From: Gemmatimonas sp.
GTDB lineage: Bacteria; Gemmatimonadota; Gemmatimonadetes; Gemmatimonadales; Gemmatimonadaceae
DNA length: 64,000 bases
Assembly (NCBI GenBank): GCA_013822425.1
Contig: PNKL01000012.1
Location: forward strand, 1 to 64,000
Direction of reading: 5' to 3'
Shown here: piece after piece, positions 1-64,000 of the stretch
Layout of the letters: each line of letters begins with the position of its first letter
How positions within the stretch are numbered: the stretch's first letter is position 1
Position numbers and translations under genes: made by a program
The notes under the pieces: generated by a model
What the model was told of the DNA's origin: nothing
Databases searched by the model: none
The model's input: the letters and a program-made list of their open reading frames with translations, nothing else

Positions 1-426
1 CTAGCGAAGGTCCCGGGCACTCGATTCGTAGTGTGCGCAGAAGTCCTAGGCGAACTGACTGATCCTGCGCAATCAGCCGGCGTGCACGCCTGCATCGCCA
101 ACGGTGCGCTATCGGTCGTCGCGTTCGAGACGACGGCGGAGTTGGCCACGTACGCCGCGCATCGCCGGATCATGGGTCAAGGCGAGGCGGCTGCCCTCGC
201 GCTCGCCGAGCATCGTGGCCTGGCAATTGCCTCGGACGAGAAGCGAGTGTTTCGCCGCGAGGCGACAGCGCGTCTCGGCGCTGACCGCATCGTGACGACC
301 GCCGACATGTTCGTCGCGTGTATTCGCGCCGGGGCGATCTCGATTGAGGGCGCAGATGATGCGCTGCGAACGCTGACTGCCAACAGGTTCACACTGCCGT
401 TCGCGAGCTTTCGTGACGTTCTTTGA
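1..426 (+). CDS. PIN-superfamily (DUF3368-like) nuclease, 5'-truncated by window edge
   Basis: The frame is open from the first base, so the gene begins outside the window; the GTG at 31 is only the first possible start seen. The visible part (about 140 residues) has the pattern of PIN-like DUF3368 proteins: a central GxGEAAALALA helix (around 'MGQGEAAALAL'), then a strand ending in the acidic 'ASDEKR', and a C-terminal 'RAGAISIEGADDAL' helix pair. In the family these acidic residues help bind metal in an RNase fold, usually as the toxin of a toxin-antitoxin pair. The N-terminal first Asp of the active site would lie upstream of the window. It converges on the EcoRII gene, and no partner antitoxin is visible downstream on the same strand. 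Function is family-level inference. Confidence 0.6.
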   Translation, partial: LAKVPGTRFVVCAEVLGELTDPAQSAGVHACIANGALSVVAFETTAELATYAAHRRIMGQGEAAALALAEHRGLAIASDEKRVFRREATARLGADRIVTTADMFVACIRAGAISIEGADDALRTLTANRFTLPFASFRDVL

Positions 427-449
427 GAGGCGCCGGCGTCCGCGGCAGG

Positions 450-569
450 CCCGAGCAGCGCGGAATGATCGGCCACGATCGCCGAAAGCGCCTTCCCGGA
501 ACGCCTAGTAAATGCTCGCGCGCTACGCAGTAGTGCTTCGTCGACGCTGATGACCAGTCGCGGCCGCAC
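450..569 (-). pseudogene. possible RHH antitoxin-like fragment
   Basis: On the minus strand, translated residues reading 'PRLVISVDEALLRSARA' followed by 'SGKALSAIVADHSALLG' resemble the beta strand, helix 1 and helix 2 of a VapB/ribbon-helix-helix antitoxin. A GTG at 569 could start it, but there is no stop near the expected length: the frame runs on antisense into the PIN gene. It may be a relic or a chance match. It sits in the gap between the convergent PIN and EcoRII genes; nothing else was seen there. Confidence 0.2.
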
Positions 570-603
570 CGCTGCCGCCCGAGTCCTTCGGCCGACGTGT
601 GGT

Positions 604-1839
604 TCAGGCCAACGCTTTGACTTCACGGATGAATGCCTCGAACGTAACGAGTTCGCCCCGCAGCTCATCCGGATACTTGTCGTGCAATCCAAGCGGCACC
701 ACGAGCTGCACGCCCTCCTCGCGCATCTCCTTGAACTGCGGAACGGACACGCCTTCCTGGAGCGTCAGCAGGTGTTTCTCCTCTACACGCTTCGCTTCAT
801 TGAGAATCTGTCGCCATCGATCCTTGCAAGTCGTCTTCGCTCCGAGCATGCGCAGCTTGTTCGCCGGCCATTTCTTGTCGTGGTAGAGTTCGATGGACGG
901 GAAGATGAAATCCGGGGTGCGCCGTTCCTCCGTCTGAGGCGTCCATGTGTGCGGGACGGCCTCCTCATTGAAGATCGCGCGAGCGTGCAGCTCGAGTGAC
1001 TTGCCAGCGCGTGACTTTCTGCGGTTGGTGACAGAATTCGCGAATCTCACGAACTCCTCGACATTCGCAAAGCCCTCCTTCACGCGCGGTAACACGACGT
1101 GGCTCTCGATGCTTTGAAAGAGCTCGTACTCGCACGCGCGCCGTGTGAGCAGCCGATCATCAGCGCCGAGGTGCCGACGGCCCTGGAGTCTGGCCAGCAC
1201 CATGTCCACGATTGCCTCGCCGGACGGCAATTCATCGCGCCACTCGGGTAGCAATTCGTGTGCCCGCAGCGCACACGGACTGTGGCGCGGTCGCGTCAGC
1301 GTGCCAATCAGCCCCGCGCTGGGAGTGAAGCACACCCCTTTGCCCGGCTCGACAAGCCCAAGGGCAGACAGGATGAGATCTTCTTCTTCGACGCTCCTTG
1401 TGATCCACACCTCGACACCGTCGGCGTCCTTACCAGATCCCGGCTGCTGGAAGGCGAACATGACCAAGCTGCCCGTCGCGTCCTCTGCTACCAAGGGGTG
1501 TTCCTTTCCTCCCCAGTTCGTCAACCGTGCCTCGTCGCGCCCGTTACCACGCTTCTCCACACGCCGGCTGTTGTACCAGATGAGCCGCACGTCCTGCGTG
1601 AGGCGATGCGAGGCTACGTTCGCCGTTAGATGCAAGTCGGGGTTCTTGTCGTGCTCCGCACGTTCAGTGAGCGTGGGGAACGCTGCCCGCAGGAGTTCCT
1701 TGCCAAGGTATGGACCGCCTTGGTGAACGTTCGGTTTCGCATACGTATCGTTGGCGGCGATGTACTTGGCATACCAGTGCCAGCCAGGTGCCGACACGCG
1801 CGAAAGCCATTGTTCCAAATCGTCGACGGGCCGGGTCAT
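604..1839 (-). CDS. EcoRII-type type II restriction endonuclease
   Basis: Predicted 411-residue restriction enzyme. The C-terminal part carries the EcoRII/PspGI/SsoII catalytic signature: 'TPDFIFPSIELYHD', then 'LGAKTTCKDRWRQ', a variant PD-(D/E)XK core with the Lys, Arg and Tyr used by EcoRII. The N-terminal ~170 residues are the expected place of the effector-DNA (B3-like) domain. EcoRII cuts before CCWGG and needs two sites; the same specificity here is an inference supported by the adjacent Dcm-like methylase and Vsr. The ATG at 1839 overlaps the vsr stop as ATGA (1836-1839), which decides the start over an in-frame upstream codon and implies translational coupling. Third gene of dcm-vsr-endonuclease operon. 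Confidence 0.88.
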   Translation of the reverse strand: MTRPVDDLEQWLSRVSAPGWHWYAKYIAANDTYAKPNVHQGGPYLGKELLRAAFPTLTERAEHDKNPDLHLTANVASHRLTQDVRLIWYNSRRVEKRGNGRDEARLTNWGGKEHPLVAEDATGSLVMFAFQQPGSGKDADGVEVWITRSVEEEDLILSALGLVEPGKGVCFTPSAGLIGTLTRPRHSPCALRAHELLPEWRDELPSGEAIVDMVLARLQGRRHLGADDRLLTRRACEYELFQSIESHVVLPRVKEGFANVEEFVRFANSVTNRRKSRAGKSLELHARAIFNEEAVPHTWTPQTEERRTPDFIFPSIELYHDKKWPANKLRMLGAKTTCKDRWRQILNEAKRVEEKHLLTLQEGVSVPQFKEMREEGVQLVVPLGLHDKYPDELRGELVTFEAFIREVKALA

Positions 1840-2249
1840 CGCTTGTGACTCCTGATCAGACGAGCGAGTCGCTCGATTCGCGCCGGTGTGATCTCGCACG
1901 CCCACAGCGTGTGCACGGTCCATCCCTCCCGTCGCAGATCAATCGCGTTTCGCTTGTCGCGCGCGACGTTTGTCCGGAACTTACTCCGCCAGAACGCGGT
2001 GTTCGTGGACGGCATCGTGCTGAACCGACATCCGGTGTGTCGGTGCCAGAAGCAACCGTGCACGAATACGACAGATCGCCAGCGCGGCAGGACGATGTCA
2101 GGTGTGCCAGGGAGGGTGCGCAAGTTGAGTCGAAACCGCAAGCCAGCGCGATGAAGGCCCGACCTGACGGCTCGCTCCGGCTGCGTGTTCGCGCCGCGAA
2201 TCGCCGACATCATGCGACTGCGCGTCGCGCGATCGACGACGTCGGTCAT
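1836..2249 (-). CDS. vsr: very short patch repair endonuclease Vsr
   Basis: 137 residues, the usual Vsr length. Starts with the family's 'RSRMMSAIRGANTQPE' segment, then 'PGTPDIVLPRW' with the catalytic Asp, and 'VFVHGCFWHRHTGC' with the zinc-binding Cys/His cluster. Vsr nicks 5' of the T in T:G mismatches produced when 5-methylcytosine in CCWGG deaminates, so it protects the genome from Dcm-driven C-to-T mutation. It starts 6 bp after the dcm stop and ends inside the endonuclease start codon, giving a compact operon. Intact, with no missing motif. Confidence 0.95.
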   Translation of the reverse strand: MTDVVDRATRSRMMSAIRGANTQPERAVRSGLHRAGLRFRLNLRTLPGTPDIVLPRWRSVVFVHGCFWHRHTGCRFSTMPSTNTAFWRSKFRTNVARDKRNAIDLRREGWTVHTLWACEITPARIERLARLIRSHKR

Positions 2250-2255
2250 GCGCCC

Positions 2256-3521
2256 TCAGGCCGCGCCCTTGGCGCGCTTCCGTGAGGTTGCAACCGCCGC
2301 GACGATCGGAGCCAGTGCCTTCGCAATCGCCTCGACCACCGGCACCGCCACGGAGTTGCCGAACTGCTTGTACGCCTGTGTATCCGACACGACGATCCGG
2401 AACGGCTCTGAACCTGGACGGTCGAAGCCCATGAGTCGCGCGCATTCACGCGGCGTGAGCCGCCGAGGATTCCCGCCCTTGCGCCGTACGAGGATCTCAG
2501 ATCCGTCCTTGTAGTACCTCGCCGACAGCGTACGGGCGACATCCTTCGGCGTCACGAGTCCGAAGCCGAAACCGTTGCCCGCCGCCTGATGCTTGGCCGC
2601 GTATCCCTGCAGGTAACCCCACAGGTGGTCGGTCAAGACGTACTTCGGAAGCACGCGGCCCTTTGCATCCAGGAAACGGGGCTCGATCTCCTCGGAGCCG
2701 TCCTCCGGGTGGAGGATCGAGGACAAACGCGGACCAAAGGCGGGATCCGGAATGTCCACAGTCGTCCAGTCGAACTGGACGCCCATGTCGGGGCGAATGC
2801 CGACGATGAAGACGCGCTCGCGGTGCTGAGGGACGAACGATCGCGCGTCGACGACTTTGACGCTCACCTTGTAGCCGAGCTTCTCCGTCAGCGTGCGACG
2901 AATGACCCCGAAGGTCCGCCCTTTGTCGTGCGACGCGAGATTCTTGACGTTCTCCAGCACGAACGCCTTCGGGCGCTTTTCGTCGATGATGCGCTCGAGA
3001 TCGAAGAACAACGTGCCCTGCGTTTCGCATTCAAAGCCATGCTTGCGGCCGAGGGCGTTCTTCTTGGACACGCCAGCGATGCTGAATGGCTGGCACGGAA
3101 AGCCGGCGAGCAGGATGTCGTGGTCAGGAATCTTGGCCGCGTCCACCTTCGTGATGTCGCCGTACAGCCCGTGATCGCCGAAGTTGGCCTTGTAGGTCGA
3201 CTGCGCAAACTTGTCCCACTCGGACGTGAATACACAACGGCCGCCAGCGCGCTCGAAGCCCTTTCGGAAGCCGCCGATGCCGGCGAAGAGGTCGATGAAC
3301 GTGAAGGAGCAGTCCGCTGGATTCGGCGACGGCGGCTGAAGCGTCAGCATGTACTGGAGCACCGCCTCTCGGACGCGAACTTCGCCCGACTCCCATCGAG
3401 CGACTTGACGCACCGAGTAACCGGCGCGTTCAGCCAGCTCCGATTGGGTCAGGCCGAGGGAGGCGCGGGCCTTTCGCAGGGAAATCGAGCCATCAGTTTT
3501 GGGTTTTGTTCGTGGGGACAT
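2256..3521 (-). CDS. dcm: DNA cytosine-5 methyltransferase, Dcm/M.EcoRII type, with N-terminal HTH
   Basis: 421 residues. Residues ~13-60 form a helix-turn-helix ('[20 protein letters not shown]'), the kind of N-terminal domain by which M.EcoRII and M.SsoII repress their own promoters. The catalytic domain has motif I '[15 protein letters not shown]', motif IV 'GFPCQPFS' with the nucleophilic Cys, motif VI 'ENV', motif VIII 'PQHRERVF' and motif X '[10 protein letters not shown]'. CCWGG specificity is inferred from similarity to Dcm and from the EcoRII-type partner. Two ATGs exist (3527 and 3521). The -10 box at 3529-3534 puts the transcript start close to 3522, so the ATG at 3521 is preferred and the mRNA is probably leaderless. 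First gene of the operon. Confidence 0.92.
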
Positions 3522-3523
3522 TT

Positions 3524-3557
3524 GCATGACTTTATGTCATGCTAGGCGGTACGTCAA
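3524..3557 (-). promoter_or_regulatory. dcm promoter with palindromic operator over the -10 box
   Basis: On the minus strand TTGACG (3552-3557) and TAAAGT (3529-3534) are separated by 17 bp. A perfect inverted repeat, GCATGAC (3524-3530) and GTCATGC (3536-3542) with a 5-bp spacer, lies across the -10 box and the likely transcription start. Since the encoded methylase has an N-terminal HTH, autorepression is the natural reading; that step is inference. Confidence 0.65.
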
Positions 3558-3666
3558 GTCGTGCGCTTCATGGTGCTTCCGCCCGTCTGCGCGCTCCAGT
3601 AGTCTTACCGCGTCACACGATACGCGCGGTGCACCTCTCGCTTAACACAACCACCCCTCAATCAGC

Positions 3667-3691
3667 AAAAGCCGCGCTTCAGGCAACGCGG
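3667..3691 (-). terminator. weak terminator-like hairpin at the end of the membrane acetyltransferase gene
   Basis: Minus-strand stem CCGCG / CGCGG with a 10-nt loop followed by CTTTT. It overlaps the stop codon of the gene ending at 3679. The stem is only 5 bp, so the call is tentative. Confidence 0.3.
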
Positions 3692-4587
3692 TTGGGTCTC
3701 GTACCGCTCCTCTCCTGTCGCCAGCCCAGTACAACTCGCTCTCGATTCCACTCCGGTATCAACGCTCGCGCGTTAGCGATGACCTGTTCCATCGCGCACA
3801 CGTAAAGGGGGAACGGATCACGGCGATCGAGCTGCGCGGAGTGCCGCAAGAAGCCGAACTTCTGGAGCAACGCCTCGCCTTCCGATGACGCCGCCTCGGC
3901 ATAGAGCAGCTTACCCTCTAGAGGAGCATAGTAGTGCTGAAGGTAGTCCTGCATCGCCCAGATCAGTCGATATGCGTGCAGCGGTCCCGCTCCAGAACAC
4001 GAATCCGACACGGCGATGCCTGCCAAGTACAGACGTCGCGCTCGTCGCGCGGGCAGGGCACCGAGAATGTGCTCGCGCCGAATATCGTGCTCACCGCAAC
4101 GTCCCTCGACGAGCATATCCATGAAACTCGTCTTCAGGGGAAAGACATCGAAATAGCCAGCAATCTTTCGCGTGCGGTCGAAGAGACAGACAAGAAGATT
4201 CGGGTTTACGCTAAGCCACTGCTCATAGAGGTCAGGCGACAGTGGCTTGACTTCCGGATAGACGCACGCAGCCAAGCTGTTGACTTCCAACACATGTTTG
4301 TGATCTGCCGTGCAACTGATGAGCACCTGTGATCCACCAAGTTGCTCCTCAGCCAGCAACTCCGCGATCGGCATCGCACGCGGACGCTCTCGCATCCACG
4401 CGACGCATCCAGCAATTACGACGCTGGTGCCCATCGTGATCACGGACAACCGTGCCGTGATTGCGATCCCTGGCATGAGGTCGATCACGGCAGCGACGAC
4501 GCCGATAAGGACCACGAAGGACGCGCCCCAGAGAACGATTAGACGCCACCCTCGGGCCCTGACGCGCCGTACTATCTCGGAGAACAT
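3679..4587 (-). CDS. membrane-anchored protein with GNAT-like acetyltransferase domain
   Basis: 302 residues from the ATG at 4587 (an upstream start at 4617 is also in frame). Two hydrophobic helices near the N-terminus ('LIVLWGASFVVLIGVVAAVI' and 'ITMGTSVVIAGCVAW') predict a two-pass anchor. The cytosolic part resembles a GNAT fold: strand 'RRLYLAGIAVSDS', a helix, then 'LLYAEAASSEGEALLQKFGF' matching the strand5-helix4 region. The usual R/QxxGxG/A acetyl-CoA loop is not clear, so catalysis is uncertain. It overlaps the end of the soluble acetyltransferase gene by 16 bp and is probably coupled to it. GC is visibly lower than in the housekeeping genes, which suggests transfer with the island. 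Substrate unknown. Confidence 0.55.
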   Translation of the reverse strand: MFSEIVRRVRARGWRLIVLWGASFVVLIGVVAAVIDLMPGIAITARLSVITMGTSVVIAGCVAWMRERPRAMPIAELLAEEQLGGSQVLISCTADHKHVLEVNSLAACVYPEVKPLSPDLYEQWLSVNPNLLVCLFDRTRKIAGYFDVFPLKTSFMDMLVEGRCGEHDIRREHILGALPARRARRLYLAGIAVSDSCSGAGPLHAYRLIWAMQDYLQHYYAPLEGKLLYAEAASSEGEALLQKFGFLRHSAQLDRRDPFPLYVCAMEQVIANARALIPEWNRERVVLGWRQERSGTRPNRVA

Positions 4588-5054
4588 TCCCACAGATAGA
4601 AATCCTGTCCGTACCAATGGTTCTTGAGTTCCGCGATTCTTGTGAATCCGAATTGCGTGAGGACCTTCTGCGATCTAATGTTGTCTGTTCGCGTGTCACA
4701 CCAGATCTTGTGCGCACGGCGCAATGCGAGAGTCTGCTGCAGGGCCACAAGGAGCGCGTTGCCGATATGCCTACCGCGATGTTCTTCGTGAACCCCAAAC
4801 CAGCAGAGCCACACAAGGCCGTCATCGTACTTACTGATACAGAAACCGATCGGCTTCTGTCCCTCCCACGCCACGAGCACTGAATCGGCATCGGAGGCAC
4901 AAAGCGCTGTCAATTCGACGGAGCCGTACTTGGCTAGCTCCTCTGACTTCGCCCGCTCATTGTAGTACGGCAGCGGCCTGACTGTTGCCGCAACAAGAGC
5001 GGCTACCGTAGGCGACTCAGCAGCCGCAAGTCTCCTGATGCTTACGGAACTCAT
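4572..5054 (-). CDS. GNAT family N-acetyltransferase
   Basis: 160 residues from the ATG at 5054, chosen because AAAGGAG precedes it at good distance. Acetyl-CoA binding motif A is clear ('FGVHEEHRGRHIGNALL', RxxGxxxG form), followed by 'WCDTRTDNIRSQKVLTQFGF', the typical strand4-helix4-strand5 end of GNAT enzymes. It would transfer an acetyl group from acetyl-CoA to an amine; the substrate cannot be read from sequence. It is the first gene of a two-gene unit with the membrane-anchored GNAT-like protein, sitting between two DNA-methylation modules. Base composition is AT-richer than the surroundings. Confidence 0.75.
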   Translation of the reverse strand: MSSVSIRRLAAAESPTVAALVAATVRPLPYYNERAKSEELAKYGSVELTALCASDADSVLVAWEGQKPIGFCISKYDDGLVWLCWFGVHEEHRGRHIGNALLVALQQTLALRRAHKIWCDTRTDNIRSQKVLTQFGFTRIAELKNHWYGQDFYLWECSPR

Positions 5055-5267
5055 CGGTGCTCCTTTCTCCGAGTTATCACCAGCCGAGTCGAGATCGGGC
5101 GTCGCAAAGAGACCCGGTCGCGACCCTCGAAGCTCGTTCCACGGCAACGCAGCTCGCGTATCGCGATGCCCACTTCCACGTCTGCGCCGTCGGTCCAACT
5201 CCAACTCTTTGCGGCTACTGCATCAGATGGATCGAACTCGCCACGATCCGCGCCCATGACACCATCT

Positions 5268-6926
5268 TCAGCTCGTCGCGGCTCCCGCGGTGGGAGTTTG
5301 CGCATTCACCGTCGCATTATCGAGTCGCGTGACCAGATATGACACAAGGCTTAAGACATTCAGGCAGTCAAGTTCCGAGAATACTGTGGGCACCATCGAG
5401 TCCATCGGGCCGTGCGCGATGGGATTGCGAAAGCCAGTGATTAGCCCGCGCGACAAATGTGCCTGGCCCTCCTGGATATTCCTCTCTGAATCGGTCTTAA
5501 GATCGTTCAATTGTAGGTGGGGCAGTTGCACAAACGGGGGCCTCCCAAATACGCCATCGACGAGGGGTCGTCCGTCGTCCTTGAGACCGGTCAACCCGCG
5601 AATGAGTTCGCAGAAGATCTTCGAGCCCTCACTCGCGGCGTGCCCGTATTGCGCCTTCTCGTAATACTGCTTCACGCGGTCCTTCACACTAGCGTGCAGA
5701 TGTCGCCAGTGAAGCTGAGGATACTCAGGTATCAGCTCGTGAAGAGCCTTAACTATCGGAGTGAACTTCGTTAACGCGTCCTCACCTCCAAGGCTCTCAA
5801 TTATGCTCCCCGCACTCGCCCGAACGTCCGCCGGCATTGTACTAAGCCATGCATGCGTATCTATGCCCGTGGCCGCCTTAAACTCTTCCCCCTTCTTCTC
5901 CTTGCGTTTCTTTCTCCACTCGACGTTCACCTGCGACACGATTCCAGCCAGAAAGGTCCTCAGCTCAACCATTTCTGGATTATCCCAATCGAGTGATTGT
6001 CGGTTGGTCGATATCACATCCTCGGCCAAGTCATCCACAAAATCGACGCTGATCCAGCCAGTCAAATACTGATAGAAATGACTTGATGCGCTAGCGGAAA
6101 AGAACTCGGGCGCATTCACCAGCTTCGTGCGCGCAAAGAGCGCTATGCCTCGAAGGCCGGAGGCGGGCGTGAGTGGCGTCCGTGCCGTGATAAGCGAACC
6201 CGTGATCTTGCCGAAGTAGGGCGACTCCTTTGGAATGAACATGGAATCGCTCACATCCCAAGTAAATTCGGCATCCAGGGTACGAAATCGCCGCTTATTG
6301 TCGAGCGCGATGCGGTCGCCATTTGACGCCTCGATCAGAACGCCGAAAGACTTCTCGAAAATGAAGAGGCGCGAAAGGCTATCGGCGAGTCCCCCAGCAT
6401 CGAAAGGTGACGTTCGCTTTAGTCCCGCCAACGATACCTTCGTGCCATTCTCCTCATCAGTCGGCGCATCAACTTCCATCGCCCTAGGCCTGTACTCGCC
6501 CTTCGCATCATTGAGCTCATTCCAGTCAAGCACGAGCACATTGCGCTTCTTATCGCGACAAGTGTCAATGGTAATTGTCGCCGCAAGCCCGAAGAGTGCG
6601 AGCTTGCCGAGCCCCTTCTTGCCTATTCGCTTTCGGCCAAACTTTGGCGAAACTCCGTCTCCGTCGCCGGAGCGTCTGTTTCTACCGATCACCAGAAACT
6701 TGTCGTTGATTTCATCCCGCGTCAGGCCATCGCCGTTGTCGACGACAACGATTCCCGTGGGTGCACCATTCTCCTCCTCAAGAGTGATGGTCACAAGCGA
6801 TGCGTCTGCGTCGTAGGCGTTCGCCACAATCTCGGCGATTGCGGGAGGCAGTGTGGAGTACATGCGCACGCCGAGATGCTTAATCGTGCGTGGGTCAAAC
6901 TTCATCAAGAATGGAGACTCAGCCAT
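5268..6926 (-). CDS. MORC/Hsp90-type GHKL ATPase with C-terminal Hypoth_ymh-like domain
   Basis: 552 residues. The N-terminal GHKL ATPase has the N box 'EIVANAYDADA' (E32, N36), G1 box 'VDNGDGL' (D63) and the lid/G2 region 'RKRIGKKGLGKLALFG' (about 99-113). Residues ~210-330 fit the S5-like middle domain. The C-terminus ends with 'LSRGLITGFRNPIAHG', the pattern of the TIGR02391/Hypoth_ymh domain often found in defence genes. Iyer, Abhiman and Aravind described such paraMORC ATPases as partners of restriction-modification systems. Its ATG (6926) lies inside the end of the second methylase gene (8-bp overlap), so the two are co-translated. Proposed role: ATP-driven clamp or loader in modification-dependent DNA restriction; no nuclease domain is evident. 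Low GC suggests transfer. Confidence 0.8.
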   Translation of the reverse strand: MAESPFLMKFDPRTIKHLGVRMYSTLPPAIAEIVANAYDADASLVTITLEEENGAPTGIVVVDNGDGLTRDEINDKFLVIGRNRRSGDGDGVSPKFGRKRIGKKGLGKLALFGLAATITIDTCRDKKRNVLVLDWNELNDAKGEYRPRAMEVDAPTDEENGTKVSLAGLKRTSPFDAGGLADSLSRLFIFEKSFGVLIEASNGDRIALDNKRRFRTLDAEFTWDVSDSMFIPKESPYFGKITGSLITARTPLTPASGLRGIALFARTKLVNAPEFFSASASSHFYQYLTGWISVDFVDDLAEDVISTNRQSLDWDNPEMVELRTFLAGIVSQVNVEWRKKRKEKKGEEFKAATGIDTHAWLSTMPADVRASAGSIIESLGGEDALTKFTPIVKALHELIPEYPQLHWRHLHASVKDRVKQYYEKAQYGHAASEGSKIFCELIRGLTGLKDDGRPLVDGVFGRPPFVQLPHLQLNDLKTDSERNIQEGQAHLSRGLITGFRNPIAHGPMDSMVPTVFSELDCLNVLSLVSYLVTRLDNATVNAQTPTAGAATS

Positions 6927-7947
6927 GTCGCCGCCGTTCTCTCAGAGCTAGCGAATGTGCGCGAATGAATGCAGGAGGAAGTGCGTTGCCGATCATTTCC
7001 GCCAGCTTCACCTTGCCGATATTGGCAGGGAACTTGTAGGTAAGAGGAAACGACTGAAGAAGTGCGGCCTCGCGAAGGGTAATTGCCCGATTCTCGCTCG
7101 GATGCAAGAAACGACCCTTTGATGGGTTGAAGCACCCCGTCGTGATCGTGGGAGCAACCTCGTCCCACGCCATTCGACCGTATACATCTCCGAATCCGTC
7201 AGATTCGCCGTGACACTTGAGCGTGAGATGCGCTGGCAGTGACGAGCGCCCTCCGCCGTCTTTGGGTATATTTCGGATCCTCTCGCGAACTCGCACCGAA
7301 CGGTGCTCTGGCAGATCATGCAACGCATCGCCGCTGCGACCGGCGGGTCCCAATAGTCCAATAGCCTCGCGCACTGTGACAAGCCGACAGACTTCGTCTG
7401 CCAACCGGGGCTCACTCACGCGACTGGCGATCACCACCGCTCGCCTGCGGCGCTGAGGAACGCCGTACTGCGCAACGTTCAGCACGCGTGCCTTGATGAC
7501 GTAACCCGCGTTCTTCAGCGCTTGAGTGAAGAGCCTATGGCGCCTGTCGCTGATCAAGCGCGGAACGTTCTCCAGCATGACATGCCTCGGCCACAGCTCA
7601 AGCACTAGGCGCTGGAACTCGAAGATCAGATCGTTTCGTTCATCCCGTACCCTTCGCCTGCCGTTCTTCGTACGTAGCCGAGAGAAACCTTGGCACGGCG
7701 GACATCCACCAAGCAGATCAAGCTCTCCCTTCGCCAGATTCAGTGCATGGAGAATCGACTCGGCCGTGACCTGTGAGATGTCCTCTCTCCATACTTGCAC
7801 GGAGGGATGATTGAGCGTGTAAACGTCCGCGGCGCGTGCATCGATTTCGACAGCACCAATCACATTGTATCCTGCTTGCTTGAAACCTTCTGTCATGCCG
7901 CCGCAGCCAGCGAAGCAGTCAAAAGCCGTGGCCTGATGTTTCGGCAT
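6919..7947 (-). CDS. DNA cytosine-5 methyltransferase (second, non-Dcm type)
   Basis: 342 residues from the ATG at 7947, preferred over the ATG at 8004 because AGGAG lies just upstream. Motif I is 'AFDCFAGCGGMTEGF', motif IV 'GGCPPCQGFS' with the catalytic Cys, motif VI 'LENVPRL', motif VIII 'GVPQRRRRAVVIA' and motif X 'IGNALPPAFI'. It belongs to a different branch from the Dcm gene at 2256-3521 (CxPCQGFS form, no HTH) and its recognition site cannot be inferred. The gene runs directly into the MORC-type ATPase gene with an 8-bp overlap, so the pair forms one unit. Confidence 0.9.
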   Translation of the reverse strand: MPKHQATAFDCFAGCGGMTEGFKQAGYNVIGAVEIDARAADVYTLNHPSVQVWREDISQVTAESILHALNLAKGELDLLGGCPPCQGFSRLRTKNGRRRVRDERNDLIFEFQRLVLELWPRHVMLENVPRLISDRRHRLFTQALKNAGYVIKARVLNVAQYGVPQRRRRAVVIASRVSEPRLADEVCRLVTVREAIGLLGPAGRSGDALHDLPEHRSVRVRERIRNIPKDGGGRSSLPAHLTLKCHGESDGFGDVYGRMAWDEVAPTITTGCFNPSKGRFLHPSENRAITLREAALLQSFPLTYKFPANIGKVKLAEMIGNALPPAFIRAHSLALRERRRHG

Positions 7948-8141
7948 GCTCTCCTGGACCGTCTCGTGTGCAGGCAGGTCGGTTCGAATCGGCTCGGTGC
8001 GCATATCGCCTGCACTCCACTTGTTGTTTCACTCGGTGACTATTCCATCTGATGCGAGGACGCTTTCGCCTGTTTGTGCGAGGAAGACCGCGACACGGCG
8101 ATCCGGCCGGACTGCAGAGGGCGCCAAACATGCCGAATTCA

Positions 8142-8178
8142 GAGCGCCCCTCCCGACGAAAAGTCGAGAGGGGCGCTC
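8142..8178 (-). terminator. hairpin downstream of nrdJ
   Basis: Inverted repeat of 16-bp arms (GAGCGCCCCTCCCGAC and GTCGAGAGGGGCGCTC, one mismatch) with a 5-nt loop, 32 bp after the nrdJ stop. No long U-tract follows, so it may act as a stabilising or Rho-assisted 3' structure rather than a classical terminator. Confidence 0.6.
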
Positions 8179-8209
8179 CAGTCCGCAAGAGCACGGTTGT
8201 TACTCCACA

Positions 8210-11200
8210 TCACCCGCACTCCGAAAACCCACAAGTATGACACTTCACACACCCCTCCGCATACTCCAGCTGCGACCCACAATCCGGGCACGACCCAATA
8301 AACTCCCCCGTGTCCCGCATGTTCCGCTCCATCTGCGGCTGCGCGCTGGTCGCGTGCACCATCACCGGCACGGGCACCTGAGCGGAGGCGGGCGTTGTCT
8401 GCTGCTGCACGTGCGTGGTCAGCAGGTCCTGCTGCACTCCCTGCTTGTCCTGCCACCACTCGTACAGCGCCTGACCCACGGCGTCGGGCATGCTCAGCAC
8501 CTTGTTGGGGCCGAGGCCCACCGCACGGTCGCTCGATATGCCGCGCAGCTGCTTGTGGATCTCCATCATCGGGATCCCGCTCCGCAGCGCCAGGCTCAGC
8601 ATCCGCCCCAGCGCCTCGGCGTCCGCCATCGCGCTGCCGCCGGCCTTGCCGAGGTTGATGAACACCTCAAACGGCTGCCCCTTCTCGTCTTCCGTGATGT
8701 TCACGAACATCACGCCCAGCGGCGTCTCCTTGCGGATCGTCGTGCCGCGCAGGCTCCCGGGACGCGACCGCTTCATGCGCCGGTTGAGGTTTTCCGCCTC
8801 GCTCTCAAACAGCAGCTTCTTGAGCCGCTCGTTCTCCATCTCGACTTCCGAGATGTGCTCCTTGAGCTCGAGCAGCTCGCCCGCATCTGCCGTCTGCCCT
8901 CTGCCGTCTGCCTTCCGCTTCTCCGCCGCATCAACCGTCGCGCCAGTACTAAGCACCTGCCCATCGCGCGACCCGTCGCGATACACCGTCACACCCTTGC
9001 AGTTGAGCTCGTACGCGAGCTCATAGATGGTGCGGACGTCGTCCTGCGTCGCGGTGTGTGCGAAGTTCGTCGTCTTGCTGATGGCCGAGTCGCAATGCTG
9101 CTGGAACGCGGCCTGCATCCTGATGTGCCACTCGGCCGGGATCTCATTGGCCGTGCGGAAGATCTCCTTGACCTTCGCGGGCACTTCGGGATGGTTGATG
9201 GTGCCGGTCTTCGCGATGCGCTCCATCAGCTCGTCGCTGTACCAGCCGCCGGCCTTGGCCATCGCCACGAAGTCCTCGTTCACGTCGGGCATCATCACGC
9301 CGGCCTGGTTGCGCATGAACGCCACGGCAAACAGGGGCTCGAGGCCCGACGAGCAGCCGGCGATGATCGAGATGGTTCCCGTGGGCGCCACCGTCGTCAC
9401 GTTGCAGTTGCGGAGCAGCCGCATGGGGCGGATGCGGTTCCCTGCCTCGTCGCGCGCGCAGGTGGCGTCGGGGCCCCAGATGCTCTGCGCCCACTCGGGG
9501 AAGGCGCCGCGCTGCTTGGCCATCAGTTCGCTCTGCGCCTTGCCCTCGACGTCGAGGAACTCCATCACTCGGCGGCCGAACTCGACGCCCTCGGGCGAGT
9601 CGTAGCGGATGCCGAGCTTGATGAGCGCGTCGGCGAAGCCCATCACGCCCAAGCCGATGCGCCGGATCTTCTTGCTCAGCGCGTCAATCTCGGGGAGCGG
9701 GTACTTGTTGACGTCAATGATGTTGTCGAGGAAGTGCGTGCTCAGCCGGATGTCGGCGCGCAACGCATCCCAGTCCATCGAGCCGTTGTGGGCGTAGATG
9801 CCGATGTTCACCGAGCCGAGGTTGCAGACGTCGTACGCAAGCAGGGGCTGCTCGCCGCAGTTGTGCACCACGAGACCGTTCGCCACGAATGAGTGGGTCA
9901 GCGGTTCGGTGAGGTCAAAGACGGGCTCCTCGCCCACCGACTCGAGCGCCAGGAACCGTGCGGTGTAGCGCTCGCGGTACGGCCCACGTGCGCCGTACGC
10001 CCCAAGCCGTGAGCGCAGGGCGTTCTGCTTGGTGGCACCCAGGAAGCCGATTTCCCGCTCAAACCGGACCACGTTGTCACGACCGATCACGAGATCGTGA
10101 TCGGCCTGGCAGTCGTACGCGCGTCCATTGAACTCCACCTGACGCGCCGGATGACGATCGGCGTACAGCTTCGAGGCGATGCCGAAGTTGAGCAGCATCC
10201 GCTGCACGTCGCGCAGCAGCGGCAGCGACACGGAGGTGAGGCGCACCGACACGCCCTTGTCGGCATTCCCGGTCACATGGCCGTCGGCCGTAAAGAGGGC
10301 CTGCAGGAAACCGATCTGCAATTGCTCCGACGCGGAGAGCACCGCGAGCGGCACTCCGCTCAACTTGGACGCGGCGGTCATGCCAAAGCGCGCGGCCACC
10401 TGCTCACGCAGGCGCGTCGAACTCACCGTCGCCAGTTGGCGCGACGCAACGTCAACGACGCCCACGGGGCGCCGGCCGGACGCGGCTGTATCCTGCGACA
10501 GGAAGGCGTTTACGTCGTTCGCGAAATCAGGCGCCATCTCGCGGTCGTCGCCCCAGAAGCCAAGTACGGCGCCATTTCCCGACTCGCCGGTGATGTGCCC
10601 ATCGGCGATGAGCCACCCCACCACACGCCCCTCGCCGGCCGTGCCCTCGGTGCCAAACCCACCCTTGCGATTCTGCAGGTGCAGCAGGTCGCCGTCACGA
10701 AGGTCCCGCGCTTCCACCCAGCCGCGCGACGTCATCAGCCGGTGATCGCCCGTCACCCGCACTTCGTACCCTTCACGCGTCGTCACGCGGTAGACAGGCT
10801 TCACGCCGGTGCGGAACGGCGTGCCCGCGGGGCCCCACTCACCCGAACCGAAACGGCCATCGAGCACCACCGACACGCCGTCGTCGCGCCCAGCCAGATC
10901 GGCAATGGGAATCAGCCCGCCGGCGGTAGACACGAGCGTGTCGCCCGTCACGCACGGGTTGGTGGCCTCGTAGGCGCCGAGGTGCGGCACCGGGTTGTAC
11001 TTGTTGGCTTCGTCAATGAAGAAGACGCCGGGCTCGCCGGTGCGCCACGCGCCCGCGATCATCTTGTCCCAGATATCCTTGGCCTTGAGCGACCCCACCA
11101 CCTGCTGTGTGGACGGGTGCACCAGCTCGTACTCGCCGTCGGCCTTGAGCGCGTCCATGAACTTGCGCGTGATGCCCACGGAGATGTTGAAGTTCACCAC

Positions 11201-11812
11201 CTGCGTCAGGTCTTCCTTGCAGGAGATGAACTCGAGGATGTCGGGGTGATCCACGCGCAGGATGCCCATGTTGGCGCCGCGGCGCGTGCCGCCCTGCTTC
11301 ACCGCCTCGGTGGAGGCGTCGTACAGCTTCATGAAACTCACCGGGCCGCTGGCCACGCCCGTGGTGCTGCGCACCATCGAGCCACTGGGGCGCAGGCGCG
11401 AGAACGAGAAGCCCGTGCCGCCACCGCTCTGGTGGATGAGCGCCATGGACGTCAGCGTGTCGTAGATGCCGTCGTGCCCGTTGCTGAGCGCATCGGCCAC
11501 CGGGAGCACGAAGCAGGCCGAGAGCTGCCCCAGGGGGCGGCCGGCGTTCATCAGCGTCGGCGAGTTGGGCTCGAACCGGCGCTGGGTCATCAATTCATAG
11601 AACTGCACCGCGGTGCCGTACACCTCCTGATCCGAGGCGCCGTAGCGTCGATCCGCCTCGGCTACCACGGTCGCCACCCGCCAGAACATGTCTTCTGGTG
11701 TCTCCACCGGCTTGCCGCTCTTGTCCTTGACGAGATAGCGCTTCTCGAGGACGGTCCGCGCGTTGGCAGACAGCGAATCGGGGGAGCTGGGCGGGTTCAC
11801 GGGCAGGGGCAT
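8210..11812 (-). CDS. nrdJ: vitamin B12-dependent (class II) ribonucleotide reductase precursor with intein
   Basis: 1200-residue precursor that would splice to about 835 residues. It reduces ribonucleotides to deoxyribonucleotides with adenosylcobalamin as radical source. Visible motifs: 'SPTLMNAGRPLGQLSACFVL' with the redox Cys, 'ATNP' / 'CGEQPLL' (active-site loop, split by the intein), 'YDVCNLGSVN', 'VAPTGTISIIAG', and a C-terminal Cys-rich tail 'SCPDCGSQLEYAEGCVKCHTC'. A charged insertion with a coiled-coil stretch follows the catalytic core, partly encoded by a heptanucleotide repeat (8885-8912). The ATG at 11812 has GGAG 8 nt upstream and replaces an in-frame start 38 codons earlier. 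Monocistronic; a hairpin follows. No cobalamin riboswitch was recognised upstream. Confidence 0.96.
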   Translation of the reverse strand: MPLPVNPPSSPDSLSANARTVLEKRYLVKDKSGKPVETPEDMFWRVATVVAEADRRYGASDQEVYGTAVQFYELMTQRRFEPNSPTLMNAGRPLGQLSACFVLPVADALSNGHDGIYDTLTSMALIHQSGGGTGFSFSRLRPSGSMVRSTTGVASGPVSFMKLYDASTEAVKQGGTRRGANMGILRVDHPDILEFISCKEDLTQVVNFNISVGITRKFMDALKADGEYELVHPSTQQVVGSLKAKDIWDKMIAGAWRTGEPGVFFIDEANKYNPVPHLGAYEATNPCVTGDTLVSTAGGLIPIADLAGRDDGVSVVLDGRFGSGEWGPAGTPFRTGVKPVYRVTTREGYEVRVTGDHRLMTSRGWVEARDLRDGDLLHLQNRKGGFGTEGTAGEGRVVGWLIADGHITGESGNGAVLGFWGDDREMAPDFANDVNAFLSQDTAASGRRPVGVVDVASRQLATVSSTRLREQVAARFGMTAASKLSGVPLAVLSASEQLQIGFLQALFTADGHVTGNADKGVSVRLTSVSLPLLRDVQRMLLNFGIASKLYADRHPARQVEFNGRAYDCQADHDLVIGRDNVVRFEREIGFLGATKQNALRSRLGAYGARGPYRERYTARFLALESVGEEPVFDLTEPLTHSFVANGLVVHNCGEQPLLAYDVCNLGSVNIGIYAHNGSMDWDALRADIRLSTHFLDNIIDVNKYPLPEIDALSKKIRRIGLGVMGFADALIKLGIRYDSPEGVEFGRRVMEFLDVEGKAQSELMAKQRGAFPEWAQSIWGPDATCARDEAGNRIRPMRLLRNCNVTTVAPTGTISIIAGCSSGLEPLFAVAFMRNQAGVMMPDVNEDFVAMAKAGGWYSDELMERIAKTGTINHPEVPAKVKEIFRTANEIPAEWHIRMQAAFQQHCDSAISKTTNFAHTATQDDVRTIYELAYELNCKGVTVYRDGSRDGQVLSTGATVDAAEKRKADGRGQTADAGELLELKEHISEVEMENERLKKLLFESEAENLNRRMKRSRPGSLRGTTIRKETPLGVMFVNITEDEKGQPFEVFINLGKAGGSAMADAEALGRMLSLALRSGIPMMEIHKQLRGISSDRAVGLGPNKVLSMPDAVGQALYEWWQDKQGVQQDLLTTHVQQQTTPASAQVPVPVMVHATSAQPQMERNMRDTGEFIGSCPDCGSQLEYAEGCVKCHTCGFSECG
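8885..8912 (-). repeat. heptanucleotide repeat GGCAGAN x4 inside nrdJ
   Basis: On the minus strand four consecutive units GGCAGAC, GGCAGAG, GGCAGAC, GGCAGAT encode the charged insertion 'ADGRGQTADA'. Seven is not a multiple of three, so gain or loss of one unit would shift the frame of the C-terminal part of nrdJ. Related units occur at 61221-61241 and 18430-18469. Confidence 0.8.
9860..10954 (-). mobile_element. intein with LAGLIDADG homing endonuclease, in nrdJ
   Basis: 365 residues inserted between 'EATNP' and 'CGEQPLLAYDV' of the reductase. Block A begins 'CVTGDTLVSTAGG' (Cys1); block B is 'VTGDHRLMTS' with the TxxH motif; two endonuclease blocks read 'VVGWLIADGHIT' and 'LQALFTADGHVT'; block G ends 'SFVANGLVVHN' followed by the +1 Cys. 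All residues for protein splicing (Cys1, block B His, penultimate His, terminal Asn, +1 Cys) are present, so splicing and homing activity both look intact. The insertion lies exactly at the catalytic-loop Cys, a position known to attract inteins in reductases. Confidence 0.95.
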
Positions 11813-11990
11813 TTCGACTTCTCCGCAGTTATGAAAGCAGTTACAGATTTGGGGGGCTTCGTTCAGCATTTTCGACGACATCAACGCGCAGGGGCGCCAA
11901 GCTAGGCTAATCGTGAGTCCGCGCAAGAAGCGGATAACTATTTGTCAAATCACAACTTTGCGAACCAGAGTCACTTTCATGAAAAGGGCG

Positions 11991-11999
11991 TGTGGATAA
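11991..11999 (-). promoter_or_regulatory. perfect DnaA-box 9-mer upstream of nrdJ
   Basis: TTATCCACA on the minus strand, about 180 bp upstream of the nrdJ ATG. DnaA regulates nrd genes in some bacteria, but one such 9-mer is expected by chance at about this frequency in 64 kb, so the role is uncertain. Confidence 0.3.
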
Positions 12000-12219
12000 G
12001 CGCTCTTTCCCACAGCGACACCAGAACGGAGTTGAAACGACATCAGAAAGACACCGAAGCTCGCATATGCATCCAGTGTCCTAACTTCTTACAGTATCGT
12101 TTGATACCTACAGCTCACCGCGTCGCGATGCGGACCGAAAGCAGTGCGTTCACGAGGCGGGGGCTCATAGTACCAGTCGTTGGAGCCGAACGCCAGATCT
12201 TGCCTGCAAGCACAGGCTG

Positions 12220-12412
12220 TATTACCGACGAACGATGGGGCCGGAGGTTACGTCGCGAGGGGCGCGGCATCGGACGCTGGTGCTTGGAACAGGTCGCCGA
12301 GGAATGCGCGCGCGACGGCGCCTCGCGGTGCACTGCGACGTGCTGCAGGCCAACGTGCCGCGACGCCGGTTCCACGAGCGGCACGGGTACGAGGCGCGGG
12401 GCGAGCGGTGTC
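12220..12412 (+). pseudogene. GNAT acetyltransferase relic
   Basis: Two plus-strand frames together spell the last half of a GNAT domain: 'LRREGRGIGRWCLEQVAEE' (motif A, RGxGxG-like) near 12250-12315, then after a frameshift 'CDVLQANVPRRRFHERHGYE' (12330-12400), the usual strand4-helix4-strand5 end. No start codon, no N-terminal half and the frame is broken, so this is decay rather than a gene. The rest of 11942-12440 holds only the nrdJ upstream region; no other gene is seen. Confidence 0.6.
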
Positions 12413-12442
12413 ATTCTCGGGGTGGTACTTCGGAAAACCGCG

Positions 12443-12572
12443 AACTGCCTTGCCGCGGATTTCACGGATAAGAACGGGAGAAACGCGGATCCTGCTTGGG
12501 GGTTTCCCAAGGCCGTATTCGCGTTCATCCGCCAGCATCCGTGTAATCCGCGGCAAAGCAGCTGAAGTGCTT
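12443..12572 (+). repeat. palindromic intergenic element, copy A
   Basis: Outer arms CTGCCTTGCCGCGGATT and its near-complement at the right end, an AACGCG/CGCGTT pair inside, and a central CTTGGGGG/CCCAAG hairpin; the whole element can fold on itself. Same family as 18618, 25884 and 45307; this copy is inverted relative to those. Confidence 0.85.
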
Positions 12573-12625
12573 CCGTTGTAACCGCTCGTTGACAGCAGCA
12601 CGATCGCACGGACATGAGCGTGCGG

Positions 12626-13119
12626 TTATCGCAGCCACCGATCAAAGAACGCCGCAATCGCGTCCAGGTTGCCCGCCGCACCAAAGCTCGGCCCGCCGTG
12701 CTGGATGATGAACGGCGGATCGTCGGCGCTCACCCACGTCACCGGGCTCGCCTGCATGGCGACGGCGGGAATGGACGACGGCTTGCCGCCGAGCCAGAGC
12801 CCCTCGGGCGAGCGTGCGTCATCGTGCCCGACGCCCCCGAACCTGGGGCACCCCTGCGCCACCGCGTCGGACTCCATCGTCAGGCGGCGAGCGACTTGCT
12901 GCCGCCCACGAACGCGCCGCCGTGAATCCAGACGACAAGCGGGAACGGCCCGTCGCCGGTGGCGGGCAAATAGAGATCAAGTCGCTGGGCGTTGGACGTG
13001 TTCGCGTAGCGCACGTCGATGCGTTCCCGCACGATGGGCGTTTGCGGCGTCGCGCCGGTGGGCGAACTCGAGTCGCAGGCGGCGACGGCGACTATCGTGA
13101 ACAGCAGGAGTGGGCGCAT
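12626..13119 (-). pseudogene. alpha/beta-hydrolase (esterase) lipoprotein, internally deleted
   Basis: The N-terminal piece (13119-12880) starts with a lipoprotein signal 'LLLFTIVAVAAC' and continues through 'RLDLYLPATG' and 'PLVVWIHGGAFVGGSK', the oxyanion-hole region of the BD-FAE/HSL esterase fold, then hits a stop. The C-terminal piece (12877-12626) resumes with 'DDPPFIIQHG' and the final helix 'IAAFFDRWLR'. The middle, including the GxSxG nucleophile and cap, is missing, and the Asp/His of the triad are not recognisable. The remaining parts are about half the normal 280-300 residues. A dead gene next to repeat copy A and the GNAT relic. Confidence 0.75.
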
Positions 13120-13172
13120 GACTCTTGGACGAAGCGCGCTGATACGAGTTAAGTCCACGAGGCGGCGGAAAG

Positions 13173-13643
13173 TCAGGACGACGCGGTGGCGGCGGCCCTG
13201 CCCCGCTCCACGTACGTCCTGGCGCCGTGCTCGATTTTCGCGCTCAGTTCGGCGTCCACCTTGCGCACCACCTTGCCCGGCACGCCAAGCACCAGCGAAC
13301 CCGGCGGGACCTTCATTCCCTCGGGCACCACCGCCCCGGCGCCAATCACCGAACCGGTGCCGATGATCGCGCCGTTCAACACGATGGCGCCGATGCCAAT
13401 GAGGCAGTCGTCCTCGATGGTGCAGCCGTGGATGACGGCACGGTGACCGATGGTCACGCGATTCCCGACGCGTACCGGACGGCCGGCATCCACGTGCACG
13501 ACGACGCCGTCCTGCACATTTGTCTCGTCACCGATCACGATGGCGCCAATGTCGCCGCGCAGCACGGCCGTGGGCCAGACAGACGCGTCGCGACCCAGGG
13601 TGACGTTGCCGATGATGACGGCGGTGGGATGGATGTAGGGCAT
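13173..13643 (-). CDS. gamma-carbonic anhydrase family protein (hexapeptide-repeat)
   Basis: 156 residues of left-handed beta-helix hexapeptide repeats from 'PYIHPTAVIIGNVTLG' onward, of the YrdA/PaaY/gamma-CA-like group. The three zinc-ligand histidines are visible in 'VVHVD' and 'IGHRAVIHG'. Family members form trimers with metal at subunit interfaces and hydrate CO2 or serve as acyl-binding scaffolds; carbonic anhydrase activity is inferred, not certain. Divergent from the MutS-like gene at 13784 with 140 bp between them. Confidence 0.88.
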   Translation of the reverse strand: MPYIHPTAVIIGNVTLGRDASVWPTAVLRGDIGAIVIGDETNVQDGVVVHVDAGRPVRVGNRVTIGHRAVIHGCTIEDDCLIGIGAIVLNGAIIGTGSVIGAGAVVPEGMKVPPGSLVLGVPGKVVRKVDAELSAKIEHGARTYVERGRAAATASS

Positions 13644-13783
13644 GTCCAGGACTCATCTCACAAGCTGGCGAGAAAGGATAATGATGCACGCGTGTTGGAC
13701 AAACGCCAGCCAGTTGTCGGAGGGCCTGATGCTTCGGGGGCGTCCGCACGAGCAAGATCGCAGTAGGAACGGTAGAATCATCC

Positions 13784-15460
13784 ATGGCGCATCCAGCTAT
13801 TCTCGCAATCGGCGTCCTTGTTCTCGGCGCGCTCCTGCTGCTGTTGCCGCGGTTCTTCTCGCGTTCAAAGGACGCGCTGCAGGTCGTGCGCGGCCTCCGC
13901 GCGCTTCGGAGCTCGCGATATGTCGACATGGATCTCATCGCCGCGTACCACCGCCGGTTCCCGGACGAAGATGGTTCGGAGCCGATCGACGATCGCACCT
14001 GGCGCGACCTGGATCTCGACGAGGTATTCCTCTCGCTCGACTGCACGGCCAGCGAGCCGGGCCGACAGTACCTCTACCATTGTCTTCGCGGCCCCCGCTT
14101 TTCTGCTGACTCTTTGACCCGGCTCGACCGCGCCGCGCGGAGCCTTGCCGCCGACGATGCCGCGGCCACTCAGGCGCGCAGCGCGCTTGGCGCACTCAGT
14201 GACCCACGCGCCGCTCGTCTGCACGACCTGCTGTTCGGCGAGCTCCCGTGCCGTCCGCGCTTCTGGTGGCTGTTTCCCTGCCTCACTGCTGCAGCGCTTA
14301 CCTGTCTCGCCCTGGTCGCCGTCTGGCCCCGCGCGGCTCTCGTCTGGCTTGGCATCTGCGTCGTGAACGTCGGCGTCCAGGTCTTCTACAAGCCGCGCGT
14401 GAAGCGCTTCATCCCGGCGCTCCATGAACTCCCGGCATTCCTCAGCGCCAGTCGTGCGCTGGGCACGCTATCCATTGCCGACCTCGCCGACGAATGCCGT
14501 GTGCTCCGCGAGGGAGCCCGGAGCTTCGGCTCACTGCGCCTGGCCACGCGGTGGCTCATGTTCGAACCCGAACAGGCGAATGAGATCGCGTCCTCCCTCT
14601 ACGAGTACACCAACCTCCTTTTCTTACTGGACGTCAACGCCTTTGTCTTTGCCACAGAGACGATCCGGAACTCCCGCGAGGCTGCGCGCGGGATGTTTGT
14701 GGCCCTCGGTTACGTTGACGTTGCGCAGTCTCTCGCCGCGTGGCGACGCACGCTGCCGCGGTGGTGCACGCCGGAATTCACCCCGGCGCGGAAGGCGTTG
14801 CATGTGGAGACGCTATCGCACCCGTTGATCGCGGACGCCGTGGAGAACTCGCTGGTCGTGGACGGGGCAAGCGTGCTGATCACGGGCTCGAACATGTCCG
14901 GCAAGACCACCTTCGTGCGCACGCTGGGCGTCAACGCGGTGTTGGCGCAAACGCTCAATACGGCGTGCGCCAGCGCCTGGCGCGGGCCGATGCTGCGGGT
15001 TCGCACGTCGATTCAGCGTGCCGACAGTCTTGTCGCCGGGAAGAGCTACTATCTGTCCGAAGTCGAATCGGTCCTGACGCTGGTGCGAGCCAAGGAGAGC
15101 GGGCAACAGCACCTGTTCCTGCTCGACGAGATCTTCCGTGGGACAAACACGACAGAACGGGTGGCGGCAGCCTATGCGGTCCTCGCCTTCCTGAACACGG
15201 GCCACGATCTGGCGATTGTGGCCACGCATGATCTTGAACTGCTCGAGTTGCTCGAGGGCACGTACGCCATGCATCACTTCCGCGAACAGGTCGCCGGCAA
15301 CGGCCTCACGTTCGACTATCTCATCCAGCCGGGCGCATCGTCCACGCGTAACGCCATTGAATTGCTCAAGGTGATGCGGTATCCCGATTCTCTGGTCGCG
15401 GACGCGCTGGCTGCCGTCGAATGGCAGCGAGATCGCGGGCGTCGCGACGCGGCGCTGTGA
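13784..15460 (+). CDS. membrane-anchored MutS-family ATPase
   Basis: 558 residues. The C-terminal third is a MutS domain V ATPase: Walker A 'ITGSNMSGKTTFVRTLG' (~363-379), a 'SYYLSEVESV' helix, Walker B 'LFLLDEIFRGTNTTER' (~441-456) and 'VATHDLEL' with the H-loop. N-terminal mismatch-binding and clamp domains of true MutS are absent. Instead one hydrophobic helix lies at residues 5-22 and two more around 160-202 ('WWLFPCLTAAALTCLALVAV' and 'ALVWLGICVVNVGVQVF'), predicting a membrane protein. Such MutS-like membrane ATPases are widespread and uncharacterised; a mismatch-repair role is unlikely. It ends 7 bp from the convergent surface-protease gene. Confidence 0.85.
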   Translation: MAHPAILAIGVLVLGALLLLLPRFFSRSKDALQVVRGLRALRSSRYVDMDLIAAYHRRFPDEDGSEPIDDRTWRDLDLDEVFLSLDCTASEPGRQYLYHCLRGPRFSADSLTRLDRAARSLAADDAAATQARSALGALSDPRAARLHDLLFGELPCRPRFWWLFPCLTAAALTCLALVAVWPRAALVWLGICVVNVGVQVFYKPRVKRFIPALHELPAFLSASRALGTLSIADLADECRVLREGARSFGSLRLATRWLMFEPEQANEIASSLYEYTNLLFLLDVNAFVFATETIRNSREAARGMFVALGYVDVAQSLAAWRRTLPRWCTPEFTPARKALHVETLSHPLIADAVENSLVVDGASVLITGSNMSGKTTFVRTLGVNAVLAQTLNTACASAWRGPMLRVRTSIQRADSLVAGKSYYLSEVESVLTLVRAKESGQQHLFLLDEIFRGTNTTERVAAAYAVLAFLNTGHDLAIVATHDLELLELLEGTYAMHHFREQVAGNGLTFDYLIQPGASSTRNAIELLKVMRYPDSLVADALAAVEWQRDRGRRDAAL

Positions 15461-15467
15461 AGTAGCG

Positions 15468-18400
15468 CTAGAAACTCAACCCCAGACTGAAGTACACACT
15501 CCCATCCGGGGCGTCGGCATACGCCCTGCCCCGCACCGGCCGCGCATAGCCGACCCGCAGGCGATACGGCGCGTCGTAGTTGAGCACCGCGGCGTCAAGA
15601 ATGAGTTCGCCGCCCACCGACGCCATCCAGGCGCGCGGCGTCTCGCCGCGCGGGCAGCCGATCCCGGCGCGCGAGCCGGCGGGACACCATGCAGTGCCGG
15701 CGTCACCAAACACCGTGGCGCTCACGCGCTGCGCGAAGAACGGCACGAAGCCGCGCCCCCAGTTCATCAGCGCCAGCGGTGCTCGCCACTCGGCGGTGGC
15801 ACCGAGCGCGCGAATGCCCACCTGCGCCCCCGGGGTGAAACCGCGAACGGGGAAGTTGCGCCGCACGTCGCCGATCACGACCCCCGGCGCGATTTCCGTG
15901 GACGACCCGCTCTCTCCGCCGGCCTCGAGTTCGCTGTTGGTCTTGTCGTCGGTCGTCCCCGCGGCGGCGCGGATGGCGAGCACGTGATGTGCCGGGCCGG
16001 GAACGAAGCCGAGCGACTTGTACGCGGCCGCGGTGCCCACGTAGGCGGCGGAACGCGTGGCGGACGCGTCGTCGGTGCGCCAGCGCCAGCGCCCGGTGGC
16101 GGCGAGCGCGACGCCGTCTTCAGGGCCGAGTGCGAGGATCGGCGCGCGCGTGTTGGCCCACGCCGCCATGGCGGTGAAGGTCGGGTACGTGAGCGTCTTC
16201 AGGAAGAGCGGACTGCCGAGCCGGTTGATGAGCGGCGCCGGGTCAGTGACGAAATCGCGGAACTCCATCTCGGCGCCGGCGCTGAGCACGGTGGCGGTGC
16301 GCACGCGCTGTCGCAGGTAGGTGAGCGACGTGCCGACGAAACGACGGCGGCGCGAGAGCACGCCCGCCAATGCGTTGGTGCTGTCAATGATGTCGGAGTG
16401 ATCCCAGCTCTGGCGCGCGGCGGCATCGAGCAGCGGCAGGCCGAAGCCGGCGTAGCGATACGAGAAACTCCCCGTCATCTCGCTGCGATCGGGCTCGTGG
16501 GCGACCGAGAGAGCATAGGCGTGGCGCCCGGTGATGTCGCTCGAACCGATCCAGGCGCCGTAGCGCGATCGGTTCTCGTCGCTGGTCTCGACGAGCGGCA
16601 TCCAGAAGCGCGGCACGAGCTGGCGCAGTGGGCGGTACGGCTGGACGGCGCCGTCGGCAACGGCGGGGGGCTCGGGCGCGGTCTGGTCGGCGATGGACGG
16701 AAGAGCTGCGGCGGCGCCCGTGGGGCCCGGCGGCGCGACGCGCGCGGCGCGCGGCGCGCGCAGTGTGAGGCGCTCGCCGGCGGCGCGTGTCTCCACCGCG
16801 ACTACGCCGCCGCGCACCGCGAGCGGCGAATCAAAAGACGTTGTGGACGATCCGACCACGCGCAGCGCGCCTGTCGCGACGTCGGCCGACCAGATCACGC
16901 CGACGCCCGACGTGTTGGCCATGAAGAGCACGGCCGAGTCGTCGAGCGTCCACGACGGGTCGTCCACCGTGGCGCGCGCGGAGGCGAGGACGCGTGGGTG
17001 ATGGCCGACGGAGTCGAGGACGACGATGCTCATCGTACCGCCGCGCACCCAGCGCGTGGCGGCGATGCGCGTGCCGTCGTGCGACCAGCGCGGCGCGCTC
17101 CAGTTGGTGTCGAGTGCGGCGGTGGTGAGCGGAGTCACCGCACCATCCCAGCCCACGCGCACCAGGCGCGTGGAGCCCGCCACCACCTGCGTGGCGACGA
17201 TGGCGCCGTCGCGCACGCGGGCGTCGGGGGCGATGAGGCGCGCGCCGTGCGTGAGCCGGTGTTCGCGACCATCCACCTCGCGCACCCAGAGGTCGGAGCG
17301 CAGGCGGTACGGATCTTCCCACTCGCCCTGCGCGAAGAGCACGCGACCGTCGGCGAGGCGCACGTTGGCGTCGAGCGTATTGCGGCGGGCGATGCGGCGG
17401 GGAACTGCGGGGGACGCGGACGGCGCAGCCGACGCAGATGTCGCCGACAACGCGTCCACGTCACTCGCCGAGAGCTCGTACAGCCCGGTCGCATCGCGGC
17501 CGTTGGCGGCGACGAACAGCACGCTGCCGTCGGCGGCGCGGCGAGGGTAGCGGGAGACCCACGACGCCGTGGTCAGCGGTGTGGCGGCCAAGCCGCCGGT
17601 GCCACCGAAGCCTCCGGCGACGCCGGTACTTCCGGCGCCACCGCGCACTGCGCGCGTCACTGAGTCGGCGAAGGTGCGCCACTGCGCCGCGAAGCTCGTG
17701 CCGAACTCTTTGCGTGCGGCGCGCTCGAAGCTCCACGGGTTCAGGCGCCCCGAACTGCGCTCCACAAACCGTTCGATGCTCCCGTCGCCGCCGCGCGCGC
17801 TCATCGCCTCCACGAGCATCGTGCCATACACGTACGACCCGCCGCCGCCCGGATAGTCGAGCGACGACGTGGACCACGCGCCCAGCGGGCGGAGCGCGTC
17901 GTCGGCCGCGCGCCCATTCAACACGGGCACCAGCGCCATCCCCTCGGCGCGACCGCCATCGCCGAGCTTGGACTCGTAGTGCACCGCAAGCCCTTCGATG
18001 AGCCACGACGGCGCCCAGGCGTTGGGGAAGAGCAGCGGCTGTCGCCCGAACACCGCCTGCGCCACGCGCCACCAGCCGCGCGTGCGGTCGAGCTGGAAGA
18101 CGTGGACCAGCTCGTGCTGCACCACGAGGTCGAGCCAGTCCTCGCGGAAGCGCAGCGTGCGCTCGTCCACCGGCGGCCGCGCAAAGATCACGATGCGCGG
18201 CGACGGTGACACCCACGCATACCCGTTGGTGAAGTCGGCGTGATCGGTGACCACCAGGTCAATGCGCCCGCGCGCCGGCTTCAGCAGCGGCGCGAGCTTG
18301 GCGTACGCACGCTCGGCGCTGCCGGCACCGCGGCGGGCCACGGGCTCCAACGCCGCGGGGAAATGGACGTCAAAATGGGGCGTCCGAATCGTGCGCCAAG

Positions 18401-18512
18401 ATTCGTTGGGGGCCTGGGCTTGCGAAGAGAACGGCAGAGAAAGGCAGAGGACGGCGGAGAACGGCAGTGAACGCAGAAACCGAGTCAACGCAATCGCTCG
18501 TTGACTCACCAT
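15468..18512 (-). CDS. giant exported zinc metalloprotease with beta-propeller and outer-membrane barrel
   Basis: About 1014 residues from the ATG at 18512, which places a signal peptide ('LPFSAVLCLSLPFSSQAQA') at the N-terminus. Residues ~30-250 are a gluzincin (peptidase MA-like) domain with 'VVQHELVHVFQ' as HExxH and 'WLIEGLAVHYE' as the downstream Glu ligand. The middle (~300-640) shows TolB/WD40-like propeller blades such as 'NWSAPRWSHDGTRIAATRW' and 'DDPSWTLDDSAVLFMANT'. The last ~350 residues look like a transmembrane barrel and end in aromatic Phe ('YFSLGLSF'), the outer-membrane insertion signal. Predicted cell-surface protease; substrate unknown. The signal-peptide region is encoded by a decamer repeat (18430-18469). 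Confidence 0.8.
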   Translation of the reverse strand: MVSQRAIALTRFLRSLPFSAVLCLSLPFSSQAQAPNESWRTIRTPHFDVHFPAALEPVARRGAGSAERAYAKLAPLLKPARGRIDLVVTDHADFTNGYAWVSPSPRIVIFARPPVDERTLRFREDWLDLVVQHELVHVFQLDRTRGWWRVAQAVFGRQPLLFPNAWAPSWLIEGLAVHYESKLGDGGRAEGMALVPVLNGRAADDALRPLGAWSTSSLDYPGGGGSYVYGTMLVEAMSARGGDGSIERFVERSSGRLNPWSFERAARKEFGTSFAAQWRTFADSVTRAVRGGAGSTGVAGGFGGTGGLAATPLTTASWVSRYPRRAADGSVLFVAANGRDATGLYELSASDVDALSATSASAAPSASPAVPRRIARRNTLDANVRLADGRVLFAQGEWEDPYRLRSDLWVREVDGREHRLTHGARLIAPDARVRDGAIVATQVVAGSTRLVRVGWDGAVTPLTTAALDTNWSAPRWSHDGTRIAATRWVRGGTMSIVVLDSVGHHPRVLASARATVDDPSWTLDDSAVLFMANTSGVGVIWSADVATGALRVVGSSTTSFDSPLAVRGGVVAVETRAAGERLTLRAPRAARVAPPGPTGAAAALPSIADQTAPEPPAVADGAVQPYRPLRQLVPRFWMPLVETSDENRSRYGAWIGSSDITGRHAYALSVAHEPDRSEMTGSFSYRYAGFGLPLLDAAARQSWDHSDIIDSTNALAGVLSRRRRFVGTSLTYLRQRVRTATVLSAGAEMEFRDFVTDPAPLINRLGSPLFLKTLTYPTFTAMAAWANTRAPILALGPEDGVALAATGRWRWRTDDASATRSAAYVGTAAAYKSLGFVPGPAHHVLAIRAAAGTTDDKTNSELEAGGESGSSTEIAPGVVIGDVRRNFPVRGFTPGAQVGIRALGATAEWRAPLALMNWGRGFVPFFAQRVSATVFGDAGTAWCPAGSRAGIGCPRGETPRAWMASVGGELILDAAVLNYDAPYRLRVGYARPVRGRAYADAPDGSVYFSLGLSF
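18430..18469 (-). repeat. decamer repeat with GGCAGAG core in the protease signal peptide
   Basis: Four consecutive 10-bp units of the type acGGCAGAga on the plus strand (GGCAGAG, GGCAGAG, GGCGGAG, GGCAGTG at 10-bp spacing). On the coding strand they give the 'SLPFSAVLCLSLPFS' signal peptide. Its core matches the heptamer repeat in nrdJ. Confidence 0.65.
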
Positions 18513-18617
18513 ACCATGCTCATCACACCGTTTCGCTGTGCGCATCGTCCCCCGCATTGCCGGTAGTAACTGCCTCATGCTGTCTCACTCTGTCGCATGC
18601 TGTCCCACTCTACTGCC

Positions 18618-18737
18618 ACTGCTTTGCCGCGGATTGCACGGAAGAGTGCGGATAAACGCGGACACGGCGTTGGGAGAACCCCCAAGCAGGATTCGCGTTC
18701 ATCCGTTCTCATCCGTGTAATCCGCGGCAAGGCAGTT
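18618..18737 (+). repeat. palindromic intergenic element, copy B
   Basis: Arms CTGCTTTGCCGCGGATTGCA and its near-complement ending AAGGCAG, inner AACGCG/CGCGTT and TTGGG/CCCAA pairs. Lies between the amidase 3' end and the protease 5' end, in the orientation of copies C and D. Confidence 0.88.
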
Positions 18738-18771
18738 CACAGTTTATGAAGAACTCACCGTCAGCCGACCT

Positions 18772-20409
18772 CTATCGAAGGCTTCGAAAGTACGCTTCGA
18801 GCCCCTCAACGACCCCGAGAGCATACGCCCGCTGGAACTCCGTTGTTCTCAACGCTGCTTCCTGCTCAGGCATCACGATCCATGCCCCCTCACACAGCAC
18901 GCTCGGAAACCACGTCGCCCGCGCCACGGCGAGGTTGTTGAAGAATATCCCCTCGTCGCGCAGTCCCATGTGGCGCACCATTCCCTGCTGCACCGCGCGC
19001 GCCAGCGGCTCGCTCTGCGGGTGGAAGAAGAATGTCCCGGACCCACGCGCGGCGGCAAACGGATTGGCCCCGTCGGCAAAGGCGTTCAGGTGAATACTCA
19101 CCAACGCCTCGGCGTTTTCGCGTCGCGCCTGGATGGGGCGCGCGCCGAGTGCCACGGCGTCGGCGGTGCTGCGCAGCATGATGACGCGGGCGCCGCGCGC
19201 CTCGAGCAGTTCCTTCAACTGTTCGGCAATGGGAAGTGTCGCTTCGGGCTCGCGCAGTCGCGTGGGCCCCATCGCGCCGCCCGGTGGATGCCCGGCGTCC
19301 ACGGCGATGACTCGGCCGCGCAGCGGTGCTGATGCGTCCACCACCGGCGCGTGCCGCACACGCAGCACCAGCGAGCCGGCTCGCCAAAGCACGAGGTACC
19401 CCACCGGTTGGTGCCGCAGGTCCACGTCGAAGCGCACGCGCTCGTTGGTCACCTGCTCGTAGCGCACCAGGCGCACCGTGGGATCGTTGGTGTCGAAGCG
19501 CACGTAGTCGAGATTGGCGCGCGCGCCGTAGACGGTGAGCGACAGGCCGTCGCCCCCCTGGTCCACGGTAATCGGCGCCCTGGACTCCATCGTGAGGACA
19601 ACGTCGGTGTAGCCCGTACCGAGCGCGATGCGCGCAGCGCTGATGCGGCGCGGCCGCAGGGCCGACTCGGCTTCGGCGACGCGGGTGAGGGTGTCGTTCA
19701 CGGCGGCGTCCGACAAGGCAGCGGCGATACCCGGGGCATCCACCCACGCGTCGAGCTGGCTGTCGAGCCGGACGCGCACGCTGTTGCCGAGCCGTCCGGT
19801 GGCCTGCACCACGGTGCCCGGCAACAGGAAGTACTTGTACGTGCCGCCCGCCACCGGGCGCGCGAAGGTCACCATGTCGGTGTCGGAGGCGGCGTACTCG
19901 TTGGCGTTGGCGAGCGTCACGGCGCGGGGATAGCCCACCGTGTCGAGCACGGCCGCCGGACGCCGCGGGGCGCCGCGCACCGGGAAGCGCACGCGTCGCA
20001 CGGCGGTGGCCGTCTCGCCGGTCGGGAGCGTGGCGCGCAGCGTGTACGCCGTGTCGGCCGGCACCGGCAGGAAGGCCATGAACGACCCGTTCGGGTGCAC
20101 CGTCACGGGGGCGCCGTTGACGGTGAGCGTGGCGTCACCGTTGCCGACATTGCCAAAGACGAACGTGGATTCGCGGACCGAGAGCAGGTGCCCCTCCGGC
20201 GGGTACACGAGGTCGGGGACGAGCGAGCCCGTTACCCTGGGAATTGGGGGCAGCGCAGGGCCAGGGATCAGTGGTCCTGGCGCCTCAACGGGGGACGACG
20301 GTTCCGCTCGTACCGGCACGGGCGCGGGCGCCGGCGCGGCGGGCGACCCGACGCAAGCGGCCATGAAGGCGACGAGGGGCACGAAAGCAATCGGCAGGCG
20401 CTGGCGCAT
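18772..20409 (-). CDS. N-acetylmuramoyl-L-alanine amidase, lipoprotein (Amidase_3)
   Basis: 545 residues. N-terminus 'FVPLVAFMAACVG' is a lipobox, so the protein should be lipid-anchored in the envelope; a Pro/Ala-rich linker follows. The middle has SH3/AMIN-like strands. The C-terminal ~200 residues are the zinc amidase: 'RVIAVDAGHPPGG' (first His), 'REPEATLPIAEQLKELL' (Glu), 'LVSIHLNAFADG' (second His) and 'FPSVLCEGAW' (catalytic Glu). It cleaves the bond between muramic acid and the stem peptide. The ATG at 20409 directly follows a TAATAT -10-like box (20418-20423), so the mRNA may be leaderless. Divergent from the FHA-kinase operon. Confidence 0.88.
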   Translation of the reverse strand: MRQRLPIAFVPLVAFMAACVGSPAAPAPAPVPVRAEPSSPVEAPGPLIPGPALPPIPRVTGSLVPDLVYPPEGHLLSVRESTFVFGNVGNGDATLTVNGAPVTVHPNGSFMAFLPVPADTAYTLRATLPTGETATAVRRVRFPVRGAPRRPAAVLDTVGYPRAVTLANANEYAASDTDMVTFARPVAGGTYKYFLLPGTVVQATGRLGNSVRVRLDSQLDAWVDAPGIAAALSDAAVNDTLTRVAEAESALRPRRISAARIALGTGYTDVVLTMESRAPITVDQGGDGLSLTVYGARANLDYVRFDTNDPTVRLVRYEQVTNERVRFDVDLRHQPVGYLVLWRAGSLVLRVRHAPVVDASAPLRGRVIAVDAGHPPGGAMGPTRLREPEATLPIAEQLKELLEARGARVIMLRSTADAVALGARPIQARRENAEALVSIHLNAFADGANPFAAARGSGTFFFHPQSEPLARAVQQGMVRHMGLRDEGIFFNNLAVARATWFPSVLCEGAWIVMPEQEAALRTTEFQRAYALGVVEGLEAYFRSLR

Positions 20410-20542
20410 GGCCCGCAATATTACCCCAAACTGCCGCGCCGTGGACCCGGCGCGCCCTCTCCACCGTGTCTAGCCGCCGCCCCCCTCACAAACCTATTAT
20501 ATGCCAACGCCCAATACGGGGCGGAATGCGGCGAGGAGCGGC
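20410..20542. promoter_or_regulatory. divergent promoter region, amidase / FHA-kinase operon
   Basis: Minus-strand TAATAT at 20418-20423 lies 9 bp before the amidase ATG; plus-strand TATTAT at 20495-20500 would start transcription near 20507. The latter implies that an ATG at 20501 is not used and supports the GTG at 20543. No convincing -35 boxes were seen. Confidence 0.45.
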
Positions 20543-21634
20543 GTGAATCGTTGCGGTTTCTGCGGTCGGGACAACGAGGGCGAATCGCGTTTCTGCATTG
20601 ACTGCGGAAAGCCAATCGTCGCTTCGGGTGCGCGCATCATCGAAGTGGCGTCCATCCTGAGTCCCGGCGGCCTGCGGATGTCTACGCCCGGAGGCGGCGG
20701 CATCCCGGCCACGCGCGTCTCGGCGACGGCGACGCCGTCCGGAACGACGAAGGGTTGTCCGTTCTGCGGCGCCAACGTGCATGTCGGCCTCCCCTTCTGC
20801 CCGCAGTGCGGCGGACGTCTCAGCAACGAGCCGGCCCCCCAGCCGGCGCCGGCGCTCCTCTGCGATGCGTGCGGCAAGCCGGTGCGCGGTGGCGACCAGT
20901 TCTGCCCGCGGTGCGGCGCCAGGCGCGCCGGGGCCAAGCCGCCCGCTCCGGCCGGTGGCACCGCGCTCTTCTCCGCCCAAGCCACGCTCAGCGGCCCCAC
21001 GCTCGCCCTGCTCGGCGACAGCGGCGAGGTCACGCAGCGCTTCACGCTCGGCGCCGGCGAGGGCATCGTCGGGCGCGCCGATGGCGAGCTCAAGTTTCCC
21101 GACGACGTCTTCATGAGCCCGGTGCACGCGCAGTTCGCCGTGCGCGAGGGGCTGGTCTTCGTACGCGACCTCGGGTCGCGCAACGGCACGTGGGTGTTCA
21201 TTGACGCGCCGCAGAAGCTCACCGACGGCGATTCGATCCTCGTCGGGTCGCAGATCCTGCGCTTCAGGCGGCTCGGCTACCCGGGGCCCAATCCCCCCGA
21301 GGCCGACGCGACGCGCCGGCTTGGCTCGTTCCTGCCGCACGGCGACATCGCGGTGCTGCAGCAGTTGCGCGCCGACGCGTCGGTGCGCGACTCGCTGCAC
21401 CTGAGCCCCGGACGCAGCGTCTTCCTCGGCCGCGACAAGGGCGACTGGGTCTTTCCGTACGACCAGACGATGAGTGGCACACACGCCGAGATTCGCAGCG
21501 AGGACATGGACTTCGTCCTGCTCGACGCCGGCAGCCGCAACGGCGTGGCCGTGTCGGTGCGCGGTGAGCGCGCGGTGCGCGTGGGTCAGCGCGTGCTGAT
21601 GGGCGACCAGATCCTGCGACTGGAGAGCTTGTGA
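20543..21634 (+). CDS. triple zinc-ribbon, double FHA-domain protein
   Basis: 363 residues from the GTG at 20543, chosen for AGGAG 4 nt upstream and because the -10 box at 20495 makes the ATG at 20501 untranscribed. Three CxxC pairs form zinc ribbons ('CGFCGRDNEGESRFCIDCG', 'CPFCGANVHVGLPFCPQCG', 'CDACGKPVRGGDQFCPRCG'). Two FHA domains follow, each with the phosphothreonine-reading core: 'GRADGELKFPDD', 'MSPVHAQF', 'DLGSRNGT', and 'GRDKGDWVFP', 'MSGTHAEI', 'DAGSRNG'. It should be a cytosolic phospho-reader and adaptor. It overlaps the kinase gene by GTGA (21631-21634), so the two are coupled. Confidence 0.87.
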   Translation: MNRCGFCGRDNEGESRFCIDCGKPIVASGARIIEVASILSPGGLRMSTPGGGGIPATRVSATATPSGTTKGCPFCGANVHVGLPFCPQCGGRLSNEPAPQPAPALLCDACGKPVRGGDQFCPRCGARRAGAKPPAPAGGTALFSAQATLSGPTLALLGDSGEVTQRFTLGAGEGIVGRADGELKFPDDVFMSPVHAQFAVREGLVFVRDLGSRNGTWVFIDAPQKLTDGDSILVGSQILRFRRLGYPGPNPPEADATRRLGSFLPHGDIAVLQQLRADASVRDSLHLSPGRSVFLGRDKGDWVFPYDQTMSGTHAEIRSEDMDFVLLDAGSRNGVAVSVRGERAVRVGQRVLMGDQILRLESL

Positions 21635-23325
21635 GCGAACAGAAGCTCTGCCCGACCTGCGGGACGGAGTACCCGCTCAGCGAGCGGTTCTGCCCGCGCG
21701 ACGGCACCGCCCTGCGCAGCACGACTGCGGGCACCGATCTCATGGGGACGGTGGTGGCTGACCGCTATCACATCCTCAAGAAGCTCGGCGAAGGCGGCAT
21801 GGGGCAGGTGTACCTGGCCGAGCACGTGAAGATGGGGCGCAAGAGCGCGCTGAAGGTGATGAACCCCGGGATGAACCAGGACGCGGACGCCATTGCGCGG
21901 TTCAATCGCGAGGCGTCCAACGCGAGCCGGCTCAATCACCCGAACATCTGCGCCATCTACGATTTCGGCGAGACGCCCGACGGGCTCATCTACCTCGCCA
22001 TGGAGTTCATCGAGGGGCAATCGCTCACGTCGCTCGTGGAGAAGAGCGGCGCGCTGCCGCCGGCGCGCGCTGCCAGCATCATCCACCAGAGCGCCGACGC
22101 GCTGCAGGTGGCGCATGACGCGGGGATCGTGCACCGCGACCTGAAGCCCGACAACATCATGATCGCCAAGAACCGCGACGGATCGGATCTGGCCAAGGTC
22201 GTGGACTTCGGCATCGCCAAGGCGCACAGCAGCGACGCGCAGAAGGTAACCAAGACGGGCATGGTGGTGGGCACGCCCGAGTACATGAGTCCCGAGCAGT
22301 TGTCGGGTGACAAGCTCGATGGCCGCAGCGACATCTACTCGCTGGCGCTCGTTGCCTTCAACTGCCTCACCGGCACGCTGCCGTTCCCCAGCGACTCCGC
22401 GCAGGAAGCGATGATCGCGCGCCTCATCGAACAGCCCAAGACGCTGGCCGAGATGAAGCCCGATGTGGCGTGGCCCGCCGACGTGCAGCAGGTGATGGAC
22501 AAGGCGCTCGCGCGCGACGCCAGCGAGCGGTACCAGAGTGCGGCGCAATTCGGGCGCGAGTTGTGGGCGGCGTGCGAGAGCATGCCGGCGTCGCAGGCGG
22601 CCGAGGCGGGCACGCAGGTGCTGAGCGCGCCGGCGGCGGGTGTGCCCAAGACGCGCGCGGCGACGCCCGGCGAGGGCGGAAAGACCGTGGCCGCTCCGGC
22701 CGCGAAGGGCGCGCCCGCTGCTTCGGAGCCCGTGCCTGTTGCTGTCAAGAAATCGAACACGACAATGATCGCCGTCGCTGTGATCGGGATCGCAGTTCTC
22801 GGCGGGGGCGGATACCTTATTTTGGGCGGAAAAGGAAGAGGAACTGAAACGCCTCCGGCGTCCGACAGCACGACCGTGGTGCAGAGTCCAACGGGACAAC
22901 CGCAGTCGACGGCTCCGTCAGCAGCGCCGGCGACCCCGCAAGGTGGCGTCACTGAGTTGAAGACACCGGTGAATCCGGCGGGTGGCGGGAGTCGTACGCA
23001 GGGGGGAGTGGTGCAGCCAGCGGCGGCGGCGGGGGCCGCGACGGCTGCGGATCCCGCGGATCGCTGGGTTTCCATCATCGCCTCGGGCCTGATGAACGTG
23101 CAAGAGGCGCGGCAGGTTCTCTCGGAACTCCAGGGTATCGCCCCGAGCCTCTCGGGTGAACGGCAGGCCAAGGCGTACTTCGCGATCGGCATGGCGCTGT
23201 ACCGGATCGACGAGAACAACAGCAGCGAGTACTGCCCCATTTTGCGGCGGGCAGACGGAAAGCTCTCGAACAGCGAGGCGCGCACCATCTTGAAGGGAAC
23301 GTTGACAGCGAACTGCGACCAGTGA
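21631..23325 (+). CDS. transmembrane Ser/Thr protein kinase with N-terminal zinc ribbon
   Basis: 564 residues. Begins with a partial ribbon (C7, C10, C21; Asp at the fourth position). Hanks kinase domain ~45-310: 'LGEGGMGQVYLAE', K75, E94, 'HRDLKPDN' (168-175), 'DFG' (192-194), 'GTPEYMSPEQ'. An Ala/Pro-rich juxtamembrane stretch leads to one TM helix (~378-398, 'TTMIAVAVIGIAVLGGGGYL'), then a Thr/Pro-rich linker and a small extracytoplasmic domain with two Cys. Catalytic residues are complete, so it should be active, phosphorylating targets read by the neighbouring FHA domains. Start GTG overlaps the previous stop; its stop overlaps the phosphatase start (GTGA, 23322-23325). Confidence 0.93.
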   Translation: MSEQKLCPTCGTEYPLSERFCPRDGTALRSTTAGTDLMGTVVADRYHILKKLGEGGMGQVYLAEHVKMGRKSALKVMNPGMNQDADAIARFNREASNASRLNHPNICAIYDFGETPDGLIYLAMEFIEGQSLTSLVEKSGALPPARAASIIHQSADALQVAHDAGIVHRDLKPDNIMIAKNRDGSDLAKVVDFGIAKAHSSDAQKVTKTGMVVGTPEYMSPEQLSGDKLDGRSDIYSLALVAFNCLTGTLPFPSDSAQEAMIARLIEQPKTLAEMKPDVAWPADVQQVMDKALARDASERYQSAAQFGRELWAACESMPASQAAEAGTQVLSAPAAGVPKTRAATPGEGGKTVAAPAAKGAPAASEPVPVAVKKSNTTMIAVAVIGIAVLGGGGYLILGGKGRGTETPPASDSTTVVQSPTGQPQSTAPSAAPATPQGGVTELKTPVNPAGGGSRTQGGVVQPAAAAGAATAADPADRWVSIIASGLMNVQEARQVLSELQGIAPSLSGERQAKAYFAIGMALYRIDENNSSEYCPILRRADGKLSNSEARTILKGTLTANCDQ

Positions 23326-24485
23326 CCGATATCTCCCCCCGCGACATCATCGTCCACGTCTTCGGACGCACGGACGTCGGCCGCACGCGCGAGCACAACG
23401 AGGATACGTTCGTCGTCGCCGACCTGACGACGATGAACGCCACGCTGCAGCCGGAAGTGCGCGAGCACCGGCTGGGCGTGCGCGGCTCGCTGTTCATGGT
23501 CGCTGACGGGATGGGCGGCGCCGCGGCGGGCGAAGTGGCGAGCCAGATGGCCACCGAGGTGGTGCTCGAAGAGCTCGACGTCTGGTGGCGCCGCTCCGAG
23601 TCTACCGACCCCGACACGTTTGCGTCGGCGCTGCGCAAGGCCGTCGAGGCCGCCAACGCGCGTATCCACCGCTACGCCGTGGAGCATCCCGAGAACCGCG
23701 GGATGGGCACCACGACGACGATCGCCGGCATCCTCGGCGACCAGCTGTACCTCTGCCAGGTGGGCGACAGCCGCGGCTACCTCGTGCGCGACGGCGTGGC
23801 GATCCAGGTCACCAAGGACCAGTCGCTTGTGCAGCGCCTCATCGACGCGGGCGAGCTGACCGCCGAGGAAGCCGAAGTCAGCGAGCGCCGCAACATCATC
23901 CTGCAGGCGCTCGGCCCGGAGCCGCAGGTGAAGGTGGACCTCACCTCGCAGCCGATTCGCCGCGGCGATACGCTCGTGCTCTGCAGCGACGGCATGTCGG
24001 GGCAGATGCGCACCGTGGACATCGCGCGCATCGTCACCGAGACGTCGCCCGACCTGATGGAGACGTGCAAGGCACTCATTGACCTCGCCAACGAGAACGG
24101 TGGCCCCGACAACATCACGGTGATCGCGGCGCGGTTCGAGGGCGGCGGCCTGCAGCCGCCGTCCGGCGGCGACGTGGTGGGCTACCAGCCGTACGTCTCG
24201 CCCGCCGAGCAGCGCGCCACGATGCCGGTGGACGCCGCGACGATCGCGCAGTCCCTGAAAGACGCGACGCTGATGGAGTTGTCCCTCCTTACCACCGAGG
24301 AGACCGCATCGCCCGTGGCGGCCAACGGGTCCGTGAGCGGCGTGCGCAGCACGACACCCATCGCGCCACCGCCCGTCGTGATACCGCCGCGTCGCTTGAG
24401 CGTCGCCCAGCTGCGCGTGATCTTCGGCAGCCTGACGGTGCTGGTGGGGCTGTGGCTGGTCTGGATCTACCTGTTGCGCGACTGA
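23322..24485 (+). CDS. PP2C-type Ser/Thr phosphatase with C-terminal membrane anchor
   Basis: 387 residues. PP2C motifs in order: 'DVGRTREHNEDTF', 'FMVADGMGGAAAGE' (metal-binding DGMGG), 'MGTTTTIAGI', 'CQVGDSRGYLVRDG', 'LVLCSDGMSGQM' and 'GGPDNITVIAA'. About 90 linker residues follow and a single hydrophobic helix at the C-terminus ('VIFGSLTVLVGLWLVWIYLL'), so the catalytic domain is cytosolic and tethered. It should reverse phosphorylation by the kinase encoded just upstream. GTG start, 4-bp overlap with the kinase stop, and only 7 bp to the next gene. Confidence 0.93.
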   Translation: MTDISPRDIIVHVFGRTDVGRTREHNEDTFVVADLTTMNATLQPEVREHRLGVRGSLFMVADGMGGAAAGEVASQMATEVVLEELDVWWRRSESTDPDTFASALRKAVEAANARIHRYAVEHPENRGMGTTTTIAGILGDQLYLCQVGDSRGYLVRDGVAIQVTKDQSLVQRLIDAGELTAEEAEVSERRNIILQALGPEPQVKVDLTSQPIRRGDTLVLCSDGMSGQMRTVDIARIVTETSPDLMETCKALIDLANENGGPDNITVIAARFEGGGLQPPSGGDVVGYQPYVSPAEQRATMPVDAATIAQSLKDATLMELSLLTTEETASPVAANGSVSGVRSTTPIAPPPVVIPPRRLSVAQLRVIFGSLTVLVGLWLVWIYLLRD

Positions 24486-24492
24486 CGCCGCA

Positions 24493-25863
24493 ATGCCCAT
24501 CGAGCTCCGCATCACCAGCGGCGCGCGCTCGGGCGCTCGCGAGACCTTCACCAAGTCGGTCATCACCATCGGGCGTCACCCGATGAACGACCTGCGCCTC
24601 GACGCCGAGAAAGACCTCGATGTGTCGAGCCGCCATGCGGAGATCCGGCTCGTCGGCGACACAGCAACCATTCGCGACGTCGGCAGCAGCAACGGCACCA
24701 AGGTGAACGGCCAGCCGCTGGTGGGCGAACGCGCGCTCTTCGAGGGCGACGTGATTGCGCTCGGCGGCGCGCAGGGCGCCTCGCTCGAATTCCACGTGAT
24801 TGACGAGGCGGCTGCCGCCGCGCCGACGCCCGCCGCCGAACCGCAGCCCGCGCGGCCGCGCCGCGACACGACCGCGCGCATAGCCGAAGCGGTGGAGCAG
24901 CAGACTGGCAACCTGCGCCGGATTCTCTATCTGTTCGGCGCCGCGGTCGTGATCATTGGGCTCGGGCTGATGTACATCGCCCAGCAGAACTCCGCCGCCG
25001 ATCGGGCGACGATCGAGAAGCTGCTCGCCGAGCTGCAGGAGCAGAACGCCGCCATCGCGCAACTGCGCGGCAGCGCCGGCGCCAACGGCCTCTCCAACGA
25101 AGTGGGACGCATCCAGCGCGAGCGCGACTCGCTGCTCTCCGTCCTGCGCGCCGGCGGCAACCGTGCCGATGTCAAGCAGCGCATCGAGGAGCTGTCGCGG
25201 CTGCAGACCGCCGCCGGCGCGGTCAGCAAGGTGGATTACGAGCGCATTGCGGAGCAGAATACGCGTGCCGTGGCATTCATCGTGGTGGAACGCGGGGGAG
25301 AGATCGAGGGCGGCACCGGCTTCGGGGTCACGCGCGACGGGATCATCGTCATCAACCGGCACATCGTGCAGAACGCAGGCGAGCCCGATCCGACGCGCAT
25401 CGCGGTGCAGTTCCACGGCACCAGCCGCTGGCTGCCCGCGCGGGTGCTGCACGTATCGAACTCCGACGACCTCGCCTTTCTGAAGATTGACGCGCCAGGG
25501 TCCTTCCCCACCGTCCTGGGGATCAGCCCGAGCGGCGGCGTACGCCCCGGCGCCCCCATTGCCATCGTCGGCTACCCGCTCGGCAACGAGACGGCGGGAA
25601 TGGGCGGGTCCATTGACACGATCACCGCGCGCGCCTCGTTGACGGCGGGCATCGTGAGCAAGTCGGTGCCTGATGTCCTGCAGGTGGACGCGTACGTGGC
25701 ACACGGCTCGAGCGGCAGCCCCGTCTTCAACGAGCGCGGCCTGGTGGTCGGCGTCGTGTACGGCGGCCCCACCGAGGCCGCGGGACGCATCGTCTACGCC
25801 GTGCCGAGCGATCGGCTGATTGCGCAACTGCCGGGTGAGGCGGCGGGGGTCGTGAAGCAGTAG
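24493..25863 (+). CDS. FHA domain - TM - coiled coil - trypsin-like serine protease
   Basis: 456 residues. Residues 1-100 are an FHA domain ('TIGRHPMND', 'SSRHAEI', 'DVGSSNGTKVNG'). An Ala/Pro linker and amphipathic stretch precede one TM helix (~145-163). Residues ~168-240 are heptad-rich coiled coil. The C-terminal protease is S1C/Deg-like without PDZ: His290 in 'VINRHIV', Asp326 in 'SDDLAFLKI', Ser407 in 'HGSSGSPVFNERG'. Topology predicts a cytosolic phosphothreonine reader linked across the membrane to an envelope protease. As last gene of the operon it is a likely effector of the kinase/phosphatase pair. The domain fusion is clear; control of the protease by FHA binding is inference. Confidence 0.9.
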   Translation: MPIELRITSGARSGARETFTKSVITIGRHPMNDLRLDAEKDLDVSSRHAEIRLVGDTATIRDVGSSNGTKVNGQPLVGERALFEGDVIALGGAQGASLEFHVIDEAAAAAPTPAAEPQPARPRRDTTARIAEAVEQQTGNLRRILYLFGAAVVIIGLGLMYIAQQNSAADRATIEKLLAELQEQNAAIAQLRGSAGANGLSNEVGRIQRERDSLLSVLRAGGNRADVKQRIEELSRLQTAAGAVSKVDYERIAEQNTRAVAFIVVERGGEIEGGTGFGVTRDGIIVINRHIVQNAGEPDPTRIAVQFHGTSRWLPARVLHVSNSDDLAFLKIDAPGSFPTVLGISPSGGVRPGAPIAIVGYPLGNETAGMGGSIDTITARASLTAGIVSKSVPDVLQVDAYVAHGSSGSPVFNERGLVVGVVYGGPTEAAGRIVYAVPSDRLIAQLPGEAAGVVKQ

Positions 25864-25883
25864 GAGCTTCGCGGACGCACTTC

Positions 25884-26005
25884 AACTGCTTGGCCGCGGA
25901 TTACACGGATACTGACGGATGAACGCGGAGACGGCCTGGAGGAAACCCCAAGCAGGATCAGCGTTCATCCGTTCTTTCATCCGCGTGATCCGCGGCAAGG
26001 CAGTT
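25884..26005 (+). repeat. palindromic intergenic element, copy C
   Basis: Arms CTGCTTGGCCGCGGATTACA and its complement ending AAGGCAGTT, inner pairs as in copy B. It fills the gap between the convergent FHA-protease and hexosaminidase genes and could act as a bidirectional terminator. Confidence 0.88.
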
Positions 26006-26027
26006 CGCAGTCTCTCGAATCACACAG

Positions 26028-27476
26028 TCAGCTGACGAGCGCCCTAGCCGCCGCCTCCTGCATGCCGCGGTCGCCCGCCCAGGCGCAGAGGAGGTGCGCC
26101 GCGTCGGGCAGTTCCGCCGCGAGGCGCGGATGTCCGAACAGCACCACCAGCGTGTCGCGTTTGAGCGAACGCGCCGCCTGCACGGCGAGCCGCACGGTGA
26201 GGCGCGATTGCGGCGTCAGGCTGATGTGCCCCTTGCCGGGGAGGACGTCGGCGAAGACGGCGATCACAAGCACGCCTTCGCCGCGTTCCGTGGCGCCCGG
26301 CACGACGTTCACGATGCGACCAAGCGACTGCAGCGCCTGCACGAAGTACCACCGCGACGGCGCCGCGCTCGCCGGATCGTCGTCCACCAGCACCACCTCG
26401 CAGGCGGGCGGCACCCACGGCACGCGTCCGCGCACCACCTGCAGCACGCGATCGCTTACCTGCTTGGCCCACGTGCGGTCATCGAGCGTCGGGCCGCGGC
26501 TGTCGGGGAGCCAGCGCGCCCACGTCGCCCACCAGTCACGCCGCGCGCGCGACGCGGCCAGCCGCGCGCCGTCGAGCCGGCCATCGGCGATGGCTGCCGC
26601 CATCGCCTGCACGACGAGCGCCGGATCGTTGGGCGCGAGCAGGAGGTCGCACCCCGCCGCGAGCGCACCGACCGCAGCCTCGCTCTCGTCCTGCACCGCG
26701 CGCACACCGCGCATCCCGAGCGCATCGGTGACGATGAGCCCCTGGAATCCGAGATCGTCGCGCAGCAGCCGGATGGTGGGCGCCGACAGCGTGGCCGGAA
26801 GTCCCGCGCCGTCTATCGCCTGGAACGCGACGTGCGCCGTCATGATGCTCGCCACCCCGCTGTCCACCGCCGCGCGGAACGGCACGAGGTCGCTTGCCAG
26901 CAGTTGGGTGAGACTCTCCTCCTGCACCGGCAATCTGAGGTGTGAATCCACGGTGGTGCGCCCGTGCCCTGGAAAGTGCTTCGCGCAGGCGAGCACGCTC
27001 TCCGACTGGCAGGCGTCAATCCACTCGGCGCTCAACTCGCCCACGCGCGTCGCGTCGCCGCCGAAGCCGCGCACGCCGACAACCGGATTGCCGTTGTCGA
27101 GGTCGAGATCGCAGACCGGGCCGAGCGCCCAGTTGAGGCCCAACTCGCGGGCATCGCGCGCCGTGATGCGCGCCGCCCGGCGCACCGCATCGGCGTCGCC
27201 CAGCGACGCGAGCGCGCCGGCCGGCGGCAGGGAGACCGCGCCGTGGAAGCGCTCCCCCGCCCCGCGTTCGACGTCGGCGCCCACGAGCAGCGGCACCGGC
27301 GAGTGCGCGTGCAGGGCGCGCGCGAGCTGCGCGACCTCGTAGTGCGGCCCGCCGCGAATCAGGAAGCCGCCCACGCCCACGGCGAGCGCCTGGTCAATGG
27401 CCTCGCGCGTTCCCGTCCAGCCGAGGTCGCGGTCCCACCCGATGGCGGCAATGACGTGCTGGCCCAGCTCCCTCAT
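26028..27476 (-). CDS. nagZ: glycoside hydrolase family 3 beta-N-acetylhexosaminidase (NagZ-like)
   Basis: 482 residues from the ATG at 27476, 8 bp after the anmK stop. GH3 signature 'CAKHFPGHGRTTVDSHLRLP' contains the His of the NagZ catalytic Asp-His dyad; the nucleophile is the Asp in 'IVTDALGMRG'. A C-terminal domain of ~140 residues is larger than in minimal NagZ. The enzyme removes GlcNAc from GlcNAc-1,6-anhydroMurNAc muropeptides; no signal peptide is evident, so it should be cytosolic as in Gram-negative recycling. Operon with AnmK and MurQ supports the peptidoglycan-recycling role. Confidence 0.88.
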   Translation of the reverse strand: MRELGQHVIAAIGWDRDLGWTGTREAIDQALAVGVGGFLIRGGPHYEVAQLARALHAHSPVPLLVGADVERGAGERFHGAVSLPPAGALASLGDADAVRRAARITARDARELGLNWALGPVCDLDLDNGNPVVGVRGFGGDATRVGELSAEWIDACQSESVLACAKHFPGHGRTTVDSHLRLPVQEESLTQLLASDLVPFRAAVDSGVASIMTAHVAFQAIDGAGLPATLSAPTIRLLRDDLGFQGLIVTDALGMRGVRAVQDESEAAVGALAAGCDLLLAPNDPALVVQAMAAAIADGRLDGARLAASRARRDWWATWARWLPDSRGPTLDDRTWAKQVSDRVLQVVRGRVPWVPPACEVVLVDDDPASAAPSRWYFVQALQSLGRIVNVVPGATERGEGVLVIAVFADVLPGKGHISLTPQSRLTVRLAVQAARSLKRDTLVVLFGHPRLAAELPDAAHLLCAWAGDRGMQEAAARALVS

Positions 27477-27484
27477 CGGCGCGC

Positions 27485-28636
27485 TCAGGCGGGTGTCAGC
27501 GTGCCGAGCACGCGCGGGCCACACGCCCCCGTGCATGCGGGGACATTGCCAGGAAGCCCGCGCAGATGCAGCCACCCGAGGAAGGCAAACGCGACGGCTT
27601 CCTTGGCATCGCCGTCGAAGAAGAGATCATCGAACTGGCGCACCGTGCGCTGTTCGAAGAGCACGCCAAGTCGGCGCACGAGCGCCGAGTTGCGCGCGCC
27701 GCCGCCCGAGATCACGAGATCGGTCACCGGCTCGGGAATGAAGCGCTCGAACGCCAGCCGGATGCTGCGCGCCGTGATCTCCACCGCGGTGGCGATGATG
27801 TCCTCGTCGCGGCAATCGGCCTGCGCCGCGCGGCAGCGCGCCACCAGGTCGGCCACGTAGGCCGGCGTGAAGAGCTCGCGCCCCGTGCTCTTGGGCGGCG
27901 GCGCGCTGAAGTACGGATGCGTCAGCGCGTCGTCCACGACGCGCCCGATCGCCGAACCCTGCAGCGCGAGCGTGCCATCCACGTCGTACGGCAGGTCGGG
28001 CCGAAGCGATCGCACCACCGCATCAATCACGCCCACACCCGGCCCTGTGTCGAACGCACGCGTGCCCTGCACTCCTCCCCCCGGCGGCACCACCGTGACG
28101 TTACCGATGCCGCCGATGTTCTGCAGCGCGCGCCAGTCGGGGCCCGCAAAGAGCAGCGCGTCGGCGATGGGCACCAGCGGCGCCCCCTGTCCGCCCGCGG
28201 CCACGTCGCGCGTGCGGAAATCGGCGATGACCGGCCGCCCCGTGCGCTCGGCGATCGCCGCCGGCTGGCCGAACTGCCAGGTGGCGCGCGGTGCATCGTG
28301 CCACACCGTGTGCCCGTGCGACGCGATGGCATCCACTTCGTCGCGCGCGAGACCACTCTCCGCGATCGCCGTCACCGCGGCGGCGCCGAGCCGGTCGCCG
28401 AGCTCGAAGTCGAGGCGCGTGTAGTCGCCCGGGTGCGTGGGCGTCGCGATGGCGCTCAGCAGGCGCGCGCGGAAGGCGTCGTCGTAGGGCAACTGCACGA
28501 ACGAAAGCAGCTCGGGGAGCGGGCGGTCCTCGTGCGCACCAGGAATGAACCGCACCACGGCGGCGCTGATGCCGTCGTGCGACGTCCCCGACATCAGCCC
28601 CGCGAGGACGAGCGGGCGCCCCGGCGTCGCGCTCAC
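27485..28636 (-). CDS. anmK: anhydro-N-acetylmuramic acid kinase
   Basis: 383 residues starting at a GTG (28636) that overlaps the murQ stop (GTGA, 28633-28636). ASKHA-fold motifs: 'LAGLMSGTSHDGISAAV' (phosphate loop), 'IASHGHTVWHD', 'QFGQPAAIAERTG', 'NIGGIGNVTVV', 'FDTGPGVGVIDAVV' and 'LVISGGGARNSAL'. It opens the 1,6-anhydro ring of anhydroMurNAc with ATP to give MurNAc-6-phosphate, the substrate of the upstream-encoded MurQ. Complete, family-typical length. Confidence 0.95.
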   Translation of the reverse strand: MSATPGRPLVLAGLMSGTSHDGISAAVVRFIPGAHEDRPLPELLSFVQLPYDDAFRARLLSAIATPTHPGDYTRLDFELGDRLGAAAVTAIAESGLARDEVDAIASHGHTVWHDAPRATWQFGQPAAIAERTGRPVIADFRTRDVAAGGQGAPLVPIADALLFAGPDWRALQNIGGIGNVTVVPPGGGVQGTRAFDTGPGVGVIDAVVRSLRPDLPYDVDGTLALQGSAIGRVVDDALTHPYFSAPPPKSTGRELFTPAYVADLVARCRAAQADCRDEDIIATAVEITARSIRLAFERFIPEPVTDLVISGGGARNSALVRRLGVLFEQRTVRQFDDLFFDGDAKEAVAFAFLGWLHLRGLPGNVPACTGACGPRVLGTLTPA

Positions 28637-29547
28637 GGATTCACCAGCGGCGGTGCGTCGGGAATGACGCGGCGAATCACGCCGCCGTGCTCGGCGAGGC
28701 GGCGGAGCGCCTCGTCGCGGTCCACGCCGAGCTTCTGCATCACGATGGCCGTCTTGACGCTGCGCCCCGCCGCGTCGAGCAGCGCGCGCGCCTGTTCGCG
28801 GTCCACGCCGCACACCACGCGCAGGATGCGCTCGCTGCGGTCCTCGAGCTTGGCGTTGGTGGACTGCAGGTCCACCATGATGTTGCCGTAGGTCTTGCCC
28901 AGCCGAATCATCGCGCCGGTCGTGATGGTGTTGAGCACGAGCTTGGTGGCGGTGCCCGCCTTCATGCGCGTCGAGCCGGTCACCACCTCGGGCCCCGTGA
29001 TCACCACGATGGCGACGTCGGCGCTGGCCAGTGTCTCCGCGGGCGGCGGCGAACAGGCGACGATCCCCGTGCGCGCTCCGATCTCGCGCCCGTAGTCGAG
29101 CGCGGCGCGCACGTACGGCGTGGTACCGCTGGCGGCGATGCCGATGATGAAGTCGCCGGCGCGCACGCCCGCCTTCTGCATGTCGTCGCGCGCCCCCTGC
29201 GGCCGGTCCTCGGCCCCTTCCTGCGCGCGCGTAAGCGCCGCAAAGCCACCGGCGATGATCCCCTGCACCATCTCGGGGTCCACGCCAAAGGTGGGCGGGC
29301 ATTCGGAGGCGTCGAGGACGCCGAGTCGTCCGGAGGTGCCGGCCCCGAGGTAGAAGAGCCGGCCGCCGGCGCGGAACGTCTCCTCCGCCATGGCAACGGC
29401 TTGCGCGATCTGCGCCGACTGCGTGGCGACCGCTGCCGGGACGAGCGAATCCTCGGCGTTGATGAGCGCCACGATCTCGGCGCACGACGCCAGGTCAATG
29501 CCGGCCGTGCGCGGATTGCGCTGTTCGGTAATGCGGGGATCGAGCAT
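28633..29547 (-). CDS. murQ: N-acetylmuramic acid 6-phosphate etherase
   Basis: 304 residues from the ATG at 29547. SIS-domain enzyme with the MurQ signature: 'RITEQRNPRTAGID', 'YLGAGTSGRLGVLDASECPP', 'EGAEDRPQGARDDM', 'GIAASGTTPYVRAAL' and 'LGKTYGNIMVDLQSTNAKL'. It cleaves the lactyl ether of MurNAc-6-P to GlcNAc-6-P and D-lactate. First gene of murQ-anmK-nagZ, so the operon runs from anhydro-sugar import product to amino-sugar metabolism. A 90-bp gap separates it from the divergent gamma-glutamyltransferase. Confidence 0.96.
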   Translation of the reverse strand: MLDPRITEQRNPRTAGIDLASCAEIVALINAEDSLVPAAVATQSAQIAQAVAMAEETFRAGGRLFYLGAGTSGRLGVLDASECPPTFGVDPEMVQGIIAGGFAALTRAQEGAEDRPQGARDDMQKAGVRAGDFIIGIAASGTTPYVRAALDYGREIGARTGIVACSPPPAETLASADVAIVVITGPEVVTGSTRMKAGTATKLVLNTITTGAMIRLGKTYGNIMVDLQSTNAKLEDRSERILRVVCGVDREQARALLDAAGRSVKTAIVMQKLGVDRDEALRRLAEHGGVIRRVIPDAPPLVNP

Positions 29548-29637
29548 GATCGGGACGGAAGGAATCCACCAGGTGAGCCGCAAGGCTTCGTGCTAAGTTA
29601 CTGGCCGTGCGTGCCGTGTCTACCATCGGAGTCTCGA

Positions 29638-31365
<1,728 letters not shown>

Positions 31366-31440
31366 GCGGCGCGGACACTCGGCGTCTCGGAGGGGGGCGT
31401 TCGCGTTCGCGCGGATGCTCGGCCGCCGTCCCCCACGAAG

Positions 31441-32253
31441 TTACGGAACTCGCTTCACCGTCAGCGGCCCGGCGAGCGTGATCGCCACCCGCCCGCCCTG
31501 CGTCAGACAGCCGTTCCAGTCGGCCGAGCCCGCGGCGATCGCGCCGCCGGCCGCGGCGCCGACCGCGGCACCCACCACGGTGGGCTTGGTCTTCTTGCCG
31601 AGGACCTGCCCGACGATGGCGCCAGCCGCTGCGCCGATGGCCACCTTCTTGGCCTGGTCGCCGGTGCTCTGCGCACGCACCACCTCGACATTCGGCACGG
31701 TCGTGGTCCCCGAGATGTCGTAGTCCGTGCCGTCGTACGAAACAGCGACGGGCGCGAAGGCAAGGCGGATGCCTTCCTTGCCGTTCTCGCCGCGCTTGGC
31801 TTCCGACACGCGAAGCGTGATGATGGCACCGGCGGGCACCGAGACGCCGTTCGTGCCGGACACCGTGTCGGCCAGCGTGGCGGTCACGCGGTCACCCACC
31901 TTGGCGATGTTGGTGCAGACGCGGCTTTCACTCGACGCGTTCAGCACCGTGCCGGCGGCAATGGTGCCGGTGGTCGGCGCTGGCACGGCCGCCGGTGGAG
32001 CGCTCTTCGCAGGCGCGGGGGCCACCTTCGTGGGCGCGGGCGCCGCCTTCGCCGGTGCTGACGCCGGCTTCGGCGCTTCCGCGACGGTCGCCGCAGGCGC
32101 CTGCGCCGTGTCGCCGAGCTGCGGCTGGCCTGCCGCCGCGGGCGCCAGTTCCACCTGCCGGCTGTCGGCGGCCGCTTCGTCGGACTTCCCGCACGCGGCG
32201 ATCAATGCAACCATCGCCAGCGGCGCGACCGTGATCCGGATAAACTTCGTCAT
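31441..32253 (-). CDS. glycine-zipper lipoprotein of unknown function
   Basis: 270 residues; AGGAGG lies 5 nt before the ATG, one of the strongest ribosome sites in the window. Lipobox 'MVALIAACGKS'. Residues ~40-95 are an Ala/Pro/Lys linker ('APAPTKVAPAPAKSAPPAA'), suited to span the periplasm or cell wall. A beta-rich middle domain ('GTIAAGTVLNASSESRVCT', 'VPAGAIITLRVSEAKRG') precedes a glycine zipper ('AIGAAAGAIVGQVLG', 'VVGAAVGAAAGGAIAAGS') like those of 17-kDa/YMGG surface antigens. Probably an abundant envelope lipoprotein; no partner is indicated by the neighbours. Confidence 0.75.
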   Translation of the reverse strand: MTKFIRITVAPLAMVALIAACGKSDEAAADSRQVELAPAAAGQPQLGDTAQAPAATVAEAPKPASAPAKAAPAPTKVAPAPAKSAPPAAVPAPTTGTIAAGTVLNASSESRVCTNIAKVGDRVTATLADTVSGTNGVSVPAGAIITLRVSEAKRGENGKEGIRLAFAPVAVSYDGTDYDISGTTTVPNVEVVRAQSTGDQAKKVAIGAAAGAIVGQVLGKKTKPTVVGAAVGAAAGGAIAAGSADWNGCLTQGGRVAITLAGPLTVKRVP

Positions 32254-32322
32254 GAGATCCTCCTGCCTTCGAGTGGGAAGCCGTCCGTTGAATATTCACA
32301 CCGCCCTCGGCGGCGCACAACC

Positions 32323-34197
32323 GTGACGCGCGGTGTGGTTCGCCCCTTGCGGCGCCTCCTCCCCTTCGCGATGCCCTACCGCGGCGCCATGGCGTGGGGC
32401 GTCGCCTGCGTCGTCGTCTCGTCGGCCTTCTACAGCCTGCAGCCGCTCTTCCTGCGATCCGCCATCGACGCCCTGCACGACGGAGCGCCGGCCTCGCGCG
32501 TCTGGCGGCTGGCCGGACTGATGGTGACCGTCGCGCTTGCCACCGCCTACTTCCGCTGGCAGATGCGCGAGCAACTCAATGGCATCAGCCGGCGCATTGA
32601 GACCGACCTGCGCGACCGGCTCTTCGCGCACCTCATGACGCTCGACGCCGGGTGGTACGCCAAGACCCGCACCGGTGACGTGATGGCGCGCCTGACCAAC
32701 GACCTCGGGGCCGTCCGCATGGCGGCCGGTCCCGCGATCATGTACTTGGTAAACACCATCGCCGGCGGTTTGTTCGCGCTCGCCTTCATGATCCGGCTCT
32801 CCCCCCGGCTCACTCTCGTGGCCCTCGCGCCGCTCCTCCTGCTCCCGGTGGTGATGCTGCGCCTCGGGCGTGCCATCCACGAACGGTTCGAGTCGGTGCA
32901 GGCGCACTTCAGCGACCTCACCACGCGCGTGCAGGAGAACCTGAGCGGGGCGCGCATCGTGCGCGCCTATCGGCAGGAGCCCGCAGAGTCGGATCGCTTT
33001 GCGGCGATGAGCGCCGAATACGTGCGCCGCAACCTCGCGCTGGCGCGCCTCAACGCGCTGATGCACCCGTCCTTCACCCTGCTCGCCGGCCTCGGCTCCG
33101 TGGCCGTGCTCGGCGTCGGCGGCGCGATGGTGCTGCGCGGCACGCTCACCGTGGGCACGCTTGTTGCGTTCGGCATTTACCTCACGACGCTCACCTGGCC
33201 GCTCATCGCGCTGGGCTGGGTGACCAACCTCTTCCAGCGCGGCGCGGCGTCCATGGAGCGGCTTATCGAGATTCTCGACACCACCGCGGCCGTGCGGGAT
33301 CCCGCGCGGCCGCGGCCGCTGCCGCCGCGCACGGGCGGGCGCCGCGTCGAGTTTCGCGATGTGTCATTCGCGTATCCCTCGCGGGATGGCGCGCCGCCGC
33401 GCGAGGTGCTGCGACACGTGTCGTTCACCATCCCCGCCGGCGGCACGCTGGGCGTGGTGGGCGCCACCGGGGCCGGCAAGAGCGCCCTGCTCGAGCTGCT
33501 GCCGCGCTTCTTCGACCCGCAGTCGGGATGTGTCCTGCTCGACGGCGTGGACGTGCGCGAGCTTCCGCTCGACACCCTGCGCGCCGAGATCGGCTTCGTG
33601 CCGCAGGACGCGCTGCTCTTCGGCGACACGATCGCGTTCAACCTTGCCTACGGCGGTGCGGACGGAGCCACCGCGAAGTGGGCGGCCGAAGTGGCGCAGC
33701 TGTCGGCGTCGGTCGCCCGATTGCCAGCCGGCGACCAGACGATGCTTGGCGAGCGCGGCATCAACCTGTCGGGCGGGCAGAAGCAGCGCGCCACGATCGC
33801 CCGCGCGCTGGCGCGCCAGCCGGCGGTGGTGGTGCTCGATGACGCGCTCTCGGCGGTGGACACGCATACCGAGGCGGCCATCCTGCACGGCCTCCGCGAG
33901 GCACTGAGCGGGCGCACCGCGCTTTTCGCCTCACACCGCGTGACGGCGCTGCGCGAGGCCACGCAGATCATCGTTCTTGCCGACGGCACGGTCGCCGAGG
34001 AAGGGACGCACGAGGAGCTGGTGGAGCGGCGCGGACGCTACTGGGAGCTGCTGCGCCGGCAGTTGCTCGAGGAGAGCATCGAGGCGGAGACCATCGTCCC
34101 CGCCTCTAGCCCGACCACGAGCACCCGCGGGAGGCGCACCGTGAACACGGTTCCCTCGGTGTCGTTCGAGACGAACGAGACCTGGCCGCGCAGGTAG
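32323..34197 (+). CDS. ABC exporter, fused permease and ATPase (MsbA-like)
   Basis: 624 residues, GTG start. About six TM helices in residues 15-310 (e.g. 'GVACVVVSSAFYSLQPLFL', 'FALAFMIRLSPRLTLVALAP', 'LGSVAVLGVGGAMVLRGTL'). ATPase: Walker A 'GATGAGKSALLEL', Q-loop 'FVPQDALLF', signature 'LSGGQKQR', Walker B 'VVVLDDALSAVD', H-loop 'FASHRV'. The substrate of this family (lipid, drug, peptide) cannot be told from sequence. The final ~50 codons run past the usual end ('LLRRQLLEESI') into the 3' end of the convergent histidine kinase gene, overlapping it by 160 bp. Confidence 0.9.
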   Translation: MTRGVVRPLRRLLPFAMPYRGAMAWGVACVVVSSAFYSLQPLFLRSAIDALHDGAPASRVWRLAGLMVTVALATAYFRWQMREQLNGISRRIETDLRDRLFAHLMTLDAGWYAKTRTGDVMARLTNDLGAVRMAAGPAIMYLVNTIAGGLFALAFMIRLSPRLTLVALAPLLLLPVVMLRLGRAIHERFESVQAHFSDLTTRVQENLSGARIVRAYRQEPAESDRFAAMSAEYVRRNLALARLNALMHPSFTLLAGLGSVAVLGVGGAMVLRGTLTVGTLVAFGIYLTTLTWPLIALGWVTNLFQRGAASMERLIEILDTTAAVRDPARPRPLPPRTGGRRVEFRDVSFAYPSRDGAPPREVLRHVSFTIPAGGTLGVVGATGAGKSALLELLPRFFDPQSGCVLLDGVDVRELPLDTLRAEIGFVPQDALLFGDTIAFNLAYGGADGATAKWAAEVAQLSASVARLPAGDQTMLGERGINLSGGQKQRATIARALARQPAVVVLDDALSAVDTHTEAAILHGLREALSGRTALFASHRVTALREATQIIVLADGTVAEEGTHEELVERRGRYWELLRRQLLEESIEAETIVPASSPTTSTRGRRTVNTVPSVSFETNETWPRR

Positions 34198-35357
34198 TGC
34201 TGGGCGAGCAGCCGGATGCTGTAGGTGCCGAGTCCGCGCCCCACCCCCTTGGTGGAGAACGAGCGCCGGAAGACCTGCAACTGCACGTCGGCCGGCATCA
34301 CCGTGGGGTTGTGCACCGAGAAGATCACGGCATCCGGCTCGCGGCTCGCGCCAACGGTCACGACCCCGCCCACCGGCACCGCCTCGAGCGCGTTCTTCAC
34401 CAGGTTCACGAGCACGCGCCGCAGGAGCACGGGGTCCGACGTGAACTCGAACGGCTGCGCCGCGCGCTCCACGTGCAGCTCCCTGCCCGTGCTCACGCTC
34501 GCCGTCCGCAGCACGTTCAGGACCCGTCGAATGAGATCCATCGAACGCAGCACGCGCGGCGTGACCTCGAGGTCGCCGGACTCGGCGGCGCTCAGGGCGC
34601 GTTGCCCTTCGATCTCCTCGACCAGCTGCTCGGCCGACTGCGACATGATCCCCGCGGCCTCGCGGATGCCGTCCGTCGGCAACTGGCCCTGCGCCATCAA
34701 ATCCGACAGGCCCTGCACAACGCTCGCCGTGTTCAGCACGTCGTGAAAGAAGATTCGCTCGAGCGCCTCGCGCCGCTTCTCGTGGCTGATGTCAATCAGC
34801 GAGAAGATCGTGAACGGGTCCCCATGCACGTCGAGGTGCTGTGCCCAGACGCGGAAGTCCACGGCGGTCTGGCGTCCGTCACTGTTGCCCACGTTCAGGT
34901 GGCACTCCTGGACGTCCAGGCCGCTCCACTTCTGGCTGTTCACGATGGAGCGCGCCGCGCCGCAATGCCGGCAGAATTTCGTGGTGCCGCATCCGCCGTC
35001 CGACTCCTTCGCGTGCATGCACCCCACCGCCTCGCCGGGACGCTTGCCCAGGGCCGAAGTGACCAGCGCCTCGAAGACCTCGCGCCGCTGCTCAACGGCG
35101 TCGCCCTCCGGGCCGCCCGCGCCCAGAAACTCGCGGAACGCGCGGTTCATCAGCACGATCTGGCGATCGGAGTTGAGCACGACCGCCATGTTCGGCATCG
35201 CGTCGAGGAACTCGCGCACGAACGGCAATCCCTCGAGCTTGCGGTGCTGGCGCTGCACCTCCTCGGCGCTCGCCCGCTCCGCGGGCGCAAACGCGGTGGG
35301 CATCTTCGCACCGTCGCCTTCGGGGGGAGTTTGCAGGACCGCCATGGGTACGACCAT
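34038..35357 (-). CDS. PAS sensor histidine kinase with Cys-rich insert
   Basis: 439 residues from the ATG at 35357 (another ATG at 35345). A PAS domain at ~50-200 contains a four-Cys insert reading 'CMHAKESDGGCGTTKFCRHC', which could hold zinc or an Fe-S cluster. H-box 'FFHDVLNTASVVQGL' is of the HDxxN type. ATPase lobe: N-box 'LVNLVKNALEAV', a VHNP-type G1 box, and 'STKGVGRGLGTYSIRLL'. No TM helix, so the sensor is cytosolic, perhaps for redox or a metal. No response regulator is adjacent. The last ~25 residues ('VGLEAGTMVSASMLSS...') extend past the fold into the convergent ABC gene. It begins 64 bp after ccdA, in the same direction. Confidence 0.85.
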   Translation of the reverse strand: MVVPMAVLQTPPEGDGAKMPTAFAPAERASAEEVQRQHRKLEGLPFVREFLDAMPNMAVVLNSDRQIVLMNRAFREFLGAGGPEGDAVEQRREVFEALVTSALGKRPGEAVGCMHAKESDGGCGTTKFCRHCGAARSIVNSQKWSGLDVQECHLNVGNSDGRQTAVDFRVWAQHLDVHGDPFTIFSLIDISHEKRREALERIFFHDVLNTASVVQGLSDLMAQGQLPTDGIREAAGIMSQSAEQLVEEIEGQRALSAAESGDLEVTPRVLRSMDLIRRVLNVLRTASVSTGRELHVERAAQPFEFTSDPVLLRRVLVNLVKNALEAVPVGGVVTVGASREPDAVIFSVHNPTVMPADVQLQVFRRSFSTKGVGRGLGTYSIRLLAQHYLRGQVSFVSNDTEGTVFTVRLPRVLVVGLEAGTMVSASMLSSSNCRRSSSQ

Positions 35358-35420
35358 GTTCGTTCGAGGAGGAGTTCGCAAGTCAGCCGGTGACGGTCAG
35401 CCGGCGACGGCGCTCACCTG

Positions 35421-36149
35421 CTAGATGCGTGACCGGATGAACTCGGGCGTGTACTGCTGCATGAAGCTGGCGATGCGCGTGAACTGGTCGGAGATCAGCA
35501 GCAGGCCGACCGCGATCAGCAGTGCGCCGGCGAGCCGGTTGATCCACACCATCTGTGTGCGGATCTTCTGGAAGAAGCCGAGGAACCGTTCCACCGCCAC
35601 GGCGGCGAACAGGAAGGGAATGGCGAGGCCCATCGAGTAGACGAACAGCAGCACAAGCCCGCGTCCGAGATCGGCTTCGCTGGCGGTGTACGTGAGGATT
35701 GCGCCGAGGATGGGGCCGATGCACGGCGACCACCCCGCGCCGAACGCGATGCCCACCAGCACGGTGCCGAGGTAGCCCACGGGCTTGTTGGTGAGGTGCA
35801 CGCGCGTGTCGCGCGCCAGCAGCCCGAGGTTGAGCACGCCCAGCAGGTAGAGGCCGAAGACGATGACGAGCGCGCCGCCGAACCGCGCAAGCCAGACGCG
35901 CTGGCTCAACAGGACGCGACCCAGCACGGTGGCGCTGGCGCCGAGCGCCAGGAAGATCAGCGTGAAGCCGAGGATGAAGAGCAGCGCGTGGATCAGCGCG
36001 ATGCGGCGCGAACGCTGCACGTCCTCGAGACTGAGCCCGGTGATGAACGTGACATAGCTCGGCACCAGCGGGAGCACGCAGGGCGAGAGGAAGCTGAGCA
36101 GCCCCGCGCTGAACGCGATGGCAAGGCCGAGCGTGGCCGGTTCGTTCAC
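35421..36149 (-). CDS. ccdA: CcdA-family thiol-disulfide transporter / cytochrome c biogenesis protein
   Basis: 242 residues, six predicted TM helices. The two redox Cys of the family are visible in 'LSFLSPCVLPLVPSYVTF' and 'GAGWSPCIGPILGAIL'. CcdA moves reducing equivalents from cytosolic thioredoxin to periplasmic thiol proteins, for haem attachment to apocytochrome c. GTG start at 36149 overlaps the fur stop (GTGA, 36146-36149). Coupling with a Fur-type regulator suggests that metal or peroxide status influences thiol export here; that is inference. Confidence 0.92.
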   Translation of the reverse strand: MNEPATLGLAIAFSAGLLSFLSPCVLPLVPSYVTFITGLSLEDVQRSRRIALIHALLFILGFTLIFLALGASATVLGRVLLSQRVWLARFGGALVIVFGLYLLGVLNLGLLARDTRVHLTNKPVGYLGTVLVGIAFGAGWSPCIGPILGAILTYTASEADLGRGLVLLFVYSMGLAIPFLFAAVAVERFLGFFQKIRTQMVWINRLAGALLIAVGLLLISDQFTRIASFMQQYTPEFIRSRI

Positions 36150-36622
36150 AGCGTTCTCCGATCGAGGACCGAGGGTGTGCGGCGGCAGGCGCGGCAGGTG
36201 CCGTGCACGAGCAGCCGGTGCCGCGCGGGGACGAAGCCGCGCGCAGCGGCCGTGCGGCGAATGATGTCGGGAATGCGGTCGTCGAAGAACTCGATGACGG
36301 CGCCGCAGATGGTGCAGGTCAGGTGGTAGTGGTTCGGGAGGTCGCGCTTCGCCTCGAAGCGCTTGAAGCCCTCGCCAAAGTCGCGTTCCTCCGCGAGTCC
36401 GGACGAGACGAGCAGGTCGAGCGTGCGATAGATCGTGGCGAGACCGACGGCCTCCCCCTGCCTGGCGAGCACGGCCGCCACGTCCTCGGCGGAAAGGTGC
36501 GCCGGCGCGCCCAGCACGACGTCGGCGATGGCGAGCCGTTGATGGGTGACCGGCAGCCGCTGTTCGCGCAGGAACGCCCGAAAGCGCTCGGCCGCGGCGA
36601 CGTCTACGCTGGCATTCGCCAT
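36146..36622 (-). CDS. Fur-family metalloregulator
   Basis: 158 residues from the ATG at 36622, which lies inside the 3' end of the preceding gene. Winged helix 'LPVTHQRLAIADVVL' ... 'VGLATIYRTLDLLVSSGL' is the Fur DNA-recognition region; metal-site residues include 'NHYHLTCTICGAVIEF' (His, CxxC) and the second 'CRAC'. Two CxxC motifs indicate the structural zinc site. Whether it senses iron, zinc, manganese or peroxide (PerR) cannot be decided. Operon order hypothetical - fur - ccdA. Confidence 0.9.
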   Translation of the reverse strand: MANASVDVAAAERFRAFLREQRLPVTHQRLAIADVVLGAPAHLSAEDVAAVLARQGEAVGLATIYRTLDLLVSSGLAEERDFGEGFKRFEAKRDLPNHYHLTCTICGAVIEFFDDRIPDIIRRTAAARGFVPARHRLLVHGTCRACRRTPSVLDRRTL

Positions 36623-37176
36623 GCGGGATCCTGGAGCAGCGTGCGCAGCTGGTCGCCGCTGAGCCGCTCGGCTTCGGTGAGGTCCTTCGACCGCTGGGTC
36701 ACGCCGCGCGCCACCGCATCCACCGTGGCCAGCGGCGCGTCGGCCATGGCGCCGCACTCGAACAGCCACTTGCCGCGGTCCGGCCCCTTCCGTGTCAGGC
36801 GATAGCGGGCAGTGAAGACGACTAACCGCGCGGAGGGAGGGGGCACAGGCACGGTGGGGTCCACGGGCACGGGCACGGTGGGGTGCACGGGCACAGGCAC
36901 AGTGGGGTCCAGGGGCATGGTGGGGGATGGGGAAGCGGTGGATTCGGCCTTATCGGCCTCCCCTGCACCCCACTCTTCCTGCGCACCCCACTGTGCCTGT
37001 GCCTCTGCACCCCACTGTGCCCCTGTCTCCTCCTCGGATGGCGTCGCCGCCACCACCGCGACTCCCGTCTCCACCACCCCCTGCCTGATCGGGCTGAACA
37101 GGTGCAGTTCCACAATGCGATCCGCTCCGAGGCGGCCCGCAATGGCGGTCAGGAATCGTGCGCGGGTGTCGTCCAT
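36604..37176 (-). CDS. hypothetical protein with Pro-Val repeat linker
   Basis: 190 residues; GGAG 8 nt before the ATG. Family not recognised. The N-terminal ~50 residues ('FLTAIAGRLGADRIVELHLF', 'GVVETGVAVVAA') and the C-terminal ~70 ('VVFTARYRLTRKGPDRGKWLFE', then a helical tail) look like two halves of one alpha/beta domain, joined by low-complexity sequence: Trp-Gly-Ala-Gln repeats and three copies of an 8-residue unit DPTVPVPV. The linker is a minisatellite at DNA level and may vary in length. No signal peptide. Overlaps fur by 19 bp. Confidence 0.65.
   Translation of the reverse strand: MDDTRARFLTAIAGRLGADRIVELHLFSPIRQGVVETGVAVVAATPSEEETGAQWGAEAQAQWGAQEEWGAGEADKAESTASPSPTMPLDPTVPVPVHPTVPVPVDPTVPVPPPSARLVVFTARYRLTRKGPDRGKWLFECGAMADAPLATVDAVARGVTQRSKDLTEAERLSGDQLRTLLQDPAWRMPA
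36838..36917. repeat. 24-bp coding minisatellite
   Basis: About three tandem units built on GGCACGGTGGGGTCCACGG, encoding DPTVPVPV repeats in the minus-strand gene. Further degenerate CACCCCACTGTGCC units follow at 36965-37030. Confidence 0.75.
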
Positions 37177-37306
37177 TCAGGGAGCTCCAACGGGGGACAC
37201 GCTCGCGCCGGACAGTGCTGGCGCCGGACGGAACAGGGCAAGGGTCGGGATGCGGTTCACCCTCGGAAATCTAGCCGCTTGCAGGGCATCCCTCCACCCG
37301 CGGCCC

Positions 37307-39561
<2,255 letters not shown>

Positions 39562-39565
<4 letters not shown>

Positions 39566-40599
39566 GTCCGGCCCGGCGCGTTGGGCGCCGGGGGGACGGA
39601 CGAAGCCGACACCGCGCCGCGGGCCGGCGTCACCGTGTGCACGCGCACTTCGCGCCGCGCGCCGGCGTCGTACAGCCAGGCTTCGAGCGCGGCGGCAAGC
39701 TCGGCACCGCGCTGCCAGCGGGCCTCCGGCAGCTTCTCCAGGCAGCGCATGACGATGGTCGCGAGCCCCGCCGGGACATCGGAGTTCACCTGGTCCACGG
39801 GTACCGGCGCTTCGTGCACTTGTTTGTAGCCCACCGCAAACGCGTCGGCCGCGTCGAACGGCGGGAAGCCCACCAGGCACTCGTACATCATTACGCCCAC
39901 GGCATAGAGGTCGGCGCGCCCGTCGAGCGTGCGCCCCATCGCCTGTTCCGGCGCCATGTAGTGCGGCGTTCCCATCGCGCGGCCGCTCGCGGTGAGGCGG
40001 GCATGGAACTGAGCGGTGGCGATGCCGAAATCCGTGAGATACGCGTTGCCGTCATCGTCGAACAGCACGTTGTCTGGCTTCACGTCGCGGTGGACCACGC
40101 CATGCCGGTGGGCGTGGTCGAGCGCCGTGGCCACCTGCGCCGCCACCTCGGCGACGCGCGCCGGGAGGAGCGTGCGCTGGCGCGCGAGCAGGTCGGCCAG
40201 CCCGCCGCCGCCGAGCCAGGGCATGATGAGATAGACCATCTCGCCGACCTCGCCGTAGTCGAACGGCACGCAGATCAGCGGATGCACCAGCCGCGCCGCC
40301 GACTCCGCCTCGCGGCGGAAGCGCTCGCGCATCTCCTCGTCGCGTGCGAGGTGTGCGTGCATGACCTTGAGCACGAGCGGACGGCCCAGCGTCTCCTGCT
40401 CCACGAGGTAGACGTCGGCCATGCCGCCCGAGCCGATGCGCCGCCGCACGCGGTACCGGTTCCCCGTGGCCTGCCGCAGCGCCGTGATCAGCGCGTCGGG
40501 GACGTCGGGGCGCGTGGGGACCTCGGGAAGCGACGCCGTGCAGCGCACGCACGTGGTGCCGGCGCCGCGGTTCCAGGTTCCGCATTCGGGGCAGAACAC
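39562..40599 (-). CDS. Ser/Thr protein kinase with N-terminal zinc ribbon, soluble
   Basis: 345 residues, GTG start 1 bp after the corA stop. A four-Cys ribbon opens the protein ('FCPECGTWNRGAGTTCVRC'; C3, C6, C17, C20). Kinase domain: 'IGSGGMADVYLVE', 'LVLKVMHAHL', 'VVHRDVKPDNVLF', 'LTDFGIATAQF', 'MGTPHYMAPEQAMG', 'LYAVGVMMYECLVG'. All catalytic residues are present. No TM helix and only a short C-terminal tail, in contrast to the kinase at 21631. Stop overlaps priA start. Confidence 0.92.
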
Positions 40600-40600
40600 G

Positions 40601-41647
40601 CTACAGCACCCCGCGGCGCTTGAGCGCGAGCACGAGCATTCCGCCCAGCGCCAGCTGGCCCACGAACATCACCCAGAAGCCGTGCGGCCAATTGGCGAGT
40701 GGAATGTCCGCGAAGTTCATCCCCCACATGCCGCTCACCACGACGAACGGCACGCTGAGCGTGGCGACCACCGTCAGGCTCTTCGTGGCGATGTTCAACC
40801 GGTTCGACACCTGCGTCAGGTACGACTCCATCACCGACGAGACGAGGTCGCGGTACGTGTCGATGGCCTCGTTCAGCCGAATGGTGTGATCGTAGATGTC
40901 GCGGAAGTAGATCTGCAGGTCGGGTGGGATGAGCACGCTCGGCCGGTTCGTGAGGAAGCTGAAGACCTCGCGCTGCGGCGCGAGATGCCGGCGCAACTGC
41001 AGCACCAGGCGCTTGACGCTGAAGATGTCGTGCAGCGCGGCCTGGTCGAACCGCGTGAAGACGCGCTCCTCGATGCTGTCGATGAAGTCGTCCAGCTGGT
41101 CCACGATCGGGAAGTACGCATCCACGGCGGCATCGAGCACGGCGTGCATCATGCGCGCCGCGCCGCGCTCGAGCAGGTCGGGAGATCGCAACACGCGCTC
41201 CCACACCGCCTCCAGTCCCGGCGCGTGTGAGCCATGTACCGTGATGAGGTAGTTGCTCCCCAAAACGCAGCACAGGTTGTACGTCTCGATGTCGTGCGGG
41301 TCGTCGGTTTCGCCGACGAAGCGCACGCCGCGCACCACGACAAAGAGGTAGCCTGCATGCTCCTCCACCTTCACGCGCCCGTTTGGGCTCAGCGTGTCCT
41401 CGACGAGGAGAGGATGGAGATGAAAGACGTTCTCGAGCAGCGCTACCTGCGAGCTGCTGGCGGTGTCCACGTCCACCCAGAGAAAACCACCGGCGTCCGG
41501 CAGGCAGCGCGGGAACTCGCGCGGATCGAGGTCGCGTTGCACCCCGCCCGCGGACGGGCGGTACCAGCTGCGCGGGAACGCCGCCTCGACGCCAGTGATC
41601 CGCTGCGACTTGCGAATGCGAAACGTGCCGGACGGGCGACGAGCCAA
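40601..41647 (-). CDS. corA: CorA-family divalent cation transporter
   Basis: 348 residues when started at the TTG at 41647, which has GGAG 6 nt upstream; no ATG or GTG gives the full family length (a GTG at 41542 would lose 35 residues). Large cytosolic N-domain with the coiled 'FIDSIEERVFTRFDQAALHD' stalk, then the pore helix ending in the GMN signature ('VSGMWGMNFADIP') and the final TM helix 'FVGQLALGGMLVLALKRR'. Pentameric Mg2+/Co2+ (or Zn2+) channel. Tightly packed with the HDAC-like gene upstream and the kinase downstream. Confidence 0.9.
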   Translation of the reverse strand: MARRPSGTFRIRKSQRITGVEAAFPRSWYRPSAGGVQRDLDPREFPRCLPDAGGFLWVDVDTASSSQVALLENVFHLHPLLVEDTLSPNGRVKVEEHAGYLFVVVRGVRFVGETDDPHDIETYNLCCVLGSNYLITVHGSHAPGLEAVWERVLRSPDLLERGAARMMHAVLDAAVDAYFPIVDQLDDFIDSIEERVFTRFDQAALHDIFSVKRLVLQLRRHLAPQREVFSFLTNRPSVLIPPDLQIYFRDIYDHTIRLNEAIDTYRDLVSSVMESYLTQVSNRLNIATKSLTVVATLSVPFVVVSGMWGMNFADIPLANWPHGFWVMFVGQLALGGMLVLALKRRGVL

Positions 41648-41769
41648 CGGATTCTCCGCGCGGTGAGGGACGCTCGTGCGAAAGCTACCGCGTGCGTGAA
41701 CAGCCGAGCAAGCGCAACGCCGCGACCTGTCAACGCCGCGACCGGCCTCCGTGCGCGCTGGCGGGGCAC

Positions 41770-42696
41770 TCAGTCCTCGAGCGCGCGCATGTGGACCACC
41801 GAGGCCTCGCCCACGCGGTCCGGCGCGTATCCACCCTCGAGCGCGCTGACCAGCCGCCCGCCGCACCACGACGTGGCCCGCTCCACCATCGCCCGCGTGA
41901 GCGTCGTCACATCGGCCATCTCGAGCGTGAAGCCGCCCAGCGGGTCGCCGTTGAGCGAGTCGAAGCCGGCCGAGATAAGCACGAGGTCCGGCGTCCAGCC
42001 CGCGGTGGCGGCATCCACCGCGCCGAGGAAGGCGTCCACGTACGCGGAGGCGGCCAACCCTCCGGGCATGGGGACGTTCCAGATGGTCTCCTTCGGGCCG
42101 CGGTCGTCCGCCGCGCCGGTCCCCGGATACCAGGGCCACTGGTGCATCGAGACGAAGCGGATCTCTTCCGTGTCCTGCACGAGCGCCTGCGTGCCGTTGC
42201 CGTGGTGCACGTCCCAGTCGGCGATGAGAACGCGTTTCAGCCCGTGGCGCGCCCGCGCGTAATGCGCGCCGACGGCCACGTTGCCGAGAATGCAGAAGCC
42301 CATCGCGTGGGCACGCAGGGCGTGGTGTCCCGGCGGGCGCACCGCGCAGTACGACCGTCGCCCGTCGGCGACCGCGAGGTCGATGCCGTCGAGCACACAC
42401 CCTGCCCCCGCCAACGCGGCGTCCCACGACCCCTCGCTTGCCACCGTGTCGGCGTCGAACCGGCCGCCGCCCCCCTCCGACATGGCGCGCACCGACTGCA
42501 CGTACGCTGCATCGTGCGCCAGCGCAATCTCGTCGGCGGTCGCGTGCCGTCCTTCGCGATGTTCGACGCGGAGCATCAGCTCCCAATCGTTGCGCAGCGC
42601 CCGCGTGATCGCGCGCAGCCGCCCGACATGCTCGGGATGATTCCACCCCGTGTCGTGCCGCCCGCAGTCGGCGTGCGAAATGAAGGCGACGCTCAC
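41770..42696 (-). CDS. histone deacetylase-family (acetoin utilisation / acetylpolyamine) amidohydrolase
   Basis: 308 residues, GTG start. Arginase/deacetylase fold with the family zinc motifs: 'YCAVRPPGHHA' (tandem His), 'VLIADWDVHHGNGTQ' (Asp and His metal ligands), 'VLISAGFDSLNGDPLGG' (Asp), and a Glu-Gly-Gly-Tyr end ('SALEGGYAPDRV'). It should remove an acetyl or acyl group from a lysine or amine. The bacterial substrate is unknown; the polyamine, acetoin and protein variants cannot be separated here. 16 bp after a small hypothetical gene. Confidence 0.92.
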   Translation of the reverse strand: MSVAFISHADCGRHDTGWNHPEHVGRLRAITRALRNDWELMLRVEHREGRHATADEIALAHDAAYVQSVRAMSEGGGGRFDADTVASEGSWDAALAGAGCVLDGIDLAVADGRRSYCAVRPPGHHALRAHAMGFCILGNVAVGAHYARARHGLKRVLIADWDVHHGNGTQALVQDTEEIRFVSMHQWPWYPGTGAADDRGPKETIWNVPMPGGLAASAYVDAFLGAVDAATAGWTPDLVLISAGFDSLNGDPLGGFTLEMADVTTLTRAMVERATSWCGGRLVSALEGGYAPDRVGEASVVHMRALED

Positions 42697-42712
42697 GCCC
42701 GGCTCGCCCGGC

Positions 42713-42994
42713 TCACGCGGCGGGCGCCAGCGTCGTCAGGAAGCGCGCCACCTGCTGGTCGAACATGTACGACGATCCACTGACCACGGTGTCGCCGCCA
42801 TCGACGAAGGCCGCAATGACGACCTCTTCACCGCCCTGGCCGCGGAGCACGAGGTGGTTGGGGCCTTCCTTCTCGACGAAGGCCGCGTAGATGGAGCTGC
42901 CGTGCGCGAAGAACTCGCGCGCGGCGCGCAAAACATCGGCGGGCGATGTGCTGGTGCGGTGGCTCTGGTGCGTGCGACTCGACTGGTTGTGCAT
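42713..42994 (-). CDS. small hypothetical protein
   Basis: 93 residues from the ATG at 42994, chosen for AGGGAG just upstream; it starts 24 bp after the preceding kinase stop. Not assigned to a family. After a polar N-terminus ('SSRTHQSHRTSTSPADVL') there is a helix 'LRAAREFFAHGSSIYAAFVE' and strands 'HLVLRGQGGEEVVIAAF' and 'GDTVVSGSSYMFDQQVARF'. The pattern is a compact alpha/beta protein, possibly roadblock-like or a single-domain ligand binder, but that is a guess from secondary structure. Confidence 0.6.
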   Translation of the reverse strand: MHNQSSRTHQSHRTSTSPADVLRAAREFFAHGSSIYAAFVEKEGPNHLVLRGQGGEEVVIAAFVDGGDTVVSGSSYMFDQQVARFLTTLAPAA

Positions 42995-43017
42995 GGTCTC
43001 CCTGTGCTCCTCGGTGA

Positions 43018-44361
43018 TCAACCGCGCGCCGTGCTGGCGCCCGGGGGTCCATCCAGTGGCAGGTCCAGCGTGAACGCCGCGCGTCCCTCGCCTACGGCGT
43101 CGGCGGTAACGCCGCCCCCCATCAGCCGGCCGACCGTGCGCACGAGGTCGAGCGCCCAGTCGAGCGGCACGGCGGCGGATTCCTCGCCGGCATGGGCGTC
43201 TTCCATCTCCTCGTCCGCGGCGATGCGGCGACCGCCCGCTTCCTGCACGCGATAGCGCACCCGCCCGTCTGCCGAGTCCACGGTCACTTCCACGTGGTCC
43301 GACCGCCCGTGCTCGAGCACATGCTCGAGGAGCGTCACGAGCAGCCGGACGATCTTGCGGCGGTCGCCCAGCATCGGCGGCAACGCCAGCACCGGGTCCA
43401 CCGACTCCACCGCGACTCCGGCCACGGGCGACCCAACGTCGCGCACCGCGTCCCGCATCGGCACGCGCGGATCGAACTCGTCCTTCGCCAGCTCGAGCGA
43501 GCCGCGCCTCGCCCCGGCGAAATCCATCAGCGCCCCCACCAGCGCGAGCACGCGCGCGGCCGCCACGCGTACCGCGTGCGCCTCCGCGCGCTGACCGGCG
43601 GTGAGCGGCCCCGACACCTCCCGTTCCAGTTGCATCAGGTCGACAAGCAGCGCCTCGAGCGGCGCCCGCAGGTCGTGCGAGACACCCTCGAGAAAATCGT
43701 CCCGCGCGCGGCGCGCCTGGTCTACGGCGACATACTGGCGCTCCACCTCGGCTGTCGCCTCCTGCAGCGCCGCATTCACGCGGCGCAGTTCGTCGCGTCG
43801 TGCCGCTTGCTCCGCCGTCGAGGCCAGCAGGTCGGCGACGAGGCGCAGCAGCCCCCGTGCCTCGCTCGTCACCCCGGAGGGCTCGTGAAAGTAGAGCGTG
43901 GCCACCCCCAGCACGCGCCCCGCCGCGATCAGCGGCAGCGCCGTGATGGCCGCAAAGCCCAGCTCGCGCGCCACGTCGTGCCAGTCCTCGAGGTCCGGAT
44001 CGGCGAAGACGTCGGGGACGTCAATCACGCGGCGCTCGCTCGCCGCCTCGCCGCTCGGACCGAAGCCCACGCGCACCCGCATCGCGCCGAGCCACGGGCG
44101 GTAGCGTTCGGGCCACTGGTGCGCCGCCACGAGCCGCATCAGCTCCGAGGCGCCGTCGAGCAGGTAGACCGAGCCGAGCGTGGCGCCAAGCAGTGGCGCG
44201 ATACGGTCCAGCGCGAACTGGAGCGTCTCCTCGGCCGATTCCCCACTCACTGACGCGTGCAGGATGTCGCGCACCGCGTCGAGATCGCGCCGTTCACGCG
44301 GCGCTGCCGGCTCGGGGGCCGGCAGCGGTTTCCGCGGGAAGTAGCGCTTGCGTGGCGGCAT
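43018..44361 (-). CDS. GAF-domain histidine kinase with degenerate ATPase domain
   Basis: 447 residues. GAF domain at ~25-190 ('LLGATLGSVYLLDGASELM', 'GFAAITALPLIAAGRVLGVA'), coiled coil, then an H-box 'FLEGVSHDLRAPLEALLVDL' with the phosphorylatable His. The ATPase region is aberrant: the N-box position reads 'LLVTLLEHVLEHG' with no Asn, the DxGxG G1 box is replaced by 'EAGGRRIAADEEM', and no clear G2 box follows, though strand pattern to 'AAFTLDLPL' persists. It probably cannot bind ATP normally and may act as a scaffold or phosphotransfer partner. 3 bp after the transaminase gene. Confidence 0.82.
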   Translation of the reverse strand: MPPRKRYFPRKPLPAPEPAAPRERRDLDAVRDILHASVSGESAEETLQFALDRIAPLLGATLGSVYLLDGASELMRLVAAHQWPERYRPWLGAMRVRVGFGPSGEAASERRVIDVPDVFADPDLEDWHDVARELGFAAITALPLIAAGRVLGVATLYFHEPSGVTSEARGLLRLVADLLASTAEQAARRDELRRVNAALQEATAEVERQYVAVDQARRARDDFLEGVSHDLRAPLEALLVDLMQLEREVSGPLTAGQRAEAHAVRVAAARVLALVGALMDFAGARRGSLELAKDEFDPRVPMRDAVRDVGSPVAGVAVESVDPVLALPPMLGDRRKIVRLLVTLLEHVLEHGRSDHVEVTVDSADGRVRYRVQEAGGRRIAADEEMEDAHAGEESAAVPLDWALDLVRTVGRLMGGGVTADAVGEGRAAFTLDLPLDGPPGASTARG

Positions 44362-44364
44362 TCC

Positions 44365-45228
44365 CTACCGGCCGGCCCCTGCCGCCTGGTACAGCCGCGC
44401 CTCGAACGCGTCGCGGATCTGCACCGTCACCGGCCCGGGCTTGCCCTCGCCCACCGTCTTGCCGTCAAGGGACATGACCGGCGTCACGTCCGTCGTCGAA
44501 CCGCAGACGAAGACCTCTTCGGCGTCGAAGAGTTGCGCCAAGGGGATGGGCTCCTCGCGCACACGGATCTTCATCTCGGTGAAGAGCTCCATCAGTACCT
44601 TGCGCGTGACGCCAGGCAGGATGCGCTCGGTCAGCGGATGCGTGCGCAGCTCGCCCTTGATCACGGCGAAGACGTTCGTCGCCGCGCCTTCGGTGACGAT
44701 GCCGTCCTCGTGCAGGATCGCCTCATAGGCACCCGCCTCGGCCGCCGCCTGGCGGGCGAGCACGTTGCCAAGGAGGTTCACGGTCTTCCAGTCGCGCCGC
44801 TTCCAGCGCATGTCGGGGAAGGTGACGGCGGAGCAGCCCTCGTCGCGCATCTTGCGCGGCACCACCAGCCTGGACGCCGACACGAAGACCGTCGGCGGCA
44901 CGGTGGCGGGAGGGAAGAAGTGCGTGCGCGGCGCCGCGCCGCGCGACACCTGCAGGTAGAGGAACGCCTCGCCGTCGGCCAGCCCGTTCTCCTGCACCAC
45001 GCGCTCGCATACCGCTTCCAGCGCGTCGATCTGCGCGCGGTTGAAGTTGATCCGCAGTCCCTTGAGGCCGTTGTCCATGCGCTCGGCGTGCGGCGCCCAC
45101 TCGAACATCTTGCCGCCCACGGCGCGCACGCCCTCATAGATGCCGTCGCCGAAGATGAACCCGCGATCCTCCACGGGAATCAGCGCCGATTCACGCGGGA
45201 CGTATTGGCCGTTGAGATACATGATCAT
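44365..45228 (-). CDS. dat: class IV aminotransferase, D-amino-acid transaminase type
   Basis: 287 residues; GAGGG precedes the ATG. Fold-type IV PLP enzyme: 'RGFIFGDGIYEGVRAVGG', PLP lysine in 'DWKTVNLLGNVLA', 'GIVTEGAATNVFAV', 'THPLTERILPGVTRKVL' and 'VFVCGSTTDVTPVMSLDG'. The Y-L-N-G start and the short N-terminus favour D-alanine/D-glutamate transaminase over branched-chain transaminase or ADC lyase, but these are hard to separate. It would supply D-Glu or D-Ala for peptidoglycan. First gene after repeat copy D. Confidence 0.85.
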   Translation of the reverse strand: MIMYLNGQYVPRESALIPVEDRGFIFGDGIYEGVRAVGGKMFEWAPHAERMDNGLKGLRINFNRAQIDALEAVCERVVQENGLADGEAFLYLQVSRGAAPRTHFFPPATVPPTVFVSASRLVVPRKMRDEGCSAVTFPDMRWKRRDWKTVNLLGNVLARQAAAEAGAYEAILHEDGIVTEGAATNVFAVIKGELRTHPLTERILPGVTRKVLMELFTEMKIRVREEPIPLAQLFDAEEVFVCGSTTDVTPVMSLDGKTVGEGKPGPVTVQIRDAFEARLYQAAGAGR

Positions 45229-45306
45229 GGAAAACCCTCGATAGAGTGCTGCTGGAATCTACTGACTTGGCGGCGCGGCGGAGAGCGCGCGGGGGACGAG
45301 GCTGGG

Positions 45307-45442
45307 AACTGCCAACGGCCTTGCCGCGGATTACGCGGATCGACGGCGGATGAACACGGAATCGTGAATGGGGTGTCCCCGAAGAAGGTTCCGCGTCTAT
45401 CCGCCTTCATCCGTGTAATCCGCGGCAAGGCAGTAGGCCGTT
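45307..45442 (+). repeat. palindromic intergenic element, copy D
   Basis: Most diverged copy. Arms GGCCTTGCCGCGGATTACGC and ATCCGCGGCAAGGCAG, extended by AACGGCC/GGCCGTT; the centre is GGGGTGTCCCC. It fills the interval between the metallopeptidase 3' end and the transaminase 5' end. Confidence 0.8.
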
Positions 45443-45466
45443 CCCCTCACCGGCACGGCCCCGACG

Positions 45467-47017
45467 CTACTGCAGCATCCCCTCGATCGAGCGAATAAGC
45501 GGCCCGAACGACAACTCCTGCCCCGCCACGCGCGCCGCTTGCTCGGTGGCCAGTTCGCGCTGCCCGTGGCCGAAGAGTTCGGCCTCGATCCACGGCCCGG
45601 CGTGCGGGTTGCGCCACCAGTCCTCGTTGAACCGCTCGCGCAGCGACTCGTTGAGCAGGGCCTGCAGCTGCCACGCACGCAAGTAGCGCGCGGCGTAGAA
45701 CCGCGGGTCCACGTCGAGGAAGGCGTCGGCCGGCTGGTACCGGAAGCCCGTCGCCGTCGTGAGCGTTGCCACGTAGACGTCGGGGAGCGCGTGCCACGGC
45801 GTCCGCTCCGCGTGCAGTTCCACCTCGTAAACGAGCTTGGCACAGTAGCGCCGCAGGAAATGCAGCTCCTCGAAGCCGGTGGCGCGCAGGTACGCCGGCG
45901 TGTCCGCCTTGTCGAGCGCCGTGTAGCGCGCCAACCAGCCGCGGTCCTTGAGGCGGTGATCGAAGAGCATCGCGTATCCTTCGGTGACCGAGTTGTCGCC
46001 GAGCCACCGGAACTCGAACGGCAGGTCGCGCCCCATGTTCGCGAAATGGAGCGCATGCCCGAGTTCATGCATCAACGTGGTCCAGTCGTTCTGGCCGCCG
46101 TGCGGGCGCAGCACCAGGTACACCTCGTCGGGAACCCGCACCGGCGAGCAGAAGGCCCGCGCACGCTTGCCCGTGCGGTCGCCGGTATCGAAGATGACGC
46201 GGCCGTGCGCGTCCGGGCTGGCCCCCATCTCCGTCATCTGGCGGCGCACCTCACGCTCCATGGACTCCGCGCTGAACGCCCCGTCGAACTCCGGAGCGCG
46301 CATCAGGGCGATGGCGTCAGCGCGCGTCGCTTCGGCGGTCGTGAGGTTCAACCCGCGCTTGAGAAAGCCAGGGAGCACGTCGTCCCACATCGCCTGCGTG
46401 TCGCGCAGGAACTGCGCGCAGGCGTCGCGCAGCGGGCGGATGGCAAAGCCGCTCAGCGCTTCCCAGGTGGCGATGTAGTCGCCGCGTGCAGCACCGCCCT
46501 CGCCGCCGGCGATGCCGAGCGACGCCACCACTTCGTGCTCGCGCTCCAGCCGCTCGCGCTTGAGCGGCGCCAGTTCCGCCGCCACGAGAGCGGCCCGGGC
46601 GTCATCGAGCGCCTGGCGCTCCTTCTTGTCGCGCGTATTGGCAATCGTGATGGACGCGCGCTGATACGGCTCCTCCGCCCCGTCGTTGCCGCGGATCACC
46701 GCCGAACCCTCCCACGCGATCTCGCGCTCCTCGAGTGCGGCCAGCTCGCGTCCGCAGCGCGACTCCACCAGCCAGTCGAGGAGCATCCGCGCCGAGCGGT
46801 GCGCCTCGCTTCCAGGCGGAGCACTGCGGAAGCGTTCCTGCACCTGCGCGAGGGCCTCGTCGTCGAAGGCGCGCGCGTGACGCGCAAAGATCGGCTGCAG
46901 CCGCGCCTCGCCCTTCAGCCCGGCGTGCGCCTCGTAGTACTCGCGTGACAGGTCCACGAGAAAGGCCTCGCCGCGCTCCCGCAGCGCGTCGAGGCCGTCC
47001 TCCATCATCCGCAGCAC
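45467..47017 (-). CDS. zinc metallopeptidase (gluzincin, M3/M2-like)
   Basis: 516 residues; GTG at 47017 or ATG at 47008 can start it, 16 bp after the glycyl-tRNA synthetase stop. Almost wholly helical. Active site 'TLMHELGHALHFANMG' gives HExxH and 'SVTEGYAMLFDH' the Glu ligand ~30 residues later, as in thimet-type oligopeptidases. 'FGHGQRELATEQAARVAG' near the end fits the substrate-closing helix region. No signal peptide, so probably a cytosolic oligopeptidase; shorter than PepF/Dcp (about 600-680). Confidence 0.85.
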   Translation of the reverse strand: MLRMMEDGLDALRERGEAFLVDLSREYYEAHAGLKGEARLQPIFARHARAFDDEALAQVQERFRSAPPGSEAHRSARMLLDWLVESRCGRELAALEEREIAWEGSAVIRGNDGAEEPYQRASITIANTRDKKERQALDDARAALVAAELAPLKRERLEREHEVVASLGIAGGEGGAARGDYIATWEALSGFAIRPLRDACAQFLRDTQAMWDDVLPGFLKRGLNLTTAEATRADAIALMRAPEFDGAFSAESMEREVRRQMTEMGASPDAHGRVIFDTGDRTGKRARAFCSPVRVPDEVYLVLRPHGGQNDWTTLMHELGHALHFANMGRDLPFEFRWLGDNSVTEGYAMLFDHRLKDRGWLARYTALDKADTPAYLRATGFEELHFLRRYCAKLVYEVELHAERTPWHALPDVYVATLTTATGFRYQPADAFLDVDPRFYAARYLRAWQLQALLNESLRERFNEDWWRNPHAGPWIEAELFGHGQRELATEQAARVAGQELSFGPLIRSIEGMLQ

Positions 47018-47033
47018 TGGCGTATGCCCGCCC

Positions 47034-48395
47034 TCAGCCGACGAGCTTCGCCGCGAGATAGGCGCGCAGCTGCGTCGCGTCCACGCGGTCCTGCGCCAGC
47101 GTGTCGCGGTCGCGCACCGTCACGGTGCCGTCCTGCGTGGAGTCACTGTCCACCGTGATGCAGTACGGCGTCCCCACCTCGTCCTGCCGGCGATAGCGCT
47201 TGCCGATGGAACCGGCGTCATCATAGTCCACCGGATAGAGCGGACGCAGGTCGTCCATGATGCGGCGCGCCATTTCCGGCTGGCCGTCCTTCCTGGTCAG
47301 CGGGAAGATGCCCGCCTTCACGGGGGCGAGCGACGGCTTGAGGTGCAGCACCACGCGCCCCTCGGCTTCGCCCTCCACCGACTCCTCGGCGTACGCGTTG
47401 CAGAGCAGCGCCAGCGTCACGCGGTCGGCACCCACCGACGTCTCGACGACGTACGGGATGTAGCGGCGGTTGGCCACCTGGTCCACGTACTCCAGCCGCT
47501 TGCTGCTGAACTCCTGGTGCCGGCCGAGGTCGAAGTCGCTGCGATGGTGCACGCCTTCGATTTCCTGGAAGCCCAGCGTGCCGCCGAAGTCGAACTGGAT
47601 GTCGAACGCCGCCTTGGCGTAGTGCGCCAGTTCCTGCGCTGTGTGCTGGTGGAACTCGAGGCGGTCGCGTTCAAGGCCGAGGCCCAGGTGCCATTCCATG
47701 CGCTGGGCCTTCCAGTACTCGAACCATTCCATGTCGGATAGTTTCCCTGCCCCTGCCTCTGGGTCCACGAAGAACTGCATCTCCATCTGCTCGAACTCGC
47801 GCGTACGGAACGTGAAGTTCCCCGGGGTGATCTCGTTGCGGAACGCCTTCCCGATCTGCGCGATGCCGAACGGCACCTTCTGTCGGCGCGCCTGCTGCAC
47901 GTTGAGGAAGTTGACGAAAATGCCCTGCGCCGTCTCCGGGCGCAGGTAGACCACGGCCGCGGTGTCTTCCACCGGCCCCATGAACGTCTTGAACATCAGG
48001 TTGAACTGGCGCGGCTCGGTGAGCTGGCAGTCTGTGTGTTCGCCCGGCTTCTTGCTCGGCTTGCGCGGGCAGGAGGCGCCGTCGAGCTGGTCGGCGCGGA
48101 AGCGCGCCTTGCACGCCTTGCAGTCCACGAGCGGATCGTTGAAGCCGCTGACGTGGCCGCTCGCCTCCCAGACCTTCGGATGCATGAGGATCGCCGCGTC
48201 GAGTCCCTCGACGTCGTCGCGCGAGCGCACCATCGCGTGCCACCAGGCGTCCTTGACGTTCTTCTTCAGTTCGACGCCCAGCGGGCCGTAGTCCCACACG
48301 GAGCCCGTGCCGCCGTATATCTCGGAGGACTGGAAGATGAAGCCGCGGCGCTTGCAGAGGCTGACGAGCTTTTCGAGGACGTCGGGACGGGACAT
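47034..48395 (-). CDS. glyQS: glycyl-tRNA synthetase, single-chain alpha2 type
   Basis: 453 residues. Class II motifs: motif 1 region '[20 protein letters not shown]', motif 2 '[20 protein letters not shown]' / '[13 protein letters not shown]', and motif 3 in '[14 protein letters not shown]'. Zinc insertion '[19 protein letters not shown]' is present. C-terminal anticodon-binding domain from ~350 ('[20 protein letters not shown]'). It charges tRNA-Gly. The alpha2 form is shared with Firmicutes, actinobacteria and some others, unlike the alpha2beta2 enzyme of most Gram-negatives. No T-box leader is evident upstream. Confidence 0.97.
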
Positions 48396-48504
48396 GGCGA
48401 GGTGCCGGGGAAGGACCGGGACAGCGGCTGGATGCCGCGTCCGAAGGCGAAATCTCGCCTAATTAGCTGGTGGAGTCTATGCGTGGCGCTGTGTCGGTGA
48501 ATCG

Positions 48505-49450
48505 TCAGCTCCCGATCACCAGAACTCGATGCTTGTCTCGCACACCAACTTGCATCCGCTGCTGCGGATCTTCGCCACTGATGCGTCTTCCGCCGCGAAC
48601 TTGAATTCGTGCTATTGCCTTCACGATTGTACGTAGCCATGGCCATCCCTGTAGGCGTAAAGAAATGACGGACGGTCGCGGGGTGTCGTTGCAAGTAGCG
48701 GATGCCACGACAGGCGCCTTCAGGGCCGGCACGGAGTCGGGGCAGGCGTTGGCCATGCGGCGCTTGATGATCGCGTTGGCCTGCTCCTCAGGATTCAGTT
48801 CGGGCGCATCGGCCAGGAGCGTCGCCGTGGCATAGTCCCGCGGATGGGTGGCCACGAACTCCTGCACGACGTGGGCGGTGTGCGCCGCGCCCCGATCCCA
48901 AAGCACGAGCAGCGGCCGGGCCAGGACGCGGCGGAAGTGCCGCAGGGCACGGCAGGTGTCCGGGCCCTTGACCGAGCCGTCGACGTGCCACGCGGTCAAG
49001 CGGCCGGCCGGCGTCACGGCGATGATGCTCGAGATGTCGCGCCGCTTGCTCAGGCGGCACAGCACCGGCGTGTGCCCGCGCGGGGCCCACGTCGCATTCA
49101 GGCGGGCCCGAAACGAGTGACCCGTTTCGTCCACGCAGGCAATGACGCGCCGCTCGCGCCGAGCTTTTAAATGGACCGTCGATCTGAAACGGAAGTGCGA
49201 GGTGCCCGCTTCCGGCCATGAAGGTGCGGTCAGGTGACGCACCTCGAATGCCGCAAATACCGCATGGCGGCCGTTCGAGCTGGCGCCACCAAGGTCCGTA
49301 GTGCAGCGTGAGCTGTCGTTCGCCTGAAGACGACCGGCTCACGGTCCCGCGCCAAGTGCGGACATCGAGTCACCCAGCCTTCGACAGTGCCAACGCCCGG
49401 TGTCTGGGGGACTGCAGATACAGACGGCTTCGACGCTGAGTTGGCACTGG
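48505..49450 (-). mobile_element. IS630-family transposase remnant
   Basis: The DDE_3 catalytic part is open from 49242 to 48505: 'VIACVDETGHSF' (first Asp), 'WAPRGHTPVL', 'LVLWDRGAAHTAHVV' (second Asp), 'LNPEEQANAIIKRRMANACP' (Glu). The N-terminal helix-turn-helix half can only be followed in broken frames upstream to about 49450, without a start codon, so the transposase should be inactive. Terminal inverted repeats were not found by eye. It marks the border between the housekeeping run and the proteobacterial-like segment. 49450-49598 shows nothing recognisable. Confidence 0.75.
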
Positions 49451-49598
49451 CCGAAGGCCCTTGAGTGAGCGCTGCCCGCGGAGTCCAACTCAGGCACCCC
49501 ACACGCTCTTGTCATTCAAGGCCCGCATCACAGGACGCCCGTCGCTGCAGCAACTTCGATGGCAGCACATCCAAACCCCCAGCGCTTGTGCCGAACGA

Positions 49599-50573
49599 TC
49601 ATCCCGCGTGGCGCCGCGGATCCTCCGCAGCCACGGCAAATGCATCGCGATAGACCGCGGGCGTCATGCCCACCCGACGCTGTAACTCGCGGGTGAAATG
49701 CGGCTGGTCTGCGTACCCGCTCAGGAATCCGATCTCGGCCACGGAACCATCGGTGTGCAGCAGTCGCCATGCGCCCGCTCGGCAACGCGCCTCGGCGAGC
49801 AGTTGCGAGTAGCTCAGGCCCGATCGACCCAGTTCACGCTGCAGCGTGCGTGAAGGGACCTGCATCCCGTGCGCCAGTTCCAGCAATGACTTCGGCCGGG
49901 TCAGACCGGACATCAAGCGCCCGTAGACCTCGCGGGCGACGGCAGGCCAATCCTTGTCGGCGCCCAGTTCCGCTGGCCATGGCGGCTCGGGTCGCCTGAC
50001 CTCGGCATGGCGCGTGGCCGTCGTCCACCGGAATTCCCATTGCGCGGTATCGGCGTTCTTTGCTGCGCTCTCCAGGCGCTTCTCGTCCGGCTCGGGGTAC
50101 ACCGGCACCCGCCCGAGATTCACTTCGACGTGTTGCAGACCGATGGCCTCCAGCAACGCGGCGAGCACACCGAGCACCACCAGATCCTCGGCCGGCAAGG
50201 GCGGCGCGGCTCCTGCCAGCGCCACATGGCGCAGCCGAGCCCGTTGGTCATCGCTGTCCAGCAGCTCGCAGCGGTGTTGAGAGTGGATGTACCGCTCCAG
50301 CCGCTGCCAGCGTTCGAAGAGATTCAACGCGCCGTTAGCCGAGGCGAGCGCATCGTGCGTCGGCTCGTGAGCGAGGCGGTGCACACCACGCCCCAGAAGT
50401 GGCAGGCAGGCGAGGCCGCCCTGCTCGACCGCGGACGCCACCAGCGTGCGCTTGAGCGAGAGATCCACCCGGGCGTCGGCACCCGTCGGCGCTTTCGGGC
50501 CGGGGTCCAAACCCAGCTCGCGCATGCCCTGCGCAAGCACGCGAATCATCACTGCGCTGGCGAACTCGCTCAT
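49599..50573 (-). CDS. AraC-family transcriptional regulator
   Basis: 324 residues. N-terminal ~190 residues fit the Arabinose_bd (PF12625) type sensor domain. The C-terminal double HTH reads 'LLELAHGMQVPSRTLQRELG' and 'SVAEIGFLSGYADQPHFTRE', ending 'RRVGMTPAVYRDAF', the AraC/XylS signature. The ATG at 50573 overlaps the preceding stop (ATGA, 50570-50573). As the last gene of a co-directional cluster (SDR, VTT protein, two hypotheticals) it may regulate those genes. Confidence 0.92.
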   Translation of the reverse strand: MSEFASAVMIRVLAQGMRELGLDPGPKAPTGADARVDLSLKRTLVASAVEQGGLACLPLLGRGVHRLAHEPTHDALASANGALNLFERWQRLERYIHSQHRCELLDSDDQRARLRHVALAGAAPPLPAEDLVVLGVLAALLEAIGLQHVEVNLGRVPVYPEPDEKRLESAAKNADTAQWEFRWTTATRHAEVRRPEPPWPAELGADKDWPAVAREVYGRLMSGLTRPKSLLELAHGMQVPSRTLQRELGRSGLSYSQLLAEARCRAGAWRLLHTDGSVAEIGFLSGYADQPHFTRELQRRVGMTPAVYRDAFAVAAEDPRRHAG

Positions 50574-51352
50574 GGGGGCACCGTGGCGCCACCGAAGCGC
50601 TGCGCCGGCCAGTCGGCCAGTGTGCGCGTCTGCGTGAAGCGCGCCGCGCCACGCAGGTAGGCCGCACGGCCGTCGACGCGCGGCGGCGCCTCCAACTGGC
50701 CCTGCTGGGCCAGCAGTCGCGTGCCATCGGCGGCAAAGGTCAGCCGCGTGGGAATGACGAAAAAGCGCATGCCGAAGCTGCCTGGCCCCAGCTCGACGAC
50801 GCGCTCACCGTCCGGCAGATCGGGCAGCCGTCGCCATTGCAGCGGCGCCGTCTTCTTCGCCTTGATGATCGGCGTCACGCAGCGCAGGGGCGCGGCACCC
50901 GGCGACAGACGATCCCAGTGCGCACGAACGAATTCGCCGAACAGCTCGGGCAGGCAAAGCGGCTCCTTCAGTGTCTCGGTCCACAGCGGTTTGCCCGCGG
51001 CGTCGCGCACCTCCAGCTGTCCACCCTCGACCCTGAAGCTGCCAATCTGCGCCGGATGCCCCTGGAGGATTTGCACGTCGAAACCGCCGGCCCGCAGCGT
51101 GACGGCGCTGCGGTACAGCACTTGGCCAGCGTCGCGCTGGAACAGGCGTTCGAGCGTACCGTCCGGCCGCGTCCGCTCGATGAGCTCCAGCTTGGCCCCC
51201 TCTGCGGTGACTTCAGCCCGTGCCGCCAGACCCGGGGACGACGATGCGGCGGTCGTCGATGAACAGATTGCCGCCAGGCTGATGGCGATCGAGACTGACG
51301 TCAGTCCTCGGACGCGATAGGGAGGCAATGGACGCCAGTTGCTTTGCTGCAT
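50570..51352 (-). CDS. exported hypothetical protein
   Basis: 260 residues with an N-terminal signal-like stretch ('LTSVSIAISLAAICSSTTAA'). No family recognised. The body is beta-rich ('LFQRDAGQVLYRSAVTLRAG', 'GSFRVEGGQLEVRDAAGKPL', 'RVVELGPGSFGMRFFVIPTR'), and 'FGEFVRAHWDRLSPG' resembles a motif seen in envelope proteins of unknown function. Likely periplasmic. Its 5' end overlaps the 3' end of the broken VTT copy. Confidence 0.65.
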   Translation of the reverse strand: MQQSNWRPLPPYRVRGLTSVSIAISLAAICSSTTAASSSPGLAARAEVTAEGAKLELIERTRPDGTLERLFQRDAGQVLYRSAVTLRAGGFDVQILQGHPAQIGSFRVEGGQLEVRDAAGKPLWTETLKEPLCLPELFGEFVRAHWDRLSPGAAPLRCVTPIIKAKKTAPLQWRRLPDLPDGERVVELGPGSFGMRFFVIPTRLTFAADGTRLLAQQGQLEAPPRVDGRAAYLRGAARFTQTRTLADWPAQRFGGATVPP

Positions 51353-51669
51353 GTCGATTCCTCAAGATCGGACGGCACCCGCCGCGACAAGCACCGGCAC
51401 ACCGGCCAGCACACCATCGCACGCGGCGACGACGGGCATACGACCGCCAGCAGCATCGTCGCCAGCCCATAGCGCTGAACATAAGCCATCAGGCGATCCC
51501 AATCATCGCCGAAGGTCTGCAAACCCAAGCGCTGCGCACCATCGACCAGACCCAGCATCAGAGCGCCGAGCACGGCGGCTCCGATCGCCGAGGCCAAGGC
51601 GAAGGCCAGCGCCACTGTCGCAGCACGCTGCGACCGCAGCAAACCCAACGTGACGGCATTCAGTCGCAT
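51301..51669 (-). pseudogene. truncated tandem copy of VTT membrane protein
   Basis: Starts at 51669, 4 bp after the intact VTT gene's stop. 'TLGLLRSQRAATVALAFALA', 'GAAVLGALMLGLVDGAQRLG' and 'FGDDWDRLMAYVQRYGLATM' match, segment by segment, the intact protein's 'ALGLLQPQRAAWIALAFAAA', 'GAGLLAVLMTSVSGYAQQFG' and 'FGDEWTRITERAREYGVWAV'. It lacks the first ~45 and the last ~60 residues; after 'VVCPSSPRAM' the frame no longer matches. A tandem duplication followed by deletion. Confidence 0.75.
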
Positions 51670-51673
51670 CGTG

Positions 51674-52297
51674 TCACCCGCGGGCTGCCTGCTCGGCAAG
51701 CACCCCGGCCCGGAAGCATTCGAAGCGCGCGAGCGCCGAGCCCAGCAACGGCAGACGCGCCAGCCGCTGCGGTGCGCGCGTGAGCAGCAGCAGGAAGACA
51801 GCGAACCAGATGAGCTTGCCGGCAAAGACAGCCGCGATCACGAGCCCGGCTGCGGCGCCGGCCAGCAGCGTGGCGGCGGTCAGCAAGCGCGGAGGTGTTG
51901 GAAAGATCGACGCCAGCAGCACCGCCCAGACGCCGTACTCCCGCGCGCGCTCGGTGATGCGCGTCCACTCGTCACCAAACTGCGCAATGCCGAATTGCTG
52001 CGCGTAACCGCTGACGCTCGTCATCAGCACGGCCAGCAAGCCGGCGCCCACGGCTGCCGCGGCAGCGAATGCAAGCGCAATCCATGCCGCGCGCTGCGGC
52101 TGCAGCAACCCGAGTGCGATGACCGAGGTTTGTGTCGGCAGGGCCGGCACGAAGAAGTCGCCCACCGAGGCACCCGACAGCGCCAGCAGCGCACGTCGGC
52201 GCGAGCCCTGGAGCACCGAAAAACGCGCCAAGCGTTGCATCCAGCCCAGCGGCTTCGGCTCGGGTACAGAGGGTGAAGGCGGGTTCGATCGAGACAT
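51674..52297 (-). CDS. VTT-domain (SNARE-associated/DedA-YqaA-like) membrane protein
   Basis: 207 residues from the ATG at 52297 (a TTG at 52309 overlapping the SDR stop is an alternative). Hydrophobic segments around 'ALLALSGASVGDFFVPALPT', 'AWIALAFAAAAAVGAGLLAV' and 'LLAGAAAGLVIAAVFAGKLI' with the re-entrant 'SIFPTPPRLLTAATLLAG' (F/YxxxR-like) typical of the VTT fold. Homologues are lipid scramblases or small-molecule transporters; substrate unknown. A truncated copy follows immediately. Confidence 0.75.
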   Translation of the reverse strand: MSRSNPPSPSVPEPKPLGWMQRLARFSVLQGSRRRALLALSGASVGDFFVPALPTQTSVIALGLLQPQRAAWIALAFAAAAAVGAGLLAVLMTSVSGYAQQFGIAQFGDEWTRITERAREYGVWAVLLASIFPTPPRLLTAATLLAGAAAGLVIAAVFAGKLIWFAVFLLLLTRAPQRLARLPLLGSALARFECFRAGVLAEQAARG

Positions 52298-52305
52298 ACC
52301 GACGC

Positions 52306-53043
52306 TCAACGTTTGATCATGATCGACTCGCCGAGCGCCGGGCTCAGGCGCAGGATGGCCTTGAGCAGCCGCGATGCACCGACATAGATCTCGTCCCGCC
52401 CCGCCGCCAACCCGTCGAGAATCTGTTTAGCCGCCGCCGGGGCCGGAAGCTTGCGCACGCCGCGGCCACGCGTCATGTCGGTATCGACGATCGGCGGCAA
52501 GGCTTCGACCACGCGCACCGGCCATCCGTGCACCTTCATCTGACCGCGCAGCGCCTTCGCAAAAGAGCGCAACCCTGCTTTGGTGGCGCAGTAGACCGGG
52601 CTGGACTGCTTGGGCGCGAGCGCCAGGCCCGACGTGATGAACACGAGCGCGGCGCCTGGCCGCTCGCGCAGCGCCGGCAGCACAGCGCGCGACAGCACGA
52701 TTGGCGCGACCAGGTTGATCTGCACCTCGTCGTGCTCGGTGAGTGATTCGGCCGCAGTCGCGGAGGTGAAGTCGCGCAGCTGTTGCACGCCGGCGTTGTG
52801 GATGAGCATCGTGATGCCTTCGCGCCGCACCACCTCGACAACCGCGTCGAGCGAAGCGGGCCTGTGCAGTTCGCACACGCTCCAGACCACCTCGGGCAGC
52901 GCAGCTTGCGCCTGCTGCACGCTCGTCGCCGATTGGCCGGTGGCCCAAACCTTGGCGCCGCGCGCCCGCAGCCCGATCACCAACTCGCGGCCGATGCCGC
53001 GCGTGCCGCCAGTGACGAGCACCCGCTGTTGCTGCCAGTTCAT
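52306..53043 (-). CDS. short-chain dehydrogenase/reductase
   Basis: 245 residues. Rossmann motif 'VLVTGGTRGIGRELV', 'LIHNAGVQQL' (NNAG position), Ser in 'VFITSGLALA', catalytic 'YCATKAGLRSFAKAL' (YxxxK) and 'DTDMTRG'. Close in pattern to DltE-like classical SDRs. Substrate unknown. The ATG at 53043 overlaps the stop of the upstream hypothetical gene (ATGA, 53040-53043), which decides the start. Confidence 0.92.
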   Translation of the reverse strand: MNWQQQRVLVTGGTRGIGRELVIGLRARGAKVWATGQSATSVQQAQAALPEVVWSVCELHRPASLDAVVEVVRREGITMLIHNAGVQQLRDFTSATAAESLTEHDEVQINLVAPIVLSRAVLPALRERPGAALVFITSGLALAPKQSSPVYCATKAGLRSFAKALRGQMKVHGWPVRVVEALPPIVDTDMTRGRGVRKLPAPAAAKQILDGLAAGRDEIYVGASRLLKAILRLSPALGESIMIKR

Positions 53044-53510
53044 TGCGGTGCCGCCCGCTGCACTTGCAGCACGAGGTAGCTGGCAGGCAAAGGCACCCCG
53101 AAGAGCAGAGGCGTCCAATGCTGTGCCACCAGTAGCGGCAACGAACCGAGCGTGACCGCCTGATGCGGCAACGACAACACACGCTCGCGCGACACGGCGC
53201 TGGTCTTGTGGCTGCGCAGCGTGGTGTGGCAGCCGCTGTCGATGCAACGGGCGTGCGTGGTCTCAGCGATCGAAGGCAACTCGCCATTGCTCTCCGTCAA
53301 GCCTGCGTGCCAGCTCACGTCTTCGCTTGCAATGAGCTCGCTGCCAACGCCGCGCCACTCTCGCCGCGCCCGCCAGTGACCGTCGAACAGCAGCACCAGG
53401 TGCTCGGTGAGCGCAAACACCGGGCGGCGATTGCGCTGACGTCGGTCGTAGGCCAGCGCGTCGCAGCGCGGCACGGTGCTTGCCAGGAAGTGTTCCGGGG
53501 TGTGTCTCAT
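53040..53510 (-). CDS. hypothetical protein
   Basis: 156 residues from the ATG at 53510, 2 bp after the broken oxidoreductase gene. Family not recognised. It is beta-rich with three Cys, two of them close together ('ARCIDSGCHTTL'), and no signal peptide or TM helix is obvious apart from a hydrophobic C-terminal stretch 'LGSLPLLVAQHWTPLLFGVP'. Coupled to the SDR by overlap. Confidence 0.55.
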   Translation of the reverse strand: MRHTPEHFLASTVPRCDALAYDRRQRNRRPVFALTEHLVLLFDGHWRARREWRGVGSELIASEDVSWHAGLTESNGELPSIAETTHARCIDSGCHTTLRSHKTSAVSRERVLSLPHQAVTLGSLPLLVAQHWTPLLFGVPLPASYLVLQVQRAAPQ

Positions 53511-53512
53511 GG

Positions 53513-53849
53513 TCAGACTCCAGCGCGAACCGCGCGCCTGACGTCCTCGGCATTCAGCGGGGGGCGCTGCGCGCGCACTCCGATCGCATCGCGCACGGCG
53601 TTGGCGAAGGTTGCCGCAGCCAGGCCTTCGATCGTGACGATGCGCCGGGCGGCGACGTCACGCACGGGCAACCATGCAGCTGCGTACGGGCGTGTCGTCC
53701 AGGAGCACCGTGCAGGCACCGCACAGGCCGACGCCGCAGCCGAACTTGGCACCCACGAGGTCGAGCGGTTCTCGCAGCACGTCGAGCAGCTTCTCGTCTT
53801 GCCACTCGGCGGGCACTTCGCGCAGTTGGCCGTTCACAGTCAGGTTCAT
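53513..53849 (-). pseudogene. IorA-like 2Fe-2S subunit, frameshifted and joined to another subunit's end
   Basis: ATG at 53849. 'MNLTVNGQLREVP' and 'FGCGVGLCGACTVLLDD' are the N-terminal plant-type 2Fe-2S domain of xanthine dehydrogenase/isoquinoline 1-oxidoreductase small subunits. A +1 shift just after 'VRSCM' moves the continuing 'LPVRDVAARRIVTIEGL' to another frame. The second [2Fe-2S] helical domain is missing; what follows ('FANAVRDAIGVRAQRPPL') resembles the end of the molybdopterin large subunit. So a large deletion fused the start of one gene to the end of another, plus a frameshift. Inactive. Confidence 0.7.
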
Positions 53850-53929
53850 GGATTTCTCTCTTTTCGCGATGCAACTGAGTCTGCCCACCGGATGTGCGCT
53901 TGTCTTGAATGAACGCGCCAGGAGCAGAA

Positions 53930-54520
53930 GATGCCAGACGAGCGCAGTCTTCAGCGCTGCGCTCGGAGCGCATCCAGGTGTAGGCCACTCCGAAGCCGAC
54001 AGTGGCCCGCTGGTGCGGCGCACCAACGGGCTGTCCTCGTTGGCGGCGCCGCTGGCACTGTCGATGCGGCCGAAACCGAACACGCGCCAGTCACGCGAGA
54101 GGTTGCGCGAGACCGGCGCCGCCAGGCGCCAAGCCACCAGACCGCTGTCGGCGGTGTAGGCGGGTGGGTCCGGCCGCGCGAAAGCCGGGTCGACCGAGTA
54201 GAACGTGCGCGCCAGTCTTTGGTCGGCGATGATGGCGCACAGGCTTGTCGAATAGACCCATCCGGCGCGCGCTCGGCGCTGGAACACGATCTTCGGCTCG
54301 AAGGCCATCCCGCGGTGGGCGCCACGGTCGTCGAGGTCGAACACGCCGCGCAGCGGCAGCTCCAGCCGCCAGAGCCCACCGCCGAGGCCCTCACCCAGGT
54401 TCCACTTCACGCGCGGGCCGAACTCCACCAGGGTGCCGAGGTCGGGCATGCCGCGTCGCGCTTCGATGTCGTCGAAGCGCGTGCCGAAGGATCCAGCGAC
54501 GCCGAACGCTTCAGGTTCAG
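53930..54520 (-). pseudogene. MipA/OmpV-family outer-membrane protein relic
   Basis: Recognisable barrel segments: 'FGTRFDDIEARRGMPDLGTL', 'WRLELPLRGVFDLDDRGAHR', 'GWVYSTSLCAIIADQRLART', 'FYSVDPAFARPDPPAYTA' and 'ANEDSPLVRR'. The N-terminal signal and first strands are missing and the last strand ('VAYTWMRSER') is in a different frame, so the gene is broken at both ends. Typical of proteobacteria; supports the foreign origin of this segment. Confidence 0.65.
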
Positions 54521-54533
54521 TTGCAGCCGAATG

Positions 54534-54555
54534 AATAAAAGCGCGCGAAGCGCGC
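54534..54555 (-). terminator. intrinsic terminator after vapBC
   Basis: Minus-strand stem GCGCGC TTC GCGCGC followed by TTTTATT, 55 bp after the vapC stop. Confidence 0.7.
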
Positions 54556-54609
54556 ACACAATCGACCGGCTGTCAACTGCAACCTGTGGTTATACAGCGC
54601 TCTACGAGC

Positions 54610-55038
54610 CTACGCTCGTTCCGGGAAGGGCGCAATCACCTGCAGGCCGCTCACGTGCGGACGTAGCGCGCGGAAGTCCGCGTCGCGGGTGACAATGGTC
54701 CAACCCTGTTCGTGCGCCTGCACCGCCAGCAACACGTCATTTTGCCGGCTCGCGCTCGTACCGGTCGTGCCCGTCCGCGCCAGTACCGCCCCCGTGCGTC
54801 GCCACGCGGCTGCCGAAGGCGCGATGATGCGCGCGCGGCGCTCAAAGGCCGCGAGCAACGCATCATCGAGAAGCCGTCGTGCCTTCTCGCTCCGCGCTCC
54901 AGCCGTGAGCTCGGCCGCAACAATACTCGAGAGTACCGTCGACGGGAGTGCCCAGCTGAGAAACGCCTTCAAGCGGTCGAGTTCCGACGGCTGCCGAAGC
55001 GCGTCGATGAAGATGTTCGTGTCGAGCGTGTAGATCAC
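54610..55038 (-). CDS. vapC: VapC-type PIN-domain toxin
   Basis: 142 residues, GTG start overlapping the antitoxin stop (GTGA, 55035-55038). PIN residues: 'YTLDTNIFIDAL' (first Asp), 'SSIVAAELTAGA' (Glu), 'QNDVLLAVQAHEQG' (Asp) and 'IVTRDADF' (final Asp). A metal-dependent RNase, expected to cleave tRNA or rRNA when freed. Complete active site. Confidence 0.92.
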   Translation of the reverse strand: MIYTLDTNIFIDALRQPSELDRLKAFLSWALPSTVLSSIVAAELTAGARSEKARRLLDDALLAAFERRARIIAPSAAAWRRTGAVLARTGTTGTSASRQNDVLLAVQAHEQGWTIVTRDADFRALRPHVSGLQVIAPFPERA

Positions 55039-55253
55039 ACGATGCGACGTAGCGGCTCAACGGTGCCGAGGCCGCCTGCGGCCGCCAACACGTCCAGTCC
55101 GCGAAAGACCTCCGCGCGGAAGACCACGAGATCGAGCGCCGCATCGACTGCTGCGGTCTCGGTCGCTGCGCCGAGTGCTGCCTTGGCGGCGGTCAGCTTC
55201 CGCTGGTCCATCAGCATGTTCTTGCGCCGCAGGGCGCGCTGGGTCTTGGCCAT
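55035..55253 (-). CDS. vapB: VapB-type antitoxin
   Basis: 72 residues; AAGGAG 7 nt before the ATG at 55253. Charged N-terminus ('KTQRALRRKNMLMDQRK') and a RHH-like segment 'LTAAKAALGAATETAAVDAA'. Its place directly before a PIN gene with a 4-bp overlap gives the assignment; sequence alone is weak. It would bind and neutralise the PIN toxin and repress the operon. Confidence 0.8.
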   Translation of the reverse strand: MAKTQRALRRKNMLMDQRKLTAAKAALGAATETAAVDAALDLVVFRAEVFRGLDVLAAAGGLGTVEPLRRIV

Positions 55254-55299
55254 GCCGCGTCTCCTTGGAGGGACGTCGGAAGATAGCACCGGCATACAG

Positions 55300-55953
55300 C
55301 TAGAAGCAAGTGTTCGGCTGTATAACTACGACTGGTGCGCCAACCGCCCGCGCGGCATGCGCCGCCAGGCGGCACCCGTCGGGGCCGATCTCCCCGTGCC
55401 AATGGTGGTCTTGCCGCAGCAACGCCGCTGCACGCGCCCTGAGGTTCCCGAAGTGCCTCGACGCCTCAGCGCACCCCCCGGCCCACGGGTCGCGTGCGCG
55501 GCGATCCCACCTCGGCCCGGCGCCACACCGTGACGACCCGCCGCAGAGCCAACCGGACGACCCGCGACGCGGGCAGACGGGCAACCGACCGCCGCATCCC
55601 AAGTGCCCCCAGGGTCGTGGCCCGCGGACAGAGCCGCGCGCTCCTTCCACGACCCCGAATGAAACTCCTATCCAGTATTCTCCCCACCGCCGCTTCATGC
55701 CAACTATCCCACCGAACACTACGCTCCCCTCGAGGAAGGTAGTGAGGTCGAACCTGCGCGCCCATCCAGATGTCGCTGCACTCGTCGCGCAGCTCGTCGA
55801 CGAGCCACCGCTGCGCCGCGCAGATGCGCGCAGATGCGCGCAGCCAGTGGAGAAGCGGTCCGTGCCGTCCGCCTCGTCACATCTCGAGTCCGAGGCGCTT
55901 GAATGACCGCGGTCGAGGTCGGGCGCTGCGTTCAGCGATCACGCCCCCCAGCT
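55300..55953. other. 650-bp interval without recognisable gene
   Basis: Open frames exist on both strands but their translations are Arg/Pro-rich with no domain, start signal or codon pattern. A short direct repeat of CGCGCAGATG lies near 55817-55838. Possibly decayed DNA between the VapBC module and the TonB receptor. Confidence 0.5.
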
Positions 55954-58362
55954 TCAGCGGTCGTTCGGGCGCACGCGGATGCCCACGAGCAGGTTGCGTC
56001 CGGGCATCGGGTTGAAGTACCGCTGCACGCCGTTGTTGATCTCGGCCATCGACACGTACCGCTCGTCGAGCAGGTTGTCGACGGCGACGAACGGGCCGAG
56101 GCGCACAGACCCCATGCGGAGGTTCTCGTGCCCGATGCGAATCCCGACCACGGTATAGGCGACGTTGCTGACCGTGTTCGCGTCGTTGAGGAAGAAGCTC
56201 GCGACCGACTTCACGTCGGCCTGCACGTACGCGCCGCCCGCGCGCCGGTACGAGAGCTCCACAAAGCCGGAGTGGCGCGGGATTCCCGCGAGGCGGTTGC
56301 CGCCGAAGTCGTCGCCCGCGGCCTGGAACCGCTCGAAGGTGTAATCCGAGTAGGTGTACGTCGCCGCGAGGGTGAGCGGGCGCGCGATGACGAGCGTGGC
56401 GCCCGCCTCGACTCCGAGTTGCCGCACCTCCGCCGCATTGAGCGAGGCGGCGAACGTGGTCCGGTCCGCGCGCGGGAAGTTGCGCGTCACGATGAAGTTG
56501 CCGGTGGTCTGGCGGAATGCCGCCACCTCGAACGATAGCCGCTCGGCGAGCTGCCCCTTGGCCCCCACTTCACCGCTGCGCACGACCTGCGGCGAGAGGC
56601 CCTGATTGAGCACGAACTCTCCCCCCGCCGTCGGCGAGTTGCGGAGCTGCTCGCTGACCGGCGCCTCGAAGCCCTCGCTGTAGTTAGCGTACAGCGACAG
56701 GCTCCCCGTCGGCTTCACGACCACCCCCACCTTCGGCGTGAAGCGCGTGTACCGCTGCGTGAACTTGCTGCCCGGGGCACCGGGGCGCATCAGGTTGTCG
56801 AAGCCGAAGCTGATCTGGTCGAAGCGGCCGCCGGCGTTGACGAGCAGACCGGGACGCAGCGTGAGCTCGTTCTGCACGTAGAGCCCCACGCTGCTCAGGT
56901 TCTCCTGGAGCTGCTGCGCGGCGGCGCCGGTCGTGCGGTTGAAGATGCTGTTGGAGAGTGGTGTGCCCTGGTAGTCGACACCGACGGTGAACCGATTCGC
57001 CAGCCCGAAGACCGCGGCGGACGATAGGAACCGCGCCGTCGCCCCGCGGTTGATGAAGAACTGGGTGTTCCGGATGGGGCCCGAGATCGTGGAGTAGATC
57101 GGCCGCGGCACGTAGTAGCCGGTGAGCTCGATCTGCCCGGTGCCGCCAACAGGCGCGCGCAGCGCCAGCGCGGCACGGAACTCGTCGATGTCGCCGCGCA
57201 CCCCCCCCGTGGGCACGAGTGCGGGGTTGGCCTGCTGCGGGTTGGCAGCCATCTCGGCGGCCGTGAGGCTCCCCGGAATGCGCTGCAGCAGTTTGTCGTA
57301 GGCCAGTATGCTGGTGAGCGTCGCCCCGTTGCTGAACTGGTAGCCGAACTTCGAGTTGAACCCGGTGTTCTCGAACCCGGAGAACTGACGCCAGCCGTCG
57401 AGCTGCGCGCGGAAGGCGCTGGTGAAGTAGCTGAAGCCGCCGACGCGGCCACCGGCCTTCGCATGAGTCTTGGAGTAGCCGTAGCTACCCACCCATTGCC
57501 GGAACTCGCGCACCGGCGTCTCGGAGCCTTCCTCGGTGATGAAGTTGATGACCCCGCCGGCCTGGTTGCCGTAAAGGGCGGAGGACGGCCCGCGGACCAC
57601 CTCGACTCGTTGCACCGAGGCGAGGTCGATGTTGATGAAGTCCTGCGCCGATCCGCCCGCGTTGTTCTTCGGGACGCCATCCACGAGGATGCGCACGCCG
57701 CGCGCGCCGAAGCTGCTCTGGGCGCCCGCGCCTCGAATGCTCACCGTGGAGCGCGAGCTGCCGCCCGTCTGGACGCGCATGGCGAGCCCCGGGACGCGCC
57801 GCAGCGACTCGTCGATGTTCGTCGATTGACGCGCAAGCTGGACATCGCTCGACTGCACGACCGAGAGGGCCGCGGGGATGTTGCCGATCTCCTGCTCGGC
57901 ACGCGTGCCGGTGACGACGACCTCCGAGAGGCCGCGAGCCACCGGTGACAGGGCGACGTTGATGCGCAACTCGCCCTCGTCGGGAACCGTGATCGGCTGG
58001 GCATGGCGCGTGTAGCCCACGGCGCGCACCACGAGAGTGCGGCGGCCGGCCGCGACGGCCGGGAGCAGGTAGTCGCCATTCGCGTTCGTTACCGCCGAGA
58101 CAGCCGATTCGCCGTCATCAGCAATGCTGACGTTGGCGCCGGCCACCGGAGCGCCGGTTCCGGCAACCGTGACCCGGCCGACGACCCGAACCATGCGCTG
58201 CCCGACGCTGCGGGTATCCGACACGTCTGCCGGCTGCGCGTGCGCCTCCGTCAGCGGGGAGGCGAGCAGCGCGGCCAGCACGGTGCCGGCGAAGGGAAGC
58301 CACGTCCGGCGATGGGGCAGCGCGACACTACGTAGCATGTGTGAGGGGGCTAGAGGGTTCAT
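55954..58362 (-). CDS. TonB-dependent outer-membrane receptor
   Basis: 802 residues from the ATG at 58362 (TSS predicted ~70 nt upstream). Signal peptide ends '...LTEAHAQPA'. A carboxypeptidase-regulatory-like domain at ~40-130 ('VVGRVTVAGTGAPVAGANVS') precedes the plug ('SIRGAGAQSSFGARGVRILV', 'QRVEVVRGPSSALYGNQAGG') and a 22-strand barrel ending 'YFNPMPGRNLLVGIRV'. Overall it resembles ferric-siderophore/citrate receptors (FecA/IutA type); substrate not certain. The promoter at 58439-58468 has an operator-like palindrome. No adjacent periplasmic binding or ABC genes. Confidence 0.93.
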   Translation of the reverse strand: MNPLAPSHMLRSVALPHRRTWLPFAGTVLAALLASPLTEAHAQPADVSDTRSVGQRMVRVVGRVTVAGTGAPVAGANVSIADDGESAVSAVTNANGDYLLPAVAAGRRTLVVRAVGYTRHAQPITVPDEGELRINVALSPVARGLSEVVVTGTRAEQEIGNIPAALSVVQSSDVQLARQSTNIDESLRRVPGLAMRVQTGGSSRSTVSIRGAGAQSSFGARGVRILVDGVPKNNAGGSAQDFINIDLASVQRVEVVRGPSSALYGNQAGGVINFITEEGSETPVREFRQWVGSYGYSKTHAKAGGRVGGFSYFTSAFRAQLDGWRQFSGFENTGFNSKFGYQFSNGATLTSILAYDKLLQRIPGSLTAAEMAANPQQANPALVPTGGVRGDIDEFRAALALRAPVGGTGQIELTGYYVPRPIYSTISGPIRNTQFFINRGATARFLSSAAVFGLANRFTVGVDYQGTPLSNSIFNRTTGAAAQQLQENLSSVGLYVQNELTLRPGLLVNAGGRFDQISFGFDNLMRPGAPGSKFTQRYTRFTPKVGVVVKPTGSLSLYANYSEGFEAPVSEQLRNSPTAGGEFVLNQGLSPQVVRSGEVGAKGQLAERLSFEVAAFRQTTGNFIVTRNFPRADRTTFAASLNAAEVRQLGVEAGATLVIARPLTLAATYTYSDYTFERFQAAGDDFGGNRLAGIPRHSGFVELSYRRAGGAYVQADVKSVASFFLNDANTVSNVAYTVVGIRIGHENLRMGSVRLGPFVAVDNLLDERYVSMAEINNGVQRYFNPMPGRNLLVGIRVRPNDR

Positions 58363-58438
58363 CGCGGACGACAGCACGACGTCCATGCGTCACGGCGCAG
58401 CGGCGGGATCGCCGACCCTGCGACATAACGGCGGAGGG

Positions 58439-58476
58439 ATTTTACGCTACATAAAATGGAGTTGTCAACCCCATTT
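58439..58476 (-). promoter_or_regulatory. promoter of the TonB receptor with 23-bp operator-like palindrome
   Basis: Minus-strand TTGACA (58463-58468), 18-bp spacer, TAAAAT (58439-58444). A 23-bp inverted repeat at 58454-58476 (plus-strand arms AAATGGAGTTG and CAACCCCATTT, one mismatch, single T at the centre) covers the -35 box, so a bound repressor would block RNA polymerase. It does not match the Fur-box consensus. Confidence 0.75.
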
Positions 58477-58479
58477 GTC

Positions 58480-58870
58480 AGCGGTCAGTGGAAATTGGCC
58501 CACGGGCGCTCACCATTTTGGTCGCGGGTTCTTGCAGGCGCTCTGACTCGAGGCGCGGCAAATGCCGCCTGATCGGCTGGGCGGTCTATGCGAAGCCTGC
58601 GCTCGTCGCCTCGCGTCAAGCGGCATTCGATGCAGAGGCGCAAGGGGAGATCGTGGCGGCAGCTCAAGGACCAGACCGGCAGGTCGTGCGCAATGTCCAC
58701 CTCGACGAGCAAGGGGTGCGCGTGGGTCAATCGGATCTGCCGGTCACTCGAGGAAGGCATCTCGGAGGGGGGGGGTCGTGAATAGTGGAGGGTCACATAC
58801 GGTGCGCGCCGCGCGCTCGCGAACCCGAGGATATCGAGTACGCCCCCCTCCCGGACGCCAAAGCGCCCAA
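58480..58870. other. 390-bp interval, possible insertion-sequence scar
   Basis: No gene-like translation on either strand. The left edge (GGTCAGTGGAAATTGGCCC at 58484) recalls the ends of IS21-family elements, and base usage differs from its neighbours, but no transposase fragment could be identified. Contains a run of nine or more G near 58767. Confidence 0.3.
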
Positions 58871-58871
58871 A

Positions 58872-60152
58872 CTACAACCCGATGATCTGATCCCTTCGCG
58901 TCCCCACCGACACGTACCGGATCGGCGATTCCACCAGCTCCTCGATCCGGTCCAGGTACTTCCGCGCCTGTGATGGCAGTGCCTCAATTGTGCGCGCGTC
59001 CGCCGTGGACGACTGCCACCCGTCGAACCACTCGTAGTGCGGTCGGATGTTCTCCAACGCGGCCAGATCACCGGGGAACTCGGTCACCAACTCGCCGCCT
59101 ATCTCGTACCCCGTGCACAGGCCGATCTTCTCCAGCGTATCGAGCACGTCGAGCTTGGTGACGGCCAGCGCCGACAGGCCGTTCACACGCACGGCGTAGC
59201 GCACAACCACCGCGTCGAACCAGCCGCAGCGGCGCGGGCGCCCGGTGGTGGCTCCGTACTCGTTGCCAAGCTTGCGCACGCGCTCGCCCATGACCTCGTC
59301 GTACTCCGTGGGCAGCGGTCCGCCGCCCACGCGCGTCGTGTACGCCTTCACCACGCCGATGCACTCGTCGAGCACGCGCGGCGAGACGCCCACGCCCGTG
59401 GCGGCGCCGCCCGCCGTGGTGTTGCTCGACGTCACGTACGGATAGGTGCCGTGGTCAATGTCGAGCAGCGAGCCCTGCGCCCCCTCGAACAGCACCGCGG
59501 CGCCGTTCTTCAGCGCGCGGTGCATGGCGAGCCCCACATCCTCGCTGATGCCGAGCAAGCGCGGTGCCAAGCGTCCCAGCGCCTCGAGCGTGTGCTCCAC
59601 GCTCGCGCGCTTCAACGAACCGGTGCCGATGAGCACGTGGTTGGCATGCTCCACGCCGCGCTCCACCAGGGTGCGCAGACGGTCCGCATGCGCGAGGTCG
59701 AGCACCCGCACGCCGCGCCGCGCGATCTTGTCCTCGTAGCACGGGCCGATCCCCCGCCCCGTCGTGCCGATCTCCCTGCTGGCCGAGCTCTCCTTGTCCA
59801 CCAGCTTGTGATACGGCATCACGAGGTGCGCCCGGTCGCTTACGTAGAGCCGCCCGCTGACGTCCACGCCGTCCTTGATGAGCGCGTCCACTTCCTCGAA
59901 CAGCGTCTCGGGGTCGAGCACCACGCCGTTGCCGATGGCACAGCGCACGCCGGGATGCAGGATGCCGCTCGGCACCTGGTGCAGAACGGTCGAGTGGTCA
60001 CCGATGTGCACCGTGTGGCCCGCGTTGGCGCCGCCCTGATAGCGCACCACCCAATCGGCGCGCTCCGCGATGACGTCCACCAGCTTGCCCTTTCCCTCAT
60101 CGCCCCACTGGGCGCCCACCACGACGATCGCGCGGGTCTTCGTATCGAACAT
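58872..60152 (-). CDS. purA: adenylosuccinate synthetase
   Basis: 426 residues; GGAG 5 nt before the ATG at 60152. 'VVVGAQWGDEGKGKLVD' (P-loop-like GTP site), 'VVRYQGGANAGHTV', 'GTTGRGIGPCYEDK', 'LFEGAQGSLLDIDHGTYPYV', 'SNTTAGGAATGVG', 'TGRPRRCGWFD' and 'TKLDVLDTLEKI' cover the GTP, IMP and aspartate sites. It makes adenylosuccinate from IMP on the way to AMP. Separated from the upstream aldolase gene by a strong terminator, so it must have its own promoter in 60153-60191 or within the repeats. Confidence 0.97.
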   Translation of the reverse strand: MFDTKTRAIVVVGAQWGDEGKGKLVDVIAERADWVVRYQGGANAGHTVHIGDHSTVLHQVPSGILHPGVRCAIGNGVVLDPETLFEEVDALIKDGVDVSGRLYVSDRAHLVMPYHKLVDKESSASREIGTTGRGIGPCYEDKIARRGVRVLDLAHADRLRTLVERGVEHANHVLIGTGSLKRASVEHTLEALGRLAPRLLGISEDVGLAMHRALKNGAAVLFEGAQGSLLDIDHGTYPYVTSSNTTAGGAATGVGVSPRVLDECIGVVKAYTTRVGGGPLPTEYDEVMGERVRKLGNEYGATTGRPRRCGWFDAVVVRYAVRVNGLSALAVTKLDVLDTLEKIGLCTGYEIGGELVTEFPGDLAALENIRPHYEWFDGWQSSTADARTIEALPSQARKYLDRIEELVESPIRYVSVGTRRDQIIGL

Positions 60153-60191
60153 CGCAGCTCCGGTCCGGCAGGCGGTCAGGCGAGGGTCCAC

Positions 60192-60224
60192 AAAAAAACG
60201 CCCCGGTGCATTCCGCGGGGCGTT
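60192..60224 (-). terminator. intrinsic terminator between the aldolase and purA genes
   Basis: Minus strand: perfect 9-bp stem AACGCCCCG / CGGGGCGTT with a 10-nt loop, then seven T (60198-60192). Best terminator in the window; it ends transcripts arriving from 60320. Confidence 0.92.
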
Positions 60225-60260
60225 GATAAAATCTACGGTGCGCACGGGGTCGTCGCAACG

Positions 60261-60310
60261 CGCCACGACCTGCGCCACGACCTGCGCCACGACCCGCGCC
60301 ACGACCCGCC
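60261..60310. repeat. 12-bp tandem repeat upstream of purA terminator
   Basis: Four units of CGCCACGACC(T/C)G plus two bases, just after the aldolase stop. Non-coding in any sensible frame. Confidence 0.9.
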
Positions 60311-60319
60311 AACCGGCGC

Positions 60320-61201
60320 TCAGGCGCTCATCAGGTCCTGCACGATTCTTCGCTGTTCGGCGTTTAACGGCAGCAACGGCAGTCGCACGGGGCCTCCCAC
60401 CAGCCCCACGGCATCCAGCGCCGCCTTCACACCCGGCACGCCCAGCCCGGCCACAATCTGGCTCGCCATCGGCTTCAGCCGGTCCTGCGCGACCGTGGCG
60501 CGTTTCAGGTCGTCGTTCCGGAAGCCGTCGTACACGTCAACGCACAGCCCGGCTGCAAACAGCCCCACCGCTACGATACCGCCGCGCACGCCAAGCTGCA
60601 GGCCCGGCAGCAGCTGGCCACCGTTGCCCGTCATCACGGTGAACGACGCCCCCTGCGCCTGCAGGTAGCCCTCCAGCAACGCGAGGTCGCCCGAACTGTC
60701 CTTGATGCCCACGATGTTCTCGTGCATCGAAAACTCGGCGACGAGATCCGGCTCGAACCTGAAGTGCATGTACTTGGGAATGTTGTACAGCACCACCGGC
60801 ACCGGGCTCTCGTCGGCGACGCGCTGATAGTGCGCGCGCAGCGCCGCGGGCATCATCTGCGGCCCGTAGTAATGCGGCGCTACCACGAGCACCGCATTGG
60901 CACCGCGGGCGCCGGCATCCCGGCAGCGCGTCACGCACTGCTTCGTAGACTCGGCGCCGGTCCCCATCAGCAGCAGCCGGTCCGCCGGCACGGTCGCCCG
61001 CGCCGTTTCAATCAGCGCGGCGCGCTCCGACTCGTCGAGCAGCACGGCCTCTCCCGTGGAACCGCAGACCACGATGCCGTGCAAGCCGTGGGCGAGGTGC
61101 GACCGGATATTGGACGCAAAACCGACGAGATCCGGGGTCTCGGACGCCGTGAAGGGCGTGGTGACGGGGCCGAGGACACCGGATAGTGCGAGGGATGGCA
61201 T
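60320..61201 (-). CDS. DHDPS/N-acetylneuraminate lyase-superfamily aldolase
   Basis: 293 residues from the ATG at 61201. TIM-barrel Schiff-base enzyme: 'GVLGPVTTPF', 'GIVVCGSTGEAVLLDESER', catalytic Tyr in 'PVPVVLYNIPKY' and Lys in 'IVGIKDSSGD'. It differs from true DapA: the substrate-binding Arg after the YN(V/I)PxR loop is absent (here YNIPKYMHF) and the GxxGxISVTSN segment reads 'GVRGGIVAVGLFA'. It may therefore be a 4-hydroxy-2-oxoglutarate-type or sugar-acid aldolase rather than lysine biosynthesis. 48 bp after pilT; strong terminator downstream. Confidence 0.88.
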   Translation of the reverse strand: MPSLALSGVLGPVTTPFTASETPDLVGFASNIRSHLAHGLHGIVVCGSTGEAVLLDESERAALIETARATVPADRLLLMGTGAESTKQCVTRCRDAGARGANAVLVVAPHYYGPQMMPAALRAHYQRVADESPVPVVLYNIPKYMHFRFEPDLVAEFSMHENIVGIKDSSGDLALLEGYLQAQGASFTVMTGNGGQLLPGLQLGVRGGIVAVGLFAAGLCVDVYDGFRNDDLKRATVAQDRLKPMASQIVAGLGVPGVKAALDAVGLVGGPVRLPLLPLNAEQRRIVQDLMSA

Positions 61202-61220
61202 GGGGTGGCGCGATAGTGAC

Positions 61221-61241
61221 GGGAGACGGCAGACGGCAGAG
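61221..61241 (+). repeat. heptanucleotide repeat, three units
   Basis: GGGAGAC, GGCAGAC, GGCAGAG in tandem, between the pilT stop and the aldolase start. Same unit as the repeat inside nrdJ. Confidence 0.75.
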
Positions 61242-61249
61242 TGCACCAG

Positions 61250-62416
61250 CTAGCCGCCGTTCAGGAAGTCCATGCCGGAACCGCTCGGGAAGCCCTGGTC
61301 GGCCTTGGGCGGCTCTGCGGGCACGTCGGAGGATTTGACCGTCGTCGAGCGCCGGCGGAAGGTCTGCATCTTGAGCTGGAAATCGCTGGGACGCGTCGCG
61401 GCGGCGAGCGCCACCTCGAACGTCACCTGCCCCTGCTGCACAAGGTCGCTGAGGTGCTGGTCGAACGTCTGCATCCCGTACTGCTCGCGCCCCTCGGCAA
61501 TGTAGTCGCGGATCTCGCCGATCTTCTTCCCTTCGAGAATCAGATCGCGGATGGTCGCCGTGACGATCATCACCTCGGCCGCCACCACGCGCCCGTGCCC
61601 GTCGGCGCGCGGCAGCAGGCGCTGGCTCACCACCGCGTGGAGCGTCTCGGCGAGGCGCACGCGCACCACTTCCTGTTCCTCCGGCGGGAACATCGCCATG
61701 AGGCGGAGGATCGTGCTCTGCGCGTCGGGCGTGTGCAGCGTGGAGAGGAGCAGGTGGCCCGTCTCCGCCGCCTTCATGCCCGTGTCCACGGTCTCGGCGT
61801 CGCGCATTTCGCCGATGAGGATCACGTCGGGATCCTGGCGCAGCGCGGCGCGCAGGCCGCTGCGGAAGCTCTCCGTGTCCACGCCGATCTCGCGCTGCGT
61901 GATGCTGCTCTGCAGGTCGCGGTGCAGGAACTCGATGGGGTTCTCGAGCGTGACGATGTGCTTGTTGCGCGACGAGTTGATGTGGTTGATCATCGCCGCC
62001 ATCGTGCTCGACTTGCCCGAGCCCGTGACGCCCGTGACGAGGATCATCCCGCGCTCCGCCTCGGTGACGCGGCGCATCACGTCCGGCATCTTCAGCTTCT
62101 CGAAGGTCGGCACTTCGAACGGGATGACGCGCATCACGATCATGAAGCTCGACCGCTGCCGCAGGATGTTCACGCGGAAGCGCCCGATCCCCGGCGCCCC
62201 CCATGAGCAGTCGTAGTCGTTCAGCTTGTCGATGCGGGCACGGTCTTCCTCGTTCGGGATCAGCCGCAGCGCGATGGCCTTGGTCTGCTCCGGACTCAGC
62301 GCCTGCTTGGTGAGCGGCACGAGCCGACCGTCAATGCGCGCACGAAAGACGTCGCCCGCCTTGATGTGCAGGTCCGACGCCCCCCGGTCCACCGCCGCCT
62401 TGATGATCTTCTCCAT
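61250..62416 (-). CDS. pilT: PilT-type twitching-motility/secretion ATPase
   Basis: 388 residues, 7 bp after the dehydrogenase stop. 'GASDLHIKAGDVFRARIDG' (PilT N-domain), Walker A 'ILVTGVTGSGKSSTMAAMI', Asp box 'LENPIEFLH', 'DPDVILIGEMRDAETVDTG', His box 'LLSTLHTPDAQSTI' and 'VVSQRLLPR'. Hexameric motor that powers pilus retraction. No other pilus gene is nearby. The C-terminal ~35 residues are a Ser/Pro-rich tail found in only some PilT/PilU proteins. Confidence 0.94.
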   Translation of the reverse strand: MEKIIKAAVDRGASDLHIKAGDVFRARIDGRLVPLTKQALSPEQTKAIALRLIPNEEDRARIDKLNDYDCSWGAPGIGRFRVNILRQRSSFMIVMRVIPFEVPTFEKLKMPDVMRRVTEAERGMILVTGVTGSGKSSTMAAMINHINSSRNKHIVTLENPIEFLHRDLQSSITQREIGVDTESFRSGLRAALRQDPDVILIGEMRDAETVDTGMKAAETGHLLLSTLHTPDAQSTILRLMAMFPPEEQEVVRVRLAETLHAVVSQRLLPRADGHGRVVAAEVMIVTATIRDLILEGKKIGEIRDYIAEGREQYGMQTFDQHLSDLVQQGQVTFEVALAAATRPSDFQLKMQTFRRRSTTVKSSDVPAEPPKADQGFPSGSGMDFLNGG

Positions 62417-62423
62417 CGTGCCG

Positions 62424-63458
62424 TCAGTACCCCATCGCCTTGTCCACGAGGTTCCGGAGGGGGCGTCGACCCACGTACGCCTGCCAGTTCTCGAGGAAAA
62501 GCGTCGTCAGCCGGTCCCATAGGCGGCGCGGCGACACCCCGCTGACATGCGGTGTCACAAGCACCTGACGAAGTTGCCACAGCGGGCTCTCAGGGGCTAG
62601 TGGTTCGCGAGCGAACACGTCGAGGACCGCCCCGCGCAGGTGTCCGCTCTCCAGGAACCCGCGCAACGCTTCCTCGTCCAGCATCGCGCCGCGCGACACG
62701 TTCACCACGATCGCCCCATGCGGAAGCAGCGCCAGCCGGCGCGCATTCAGCAGGTCGCGGGTCTCGCCCGTCAGCGCCGCGGCCAGCACCACGACGTCCG
62801 CTTCGCAGAGCTCGGCGTCGAGCGCATCGAGCCCCGCCACGCGCGCAAAGCCCGGTGGGCATCCCTTGGCAGGGACGCGCCGCAGTCCGGCCACCCGCGC
62901 ACCCAGTGCGGCAAACCGAACGCCAATCTCCGATCCAAGCCCGCCCGTCCCCACCACGAGCACCCGCAGCTCGCCGATCTCGCGTACCATCGCCGCCGCC
63001 GTGCCGAAGGCCGACGCATCCCACCGCAAAGCCGCCTTCAGCGCATCAGCCACGTCGAGAGCGCGGGTCAGGTGAAGGACCCCGGCCAGGACGTGCTCGG
63101 CGATGGGCGGTCCGTAGATGCCGGCCGCGTTCGTGAACAGGCACGGACCGTCGCGCATCTCGGGAATCGCCAGCAGCGCTCCCGTCCCCGCCAGTGCCGA
63201 CTGCACCCACCGCAGCCTGGGCGCCGCGTGGAAGAGCGGCGCCGGCATCCCCCAGCCGAAGTAGATCTCGGTCTCGGCCACCGCCGACATCGCCTCGGAC
63301 CCAGGTCCGCGCGGCGACCCTTCGAGCGCATCGTTGTCCTCGCCGACGACCACGGTCTCCCAGCCGGAAAGCGTCGCGGCGCGCAGGTGATCGGCGACGG
63401 TGTCGGGCAGCCGAAAGGCGGGCGACGGCGACCGAAGGTCCACCACGGCTCGGCGCAT
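62424..63458 (-). CDS. NAD-dependent D-2-hydroxyacid dehydrogenase
   Basis: 344 residues. Rossmann 'RVLVVGTGGLGSEIGVRF' (GxGxxG), 'VVLAAALTGETRDLLNARRL', Arg in 'VNVSRGAMLDEEAL', Asp/Glu region 'AVLDVFAREPLAPESPLW' and the catalytic His in 'LVTPHVSGVSP'. Substrate class (glycerate, lactate, phosphoglycerate-like) not resolvable; the GHPR/phosphoglycerate dehydrogenase group is closest. Starts 1 bp after the MgtC-like stop. Confidence 0.9.
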   Translation of the reverse strand: MRRAVVDLRSPSPAFRLPDTVADHLRAATLSGWETVVVGEDNDALEGSPRGPGSEAMSAVAETEIYFGWGMPAPLFHAAPRLRWVQSALAGTGALLAIPEMRDGPCLFTNAAGIYGPPIAEHVLAGVLHLTRALDVADALKAALRWDASAFGTAAAMVREIGELRVLVVGTGGLGSEIGVRFAALGARVAGLRRVPAKGCPPGFARVAGLDALDAELCEADVVVLAAALTGETRDLLNARRLALLPHGAIVVNVSRGAMLDEEALRGFLESGHLRGAVLDVFAREPLAPESPLWQLRQVLVTPHVSGVSPRRLWDRLTTLFLENWQAYVGRRPLRNLVDKAMGY

Positions 63459-63459
63459 G

Positions 63460-64000
63460 CTAGTGCAGCGTCACGTCGAGCACATCCTGCCGCTCCAGCA
63501 GCAGGTCTCTCGCCACCTCGAACTGCCGCGCCGGCCCGCGCAGCCGCATTTCGAAGACGCGATCGCGGGGATGGTCGAAGGTCTCCCGATCCACCACCCG
63601 CAGCCCCGTGTCCTTCAGCAGTTGCTCGAGCGGCGCGAAATCGCACGCCACCGCCGCACGCAGCGTCACCGGCACGGTGCGCTCGGTCCGCACCAGCTTG
63701 TGCTCGAGCTTGCCGAGGAAGAGCAGTACGATCAGCACCATCGCGGTCGCGCCGAGCCCCTCGACGAAGAACCCGGCGCCGATCGTCAGGCCGATCACGG
63801 CGACGGTCCAGATGGTCGCCGCCGAAGTGAGGCCGCTGATGTTGCCCTTCGACTGCATGATGGTGCCGGCGCCGATGAAGCCGATCCCCGTCACGACCTG
63901 CGCCGCCATGCGGGCCGGATCGCCCACGCGTCCGTCGGGTCCGACCAGGTTCATGGACAGGTCCATCACCAGCGCCGAGCCCAGGCAGATCAGGATGTTG
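63460..64000 (-). CDS. MgtC/SapB-family membrane protein, cut by the window edge
   Basis: The frame is open to the last base, so the N-terminus lies beyond the window. Visible: 'ILICLGSALVMDLSMNLVG', 'QVVTGIGFIGAGTIMQSKG', 'GLTSAATIWTVAVIGLTIGA' and 'GLGATAMVLIVLLFLGKLEH', the four hydrophobic segments of MgtC with its conserved GxGFxGAGxI loop. A ~100-residue ACT-like cytosolic tail follows ('LEQLLKDTGLRVVDRETF'). MgtC proteins modulate F-ATPase or Mg2+-linked stress responses. First visible gene of an apparent mgtC-dehydrogenase-pilT-aldolase operon. Confidence 0.9.
   Translation of the reverse strand, partial: NILICLGSALVMDLSMNLVGPDGRVGDPARMAAQVVTGIGFIGAGTIMQSKGNISGLTSAATIWTVAVIGLTIGAGFFVEGLGATAMVLIVLLFLGKLEHKLVRTERTVPVTLRAAVACDFAPLEQLLKDTGLRVVDRETFDHPRDRVFEMRLRGPARQFEVARDLLLERQDVLDVTLH

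Follow-up and report, generated by a model that had tools for sequence, protein, structure and literature searches.

A MORC-like GHKL ATPase with a predicted HEPN RNase domain, paired with a C5 cytosine methylase, as a candidate restriction-modification-like defence module

What might a cytosine methylase and an ATPase do together when no nuclease gene stands beside them? The question is raised by two overlapping genes of Gemmatimonas sp., located in a 64,000-nucleotide stretch of contig PNKL01000012.1 (hereafter the window). The original prediction described a C5 methylase overlapping a GHKL ATPase with a C-terminal Hypoth_ymh domain, and our analysis recovered both open reading frames at the predicted positions (Table 1). 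Both genes lie on the minus strand, the methylase gene first and the ATPase gene after it, with an overlap of 8 nt, ATGGCTGA. The methylase contains the motifs FAGCGG, PPC, ENV, QRRR and IGNA. An alternative start at 8004 is possible and would give 361 aa; the start at 7947 is favoured because homologues align from approximately residue 20–26 of the long form. The top solved-structure matches of the methylase were DNMT1 catalytic domains, which ranked above M.HaeIII and M.HhaI and were mostly confined to residues 8–179. The two domains predicted for the ATPase were both detected, HATPase_c_3 at residues 26–142 (E 1.5e-20) and Hypoth_Ymh (PF09509) at residues 408–535 (E 1.8e-22); these two matches, and that of the methylase to PF00145, exceed their cut-offs by a wide margin. 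Downstream of the ATPase gene, the same strand encodes a GNAT acetyltransferase, a 312-aa protein with zero matches across Pfam, PADLOC and NCBIfam, and a complete EcoRII-type set. A promoter and terminator scan gave a result no better than that for shuffled sequence.

Table 1. Coordinates of the gene pair, its domains and the surrounding features in the window
Feature	Position	Strand	Basis or remark
C5 cytosine DNA methylase	6919..7947	-	PF00145 E 2.5e-54; 342 aa from start 7947
GHKL ATPase with C-terminal Ymh HEPN domain, 552 aa	5268..6926	-	Pfam, NCBIfam, AlphaFold2 mean pLDDT 86
ATPase residues 1–345: GHKL ATPase and S5-type transducer (sensor half)	5892..6926	-	NCBIfam NF050001; MORC3 ATPase module Z 22.8
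Ymh HEPN domain, predicted RNase effector, residues ~408–536	5319..5705	-	PF09509 residues 408–535; TIGR02391
HEPN Rx4H motif RNPIAH (R500...H505)	5412..5429	-	R500 and H505 in 77/77 aligned homologues
EcoRII-type system, complete: EcoRII nuclease (N and C domains), Vsr, Dcm-like methylase with N-terminal helix-turn-helix	604-3527	-	Pfam
312-aa protein between gene pair and EcoRII island	3679-4617	-	Overlaps GNAT gene (4572-5204)
Ribonucleotide reductase with intein bearing LAGLIDADG domain	8210-11926	-	Upstream of pair; Pfam

The GHKL fold is common to Hsp90, MutL and GyrB, and GHKL ATPases typically dimerise via the N-terminal domain upon ATP binding. The window ATPase has GHKL ATP-binding motifs followed by an S5-type transducer, both features of MORC and paraMORC GHKL proteins. 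ATP-site residues conserved in the alignment of 77 proteins comprise E32, N36, D63, G65, G67, G102-K108 and T162; nine GHKL ATP-site residues occur in all 77 full-length homologues and N36 in 76 of them. The AlphaFold2 model, a monomer computed with 77 sequences in the alignment, shows an ATPase and transducer fold and, after it, a C-terminal part made up mainly of helices. Among solved structures it came closest to the ATPase module of MORC3 (5ix2; Z 22.8, rmsd 3.9, 298 residues); MORC2 and Hsp90 ranked just behind. A standard MutL/HtpG housekeeping architecture, which the original prediction had set against its own reading, was not what we found: the first ~350 residues resemble MORC and the C-terminus is of the HEPN type. 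MORC proteins proper carry a GhXhhpXXRhl motif in the S5 domain (PMC2292703), where residues 260–270 of the window ATPase read GIALFARTKLV, with K in place of R and A at the polar position; across the 77 homologues, residue 268 is K in 40 and R in 37. Among BFVD fold matches to the ATPase model, phage RIIA proteins were frequent (13–17% identity, TM ~0.4), and interference of RIIA-like GHKL proteins with host GHKL sensors is a speculative idea.

The C-terminal domain was assigned to Ymh by PF09509 (79.9 bits against a cut-off of 25) and TIGR02391 (107.4 bits against a cut-off of 39.45). Ymh is one of the families placed in the HEPN superfamily of predicted RNases (PMC3710099). The RNPIAH sequence at residues 500–505 fits the HEPN Rx4H catalytic motif, and its R and H are invariant among the full-length homologues (Table 1). 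The catalytic residues of HEPN and GHKL are both conserved, so selection acts on each of the two active sites. A HEPN RNase requires a pair of domains to build a composite active site. The same HEPN family is present in the PADLOC PD-Lambda-3_B models (24 of 24 members). Foldseek and VIA comparison of the whole model returned matches covering the ATPase half only, leaving the HEPN part without a fold match, and the HEPN alignment, run as a profile against PDB sequences, produced chance matches alone and no solved Ymh structure. The suggestion that the C-terminal domain cuts is upheld insofar as this domain is a predicted nuclease, but one predicted to be of the HEPN RNase type rather than a hidden DNase; RNase activity of Ymh is predicted at the level of the family.

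Searches of viral contigs and genome contigs with the single protein found no relatives. A two-sequence alignment of the window ATPase and its gonococcal relative was then used as the query against 84,980 species genomes, yielding 310 relatives; the best 80 of the 310 were kept, and one viral-contig locus brought the set to 81 loci, picked by the ATPase alone with the methylase not used in selection. In 72 of these 81 loci, from many phyla and in several gene orders, the ATPase gene has a C5 methylase gene at a distance of 200 nt or less (same strand in 68; upstream in 64, downstream in 8), and the spacing was mostly −14 to +15 nt. A convergent arrangement was seen in Campylobacterota, and Vsr lies within 1.5 kb of the ATPase in 32 of the 81 loci. 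Nine loci have no methylase within 200 nt. Three of them (L094, L098 and L103) have one a single gene further on, with a restriction endonuclease between; L076 and L087 carry one farther off in the locus, L058 has one on the opposite strand, in L093 and L054 one lies ~7–8 kb away on apparently the same contig (judged for L054 by the contig number), and L112 is cut by the contig end. Pairwise distances among the methylases and among the ATPases correlate (r 0.64, with 0 of 2000 permutations as high), which is what genes travelling together would give. With 72 of 81 loci showing it, the association is not due to chance. The original prediction called the methylase an orphan; this needs qualification, as the ATPase-HEPN gene constantly accompanies methylases of this family, and the concern that homologues might consistently lack methylases proved unfounded. 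A linked DNA methylase, a feature of type II restriction-modification (R-M) systems, is present both in the window and in most of the homologous loci. At positions 2347–6934 of L087, a HEF_HK / Response_reg_2 pair and a C5 methylase lie directly upstream of the GHKL-HEPN gene; such pairs with a C5 methylase are the two-component-like elements of PMC8011034, and this locus holds two GHKL systems within one island.

The neighbourhoods were searched for a nuclease partner. All-against-all comparison of neighbours in the 81 loci yielded families shared by 8 loci at most; this comparison and a Pfam tally revealed no constant third gene and no recurrent nuclease. The third genes are mixed and include N6/N4 methylases, AAA, HIT, single HindVP, HinP1I and Mrr genes, and housekeeping genes, and of the 58 units that do not lie at contig ends, 21 have no third same-strand gene within 100 nt. 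Recognisable restriction endonucleases occur in a few loci, namely HpaII in L103 (Pfam) and in L112 and L058 (similarity to L103), a BsaWI-like enzyme in L094 and, by similarity, in L098, and HNH in L093, in family searches that diverse or divergent type II enzymes could escape. The ATPase-HEPN fusion can therefore coexist with a true R-M system and usually occurs without a recognisable one. Borrowing of the neighbouring EcoRII, which the original prediction had offered as an option, was dropped: EcoRII had no match in any of the 81 homologous loci, and the window EcoRII has its own methylase and Vsr. The broader description, in which a MORC-like ATPase goes with a C5 methylase, no nuclease gene accompanies them and experimental tests are apparently lacking, agrees with our results; a literature search that did not extend to most subscription journals found no experiment on any member, and only PMC3710099 joining HEPN and GHKL in this sense.

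The sensor half provides a link to known restriction enzymes. Residues 7–379 of the window protein match positions 2–398 of the 659-position NCBIfam profile NF050001 (BbrUII/HgiDII), and the match then stops; at 220 bits, below the cut-off of 550, the window protein is not a whole-length member. Genuine members, above the NCBIfam cut-off, were found in the phylum of the window and in viral contigs (L005, L006, L116 and L117). Beyond the sensor half, these carry a domain whose RxD...ExK core is the signature of PD-(D/E)xK nucleases; in the window protein its place is occupied by the Ymh HEPN domain. The PD-(D/E)xK nuclease of the BbrUII-type proteins rests on sequence motifs, because a structure model (pLDDT 72) gave GHKL matches only. 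The four genuine enzymes sit beside C5 methylases, and methylase relatives directly adjoin BbrUII-like GHKL genes in G004 and G026, two genomes from the family to which the window belongs. The tree built from the sensor half separates the 39 HEPN proteins from the rest at a branch with support 78; a second branch, with support 99, groups them with the PD-(D/E)xK proteins L003 and L004 and leaves out every other PD-(D/E)xK protein. A single replacement of the DNA nuclease by HEPN would explain this pattern, the direction of change depending on the midpoint root of the tree.

The pair has spread laterally, and its distribution is patchy. GC content is 55% for the ATPase gene and 58% for the methylase gene, versus 69% for the window beyond 12 kb. 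Matches to the ATPase were found in 0 of 9 other genomes of the genus and matches to the methylase in 0 of 10, and the other sampled genomes of the phylum held no full-length ATPase match. Among the best 80 of the 310 relatives, the nearest (69–74% identity) come from metagenome-assembled genomes (MAGs) of Alphaproteobacteria, Desulfobacteraceae, Phycisphaerales and others, and the pair recurs from Patescibacteria to Pseudomonadota and in an archaeal MAG. The pair was most likely acquired laterally. In Neisseria gonorrhoeae, one locus (L002) encodes a methylase, a GHKL-HEPN protein (38–40% identity) and Vsr, in that order; the methylase is broken, the GHKL-HEPN gene has two in-frame stops, and Vsr is open. 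For the gonococcal system NgoAXIII, present in all strains, only a Vsr gene and a truncated methylase have been described, with the target unknown (PMC6789123). L002 is apparently NgoAXIII, as indicated by gene content and arrangement rather than by an accession match, and the silent locus is, judged by its sequence, a decayed member of the methylase/GHKL-HEPN group. The GHKL-HEPN gene is also broken or shortened in L071, L092 and L111, the methylase being whole in the two where the contig end spares it.

Based on these results, we consider it somewhat better than an even chance that the pair is a self-contained, restriction-modification-like defence module that joins methylation sensing, a GHKL clamp, HEPN RNA cleavage and abortive infection. 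The C5 methylase would mark host DNA at its own target site, and its partner, an ATP-dependent dimer clamp of the MORC/BbrUII type, would sense DNA without the mark. Unmethylated DNA is inferred as the trigger because the sensor is homologous to that of restriction enzymes and the linked methylase is constant. As GHKL proteins dimerise with ATP and a HEPN site takes two domains, a clamp closed by ATP is predicted to switch on RNA cleavage: closure would pair two C-terminal HEPN domains into a composite RNase site, which may then cut RNA, halt growth and abort the infection. Vsr, where present, would repair T:G mismatches arising from deaminated 5-methylcytosine. This module is supported by the conserved residues, the methylase pairing, the lack of a recurrent nuclease, the BbrUII/HgiDII-like sensor, the single effector change, the HEPN family of PD-Lambda-3_B and the defence protein VcSduA. 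More tentatively, with a probability somewhat short of even, the pair may represent a widespread class of modification systems in which missing 5-methylcytosine at the methylase's target sites triggers an RNase in place of a DNase, by way of HEPN replacing the BbrUII-type DNA-nuclease domain.

The main rival reading, which we regard as unlikely, is a PrrC-like guard: the GHKL-HEPN protein would be silenced by intact R-M, either its own methylase or a neighbouring complete system, and would fire when a phage disables R-M, with no reading of methylation itself. This was the proposal made in 2013 for Ymh-paraMORC fusions (PMC3710099). The restriction enzymes beside several units (HpaII-type in L103, BsaWI-like in L094 and L098, and the single HindVP and HinP1I genes) also fit a guard role, as does the complete EcoRII system ~1.7 kb from the pair in the window; however, most units have no recognisable restriction enzyme to guard, EcoRII is absent from every homologous locus, and restriction enzymes that recognise DNA have a homologous sensor half. 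The same sensor homology and the constant methylase partner could point to a true type II restriction enzyme, in which the HEPN-bearing protein cleaves DNA, either because its HEPN domain has an atypical activity or by recruiting a nuclease encoded at another place in the genome. We consider this decidedly unlikely, given that HEPN stands where that family has its PD-(D/E)xK core, that the invariant motif is the RNase-type Rx4H, and that no nuclease is a constant partner.

A role mainly in addiction, with the methylase as an antitoxin acting through DNA methylation, loss of the pair killing the cell and phage defence being secondary, would suit the mobile, patchy distribution. It would also suit the gonococcal locus, where methylase and GHKL-HEPN are both broken and Vsr is open, and the three loci with a damaged GHKL-HEPN gene and, away from the contig end, a whole methylase. 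Such decay cases are few, however, and the same mechanism would serve defence, hence the two are hard to tell apart by sequence; we judge addiction as the main role to be very unlikely. A housekeeping or regulatory function, as a chaperone-like or repair ATPase of the MutL/HtpG type, could draw on the shared GHKL fold but is extremely improbable for a protein with a HEPN effector, an invariant motif and a constant methylase partner, found patchily across phyla in a region of low local GC.

If the self-contained module is correct, methylation-based recognition of self and non-self would be wired to suicide by RNA cleavage in just two genes, by a plain swap of the effector domain. Restriction would then act by cleaving RNA rather than by cutting the invader's DNA, and the infected cell would be stopped. 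The MORC-like ATPases of bacteria, related to eukaryotic proteins that function in silencing and chromatin, would gain a testable biochemical role, and the gonococcal R-M locus without a known target (apparently NgoAXIII) would be given content.

The closest described proteins are paraMORC ATPases fused to Ymh domains, which an in silico study of 2013 predicted in R-M neighbourhoods and proposed to be PrrC/RloC-like (PMC3710099). In them, as in the window protein, the GHKL ATPase precedes the Ymh HEPN domain, R-M genes lie nearby and an RNase suicide effector is predicted. PMC3710099 goes no further than the domain architecture; added here are the strict pairing with a C5 methylase, the usual absence of a restriction endonuclease and the sensor homology to BbrUII/HgiDII. 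BbrUII/HgiDII enzymes (NF050001) share the homologous GHKL and transducer half and the C5 methylase neighbour, but have a C-terminal PD-(D/E)xK nuclease where the window protein has HEPN. PrrC and RloC likewise fuse an ATPase to a C-terminal HEPN RNase and are linked to R-M; however, theirs is an SbcC/Rad50-like ABC ATPase in contrast to GHKL, and PrrC guards a complete type I system. The gonococcal locus has the methylase and GHKL-HEPN genes in the order of the window pair, followed by Vsr, but is decayed. VcSduA (GHKL-Shedu, paraMORC3), a GHKL ATPase with a C-terminal DNA nuclease, defends V. cholerae against phage and needs both catalytic sites (PMC12137116); unlike the window pair, it is a single gene without a methylase. 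Its nuclease is of the DUF4263 type, and it acts by direct restriction rather than by the abortive infection predicted for the pair.
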